A DNA stretch of 20,290 nt. It comes from a virus. Numbering within the stretch: position 1 is the stretch's first letter; the number at the start of each line of letters is the position of its first letter. The stretch covers positions 1-20,290 of IMG/VR virus record IMGVR_UViG_3300030107_002368, one strand, 5' to 3'. The position numbers and the translations under genes are program-made. This document shows, piece after piece, positions 1 to 20,290 of the stretch. The notes under the pieces are model-generated. The model was not told where the DNA came from. It worked only from the letters and a program-made list of their open reading frames with translations, and did no database searches.

Positions 1-76
1 GCGCCGTTATAGCGTCTATCATGCTAAAGACCGTGTCTTTTCCACTCCGTTTTTTTCCGCTTATTCCAATGATCAT
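1..76 (-). CDS. Deoxynucleoside monophosphate kinase-like P-loop protein, N-terminus only (runs off the window)
   Basis: Only the first 25 codons are inside the window. The ATG at 76 overlaps the stop of the preceding gene in an ATGA arrangement, which fixes the start. The peptide begins with a short hydrophobic strand followed directly by the P-loop GISGKKRSGKDTV. A Walker A loop at the extreme N-terminus ending in GKDT is typical of phage dNMP kinases of the T4 gp1 type, which phosphorylate dNMPs to feed phage DNA synthesis. The family assignment rests on this loop and on the DNA-metabolism context; another nucleotide or shikimate-type kinase cannot be excluded from so few residues. The catalytic domain and C-terminus are not visible. 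Confidence 0.6.
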   Translation of the reverse strand, partial: MIIGISGKKRSGKDTVFSMIDAITA

Positions 77-282
77 AACTTGTTTTTTTGGTTAAATTTC
101 CCGATCTCGACGACAGCACGCTTGGCAAGTTTGTGACTCAAATTCGGGTCAGCCGTACGCACCCCAATGCTGGCGGCTCGCAACTCGGAGCCGGTCGCAC
201 GCGTGTCGTTTAATAGTTCGCGTCCGCGCTTAATCCAAAACGAAATCGCTTTTGCCGTTTCGGTTCTATATGGCTCCGACAT
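73..282 (-). CDS. Hypothetical basic protein, 69 aa
   Basis: I do not recognise this protein. It is small and basic, with a probable helix around the residues SFWIKRGRELL and a lysine-rich C-terminus ending QKNKL. I chose the ATG at 282 because it lies just past the stop of the upstream gene (303) and has an AAGAG run a few bases before it. A GTG at 321 in the same frame would add 13 residues and overlap the upstream gene by 19 bases. It ends with an ATGA overlap onto the kinase-like gene, so the two are probably translated together. There is no signal peptide, membrane segment or cysteine pair to hint at a role. Confidence 0.65.
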   Translation of the reverse strand: MSEPYRTETAKAISFWIKRGRELLNDTRATGSELRAASIGVRTADPNLSHKLAKRAVVEIGKFNQKNKL

Positions 283-302
283 GTCTCTTGTGATGCGCTG
301 TA

Positions 303-689
303 CTATTTTAGCAAATGCCACGCTTCAACGTACTTATCATATTTTCCTGGTCTGTTTGGGTTGATTGCAACGGAACTGATCAGCGCTTTTTTAATTGGCA
401 GCACCCAGCAAATGTCTGCATCCAGCGCCACAAGCACGACGAAATCGCATTCGCTTGGTTGGTACACTCTTCCACACCGTTCAATGGTAAAATTGTACCG
501 GCTGGAGCGTCCGTGACTCCTTGCGTTCGATCGCGCCTTGACCTGAATTTTGTGGAAACGCATTCCGACCGCGACCAAATCGTATGGCTCCGGTGTGGAC
601 GGTGTGAGAACCACGTAACCGTTAGCCAGTAGACGTGCTGCACAAACCGCTTCACCGATTGATCCCGCCACTTGACGAGCGCTGGGCAT
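303..689 (-). CDS. Small PD-(D/E)XK nuclease-like protein, 128 aa
   Basis: The sequence carries the pattern of the single-domain PD-(D/E)XK endonuclease family that resembles Pfam PDDEXK_5. An N-terminal helix contains GSIGEA (Glu13), then comes the strand and Asp of EPYDLVA (Asp37) and the catalytic QVKAR (Gln49, Lys51). A hydrophobic C-terminal part follows, with CDFVVLVALD and a WVLPI strand. In this family Gln can replace the acidic residue of the (D/E)-x-K motif. The protein is expected to be a metal-dependent DNA nuclease acting in the host cytoplasm, possibly in recombination, repair or host DNA degradation. The sequence does not show which. The start is the ATG at 689, about 45 bases after the previous short frame, without a good ribosome binding site; a GTG at codon 7 is an alternative. 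Confidence 0.72.
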   Translation of the reverse strand: MPSARQVAGSIGEAVCAARLLANGYVVLTPSTPEPYDLVAVGMRFHKIQVKARSNARSHGRSSRYNFTIERCGRVYQPSECDFVVLVALDADICWVLPIKKALISSVAINPNRPGKYDKYVEAWHLLK

Positions 690-735
690 GTTTGGATCAT
701 ATCACAAATTTACCCCCGACAGTCCCATTGCCCGG

Positions 736-792
736 TTATGTCGAGGGACGGCAGCGCCCAGCGTAGTTGCTGGGTTGTTCTGCCAAAATCAT
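736..792 (-). CDS. Possible 18-aa mini-ORF
   Basis: An ATG at 792 overlaps the stop of the cysteine-rich gene in an ATGA arrangement and opens an 18-codon frame ending in TAA at 736. The coupled start is the only support. The peptide (begins MILAEQPSNYAG) has no recognisable feature, and the frame contains the perfect 6-bp hairpin at 757-774. It may be a translated spacer, a truncated remnant, or chance. The remaining bases to 690 carry no gene that I can see. Confidence 0.2.
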   Translation of the reverse strand: MILAEQPSNYAGRCRPST

Positions 793-986
793 TTTAATGG
801 CGGCTTGTCCCCATGTTCGTCTTCATCACACTCACACTCACTTGGTGCGTACTCGCACACGCTACACTCACATTCGCATGGGTAATGAGAACAATTGTTG
901 CAACAGACGCAGTCGCCATACTCCTGTTCACACTCTCTGCATCGACGGTACAGCGTCCTACCCGTGAATGGCTCAATTAAATTCAT
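789..986 (-). CDS. Cysteine-rich, acidic mini-protein, 65 aa (probable metal-binding)
   Basis: The start is the ATG at 986, which overlaps the stop of the helicase-loader gene by 4 bases (TTATGA). This is stronger than an upstream TTG that would overlap by 28 bases. The product has 12 cysteines packed into about 44 residues, in CxxC, CxC and CC arrangements such as RRCREC, CVCC and CECEC. An acidic tail (ECECDEDEHGD) and a short basic end follow. This is what is expected of a zinc-binding or iron-binding knuckle, or of an adaptor that depends on metal for its fold, since there is too little hydrophobic core otherwise. I cannot name a family. Its place directly behind the helicase loader suggests a replication accessory or an early host-interaction protein, but that is inference. 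Confidence 0.75.
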   Translation of the reverse strand: MNLIEPFTGRTLYRRCRECEQEYGDCVCCNNCSHYPCECECSVCEYAPSECECDEDEHGDKPPLK

Positions 987-1591
987 AATCGCAACGCGTA
1001 GTCCCTGCAACTCACTTCCAAAACCGTGTTGTGATCGCGAACCAAACGGCTGGCGATACGCTTATCCATCTCGGCAAATGTTTCCATGTTCAAATTCGAT
1101 GTAATAAACGTCCATTTCCCCATGCGCTTTTCAAGCACCTCCAACAATTTTTGTGTCCCGTACTCACTGCCGTGTTCAGCACCCACGTCGTCAATGACGA
1201 GCAGATGTTCACGCGCCAACTCGGACGGGTAGTCGTGGTGGCCGTCGCGCATGTAGTTAAGCGCATCAATCCAGCGAGTGTAGCGCTGTGACTTTGAGCT
1301 AGTCGCTCGGTGCGTTTTGAAAACCGCTTTCGCCATGTGCGTTTTCCCGATCCCGCACGGGCCGATAAGCGTCAACCAGTAACGAGCGCGATGGTCATGT
1401 CGTCGGAACGAATTTAAGAAAACCGAAACGGATTGAAGCATGTCTTCCAGTTCCGGTTCATCGAACGTATCGAACCCCAGAAACTCACGATACCATTCAG
1501 CCATTTCCGGCTTTAGTTGCTGCGGCCCCGTACTCGCTCGCTGCTTTGACCGTCCCAGAATTTCTTCCGCTAGTATTGCCGCGCTTTTCAT
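983..1591 (-). CDS. DnaC/IstB-like AAA+ ATPase, putative helicase loader, 202 aa
   Basis: This is a single AAA+ domain with a classical Walker A (GPCGIGKT, residues 77-84), Walker B (LLVIDD, 130-135) and sensor-1 region (ITSN, 163-166). A C-terminal arginine-finger segment reads DKRIASRL (176-183). This combination and the length fit the DnaC/IstB family, which loads the replicative helicase onto single-stranded DNA at an origin. The short N-terminal region (1-65) would contact the helicase. The gene sits immediately after an O-like initiator, the same order as lambda O-P or phage dnaT-dnaC pairs. Its start at 1591 overlaps the initiator gene by 95 bases; a later ATG at codon 30 (MAEWYREF) is possible, but the upstream ATG has a GGAAA element at plausible spacing. 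No helicase gene is in the window, so it may recruit the host helicase. Confidence 0.85.
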   Translation of the reverse strand: MKSAAILAEEILGRSKQRASTGPQQLKPEMAEWYREFLGFDTFDEPELEDMLQSVSVFLNSFRRHDHRARYWLTLIGPCGIGKTHMAKAVFKTHRATSSKSQRYTRWIDALNYMRDGHHDYPSELAREHLLVIDDVGAEHGSEYGTQKLLEVLEKRMGKWTFITSNLNMETFAEMDKRIASRLVRDHNTVLEVSCRDYALRL

Positions 1592-2081
1592 CGAATGATT
1601 TCCATGTCAAAAACTTTTGCTTCCAGTTCTTTACCGCAACGCCACGCGAATCTTTCCAGTTGCCAACGGTGAAGTACTGATGGAACTGACTAGCCTGGGG
1701 TTCAGCGCCAACAGACTTGGCGTACTCGCGGACTTCATCGAGCGTCGGCGGCTGAAACGTCCGTGTTTTTCTGGTCGCCGTTTTTGTTTTCGGTTCATCA
1801 TTGGTTATTTTGTTAGAAAATGCTGCCGGTATGGTGCAGTGTATGTAAATCATGTCGCTGGTGTGCTTGCGGTGCTGGCGCGTAATCATCGACTGCTCCT
1901 CCAGCGACTTCAGTTTAAGAGCAATGGTTGGGCGAGCTAGTCCGGTTCGCGTGGCTAACGTCTCTTGCTTTGGCCAACACTTGTCTTCGTCGTCAGCATA
2001 GTCTGCCAGCGTTAGCAGCACCAATTTCTCGCTCGGTGATAGCTGTTGGCGAAATGCCCACGTTATAGCTTCCAAACTCAT
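1497..2081 (-). CDS. Phage replication initiator, O-like winged-helix protein, 194 aa
   Basis: Residues 1-75 form a winged helix-turn-helix of the phage replication protein O / Helix-turn-helix 36 type: a start like MSLEAITWAFRQQLSPSEK, then a CWPKQETLATRTGLARPTI recognition region and a wing. After a charged linker, residues 108-165 contain PTLDEVREYAKS, then F-x-x-YF, GNWKDSRG and VKNWKQKFLTW. That is the C-terminal motif seen in many phage initiators that recruit a helicase loader. The DnaC-like gene immediately downstream supports the role. The ATG at 2081 overlaps the preceding stop (ATGA), so it is translationally coupled. I did not find obvious iterons inside the gene by eye. It could also act as a transcriptional regulator, but the C-terminal module and neighbour favour replication. 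Confidence 0.8.
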   Translation of the reverse strand: MSLEAITWAFRQQLSPSEKLVLLTLADYADDEDKCWPKQETLATRTGLARPTIALKLKSLEEQSMITRQHRKHTSDMIYIHCTIPAAFSNKITNDEPKTKTATRKTRTFQPPTLDEVREYAKSVGAEPQASQFHQYFTVGNWKDSRGVAVKNWKQKFLTWKSFDEKRGNTSGRNSGTVKAASEYGAAATKAGNG

Positions 2082-2416
2082 GCCTGATCATTAACAGAAC
2101 TAGACACTGAGTCTGACATTGCGCTGAAAACTCTATTGCTTCCCAACTCAAAATAAAACCGATTTAAACCGTGCATTACTGCGCCGTAATCTCTCTTGCT
2201 GTATCGGGATATTTGGGGAATGGACATCCCAATTTTTTTCATGTGAAACCATGCTATCCATCTGGCCCAGCACCGATGAGGTACTTTCGAGCGCTCCCAA
2301 ACCTGCGACTCGTCGTCGTAGCCAAACTCTTCGACAACCGCACCAACAATTTTATCAATTTTATTTTGCCAGACGAGAGGTAATTTCACGCTGGAGCCAG
2401 TCGTATTGTTTTTCAT
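2078..2416 (-). CDS. Stand-alone DnaA domain IV-like DNA-binding protein, 112 aa
   Basis: Residues 46-90 resemble the C-terminal DNA-binding domain of the bacterial initiator DnaA. A helix reads PHRCWARWIAWFHMKK, then comes a turn with GMSIPQISRY and the signature-like KRDYGAVMHGL, which parallels the DnaA signature rDH(S/T)TVxHA. The AAA+ domain of DnaA is absent, so the protein cannot be a full initiator. It may recognise DnaA-box-like sites in the phage origin, act as a regulator, or compete with host DnaA. It precedes the O-like initiator with a 4-base overlap, supporting a replication role. Its ATG at 2416 overlaps the preceding gene by 56 bases, and AGGA is only 2 bases from the start, so a later start (for example a GTG at 2389) remains possible. 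Confidence 0.68.
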   Translation of the reverse strand: MKNNTTGSSVKLPLVWQNKIDKIVGAVVEEFGYDDESQVWERSKVPHRCWARWIAWFHMKKIGMSIPQISRYSKRDYGAVMHGLNRFYFELGSNRVFSAMSDSVSSSVNDQA

Positions 2417-2717
2417 GTCCTAATATCTTCAAATAAATGTACAAACCTTCTTCCATAAATGCAGTGTCAAGTGTCATGTCGTTCAGCGCGTTCACGGCTA
2501 TGGCGTGCTTGCTCGGTGTCTGTTTCTTGTGTCTGTCTCTCCATTGACTCCAATAAAAATCCCGATCGACACGCCCGTCTGATAGTACATAACCGCACCG
2601 ACGCCAGTGCATGTACTGTTCTATTCCCGCACGAACTACAGCCCATGCCAACTCGACATAGCAGCCTGTCACATCGGGCTGACCGACCGGCGTCTCTCGA
2701 CCGGCCAGCCCGTTCAC
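2361..2717 (-). CDS. Hypothetical protein, 118 aa
   Basis: I do not recognise this family. The protein is aromatic-rich and looks helical, with segments CYVELAWAVVRAGIEQYMHW, DRDFYWSQWRDRHKK and LYIYLKILGHEKQYDWL. It has no signal peptide or membrane span. It lies 5 bases after the 'KHPD' protein and overlaps the DnaA domain IV-like gene by 56 bases, so it belongs to the recombination/replication operon. The start is a GTG at 2717 placed right after the upstream stop. The first ~18 residues are low in character, and translation might begin further in. Being embedded between recombination and initiation genes suggests an accessory DNA-metabolism role, but nothing in the sequence proves it. Confidence 0.65.
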   Translation of the reverse strand: MNGLAGRETPVGQPDVTGCYVELAWAVVRAGIEQYMHWRRCGYVLSDGRVDRDFYWSQWRDRHKKQTPSKHAIAVNALNDMTLDTAFMEEGLYIYLKILGHEKQYDWLQREITSRLAK

Positions 2718-2722
2718 GCACG

Positions 2723-2944
2723 TCAGAACGTTTTTTTCTGCACGTCCGATTTTTTCTTAACAGACAGTTTAAGATATTTCTTGCCGCTCGACACTGCCTC
2801 GTTGTGCCAACCGGATATGAAATAATCCACCCCACCCACATTTAGCGAACCCGTCATGTCTGGGTGCTTGTCGGTTTCTTTGCGATCGTTGTTGAACAAC
2901 GCGCCATTATTTGGTTTATCACTTTGTTTATATGACTCACTCAT
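2723..2944 (-). CDS. Small conserved phage protein with 'NNGALFxNDRKExDKHPD' motif, 73 aa
   Basis: The start is the ATG at 2944, 13 bases after the stop of the exonuclease gene. A longer reading to 3055 would overlap that gene by almost 100 bases and adds an unlikely N-terminus. The N-terminal half contains NNGALFNNDRKETDKHPDMT, followed by GSLNVGGVDYFISGW and a basic end SGKKYLKLSVKKK. I recognise this arrangement as a recurring small protein of phage and mobile-element DNA-metabolism regions whose biochemical function is not known to me. It reads like a small beta-rich domain (GVDYFISGW, KYLKLSV) with a lysine tail, so single-stranded DNA binding is possible. It belongs to the recombination operon by position. 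Confidence 0.7.
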   Translation of the reverse strand: MSESYKQSDKPNNGALFNNDRKETDKHPDMTGSLNVGGVDYFISGWHNEAVSSGKKYLKLSVKKKSDVQKKTF

Positions 2945-2957
2945 TTTTTGTTTCTGT

Positions 2958-3982
2958 TTATGTAACTGTACTGGATTTTTTCCAGTAAGATGTTTTTCTG
3001 CCGCCAGACAAATGTTCACCGATGATCTGCGGCAACGCCTGTTCAGACTCTTCAATGGTGCAACCCGTACACCGGGAAAACACCGCCACCAAATCCGTGT
3101 ATTTTATTTTGGCAATCTCCAATATGTCGTACGGCCCGATGTTGTTTCCGGACAGTTTCTGGTATGACTTTTTGCAGTCATCAATCTTGACGGGATTGGT
3201 GCGGGTCACCCGCTTGAACCCCGGCAGTTCGTCAAAATCGTCGCAGCGATCTTTAAGCCGCTTGACCCACGCCTCAATGGACGGCACGTACTCGCGGAGC
3301 CGCGCAGCCGTCAGCGGGTTGTCAATGAGCGCCGGATCACGCGCCTTTTCCAGCATCTCTTGTCGGCCCACAATCGTGAGCGCCGCCGTTTCCAGCGCCG
3401 TGCAGTACGGCTGATGTCTGCACCAGCTACAGCGCACGTTCGGGATGGGCGATGCGGTCGGGTTGGTAATGCGATTGCGGACGCGCCGCGCAATGTCCTC
3501 CGCTTCAGAGCGGGTGACTACGAACCGATCCACTTTATTCTCCGCGCTGTAGATGATGTGGCACTCGATCTCCATGCACTCATCTCGCTGCATCAGACCC
3601 AGCGCGTAGCCGGACAGTTGAATACGGTCGTCGTACCGCTGGCCCGTTTTCAGATCGAACAACTTGCGACGGCTGGGACAATACATGTCCACGTAGCCGC
3701 TGGTGAAGAACTCGCCGTCAACGGATATTGACACTTGGGTTTCGCACTCGACCGGCGCGTCGCCGCATTGCTCCAGCGTGTAATCGGTGGTGCGGTCTAT
3801 TTCTTCCTGGTCTGCTTTGGTGATCCGCATCGTTCCGTGTGTTGTTTCTGCCACGCGTCGTGCATCATAACGCCACGATGGGCTTGCGGCCCGACATCGC
3901 CCGACTGGAATTTCGGGCAGTAGTTGAGCCATTTACTCCAGTTGCTGGGGCTAAATGGGTGATGTTCCCGCTCCTCGCTCAT
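2958..3982 (-). CDS. RecB/Cas4-type PD-(D/E)XK exonuclease (DUF2800-like), apparent frameshift near 3800-3860
   Basis: The C-terminal part is a clear PD-(D/E)XK exonuclease. It has GYVDMY (catalytic Asp), LFDLKTGQ (Asp-x-Lys), QLSGYALGL (motif with Gln and Tyr) and a cysteine cluster CSWCRHQPYC, as in DUF2800/RecB-like phage exonucleases. That frame by itself begins only at 3932 with an N-terminus that does not resemble the family. The expected N-terminus (HHPFSPSNWSKWLNYCP, then AHRGVMMHDAWQKQ) lies in another frame starting at the ATG at 3982, which overlaps the Rad52-like stop in an ATGA arrangement. That frame stops at 3797. Joining the two needs a -1 shift, equal to one missing base, and would give about 341 residues. 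With the Rad52-like annealase it forms an exonuclease/annealase recombination pair. I saw no standard slippery heptamer, so an indel error or a real mutation is more likely than programmed shifting. Confidence 0.75.
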
Positions 3983-4599
3983 GCCGCAAGCGCCTTGGCC
4001 AAAAAGTCGCTGGGTCGGGCCAGTATCTCGTTGGCGTTTTTCTCGTCTAGATCGCGGAATGTCTGGCCGGTTTTATTGCCGTCGTTGATCCAGCCGATCT
4101 GCTCCAGCAACTTGTTGGCTGCTTCTTCGTGTTTCTCCAGCGCCTTTTCCAGTTCGTCAATATAATTAAACTCATTTTTGCTGGGCTTCGCTGCTGCTTC
4201 CGATTCGCTCGGTTCATCGTTACGCCAAACATGAGCGCCCACGCCAAGATAGCTGCAACATTTGGTGAGCGCATCGGTTGCTGCGCCCTTGTACGCGTCT
4301 CCTCGATCGCGGTTGTCATTGCCACCGAACTGAACTATACGTGCGTTGATCGACGGGATGGTCAGCACCCCGCGAACAATCACCATCTTGTCAGTATCAC
4401 TTATTACCTCCGGCTCAAACTGCCACCCACCGATGCCGAACGCTTCGTTCATGCGGTCGGTCACATAGATGGGGCTGATCGCCGTCATCCCCTGCTTGTG
4501 GGGCATCGGCTTGAGCGCCGCTTGTGGGAGCGGTCGGTTCAGTATCTCTTCCACGGTCGGTTTCGCCGTGGCCGTTGTTGGTTTCTTTTTAGCTGCCAT
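3979..4599 (-). CDS. Rad52/Rad22-like single-strand annealing protein, 206 aa
   Basis: Residues 42-125 show the Rad52/Rad22 family pattern. An early segment reads PIYVTDRMNEAFGIGGWQFE, then come beta strands (KMVIVRGVLTI) and the helical end DAYKGAATDALTKCCSYLG, where A-T-D-A-L-(K/T)-(R/K) is the hallmark. Such proteins anneal complementary single strands during phage recombination and replication-fork repair. An alanine/proline/lysine-rich N-terminus (1-30) and a variable acidic, coiled C-terminus follow the usual layout. I start at the ATG at 4599 (MAAKKKP), which overlaps the upstream gene by 11 bases and has a GAG element 8 bases before it. A start at 4620 would overlap by 32. The next gene, an exonuclease, overlaps its stop, giving a classical annealase plus exonuclease operon. 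Confidence 0.82.
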   Translation of the reverse strand: MAAKKKPTTATAKPTVEEILNRPLPQAALKPMPHKQGMTAISPIYVTDRMNEAFGIGGWQFEPEVISDTDKMVIVRGVLTIPSINARIVQFGGNDNRDRGDAYKGAATDALTKCCSYLGVGAHVWRNDEPSESEAAAKPSKNEFNYIDELEKALEKHEEAANKLLEQIGWINDGNKTGQTFRDLDEKNANEILARPSDFLAKALAA

Positions 4600-4939
4600 G
4601 TTTAGTACTCGTAAAATCACTCTCTCTCACCACGTTGCACCAGTCATCGACTCCCATAGCGATAATCCACGGGCCGTTGTTCCAACGGAACGCCAACACG
4701 CCGATCTGGTCAGTGGACTCTGCTTGTAACTGGCTCCACCAGTCCCTGAATTGCAACCGCTCGCAGCGCTTTACTTCAAAATGAAACGGTAAATTGCTCG
4801 TAATATCCGCTGACGACGCAGTCCCCATATACTGCTGTGATCGTCGCGCTCCGGCTGTCGGGCCAAATCGGTCATTTAATAGTTTTGCGAATTCTAATTC
4901 GCCCCGATTCCCCTTCTTTTTGGAATTGCACTTCGCCAC
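4589..4939 (-). CDS. Phage PD-(D/E)XK nuclease, Holliday-junction-resolvase-like, 116 aa
   Basis: The order of motifs fits small phage PD-(D/E)XK nucleases related to archaeal-type resolvases: a basic N-terminus, GNRGELEFAK (Glu14), a RRSQQYMG segment, SSADIT (Asp45) and FHFEVKR (Glu55, Lys57). A C-terminal W-x-x-Q region and strands ending WIIAMGVDDW follow. All four expected catalytic residues are present. It opens the DNA-metabolism block and precedes the annealase gene with an 11-base overlap, which fits a role in processing branched recombination or replication intermediates. The start is a GTG at 4939: an in-frame TGA stop lies immediately upstream and essential Glu14 is close behind, so no other start is likely. 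No Shine-Dalgarno sequence is visible. Confidence 0.75.
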   Translation of the reverse strand: MAKCNSKKKGNRGELEFAKLLNDRFGPTAGARRSQQYMGTASSADITSNLPFHFEVKRCERLQFRDWWSQLQAESTDQIGVLAFRWNNGPWIIAMGVDDWCNVVRESDFTSTKHGS

Positions 4940-5003
4940 TCAGCGGAGAGTTTTACCACTTACTGAGTACGTGTAAAGAATATTTTCAATAAATATTAAT
5001 TAT
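4940..5003. other. AT-rich spacer between the virion and DNA-metabolism blocks
   Basis: These 64 bases carry no gene. The part at 4978-5003 is almost pure A/T with a weak imperfect inverted repeat. There is no GC-rich stem followed by a T run on the minus strand, so I see no intrinsic terminator. It is the only recognisable module boundary in the window and a reasonable place for a promoter. Confidence 0.5.
4950..4977 (-). promoter_or_regulatory. Candidate sigma-70-type promoter ahead of the DNA-metabolism block
   Basis: On the minus strand TTTACA (4972-4977, 5 of 6 to the -35 consensus) and TAAAAC (4950-4955, 4 of 6 to the -10 consensus) are separated by 16 bases. It lies in the only AT-rich spacer between the virion and DNA-metabolism blocks. 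Transcription would begin only a few bases before the GTG at 4939, giving an almost leaderless mRNA, which would agree with the missing Shine-Dalgarno. Such matches arise by chance in AT-rich DNA, so this is a weak call. Confidence 0.25.
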
Positions 5004-8000
5004 TTATCTAGCGTAGTCCGCTGGGCTAATGCCCGTCTGTCTAAATATTTGTGCAGCAACATCGCGTGTTACCACTTTTTTGCGGTACAATCCACGCAAA
5101 TACTCAATTTTACCCGTGTATGTCATATCTTCCATTTGTTGCATGATAAACATAGACCGCGCACCGCTGGAAACACCCAACCCACGCACGCGCTTGTCCA
5201 TACGAGTTGTCAAATTGGAATCGTCTTCAATCGCCTTTTTGTATTTTTGAAAAAGCGTCCGACTTCCACCACTGGCTTGGCGAGCGCGGATCATTCGGTT
5301 CATCGATGACATCCCCTTCGTGTCTTCAATAAACTGGTCAACGGCTTCGCGCTCCTCAAATTGGCGATCCGCTTCCGTTCGCTCAATTGCCTCCAATTGC
5401 TTTTCGGTTTCGGATTCGTTCACATACGGGCTGCGTATGAACCGCCGGAACAGCGGGCTCTGGTCACTAAACACTCCAAGCGGTTTGCGCCCAGTTTCCC
5501 GTGGCGGCATAAACTGCGTGAACAATCCCGCCGTCATTGTGCCGGTTAGCTGCTTTAGCATCAGCGGGGAACGGAACGATTCCGGCAAAGCCTCCGGCAT
5601 CTCCTTGGCAATTGTGCGGAATATTTGCGGTGTGCTTTTGAAATATTGATTTTTCGGTGACCGCGCTTTTAGGTTTTCGGGAATGATGTCGCGGTGCAGC
5701 CATGTGTTACGGTTCAGACCCAGTTCTATCGGCGCTTTAAATATTGGGTTTAAACTACTGACAACCGACTCAATACGTTCATCCATGTTTTCGCCTGTCA
5801 CGCTAACCGGCAAGATGTTCTCCAGAAATGTGAGCGCCATTAGCTTTAATCTCTTTGGCTCGCGTGTTTCCAGAAACGCCATTGATGACTCCACCACATT
5901 GGCGTACAGTTTTGAAATTTCTCTTTTGGGTATTCGATAATATTCGCGGACTCGCTTCCCCTCGTCGTTCACGAAAAACTGATTGGTCGGGATGTGCCAA
6001 TAATTTTCTTTGTCACGATCCGGAATTTCTTCGTAGTCGTCTTTAAATTCGTCAGAGTTGTTCAGCGCCCACAACGCAACAGTTGGAACACCCACCGCAG
6101 CACCAAGCCGTAGCTGGGCCAGCGCCGCTTTCTTGCCACCATCTTTACCAGCCAGTCTACCCAAGTCTGCGGCTACACCTTGTAATCTAGCGTTGAAATA
6201 CATAAACACAAGATTCAAATTCGCTGCTTTTGTGATTGCCCCCGTTCGGCCAAAATCCGGTGACCCAGCAAAGTTGCGGACTTCCGTCACAATATTCTCC
6301 ATCGCTTCACGCTGCTGATCCGGCGTCATCTTGGCCAACTTCTCGATCCTCATAGCGCGGCGCAGCCCCGTCAGCTTGCTCGTCTCTTCGATACTGCTGG
6401 CGAACTGAGCTACGGCGCGGATCATGCCCATCGGCGTAAGTTTAATGTCCCGCTCTGTCGGTTTGATTCGGAACAGTTCCGGCGTTAGTTCACGCTGCAA
6501 AGTTGATCTTGCAGCCCCACTCTCAAGAAATTGCTTATAGAGTGCGTTGGGCATTCCAAAGTTTCCGGCAATTGACGTGAACAGCGAGTACACGTAGTCG
6601 AGTGGTAACCGAATTAAGTCTGCCGGATTACGAAACCCATATTTGGACATCATGGCAAAGCGCGGAATGTCAGCCGCAAACAAGTTCACAATCTGGAACG
6701 CCATGTTGAACGATGTCGCACCGGCTTTCATCGGGATGGACGAGAGACGCATAGCCTTCTGCAACAAGCCCGTCGCTTGCGCGTTCAGTCCGCTGATGGC
6801 ATCTGCCACTTCCTTGTTCACCGCCAGATGTTTCTGCTCGCCGTCAATGAACACCGAAACTTCATGGTCGGCTTTCTCGCGCACCGTCTTTTTCTTCCCG
6901 ACTTTAGTTTCTTTCAGTTCACGAACCAGCCCTGTGTCATCGATCTTCGACAACTCGTACAGTTCCTGCATCTTCAGATTTTTGTCGGCCAGCATGTAGC
7001 CGGTAAGAATCTTGTCGTACGCTGCGTCAATAAAATCACCCAGCCGGAAGTCGGTGTCATCAATGCCGGTAATCATCTGGGTCAACTGTTTTGTTGTGTC
7101 AATGCGCTCGCCAGTCGCCGACGTGCTTTCTGAATCTTCCAGATGTTTCAACACAACAAACGGCGCGTAAAAATCGTTGGACGCCACGATGTCATTCAGC
7201 GTCTCTTGCGACATCCGTCCGCTGTCCACCTGCATACGGAGCATTGCCGCCATAAATTCCTGGTATTGGTCAATGGCGCTTTCAAGCTGCTCCATTTGCT
7301 TTGGTGTTACTTCCGCTTTTAGTTGTTTAAGCAGACGGTTCACATCGTCTAACGTCCAGTCAGCCACCCGCTTGCGGTGCTTCGCCGCTTCTTTGCGGAG
7401 ATTTCGTAGCTCTTGTATCTGCTCGTCCGTGTTCTCCGTGCGTGCTTCCGCTTCAGCGATTTTTTCGTTGAACTCGTCCAGCTTGCGCTGATTGTATTCC
7501 AGCCGCGACTTTGTGCGCCGCAAAAACATTAGCCGGTTGAACTCTTTTGTCAGCCCCTTGATCGGCTTTACCACCGCCTTGTGGAAATCCATCATTATTT
7601 TTTCGGCGCGTGCGGGGGAGCCAGCCAACTGCTCAAACTTGCGAGCCATGTCGAGTATGGGCGCTTTCTTGCCAGCCAGCTTGAACACTTTGCGCTCCAG
7701 ATGTTTCAGCGGGGCGAACCGCGTCAGAAAATTCGTGCTGAAGCTCTCGATGACGCCGCGCAGACGTGCGCCCAGCGTGGGCTTGTCAGTTTCCGGCGGC
7801 TGGAAGATTTTGTCCACGTCGTCCATCGTCTTGACGCCCGTCTCCACGTCCAGCTTGGCAGTTGCTTCCGGCTCCATCTCATCCAGCGCCTGTTTAACCG
7901 CCGTTTCCACCGGCATGTCCGGCGATTTTTGAATCAGCTTGCCAATCTCATCCAGTACGCTGCGTAGCTGCGCTTTGTCTGACTCGGACGGCTTGGGCTT

Positions 8001-11000
8001 ATCTAAACGCTGCTGGTCTATCTCCGACACAAGTGCCTCATTCGATGCATCTTCTCCAAGAATCTGGCGAGCTTTACGGACTTCTGGTGAACTCCATTTA
8101 ACGCGCTTATCTGGGCGCTTGGTGCTGGCCCCAAGATGCAGCCCCTCGGAAATTAGATTCGCTCTGGCCCGTGACAGCGCCGTGTCCACCGACGCACGCT
8201 TCTTGTTCGTGCGCTCCATGATCTCCGGAACCGTCAGCCCCTGCGCCGTCAACTGCATGACTTCACGCTGGGCCGGTGGCAATTTGTCGATGGCTTTTGC
8301 CACTCTCTGCAACTGCTCGCGTTTGCGGACAATGTCTTCCGGAGTCTTTTCCGTGGCTTCGCGGTCAATCACCGTCTGGCCCGTCTCGTCGGGTGTTGCA
8401 GTCTGTTCGACTGACCGACGCTGCTCTGTTCGTCCGGCGTCAATCACTCGACTGGCCGCGATCTGCGTGGCGTGGCGCTTCAACTGCTTGTCACGGTCTG
8501 TAATCTTGCCGGAACGCAACTGGCTTTCAATCTCCGTGCGGGTTTGCAGCGCAACGTCTCCGGCTACGTCTTCACGCTTGGACTGGTCGAACACACTACG
8601 ATTAGCCGCCTTCGTGGCAGCTTCTTGGATGAACAATATTTCGTCTTCCGTCAGTTTTGGCTCGGCTGCTGGCTCGGTGGTTGGCTCCGGTTCTGCAACC
8701 GTCTCGACTGTTGGCTCTGGTTGGGTTGCTGGTTCCGGCTTTGTCCACTTGCCGCGTTTATCATAAGTCTCAATGGGATCGGGTTTTCCCATTTCCATTT
8801 GGGCGGCACGATATGCGCTTGTAAAAACTCCAAATTCTTTATTGGCTTGCATCCACACGCGATAAGCAGCTTTAGCTTCGTTGCTTTCGACGCCAAACTC
8901 TTCAACGGTTTTTTTCCATGCCGCTTGAGCGTCATCGATATTTTTTTGGATTCTGTTTGTTTCGTCTAAATCCGGCTCCGGTTCTGCAACCGTTTCAGCT
9001 TTCCGATCTGCCACAACTTCGCTTGACGGTGTCACTAGTTCAGAAGCTGTCACTTCCAGCGGCTCGCTCAACACCTCTTCCAGCGTTTGCGGCTTGGCTT
9101 TCGACATCTCCCGCCGCTCCTGTTCAACCATCTGCGGATCAGTTGGCGGTGCTGCTGCACGACGATCCTCAACTGCCGCTTGCTGTTCCATGCCGACATC
9201 CGTCTGCACCTTGGCACGTTGCTCTTCAACCGCTGCTTGCTGCTCCATGCCAACGCCTGTCGGTGCATCTTCCGCACGTTGCAGTTCAATCTGCTCCTGA
9301 CGCGCAACATTTTCAACCGTCTCCGCTTGCTCTGCACGCCGCAACTCCACATCTGACATGTCGTTGGAACGCGCCTCCATATCCGACAAGACGCCCGACA
9401 GATTCTCCACGTCTGCGCGGATCGTCTCCGGATCAATGTCCGGACTGATGAACTTGCGGCGCATAAAGTCCATTGCACGACGAAAATAACCACGCGTGGC
9501 TGGGGCCGGTTTCATCCCAAGCTCGTTCCATAGAACACTCTCGGTGATGTCGCCATGCCGACGCTCTTGCACCAGCATGCGGACGAACTCCGCACCCATA
9601 GCCGCGTCGGTGACATCTTCGCCATACACACCGCGCACATAGTCTTTTTGAGCGTCCGTCATCTCCGACGTGATACGCTCGAAACGCTGCTGGGCATACT
9701 CGTCAAACGACAAGTCACTACCAGACGCTTCCCACTCGCCCAGTATGGACTTCAAATGCGCGTCGTGGATCGACTCTTCTTGGATCAAGCGACTGATGTA
9801 CTCGTCCGCATCGACGCCAGACTCTTTGATGTGTGCTTTGAGACGACGCACGTTTACCACCAACCGACCGGGGCCAGTAACGGCGGCGATATGCGGGTCG
9901 TCGGAATCCGTAAAAATTACTTCTTGAAAATCGCTGAACTTCGCGCCTTCCAAGCCCGTCACGACTTTGTTCGGCACGGAGCCGGTCTGGTTAATCTCTC
10001 CAGCGTTGGCCCCTTCATTGTGGATAACCAGATTGTCCTGAACGTCTATCGACTGGTTCTCGTCAACAGTTGGCTGGGCAGCGGCTTCTTCTTGCCGCTT
10101 CTTCATGTCTTCCAAAAACGCACCCAGCACTTTTTTCTCTCGGTCGTTCCGGATCGCATCCGACTTTGCTTGCGCTTCTTTTAAATCTTTCTGAACCGTC
10201 TTGTCTTTCAACAAGTTGATCCCCGACATGCCAGCTTGCTGCGCCGCACCGGGGCCAAGCTCGGCAATGCCTTCAATCAACACTTCCGATGGCGACGTGA
10301 TTTCCCCCTCTGAAACAAGTTGCCCCGCAGCTTCTCCGGTCGCACCACCAGCGGATTCAGTCATCAGCTTACGCCCCGGCGTGGCGACCATTCCCCCCAG
10401 CTTCATAGTGACGGCGTCGATAACTGCAATCGGGATGCCGTACTTCAAAGACTTGTTGCGTGCGCGATCAACAAAATCCGGATCGCTCATCGCAGTTTTG
10501 ATTGCGTCTGGGTTGGTGATGTCCACCCCTTCACCTTGCAGCATTTCGTTAAACTTGGAACCGTACGAAAGCCCAAGCGTCGTGACCACATTTCCAGCTA
10601 CAAAGCCAGTTCCCAGTCCGGCAACCGTTCCAACACCGGGAACAACCGATCCAGCCCCTGCCCCAGCCACAACAGCCGCCGGAACACGCATACGCCCGTA
10701 AGATAGTTGCGCGGCCAATGACTCAATGACCACTTGGGTCGTAATCTCAAACGGATCGCGGAAGAAGCGCCCAATCTTCTCCTCTTCCGGCGCTGCTGCA
10801 AATTCCTGGTATGCTTGACTGCCGCGAAGCATCTGGGAGCGCTTGTTTGCGAGTGCCATCTCCTCGATGCGATCTTCTTCAGTCCACTTGCCGCCGATTG
10901 TCTCGCCCATTAGCACGTCAGCGGTGGTGGCTTGGTTCAGTCCGCGCAGCCAAGCGTTGCGGATCATGCCGTACGTCGTGTCGTCTTCGTTTAAGTCAGC

Positions 11001-11150
11001 GCTGTACGACTCGAAATCTTCTTTGAACTCGGCGTCTTGACCCAGATAAACGGGATACTTCTCGCCAACAGCAATCGTCAGTTCTTCATCCGACAAGTCT
11101 TTGTAAGCGTCGGGATACTTGTCTCGGATGGCACGTATGGTGTCGCTCAT
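5004..11150 (-). CDS. Giant 2048-aa internal virion / DNA-ejection protein (polyvalent-type) with embedded sigma-70-like module
   Basis: It lies in the T7 gp16 position, last of three internal-protein genes behind the nozzle. Residues 1-35 hold a YPDAYKDLSDEEL motif common at the start of phage ejection proteins. About 152-200 is a Gly/Ala-rich hydrophobic stretch (VAGAGAGSVVPGVG), a possible membrane-inserting segment. Residues 458-465 read EESIHDAH, reminiscent of a degenerate zincin. Residues 632-672 are a 19-residue repeat, followed by a Pro/Glu linker. Residues 833-1005 resemble an ECF sigma factor (entered separately). About 1215-1300 is a coiled coil. About 1470-1900, with SFNMAFQIVNLFAADIPRF and NTWLHRDIIPENL, resembles the large polyvalent protein-associated domain LPD38. 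I infer that it is packaged and injected with the DNA. I saw no lysozyme or transglycosylase domain. The ATG overlaps the preceding stop (ATGA). Confidence 0.8.
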   Translation of the reverse strand: MSDTIRAIRDKYPDAYKDLSDEELTIAVGEKYPVYLGQDAEFKEDFESYSADLNEDDTTYGMIRNAWLRGLNQATTADVLMGETIGGKWTEEDRIEEMALANKRSQMLRGSQAYQEFAAAPEEEKIGRFFRDPFEITTQVVIESLAAQLSYGRMRVPAAVVAGAGAGSVVPGVGTVAGLGTGFVAGNVVTTLGLSYGSKFNEMLQGEGVDITNPDAIKTAMSDPDFVDRARNKSLKYGIPIAVIDAVTMKLGGMVATPGRKLMTESAGGATGEAAGQLVSEGEITSPSEVLIEGIAELGPGAAQQAGMSGINLLKDKTVQKDLKEAQAKSDAIRNDREKKVLGAFLEDMKKRQEEAAAQPTVDENQSIDVQDNLVIHNEGANAGEINQTGSVPNKVVTGLEGAKFSDFQEVIFTDSDDPHIAAVTGPGRLVVNVRRLKAHIKESGVDADEYISRLIQEESIHDAHLKSILGEWEASGSDLSFDEYAQQRFERITSEMTDAQKDYVRGVYGEDVTDAAMGAEFVRMLVQERRHGDITESVLWNELGMKPAPATRGYFRRAMDFMRRKFISPDIDPETIRADVENLSGVLSDMEARSNDMSDVELRRAEQAETVENVARQEQIELQRAEDAPTGVGMEQQAAVEEQRAKVQTDVGMEQQAAVEDRRAAAPPTDPQMVEQERREMSKAKPQTLEEVLSEPLEVTASELVTPSSEVVADRKAETVAEPEPDLDETNRIQKNIDDAQAAWKKTVEEFGVESNEAKAAYRVWMQANKEFGVFTSAYRAAQMEMGKPDPIETYDKRGKWTKPEPATQPEPTVETVAEPEPTTEPAAEPKLTEDEILFIQEAATKAANRSVFDQSKREDVAGDVALQTRTEIESQLRSGKITDRDKQLKRHATQIAASRVIDAGRTEQRRSVEQTATPDETGQTVIDREATEKTPEDIVRKREQLQRVAKAIDKLPPAQREVMQLTAQGLTVPEIMERTNKKRASVDTALSRARANLISEGLHLGASTKRPDKRVKWSSPEVRKARQILGEDASNEALVSEIDQQRLDKPKPSESDKAQLRSVLDEIGKLIQKSPDMPVETAVKQALDEMEPEATAKLDVETGVKTMDDVDKIFQPPETDKPTLGARLRGVIESFSTNFLTRFAPLKHLERKVFKLAGKKAPILDMARKFEQLAGSPARAEKIMMDFHKAVVKPIKGLTKEFNRLMFLRRTKSRLEYNQRKLDEFNEKIAEAEARTENTDEQIQELRNLRKEAAKHRKRVADWTLDDVNRLLKQLKAEVTPKQMEQLESAIDQYQEFMAAMLRMQVDSGRMSQETLNDIVASNDFYAPFVVLKHLEDSESTSATGERIDTTKQLTQMITGIDDTDFRLGDFIDAAYDKILTGYMLADKNLKMQELYELSKIDDTGLVRELKETKVGKKKTVREKADHEVSVFIDGEQKHLAVNKEVADAISGLNAQATGLLQKAMRLSSIPMKAGATSFNMAFQIVNLFAADIPRFAMMSKYGFRNPADLIRLPLDYVYSLFTSIAGNFGMPNALYKQFLESGAARSTLQRELTPELFRIKPTERDIKLTPMGMIRAVAQFASSIEETSKLTGLRRAMRIEKLAKMTPDQQREAMENIVTEVRNFAGSPDFGRTGAITKAANLNLVFMYFNARLQGVAADLGRLAGKDGGKKAALAQLRLGAAVGVPTVALWALNNSDEFKDDYEEIPDRDKENYWHIPTNQFFVNDEGKRVREYYRIPKREISKLYANVVESSMAFLETREPKRLKLMALTFLENILPVSVTGENMDERIESVVSSLNPIFKAPIELGLNRNTWLHRDIIPENLKARSPKNQYFKSTPQIFRTIAKEMPEALPESFRSPLMLKQLTGTMTAGLFTQFMPPRETGRKPLGVFSDQSPLFRRFIRSPYVNESETEKQLEAIERTEADRQFEEREAVDQFIEDTKGMSSMNRMIRARQASGGSRTLFQKYKKAIEDDSNLTTRMDKRVRGLGVSSGARSMFIMQQMEDMTYTGKIEYLRGLYRKKVVTRDVAAQIFRQTGISPADYAR
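8136..8654 (-). other. ECF-type sigma factor-like module inside the 2048-aa protein (residues ~833-1005)
   Basis: Residues 843-912 follow the pattern of sigma region 2: a helix with REDVAGDVALQT, matching the eD-x-x-Q-d-v-f-l element, then KQLKRHATQIAASRVIDAGR and RR, matching the region 2.3-2.4 helix a-x-N/S-x-x-i-D-x-x-R-x-x-R-R. After a 40-residue linker, residues 957-1003 match region 4: LPPAQREVMQLTAQGLTVPE, then a recognition helix and SVDTALSRARANL. Spacing and order equal those of a free ECF sigma factor (about 170 residues). Proline/glutamate-rich linkers flank the module. A simple DNA-binding HTH is the alternative for region 4 alone, but region 2 makes the sigma interpretation stronger. 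Confidence 0.72.
9135..9257 (-). repeat. 57-bp coding repeat (VGMEQQAAVE), two main copies
   Basis: VGMEQQAAVE occurs twice, with Met at residues 635 and 654, so the unit is 19 residues or 57 bases. Each copy is followed by an arginine-containing, diverged end (EQRAKVQT versus DRRAAAPPT). The repeats lie in a charged, glutamine-rich region that looks like an extended linker. The DNA copies differ at several third positions, so the duplication is not very recent. Confidence 0.7.
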
Positions 11151-11959
11151 GGAGCATCTCGATTAATGCGCTGGTTGCTGGGGAGGGTAAGATCCAGCGG
11201 ATTATTTGGATCAGTTGACTGGGATGTGTTACTGGGGGTTGCTCCGGCTGCCGCGCCGACATTGCTACCCATTCCTTTAATAGCATTCATAGCCGCTACC
11301 GCTTCCGATTGACTACCACCTTCAAACTGCAAGCCATAACTGACCCCGCCATCCCAATTGAATTGTGGACGTATACTCCACTTGCCCTCATGTGGCTGGT
11401 TGCTCGCCGCCATGAAAGCTCGTTCCAGTCCGGCTTTAAAATCTTTGTGATCAGCCAATAACTTCTTTTTAAGAGCATGCAAGTGAAGTAGATCTGACGG
11501 ATTAGTTGATAAAGACTGAATCTGAGCATCAATCGGAGCCACTTGGTCTGCAAGACGGCGATCGCCAGCGTTGGCTGTTTTTTGATATTCTTCCAACAAC
11601 CCTCGGTGGTATTTAAACTCAGTAATCGCTGGGTTGCGTGAGTCTTCCAGTTTTCTCTTGTTAATCTGGCGCTGCAATTTTTCGTTTTTCAACTTGGAAG
11701 AATCCACCGCCTTATCGCGAGATGCACTACGCTTGTCACGCTTCATCCCCTCTTTAAGAGATTTTATGCGAACATCGCTTTCACGCCTCTGACGTTTCTC
11801 TGACTTCTTACGCAATTCAAGTTCTTCACCAGCACGCTTGTCCGTTTTTTTACGATACTTGCGACGTTCCGCACGATCCGCTTGGGCCAAGTTGGCAGAA
11901 CGGATGTCCCGCGCCATCTGCATGCTCATCTGCATGCCCTGCATGAAATTGTTAGCCAT
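11147..11959 (-). CDS. Internal virion protein candidate, coiled-coil, 270 aa (T7 gp15 position)
   Basis: I do not recognise a named family. Residues 1-20 are methionine-rich (MANNFMQGMQMSMQMARDI). About 25-105 is a very basic, charged helix (RKYRKKTDKRAGEELELRKK and onward) predicted to form a coiled coil. The middle has further helices (EYQKTANAGDRRLADQV). The C-terminal 80 residues are Gly/Asn/Ser-rich, containing WSIRPQFNWDGGVSYGLQF and a low-complexity tail. It lies 3 bases after the 288-aa gene and overlaps the 2048-aa gene by 4, in the order of T7 gp14-gp15-gp16. I infer that it is part of the ejection complex assembled inside the capsid. The ATG at 11959 has a GGGAT element 5 bases upstream that overlaps the previous stop. 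Confidence 0.65.
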   Translation of the reverse strand: MANNFMQGMQMSMQMARDIRSANLAQADRAERRKYRKKTDKRAGEELELRKKSEKRQRRESDVRIKSLKEGMKRDKRSASRDKAVDSSKLKNEKLQRQINKRKLEDSRNPAITEFKYHRGLLEEYQKTANAGDRRLADQVAPIDAQIQSLSTNPSDLLHLHALKKKLLADHKDFKAGLERAFMAASNQPHEGKWSIRPQFNWDGGVSYGLQFEGGSQSEAVAAMNAIKGMGSNVGAAAGATPSNTSQSTDPNNPLDLTLPSNQRINRDAP

Positions 11960-11962
11960 TGT

Positions 11963-12829
11963 TTATCCCGTTGGCGTCACGCCAAAATAGTTGCTCACCC
12001 CTTTACCAAACCCAATTCCACCAGCCATGCCAGCCGCACCGCCAGTCAGCGCTTGCAAGCCGAATCCAGCCGCCATGCCGCCAATCTGGCTCCACGGACT
12101 CCCCTGCTGGGCAAGTTGCATTTGGTTCTGGTAGACGTTGCTTGTCGCTTGACCGAACTGCTGGTTCGTCATGGCTCCGACTCCGCTTTGCATGATATTC
12201 TGCCCCTGAAACGGACTCGCCCCTTGCTGCGCCCCGCTTAATGCACCGAACTGCGCGACCGGCGACACTCCAGCACCGAACGCGCCCATGTTGGCCAAGT
12301 CTTGTTGACGCATGCGATAACTCACATCACCGACAGCCATCGCTTCTTGAAGGCTGGGGGCGTTGCCGAACAAGTTGCCGCGTGCTGCTTGACTACCGCG
12401 TTCGCCCAGCATTGCCCCTTTCGCCGCTGCCAGAAAATCTTTCTCCCCACCTTCCATGATGCGGCGTGCCATCTCCTGACGCATGGCAAAGCCTTCCGGA
12501 TCGGCTGCTTCCATTTCCTTGCGACGCTGTGAAACAAACCGAACACCATGTTTTTCGCTCTGTTCCAGCATGCCTTCACTAATTTTATCAGCGGATTCCA
12601 AATAGTAATCCAAATTGGCGCGGGATAGATCGATGTCGCCGATGTCGGTGAAATCAACGTATTCGGTTTTGGAAAGTCCTCGTTTATCCTTGTACTCGAC
12701 AATGCCTTTCTCACCCAGTCGGGCCATTCGGTCGATTTTTTTCCGCGCTTCTAGAGTTTCAATGTCGGCAACTGCCGTCTCTCTTGCGGCGGCAGCGTAA
12801 TCCGGTTCGTCTGGACAAAAACAACCCAT
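11963..12829 (-). CDS. Internal virion protein candidate, 288 aa (T7 gp14 position)
   Basis: The ATG at 12829 lies 2 bases after the preceding stop and gives the N-terminus MGCFCPDEPDYAAAARETA. I know this kind of start from podovirus internal proteins. A TTG two codons earlier is a less likely start. The first 180 residues are charged helices. Residues ~190-245 are Gln/Gly/Met-rich (FGALSGAQQGASPFQGQN), and the C-terminus is Gly/Ala-rich and hydrophobic (GGMAAGFGLQALTGGAAGMA), compatible with membrane insertion as proposed for T7 gp14, which forms a pore in the outer membrane. The position right after the gp13-like gene supports this. The function is inferred from layout rather than from a catalytic motif. 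Confidence 0.68.
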   Translation of the reverse strand: MGCFCPDEPDYAAAARETAVADIETLEARKKIDRMARLGEKGIVEYKDKRGLSKTEYVDFTDIGDIDLSRANLDYYLESADKISEGMLEQSEKHGVRFVSQRRKEMEAADPEGFAMRQEMARRIMEGGEKDFLAAAKGAMLGERGSQAARGNLFGNAPSLQEAMAVGDVSYRMRQQDLANMGAFGAGVSPVAQFGALSGAQQGASPFQGQNIMQSGVGAMTNQQFGQATSNVYQNQMQLAQQGSPWSQIGGMAAGFGLQALTGGAAGMAGGIGFGKGVSNYFGVTPTG

Positions 12830-12831
12830 AA

Positions 12832-13203
12832 TCAAAAAGTCTTTAGCATTAAGTTGGATGAACCCATGTTAATATAACCGAAACGATCCATCACCGGCAA
12901 AAACGGCGACTGATTGCTCACTGGTGCAAGCATCGCTTGACTACCACTTATTCTAACCATGTTCTCCAACACGTTAATTATCTGCAAACTATCCCGTGCC
13001 TTGCATTTTTTACTGTGGAACCATGTGTTCACGGGTGTCATTGTTCCAACATTAGCATAGCCAATAATATCTCCCGACTTCTCAAAAACGTGAGTCGGAG
13101 CAATTGCCAAATGCCTATCTTCAAGTGCTTCATTATTTAATTTAATGAACTCATCTCTGTCTTTTACCGGTCTTACAACCGGCATGTTTTTCAGTACTTC
13201 CAT
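12832..13203 (-). CDS. GNAT-fold-like protein in the tail/internal-protein cluster, 123 aa (T7 gp13 position)
   Basis: The pattern recalls GNAT acetyltransferase-like proteins found between the nozzle and internal-protein genes of many podoviruses. It has THVFEKSGDIIGYANVG, the beta-hairpin of the fold, then HSKKCKARDSLQIINVLENM, a helix. It ends in SPFLPVMDRFGYINMGSSNL, like the C-terminal F-x-x-x-GF/Y of GNATs. I do not see the canonical acetyl-CoA loop (Q/R-x-x-G-x-G/A), so enzymatic acetylation is doubtful and a structural or assembly role is more likely. It begins with an ATG at 13203, 37 bases after the nozzle gene, with a loose AAGAA element upstream, and ends 2 bases before the next ATG. 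Confidence 0.55.
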   Translation of the reverse strand: MEVLKNMPVVRPVKDRDEFIKLNNEALEDRHLAIAPTHVFEKSGDIIGYANVGTMTPVNTWFHSKKCKARDSLQIINVLENMVRISGSQAMLAPVSNQSPFLPVMDRFGYINMGSSNLMLKTF

Positions 13204-13240
13204 AAATCAAATTCTTACACATCGTCTTACCCCATGCAAA

Positions 13241-14818
13241 TTACCGCTTCTCCGCATCTAGCCCCATGACTATGGCGCTCGACTTAACACCCCTCAACTG
13301 CATCTTGTTTTCAGCAGCCGATACGCGGTACTGCACCTCGTTAAACGTGCCTTTCGCCACCGTGCTAAACGATTTACGTATGACCGCGTCATCGCCGAAT
13401 ATCCACGGCAACGGCACGGGCAACGTGATTCCAGATCCTTCCGACGTGTCGATGCTTGACGGGTTCAGCCGCTGCTCGCTGCTGGTGTCGTCACGCGTCT
13501 GGAATACGTCCACATTGGCTCGACTGTTGTTAAACTCAAACTCTGCACTCCGGCCAATTTTGTCGTTTAATCGCTCGCGAAATATAAAAGCGCGTGTCTT
13601 GACGTGGGACGGGTAAAAGCTGCCGTCGTCCTTGTAGGTGCTGTCCGTCTCGTCGTCGTCCGAAACATATTCCAGCCATTTCATCACCTTGCCGTCCGTC
13701 TGGCCAAAGTGCATCCGCAAGTCTCCGGCAAATGCCGACTCGGCAAACACCGTGGGCGTCCAGCCAGACCAGTAGCCCGTCCATGAACGAGTAACGGTAT
13801 TGAAAACGAATGTGTAGTTTGGGGTGTCCGAACCAATCGGAACCGACAACAAATAGCGGTTGTTCCAGAACGTGGCGCATGACGTATGCGCTTTAGACCA
13901 GTTTATCTTGTCGATCCAGTCACGTATCGGCGTACTGATGGGCTGCGGCTCGACGATCGTCTGCGCTCCTTCCATGATCTGTCCAACACTCATCACTCCA
14001 AAGCGCGACAAGAAGAAACAGTCGCCACCGACTTGCGCCACCGTGCGCCGTGCAATGCACCCAACGCGGTCGCTGACTTTCTTGATCCACCAGTTCGCCG
14101 CTATTAACAGCGACGGATCAGTGTTAACAATGTAAACGCTTCGCTCTTTAAAAACCAGGAGATTGAAATTGTGCCACGAATGCAATGCGCGGATCGGGTC
14201 GCCGCTGTGTCCACCGATTCGTATCTGGTTGGTTGTGGTGTTCCACGTTTCTCCATCCAGTATGTCGGACGCCCACAATGCGTCGTCGGGTTGTCCGCTT
14301 ACGCCGAACCCAAATAGCCGGTTCGTGTGGGATGTGATGCTGGTAAACGCCAGACCATGCTCACTTGGAACCGTGCTGTTGGCGTCGTTTGTGATCATCC
14401 GCATCACGCTGCTGCCGTCAGCGACAAACATCTTGTCAACCAACTGCACAAAATCGACTTGGTTGGTGGCGTGGACGGAGTTTTTCGCGCCCGTCAACTG
14501 CGTCCAACTGCTGTCAGCCGCGTCGCAGCGGTACAAGTTCCCACCCGTGGCACTGATCAACCGCTCCTTGGTTGCAGTCGGATTGTCGTAGTACGCAAGT
14601 CCTTGAATGTTTGTCGAGTGCGCCGTGGACGGAAACTTCACCGTGCCTTTACGAGTGACCACTGTCCCGAACGTGTCCACATCCACGTTTTTTCCGTCAC
14701 TGAACTGATCTTGATTCAGCAGATTTGGACGAACACCGCTGACTTGCCCCCCGATAAATGAAATCGAATTGTCGAAGACCAGTGGCTCGTCAAGCAGATT
14801 GGAAGCGTATCGTGGCAT
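13241..14818 (-). CDS. Tail nozzle protein (tail tubular protein B / P22 gp10-type), 525 aa
   Basis: The N-terminus has the pattern of beta-propeller nozzle proteins of short-tailed phages: ISFIGGQVSGVRPNLLNQDQ, then KNVDVDTFGTVVTRKGTVKF. In the middle are LWASDILDGETW, RIGGHSGDPIRALHSWHNF, LLVFKERSVYIVNTDPS and VGCIARRTVAQVGGDCFFLS, the repeated propeller strands typical of this group. In the virion this protein closes the tail tube and contacts the cell surface. The preceding gene encodes the tail adaptor, and internal-protein genes follow, the same order as T7 genes 11-12-13-14. It starts with an ATG at 14818, 2 bases after the adaptor stop and without a recognisable Shine-Dalgarno. I cannot decide between T7 gp12-like and P22 gp10-like ancestry by eye. 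Confidence 0.78.
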   Translation of the reverse strand: MPRYASNLLDEPLVFDNSISFIGGQVSGVRPNLLNQDQFSDGKNVDVDTFGTVVTRKGTVKFPSTAHSTNIQGLAYYDNPTATKERLISATGGNLYRCDAADSSWTQLTGAKNSVHATNQVDFVQLVDKMFVADGSSVMRMITNDANSTVPSEHGLAFTSITSHTNRLFGFGVSGQPDDALWASDILDGETWNTTTNQIRIGGHSGDPIRALHSWHNFNLLVFKERSVYIVNTDPSLLIAANWWIKKVSDRVGCIARRTVAQVGGDCFFLSRFGVMSVGQIMEGAQTIVEPQPISTPIRDWIDKINWSKAHTSCATFWNNRYLLSVPIGSDTPNYTFVFNTVTRSWTGYWSGWTPTVFAESAFAGDLRMHFGQTDGKVMKWLEYVSDDDETDSTYKDDGSFYPSHVKTRAFIFRERLNDKIGRSAEFEFNNSRANVDVFQTRDDTSSEQRLNPSSIDTSEGSGITLPVPLPWIFGDDAVIRKSFSTVAKGTFNEVQYRVSAAENKMQLRGVKSSAIVMGLDAEKR

Positions 14819-14820
14819 GG

Positions 14821-15477
14821 TTAGTTAAAATCATTTGCCACCCACGCGGATTCCACATCCGGAACCAGTTGCTGCACCCGTGCAGACTGGTGCTTTTCCA
14901 TGTCACGCATTAACTGCAAATGCGCCCCAGCTTCTTGCAGCTTGGCTTGCGCCTTCGCGTACTGCTGCAAATACTCCAGCGCATCGGCTTCCACGAACGC
15001 CACCAGCGCATTGTCAATGCCGCTCAATTTCGGGCTGTCATTGTCACCGAGTTCCGTGACGTACAGCTTGCCCAAAACTAACAGCGTCTTGCTGCTGTCC
15101 GGTATCCGGAGCAACTTGATTTGCGAGTACGTGCCACTTGGGCCAGTGGTTTTCGGCAGCACAATAAAATCTGTTGGCGTCCCAGTTTCCGCAAGCAACG
15201 CCGGATTTATCTGGAACACACGCTGATAATCTACCGGCGTGATTTCCCGTTCGTCCCAATATGCAGACACGGGAAAATCCATTGTCGTGGACAGTGAGAT
15301 GATTTCCGTACCGCTTGCCACTGTTTGGCTCACCGTTCCCAGCGCTTCACGCCATAACTCGGTGTTCCATATCATCTCGTAGCGACGATCCACAAACGTC
15401 TTGAAGACAGCCAGACTGTCGTCGTCCGTACTGTGGACTTTTTCACCGACGTAGTTTGCTATGTTCGCTTTGGTCAC
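14821..15477 (-). CDS. Tail adaptor (tail tubular protein A / head-tail connector ring), 218 aa
   Basis: The N-terminal helical part with FVDRRYEMIWNTELWREAL is characteristic of the portal-binding tail adaptor of podoviruses (T7 gp11 / P22 gp4 group). A beta-rich middle follows (TEIISLSTTMDFPVSAYWDE, KTLLVLGKLYVTELGD). A C-terminal helical tail (FVEADALEYLQQYAKAQAKL) is typical of the end that docks on the portal. The protein would form a ring between portal and nozzle. The start is a GTG at 15477 that overlaps the tailspike stop by 4 bases (GTGA), with no Shine-Dalgarno visible, so coupling to the spike gene is likely. The nozzle gene follows after 2 bases, as expected for this pair. Confidence 0.75.
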   Translation of the reverse strand: MTKANIANYVGEKVHSTDDDSLAVFKTFVDRRYEMIWNTELWREALGTVSQTVASGTEIISLSTTMDFPVSAYWDEREITPVDYQRVFQINPALLAETGTPTDFIVLPKTTGPSGTYSQIKLLRIPDSSKTLLVLGKLYVTELGDNDSPKLSGIDNALVAFVEADALEYLQQYAKAQAKLQEAGAHLQLMRDMEKHQSARVQQLVPDVESAWVANDFN

Positions 15478-18023
15478 GATAACGAGAATGTTGCAGATGA
15501 CGACGCCGTGGACACTTCCGCATCCGTGTCGTTTCGGGTGACACTCACTTTCAACTGGTTTACTGGCGGGGATGACGGTTGGAACCCGTTACCAACAGCA
15601 ACGCCGTACGCCAAAACAGTCGGGTTTGCAACATCTCCCCCGCTGTCGCTATAGTCTTGCGTGTGATCCAGCCAGATCGGGGATTTCGACGTGTTCGCGT
15701 AGTTGGTGTATGCCCATGAATTGCCGGTAAAAATCAAACCGGAATTGTGGGTTTTAATTTCGCCTTCACCACCAACACTGTATTTAACAGATGCTGTGGT
15801 TGTTTCGGAAAACGGTAATGTCGTCGCTTTCAGTATAAAACCGTGAATTGCCGTGTAATCGTTGTCGGTTCCAGTTCTCCCAGTCGGGTCTGGAACAGTG
15901 ATCACATTGCCGGTAATCGATGTCGCAGTGCATCCGATTAACTCAAACGCACGTATGTTTTGGTTGATCGTGTTGGCACTGATGACGCAACCAACCGGCT
16001 GTCGCAAATGAAAAGCGGTGTCTCCGATACCAAACGGGATGTAGTCAAAGTCACTTCCAGTCCCACAATAGTTATCAACGCGGTTGTGGGTTATCGAGTT
16101 AAACTGCCCACTCATGCGTATGCAAAATTTGTTATCCCACCACTGATTGTTGGACACGATACTCCCCTTGCCACCCGTGAACAACAAACCGACATAACAC
16201 GCTTCAAACGTGCAACCAGTCCAATGCAGATTTTTTCCGTATCGGCGGTTGTTGCTGGCATTGTTTAACATGCAGCCAATCATTCCAGACGGAGCGCTTT
16301 TTGGGGTTCCCGTTACATCAGACTGGTCGAAGCTGCCATAGCCCTTGAATATTAAACCCGTGTAACGAATATTGTCGTGCTGATAACCAGGAAGCCACAA
16401 CCCGATTGTGCTGTCCAGTGTGAGTCCGCTAAATTGCATCCCACTAATTTCGCCGTCGTAGTCCAGTACACGATTTTGACCAGCAGCCAGTCCCTCATCA
16501 CCGTCCTGTTCAGCGCCAGCCGGATTGTACCCCTGCGAGTAAACGTCAATCGTGCCAACGTCTGTGTTCGCAATGGTTCCCGATTCCACGTAGCCGGTAA
16601 GCGTTGTGTAAGAACTGGAACCCGTGTCGCTTGTGACCATGAACACGCCGTTCGGAAAAACGATGCGCGTGTATGAATAAATTCTTGTAGTGGTCGCAGA
16701 TATGGTAAGCGTGGCTTGCTGGTAAAACTTCTCGTTGTCCAGTATGCCGGTCTGAAAATGGTTTGATTCCGGTACTGACAGTGCGCCGCCCGTCGCCGTG
16801 CCGCTTGTGCTTAAACTGTTCGTGGAGGTGTAACTGCTTCCACGCTCAAAGTGAAAAACACCAGCACCAGCAGAACCGGAACCCGCGTCATAGGCGATTG
16901 AAGTCGCACCGTTTGCGTACCCGCCACCGTTGTTGACAGTAAAGTTTGCAGATGTCGGGCCGGATGATTGAGTCGATGTCACCGTCGCAACGCCATTGTA
17001 CAACCCAAGCGTCACGTTAGTGTACGTGTACGGCAAACTGTCTCGCACCAGCATGATCGCATGCATGCCCGTGTTGCGGTTAGGGACTTTGTAAGTTGCA
17101 GCGTCGTTGTAGTATTTCCACTTCTTCTCGTCCAACACCCGCGCCAACGTGTATGCCGTGCCGCCAACCGTTATTGAGTCAGTATAATTTGTTGTTTTAC
17201 GGACTCCGGCGTTGTCGTAACGATCACCCGTGTAGCGGATTGTCGTGTGCTTGCCGCCATCGCCTTTAATGTTAACGCGTGGTGGGGCAATCAGCGTCTT
17301 GCTTGTCTTGTACCAGCCAGTCGGGAAATACACCGTGACAGAACGGGCTGTTCCAGTCTTGGTTAACTCCGTGGCAGAACTGGACTGCGCCACCAAGCCA
17401 CCGGAAGCCGTGTTTTCAGCTTTGCCGTACGTTGCACGCGTCTTTTGCCATGCAACATCCAGCGCCTTTTGGCACGCTGCAAAATCTATCGTGTCAAACA
17501 ACGATTCCACCCACGGATAATCATCTTGTATGCCAGCCAAGTTGCTGTAGCCACGGTCATGCGTCCCGCCCGTCAACCATTGCGCTACAACCGTACCCGT
17601 GTTGTCACCCAGCGCACCGTATGCCATCACATCAATGACCGGATGCTCGGATGTCGCTGACTTTGTGACCGGCAAGAAACCGTCTGTTACCAAACGATCT
17701 TTCGTTTTGCCACGCGCTCCAGCACTTCCGTCTTCCCAGTCGCTGTAAAAATCGGATTTTGTCTCGTCAACACTGTCCGCACCCAACGCGAAATCAGCCG
17801 ACACTTCCGACGCCAAGTTGCTCCATGTAACTTTGCGAAGCGCCCCGCTGCTGGCTTGCTTGAGCAGCAACTCGTCCGACGCTTCAAGCGTGGTTGTCGC
17901 AGTCTTGTCGCCAATCACACCCGACTGAACCGTCGAGTTGTTGACTAGATTATGAAAATTGGCTGGGTTTAACGAAACGCCAGTCGATAGCTCATCCGAC
18001 GAACTGATCTGGATGTCCGGCAT
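15474..18023 (-). CDS. Tailspike with right-handed beta-helix (pectate lyase-like), 849 aa
   Basis: Residues ~1-80 form an anchor-like region (LNPANFHNLVNNSTVQSG, then DELLLKQASSGALRKVT) of the kind found at the start of marine phage fibres. Residues ~125-300 resemble the entry to a pectate-lyase-type beta-helix: HPVIDVMAYGALGDNTG, a FAACQKALDVAWQ helix and TVYFPTGWYKTSKTL. A large beta-rich insertion with Gly/Ser/Thr-rich repeats fills ~300-520. Typical beta-helix turns follow at ~590-760 (FEACYVGLLFTGGKGSIVSN, NQNIRAFELIGCTATSITGN). Such spikes bind and often cleave host surface polysaccharide; I cannot locate catalytic residues with certainty. It begins with an ATG at 18023, 12 bases after the holin-like gene, and ends overlapping the adaptor gene. 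Placing a spike gene ahead of the adaptor differs from T7. Confidence 0.78.
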   Translation of the reverse strand: MPDIQISSSDELSTGVSLNPANFHNLVNNSTVQSGVIGDKTATTTLEASDELLLKQASSGALRKVTWSNLASEVSADFALGADSVDETKSDFYSDWEDGSAGARGKTKDRLVTDGFLPVTKSATSEHPVIDVMAYGALGDNTGTVVAQWLTGGTHDRGYSNLAGIQDDYPWVESLFDTIDFAACQKALDVAWQKTRATYGKAENTASGGLVAQSSSATELTKTGTARSVTVYFPTGWYKTSKTLIAPPRVNIKGDGGKHTTIRYTGDRYDNAGVRKTTNYTDSITVGGTAYTLARVLDEKKWKYYNDAATYKVPNRNTGMHAIMLVRDSLPYTYTNVTLGLYNGVATVTSTQSSGPTSANFTVNNGGGYANGATSIAYDAGSGSAGAGVFHFERGSSYTSTNSLSTSGTATGGALSVPESNHFQTGILDNEKFYQQATLTISATTTRIYSYTRIVFPNGVFMVTSDTGSSSYTTLTGYVESGTIANTDVGTIDVYSQGYNPAGAEQDGDEGLAAGQNRVLDYDGEISGMQFSGLTLDSTIGLWLPGYQHDNIRYTGLIFKGYGSFDQSDVTGTPKSAPSGMIGCMLNNASNNRRYGKNLHWTGCTFEACYVGLLFTGGKGSIVSNNQWWDNKFCIRMSGQFNSITHNRVDNYCGTGSDFDYIPFGIGDTAFHLRQPVGCVISANTINQNIRAFELIGCTATSITGNVITVPDPTGRTGTDNDYTAIHGFILKATTLPFSETTTASVKYSVGGEGEIKTHNSGLIFTGNSWAYTNYANTSKSPIWLDHTQDYSDSGGDVANPTVLAYGVAVGNGFQPSSPPVNQLKVSVTRNDTDAEVSTASSSATFSLS

Positions 18024-18035
18024 GGTGCTTGACCA

Positions 18036-18224
18036 CTATTCGGTAGCAGCGTTTTCCGCTTTCTTCACACCACTACGCAAAAACATTGCCAGTAACGATG
18101 TGATCACTATCTGGATCATCGTTGCCATTGGCATCGTGTCCGGAGATTGCAGCCATGTTCCCACTGCAACAGCTATGGCTCCAGCCGCTGTTGTGTACGT
18201 TTTTTTTCCGCTTATTTTGTCCAT
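18036..18224 (-). CDS. Holin-like small membrane protein, 62 aa
   Basis: After a basic start (MDKISGKKT), residues 10-28 form a hydrophobic stretch (YTTAAGAIAVAVGTWLQS). A second at about 33-50 (ATMIQIVITSLLAMFLRSG) is followed by a charged end (VKKAENAATE). Two short spans with a polar C-terminus and a total of about 60 residues are usual for phage holins, which permeabilise the inner membrane to start lysis. The closing LLAMFLRSGVKK resembles small proteins next to lysis genes in other phages. The start ATG at 18224 lies 1 base after the previous stop and has no Shine-Dalgarno. No endolysin gene is within the window to confirm the lysis role. Confidence 0.6.
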   Translation of the reverse strand: MDKISGKKTYTTAAGAIAVAVGTWLQSPDTMPMATMIQIVITSLLAMFLRSGVKKAENAATE

Positions 18225-18225
18225 G

Positions 18226-18378
18226 TTATTTTTTATTTAACAGTTCCTTTATCTTTAATGCTATGTAAAGCAAGCTCGCGAAACTGATTCCAACTTTCAA
18301 AATCAAGTCAATGTCCACCAGCCAGTTGCCCAGCCCCGTGAAACTCGCGACGCTCACTTTTACGTCGTCCAAATTCAT
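18226..18378 (-). CDS. One-span membrane peptide, 50 aa
   Basis: The start ATG at 18378 overlaps the stop of the lipoprotein-like gene (ATGA). The peptide has a polar, partly acidic N-terminus (MNLDDVKVSV), a hydrophobic segment of about 20 residues (LILKVGISFASLLYIALKI) and a lysine-rich end (KELLNKK), which predicts one membrane span with a cytoplasmic C-terminus. I do not recognise the family. It sits between a lipoprotein-like gene and the holin-like gene with overlap or a 1-base gap, so it probably belongs to the same membrane function, perhaps a second holin or pinholin, or part of a spanin. None of these roles is proven by the sequence. Confidence 0.6.
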   Translation of the reverse strand: MNLDDVKVSVASFTGLGNWLVDIDLILKVGISFASLLYIALKIKELLNKK

Positions 18379-18512
18379 TCGGGTTTGTCACCAATGTATT
18401 CAATGTCAAAGAATGGTGTATCGATTTCCAGATTCCCAGGCAACGACTTGCAGCCAGCACCAACCCATATCACGAACACACTGATTCCCGTTATCACAAA
18501 TAGTCGTTTCAT
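18375..18512 (-). CDS. Tiny lipoprotein-like peptide, 45 aa
   Basis: It starts with an ATG at 18512 overlapping the MscS-like stop (ATGA) and ends overlapping the next start (ATGA), so coupling on both sides supports a real gene. The N-terminus is basic (MKRLF) followed by a hydrophobic segment (VITGISVFVIWVGAGC). The Cys at residue 20 follows G-A-G, close to a lipobox although the -3 position is Gly rather than Leu or Val. The predicted mature part is only about 26 residues, acidic and hydrophobic (NLEIDTPFFDIEYIGD). A role as outer-membrane spanin (Rz1-like) is conceivable because of size and neighbours, but it is not proline-rich and no inner-membrane spanin partner is obvious. Confidence 0.62.
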   Translation of the reverse strand: MKRLFVITGISVFVIWVGAGCKSLPGNLEIDTPFFDIEYIGDKPE

Positions 18513-18895
18513 TTTTTTACAATCTCCACTTTCATCGACCCCATCTCACTGCCTTTCGGTAAATACGATTCGCCACCGTTTAACGGCAGCTTCTTTTCTA
18601 TCGTCAACTGTTTGAGTTGGCAGTTCGGTACTAACATTTTGGTTTCGCGATCGGTCATAAAAAAAGTCGTGGACGTAAGCCCCAGCCGAATGACCCGCGC
18701 TTGACGACCGGATATGTACAATATCTCGTCATTTTCAAAATCCGATCCCCAGTAGACAATCAGCCCCTGCACGAAATTGATTAAAACATCTTTTCCCATC
18801 AACGCAGCAAAAGCGGCGAGCAGCAGCCAGCCATAATGGCCGATTGCTTGCTCTGCAAACCGCTCCAGTTGCGCGTGGTCTATGATGTTCGTCAT
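18509..18895 (-). CDS. MscS-like mini mechanosensitive-channel domain protein, 128 aa
   Basis: Residues 20-34 (HYGWLLLAAFAALMG) form one membrane span. A pore-helix-like segment GKDVLINFVQGLIVYWGSDF follows. Then comes a beta domain: ENDEILYISGRQARVIRLGL, STTFFMTDRETKMLVPN and CQLKQLTIEK. Order and key positions parallel the core of bacterial MscS (G-x-S-x-x-N-x-x-A/Q-G, ...D/E-x-v-x-i-x-G-x-x-g-x-V, ...T-x-D-x-x-x-x-x-x-P-N). A full MscS has about 280 residues with three spans; here only the last span and the Sm-like beta domain remain. It overlaps both neighbours by 4 bases. I infer a ring-forming membrane protein that may act in lysis timing, osmotic control or superinfection exclusion; none is shown directly. 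Confidence 0.68.
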   Translation of the reverse strand: MTNIIDHAQLERFAEQAIGHYGWLLLAAFAALMGKDVLINFVQGLIVYWGSDFENDEILYISGRQARVIRLGLTSTTFFMTDRETKMLVPNCQLKQLTIEKKLPLNGGESYLPKGSEMGSMKVEIVKK

Positions 18896-19137
18896 TCACT
18901 AGCGCCAGCGGCTTCCGCTTCCGGTTCCGCTTTTAAGCTGTCAGTTAAACGAGCCGCATAAAACTCTCTTGCGCCCATCCACTGACCCAGTTCCATCTCT
19001 GCGTTGGCGATTTTTTGTTGCAACGCCATGCACTGGTTGTAGTACGCGATCTGCTCCTGTGAGAGATCGTTTACGTTATGTTCCTCACCGTTGATAACAA
19101 CAGTCCGCTCTGTCTCTTTTTCTTTTTGTTTTGCCAT
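18892..19137 (-). CDS. Hypothetical small protein, 81 aa
   Basis: The layout recalls a recurring small phage protein: a basic start (MAKQKEKETERT), a beta-hairpin (VVINGEEHNVNDLSQEQI), a helix with AYYNQCMALQQKIANAEMEL and GAREFYAARL, and a low-complexity Ala/Glu tail (EPEAEAAGASE). I believe related proteins of unknown function occur near tail fibre and lysis genes of marine phages, but I cannot name a family with certainty. It overlaps the MscS-like gene by 4 bases and follows the 34-aa gene after 8 bases. There is no signal peptide and no span, so it is probably cytoplasmic or a minor virion component. The ATG at 19137 is preceded only by an A/T-rich leader. Confidence 0.65.
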   Translation of the reverse strand: MAKQKEKETERTVVINGEEHNVNDLSQEQIAYYNQCMALQQKIANAEMELGQWMGAREFYAARLTDSLKAEPEAEAAGASE

Positions 19138-19145
19138 AGCAAAAA

Positions 19146-19250
19146 TTATCGCTTTTGTTTTTTCATCGAAGATCTTGTTGATGGTTTCTTCGTTGATTTT
19201 TTCGGTGGACGACCCACTTTGCTTCCGTATGTTCCTGTTCCTTGTGGCAT
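19146..19250 (-). CDS. 34-aa basic mini-protein with GRPPKK motif
   Basis: The ATG at 19250 lies 4 bases after the fibre stop and has the best Shine-Dalgarno of the window (AAGGA, 7 bases upstream, inside the fibre gene's end). The peptide MPQGTGTYGSKVGRPPKKST continues with a Lys/Thr/Ser tail ending KKQKR. Short proteins with a GTYGxxVGRPPKK core occur repeatedly in phage genomes near structural genes. The function is unknown to me. K-V-G-R-P-x-K resembles the AT-hook DNA-minor-groove motif, so DNA or RNA binding is possible. Being so small, it could easily be missed by gene finders. Confidence 0.6.
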   Translation of the reverse strand: MPQGTGTYGSKVGRPPKKSTKKPSTRSSMKKQKR

Positions 19251-19254
19251 AAAA

Positions 19255-20290
19255 TTATCCTTCAAGCGTCTTCACCCGCGCACTCAACTCTTGCACCGCC
19301 TTAATCAGCGGCATCACCAGATTGCCATATTTCACACCAAGCATTCCGTTGGGCGACTCATTAACAAGCGGAAAGCTGACTCCAAGTTCATCCATCGCAG
19401 CTTTAACATCTTGCGCTATTAGACCAATGTGGGTGTTGTCATCATCTTCACCACGTTCATCTGCTGGCACGGTGACTGTCTCGTAGACGGCTTCTTTAGC
19501 TTCAACAGCTTTGCTTACCAAACGACGTTCGATAACTTCTTCAACTGCTGGCGATCCTAGCGTGACAACCCGTGTCTCCGTCCAAGCTTCTTTAGCTGCT
19601 GTTACCAATCGACGTTCGGTGTGTTCCTCTTTGGCTTCGCTAACCAGCACACGTTCGGTGACTTCTTCTACCGCCGGTATGGTAATCGTTTCAGTGACTT
19701 CTTCCTGTGCCTCTTGAAGCACTACCGTCTCGCGCACTTCTTCTTGCGCCTCTTGGACGGTGATCTCCTCCATAATTGGACACTTGTGAATCACCTGTTC
19801 AGTGACAGCAGCTTTTGCTTCAACGGCTGGTTCGATCTCGTTGCCATCTGCATCAACAACTGCATCCTTCGCCTCAACTGCCGGTTCGATAATATTCAAA
19901 CACGGTGTGCCGTCTTCATTAACAACTGGATGATCGTCGTATAACGGTGTGCGTTCGATGCGAGTGACTGTTTCGGTAGAGACTTTGCGAACGTAAGTGT
20001 CACCTTCGCCTTTAACCATCTCCACCTTCCCAACTTCTTCAGTGACTTCGCGTTCGTCGTGCTTGTGGCGTTCGCCTTTAATTTCTTCTTGCGCCCGTTG
20101 AGTGACACGTTCTTCAGTAATTTCCTCTTGTGCGTGTTGGACAATGCGTGTCTCAGTGCGCTCGGCTTCTGCACGAACGACCACACGATCTTCATACACT
20201 GCATCTTCAGCGGGATGAACGATATCCTCGTAAACCGCGTCTTCTGCTGGGTGTTCAATTGTCTCCGTAACTTCCTCAACAGCGGCTCGC
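19255..20290 (-). CDS. Repeat-built fibre-like protein with S74-type C-terminal helix domain, 5' end outside the window
   Basis: The frame is open from the window edge, so the start is missing and at least 344 codons are visible; a GTG at 20199 is internal. Most of it is a chain of ~13-residue repeats such as EAQEEVTETITIP, EAKEEHTERRLVT and HPAEDAVYEDIV, alternating acidic turns and short beta strands, with two ~15-residue interruptions (NEDGTPC, DADGNEIEP). The last 64 residues (HIGLIAQDVKAAMDELGV, then GVKYGNLVMPLIKAVQELSA, coiled end VKTLEG) match the C-terminal half of the S74 intramolecular chaperone domain, which trimerises fibres and is often self-cleaved. The usual S-D-x-x-x-K catalytic segment before it is absent. 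I infer a trimeric fibre or host-recognition protein. Confidence 0.7.
   Translation of the reverse strand, partial: RAAVEEVTETIEHPAEDAVYEDIVHPAEDAVYEDRVVVRAEAERTETRIVQHAQEEITEERVTQRAQEEIKGERHKHDEREVTEEVGKVEMVKGEGDTYVRKVSTETVTRIERTPLYDDHPVVNEDGTPCLNIIEPAVEAKDAVVDADGNEIEPAVEAKAAVTEQVIHKCPIMEEITVQEAQEEVRETVVLQEAQEEVTETITIPAVEEVTERVLVSEAKEEHTERRLVTAAKEAWTETRVVTLGSPAVEEVIERRLVSKAVEAKEAVYETVTVPADERGEDDDNTHIGLIAQDVKAAMDELGVSFPLVNESPNGMLGVKYGNLVMPLIKAVQELSARVKTLEG
19258..19262 (-). promoter_or_regulatory. Strong ribosome binding site of the 34-aa gene
   Basis: AAGGA on the minus strand sits 7 bases before the ATG at 19250 and overlaps the last Glu-Gly codons and stop of the fibre gene. It stands out because nearly all other starts in the window lack such a site, and it decides that the 34-codon frame is probably translated. 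Confidence 0.6.
19459..20290 (-). repeat. Degenerate ~36-39 bp coding repeats of the fibre gene
   Basis: The DNA encodes about 15 or more units of 12-13 residues with consensus near A-x-E-E-V-T-E-T/R-x-x-V. The two units nearest the window edge (HPAEDAVYEDIV, HPAEDAVYEDRVV) are nearly identical, which suggests recent duplication there, while units toward 19500 are more diverged. The array continues past the window. Confidence 0.7.

Follow-up and report, generated by a model that had tools for sequence, protein, structure and literature searches.

An ECF-sigma-like module inside a giant virion-type phage protein, and a matching promoter-like motif in related phages, suggest that a phage may bring its own transcription switch

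The DNA analysed here (the window) comprises a whole IMG/VR virus record, 20,290 bases long, and a giant gene within it raises the question of whether a phage can carry its own promoter specificity into a host together with its DNA. Among known phages, N4 injects an entire RNA polymerase and T4 injects the enzyme Alt, which modifies the polymerase of its host. The gene in question (5004–11150, minus strand) encodes a polyvalent-type protein of 2048 amino acids that has full-length relatives and carries LPD38 and sigma domains. A sequence-only reading had proposed that a sigma-factor-like module with both region 2 and region 4 is embedded in this protein. The four peptides it quoted were all found, in the order it gave, inside residues 833–1005 (8136–8654, minus strand).

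On the giant protein, Pfam recognizes sigma region 4 only (Sigma70_r4_2, PF08281, E 3.2e-9, residues 948–999), which is the region 4 match that had been anticipated. The NCBIfam model of the whole ECF factor, TIGR02937, covers positions 15–162 of 165 (E 1.5e-13; 50.7 bits, with a curated cut-off of 42.9 bits). This match is placed at 8151–8615 of the window and takes in region 2, the linker and region 4. Both models match six of six module homologues, and searching the records with TIGR02937 gave one match each in the window and five relatives, all above the cut-off. PHROG 1740, ‘RNA polymerase sigma factor’, matches residues 837–1000 (E 2.9e-10), and hhalign matched the module family to a profile of 13 ECF-type proteins, E. 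coli RpoE and FecI included, with a probability of 99.3 (E 5e-20). When a plasmid collection was searched with the module, nearly all matches were genes annotated as sigma factors, several of the matches spanning region 2.2 through region 4.

The module is laid out as a region 2-like part (residues 835–915; 8406–8648, minus strand), a linker with family-conserved residues (916–936; 8343–8405, minus strand) and a region 4-like helix-turn-helix part (937–1001; 8148–8342, minus strand). Two features by which ECF factors are judged, regions 2 and 4 in order with a short linker between them (TIGR02937, hhalign and the structural model) and a helix-turn-helix in region 4 (PF08281), are both present. 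We regard it as confirmed, far beyond chance, that residues from about 835 to 1001 constitute a complete ECF-sigma-like module. No polymerase domain was found among the Pfam or PHROG matches of the 2048-residue protein.

Region 2 searched alone has no Pfam or NCBIfam match. However, profile–profile comparison of region 2 with the corresponding part of the ECF profile gave a score of 23.4, whereas 300 column shuffles scored at most 16.9 and windows elsewhere in the giant protein at most 15.6. With the distant homologue G006 added, the score was 29.9 (probability 77, E 2e-5; best shuffle 15.2), and region 2 of G006 alone reached a probability of 85. Region 2 in isolation thus fails against the family databases but is significant over shuffles, and the claim of the sequence-only reading, a module with both regions, is borne out by TIGR02937, hhalign and this comparison together. 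Reading region 4 as a generic helix-turn-helix is ruled out by the fit of the full-length ECF model and by region 2, which outscores the shuffles and every other part of the protein.

Structure prediction agrees with this assignment. The AlphaFold2 model of the module consists of three helices in region 2, a linker of low pLDDT and a four-helix region 4. Foldseek searches with this model place ECF sigma structures at the top in the PDB and mostly phage ECF sigmas at the top ranks in BFVD, and VIA-align 2 returns sigma factors throughout its top rows. A separate prediction of region 2 has high confidence (pLDDT 86.8), and sigma region 2 heads its VIA-align ranking (RpoE, Z 8.3, rmsd 2.3 over 78 residues; T4 gp55, Z 7.8), although Z values of this size can be reached by helical bundles by chance. 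Foldseek with region 2 alone gave no PDB match with E below 1.

All relatives found whose sequence extends to this part of the gene contain the module (L002, L003, L004, L006 and L007), which answers the call to look for the same insertion in related phages. Profiles of identity and gaps along the protein reveal that the flanking linkers vary greatly in sequence and length while the module stays. The N-terminal linker (8655–9089, minus strand) is rich in Pro, Glu and Gln and hypervariable, and the C-terminal linker (residues 1010–1085; 7896–8123, minus strand) is variable as well. The linkers had been taken as a hint of a proteolytically released domain; their composition at the N-terminal side and their variability stand, and there is no positive evidence for release; no protease that would free the module was found. 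Values of dN/dS for the module lie between 0.13 and 0.28 in the pairs compared, several values for diverged pairs being saturated, and region 4 alone gives 0.6–0.9 in the two closest pairs, where changes are few.

A divergent relative is G006, a 41-kb record whose tail tubular and neighbouring genes are 82–98% identical to those of the window. Its giant protein (L082:5266-11664; 2133 amino acids) is 29% identical to that of the window over the first 594 residues, and its C-terminal half has no meaningful similarity to the window protein and no LPD38 detectable by Pfam. The ECF module is nevertheless kept (TIGR02937 positions 10–165, E 2.2e-10, 35.1 bits, below the curated cut-off). The G006 protein also has an extra insert around VVAVPSLKNQQLIPSKNVVTQI...FIDSGAFRAF, which by eye looks like a tRNA-guanine-transglycosylase-type barrel.

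Several matches outside the family were rejected as relatives. MT835918.1 (L011), a human faecal contig recorded as ‘Bacteriophage sp.’, matches the module through a free-standing ECF-like open reading frame. The contig carries several sigma-like genes, a cluster of AgrB-like and histidine-kinase genes and transporter-like genes, and looks like a bacterial contig. In bacterial genomes, no relatives of the giant protein were found with A2, and A1 gave three weak matches (28–40% identity); the two whose open reading frames were read look like free-standing ECF-type sigmas.

What kind of protein carries the module is indicated by its C-terminal half and its neighbours. Pfam places LPD38 at residues 1703–1878 (PF18857, E 2.5e-19; 5517–6044, minus strand), so that the earlier likeness to LPD38 is now a family match. 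The giant gene stands last in a minus-strand series whose upstream part, a virion cassette at 11147–15477, has the same order in relatives: tail tubular A-like (14821–15477), tail tubular B-like (13241–14818, also matched by PHROG virion families), acetyltransferase-like (12832–13203) and two internal-virion-type proteins (11963–12835 and 11147–11959). The annotated Pelagibacter phage Lederberg has tail tubular A, tail tubular B, acetyltransferase, internal virion protein, an open reading frame and an LPD38 giant, and this synteny supports the suggestion that the gene occupies a position like that of T7 gp16. With LPD38 and a sigma module in one long chain, in a virion gene context, the protein fits the description of polyvalent proteins, which are effectors injected with DNA and include the N4 virion polymerase (PMC5512222). 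The LPD38 giant of Burkholderia phage JC1, gp69, was found by mass spectrometry in CsCl-purified virions (PMC9144972). We conclude that the giant protein is probably a virion ejection protein; the gene context is observed, and presence in the virion is inferred from it and by analogy with JC1 gp69.

The relatives encode a terminase, an SU10-type portal, recombination genes and a DnaC-like loader, some also an integrase, and no RNA polymerase gene was recognized in them. The portal of G005 (L030:16000-17859) is a match to Pfam SU10_portal; the family takes its name from SU10, a phiEco32-like phage from a group whose members encode their own ECF sigma factors (PMC7881722). No cultured close relative was found that could serve as a source for the host; the nearest TerL is 39% identical and belongs to Akkermansia phages.

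If the module acts as a sigma factor, a promoter-like element might be expected upstream of early genes, as the sequence-only reading had suggested. Such an element was found, in the relatives only, since the window record stops before the small-gene operon. Comparing relatives with themselves revealed an element repeated between the small genes of one operon, with the core GTAAG-N16/17-CGTAA. The strict pattern occurs four times in G005 and twice in G004, the discovery set, and three times in G002 and twice in G003, which served as replicates, where first-order resampling predicts 0.14–0.22 per record. All of these sites lie on the strand of the operon just upstream of an ATG, although G004 and G005 are close relatives, as are G002 and G003, so that their sites do not count as independent. 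Further replicates came from G006, with three sites, and from a family contig of 4399 bases with a terminase and a small-gene operon (L073, IMGVR_UViG_3300032087_005335), with four.

In total, the motif occurs at 18 sites in the small-gene operons, and 18 of 18 have, within 55 nucleotides, an ATG opening a reading frame of at least 25 codons, compared with 31% of random positions. Spacing in the strict form is 16 in 12 sites and 17 in 5, whereas any other spacing from 8 to 26 occurs at most once. The motif is absent from 114 kb of control phage DNA, and a scan of IMG/VR with a 16-base form of it returned 20 stretches, with more than one site only in contigs of this phage family, the new contig L073 among them. 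In the G003 contig (L050), tandem TGTAA(A/G)A-ATATGCGACAGTCAA repeats at positions 9420–9550, spaced by about 22 bp, precede the terminase gene and contain the TGTAAG word of the motif.

The G of CGTA sits where sigma70 needs the second base of TATAAT, an A. Sites of the sigma70 promoter type, considered as a separate candidate, show no excess over shuffles in the window, L030 or L032. Judged by its letters, GTAAG-N16/17-CGTA resembles ECF promoters in architecture: the Bacillus subtilis SigW promoter is TGAAAC-N16,17-CGTA (PMC2375139), and those mapped for SaPh711_gp47, the sigma of phage 7-11, have the bipartite form GTAAtg-(16)-aCTA, whose GTAA-type element and 16-nucleotide spacer are close to the motif found here (PMC8948821). 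The motif precedes the small-gene operon, where early genes lie in such phages, and we read it as a promoter-like signal of presumed early genes; gene content and position are the sole grounds for regarding the operon as early.

A built-in sigma module in a probably injected protein, together with a matching motif before presumed early genes, suggests that the phage may enter already equipped to take over transcription. In the model that we favour, the giant is a polyvalent-type ejection protein in which flexible linkers flank an entire built-in ECF-type sigma. As part of the virion operon it would be made late, and a late-made sigma that serves early genes from the start of infection must arrive with the particle; the protein would thus be packaged and enter the next host with the DNA, both steps being inferences. 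There the module, by an inferred release or still within the chain, would bind the host RNA polymerase core and direct it to GTAAG-N16/17-CGTA promoters before the early operon. That the module binds the polymerase, recognizes the motif and initiates there is likewise deduced rather than observed. Transcription could then begin before any phage protein is made, by the logic of the N4 virion polymerase but with catalysis supplied by the host enzyme. What has been observed is that the module is homologous to ECF sigmas and shares their fold, that the relatives reaching it conserve it, the virion gene context and the motif in the relatives' small-gene operons. We put the probability of this model, in which an ECF sigma brought by the virion steers host RNA polymerase to the early genes, at roughly 0.6. 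The more specific version, in which the ejection protein delivers the sigma and the early promoters are read by host RNA polymerase only with it, we hold to be slightly better than an even bet.

The sequence of region 2 leaves room for a different role, in which the module is a sigma-derived passenger that no longer initiates transcription and instead binds host RNA polymerase or DNA so as to silence host transcription, take it over, or assist the entry of the DNA. Region 2.2 does not retain the canonical D..QE: the D alone is invariant, and the register is uncertain. Loss of polymerase-contact residues in homologues had been named as grounds for refutation, and this has partly come about, in that the canonical region 2.2 contacts to beta-prime are not kept in relatives, so a module that binds without initiating remains possible. 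Region 2 is also the part of the module that changes fastest between clades (about 30% identical, versus about 60% elsewhere in the module). Retention of the region 2.3–2.4 residues IA.N/S...D.GR argues the other way, as does the occurrence of an ECF-type promoter motif in the same phages, and we consider such a passenger unlikely.

That motif, in turn, is connected to the module by co-occurrence only, and the host is unknown, so a host ECF sigma or another phage factor could read it while the module serves a separate purpose. Host ECF sigmas are usually kept inactive by anti-sigma factors, which counts against a host reader. No second TIGR02937 match was found in any family record searched, and contigs with several sites come, in IMG/VR, only from this phage family; we find a separate reader improbable. 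It is also conceivable that the module works late, in the cell that produces the virions, without delivery by the particle, in the manner of the known phage ECF sigmas phiEco32 gp36 and 7-11 gp47, which the infected cell produces for use at middle or late promoters (PMC8948821). The motif, however, precedes the small-gene operon and not late genes, and the module is part of an LPD38 giant of the virion type, which together make a late-phase sigma very hard to sustain.

Like the module in this model, gp47 and gp36 are phage sigmas that work with host RNA polymerase. They differ in being free-standing, and the early genes of their phages use host sigma70, whereas the module described here lies inside a virion-type giant and the motif in an early-type operon. 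In the proposed system, as with N4 gp50, a giant virion protein of several domains would bring transcription machinery for the early genes into the cell (PMC5512222). N4 brings a whole single-subunit polymerase, however, and here only a promoter-specificity module would be brought, with the host enzyme as catalyst, so the analogy is one of logic only. T4 Alt enters the cell together with the DNA and immediately redirects the host's RNA polymerase, yet it does so by ADP-ribosylating the polymerase and is not a sigma factor (PMC5512222).

Other LPD38 giants (JC1 gp69 and those of the pelagiphage and of Vibrio phages) share the LPD38 domain, the position at the end of the virion cassette and passenger domains in the same chain. 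The Vibrio phage FGH protein has a methyltransferase passenger and that of Vibrio phage 1.232.O has helicase, methyltransferase and acetyltransferase passengers, while those of the pelagiphage and Escherichia phage Pondi have none that is recognized. None of the LPD38 giants scanned from other phages carries a sigma module. A survey of polyvalent proteins does not mention sigma, and we found no match in open papers for a virion-borne or injected sigma factor, which is not proof of absence. If delivery of the module is correct, an injected sigma would be a third and more economical route to seizing transcription at time zero, with virion-borne promoter specificity in place of a virion polymerase. 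It would pair a virion-protein module with the promoter code that matches it in the genome, and add transcription initiation to the list of polyvalent-protein payloads.

Two minor observations concern polyvalent proteins more generally. Limnohabitans phage DC33 (L048, PQ492659.1) is filed under Inoviridae yet has 39 kb and encodes a 3-kb-residue polyvalent protein with LPD22 and an ADP-ribosyltransferase domain; its placement looks wrong. In the giant protein of the window, a segment at residues about 455–470 (window 9231–9998, minus strand), QEE[SA]IHDAHL, is invariant in seven of seven aligned family members, and its counterpart in G006 is QEEAIHAAHL. From its letters, this segment looks like a zincin-type HExxxH site with Q replacing the first H, and the region may be a peptidase domain of the type found in polyvalent proteins, either inactive or unusual.
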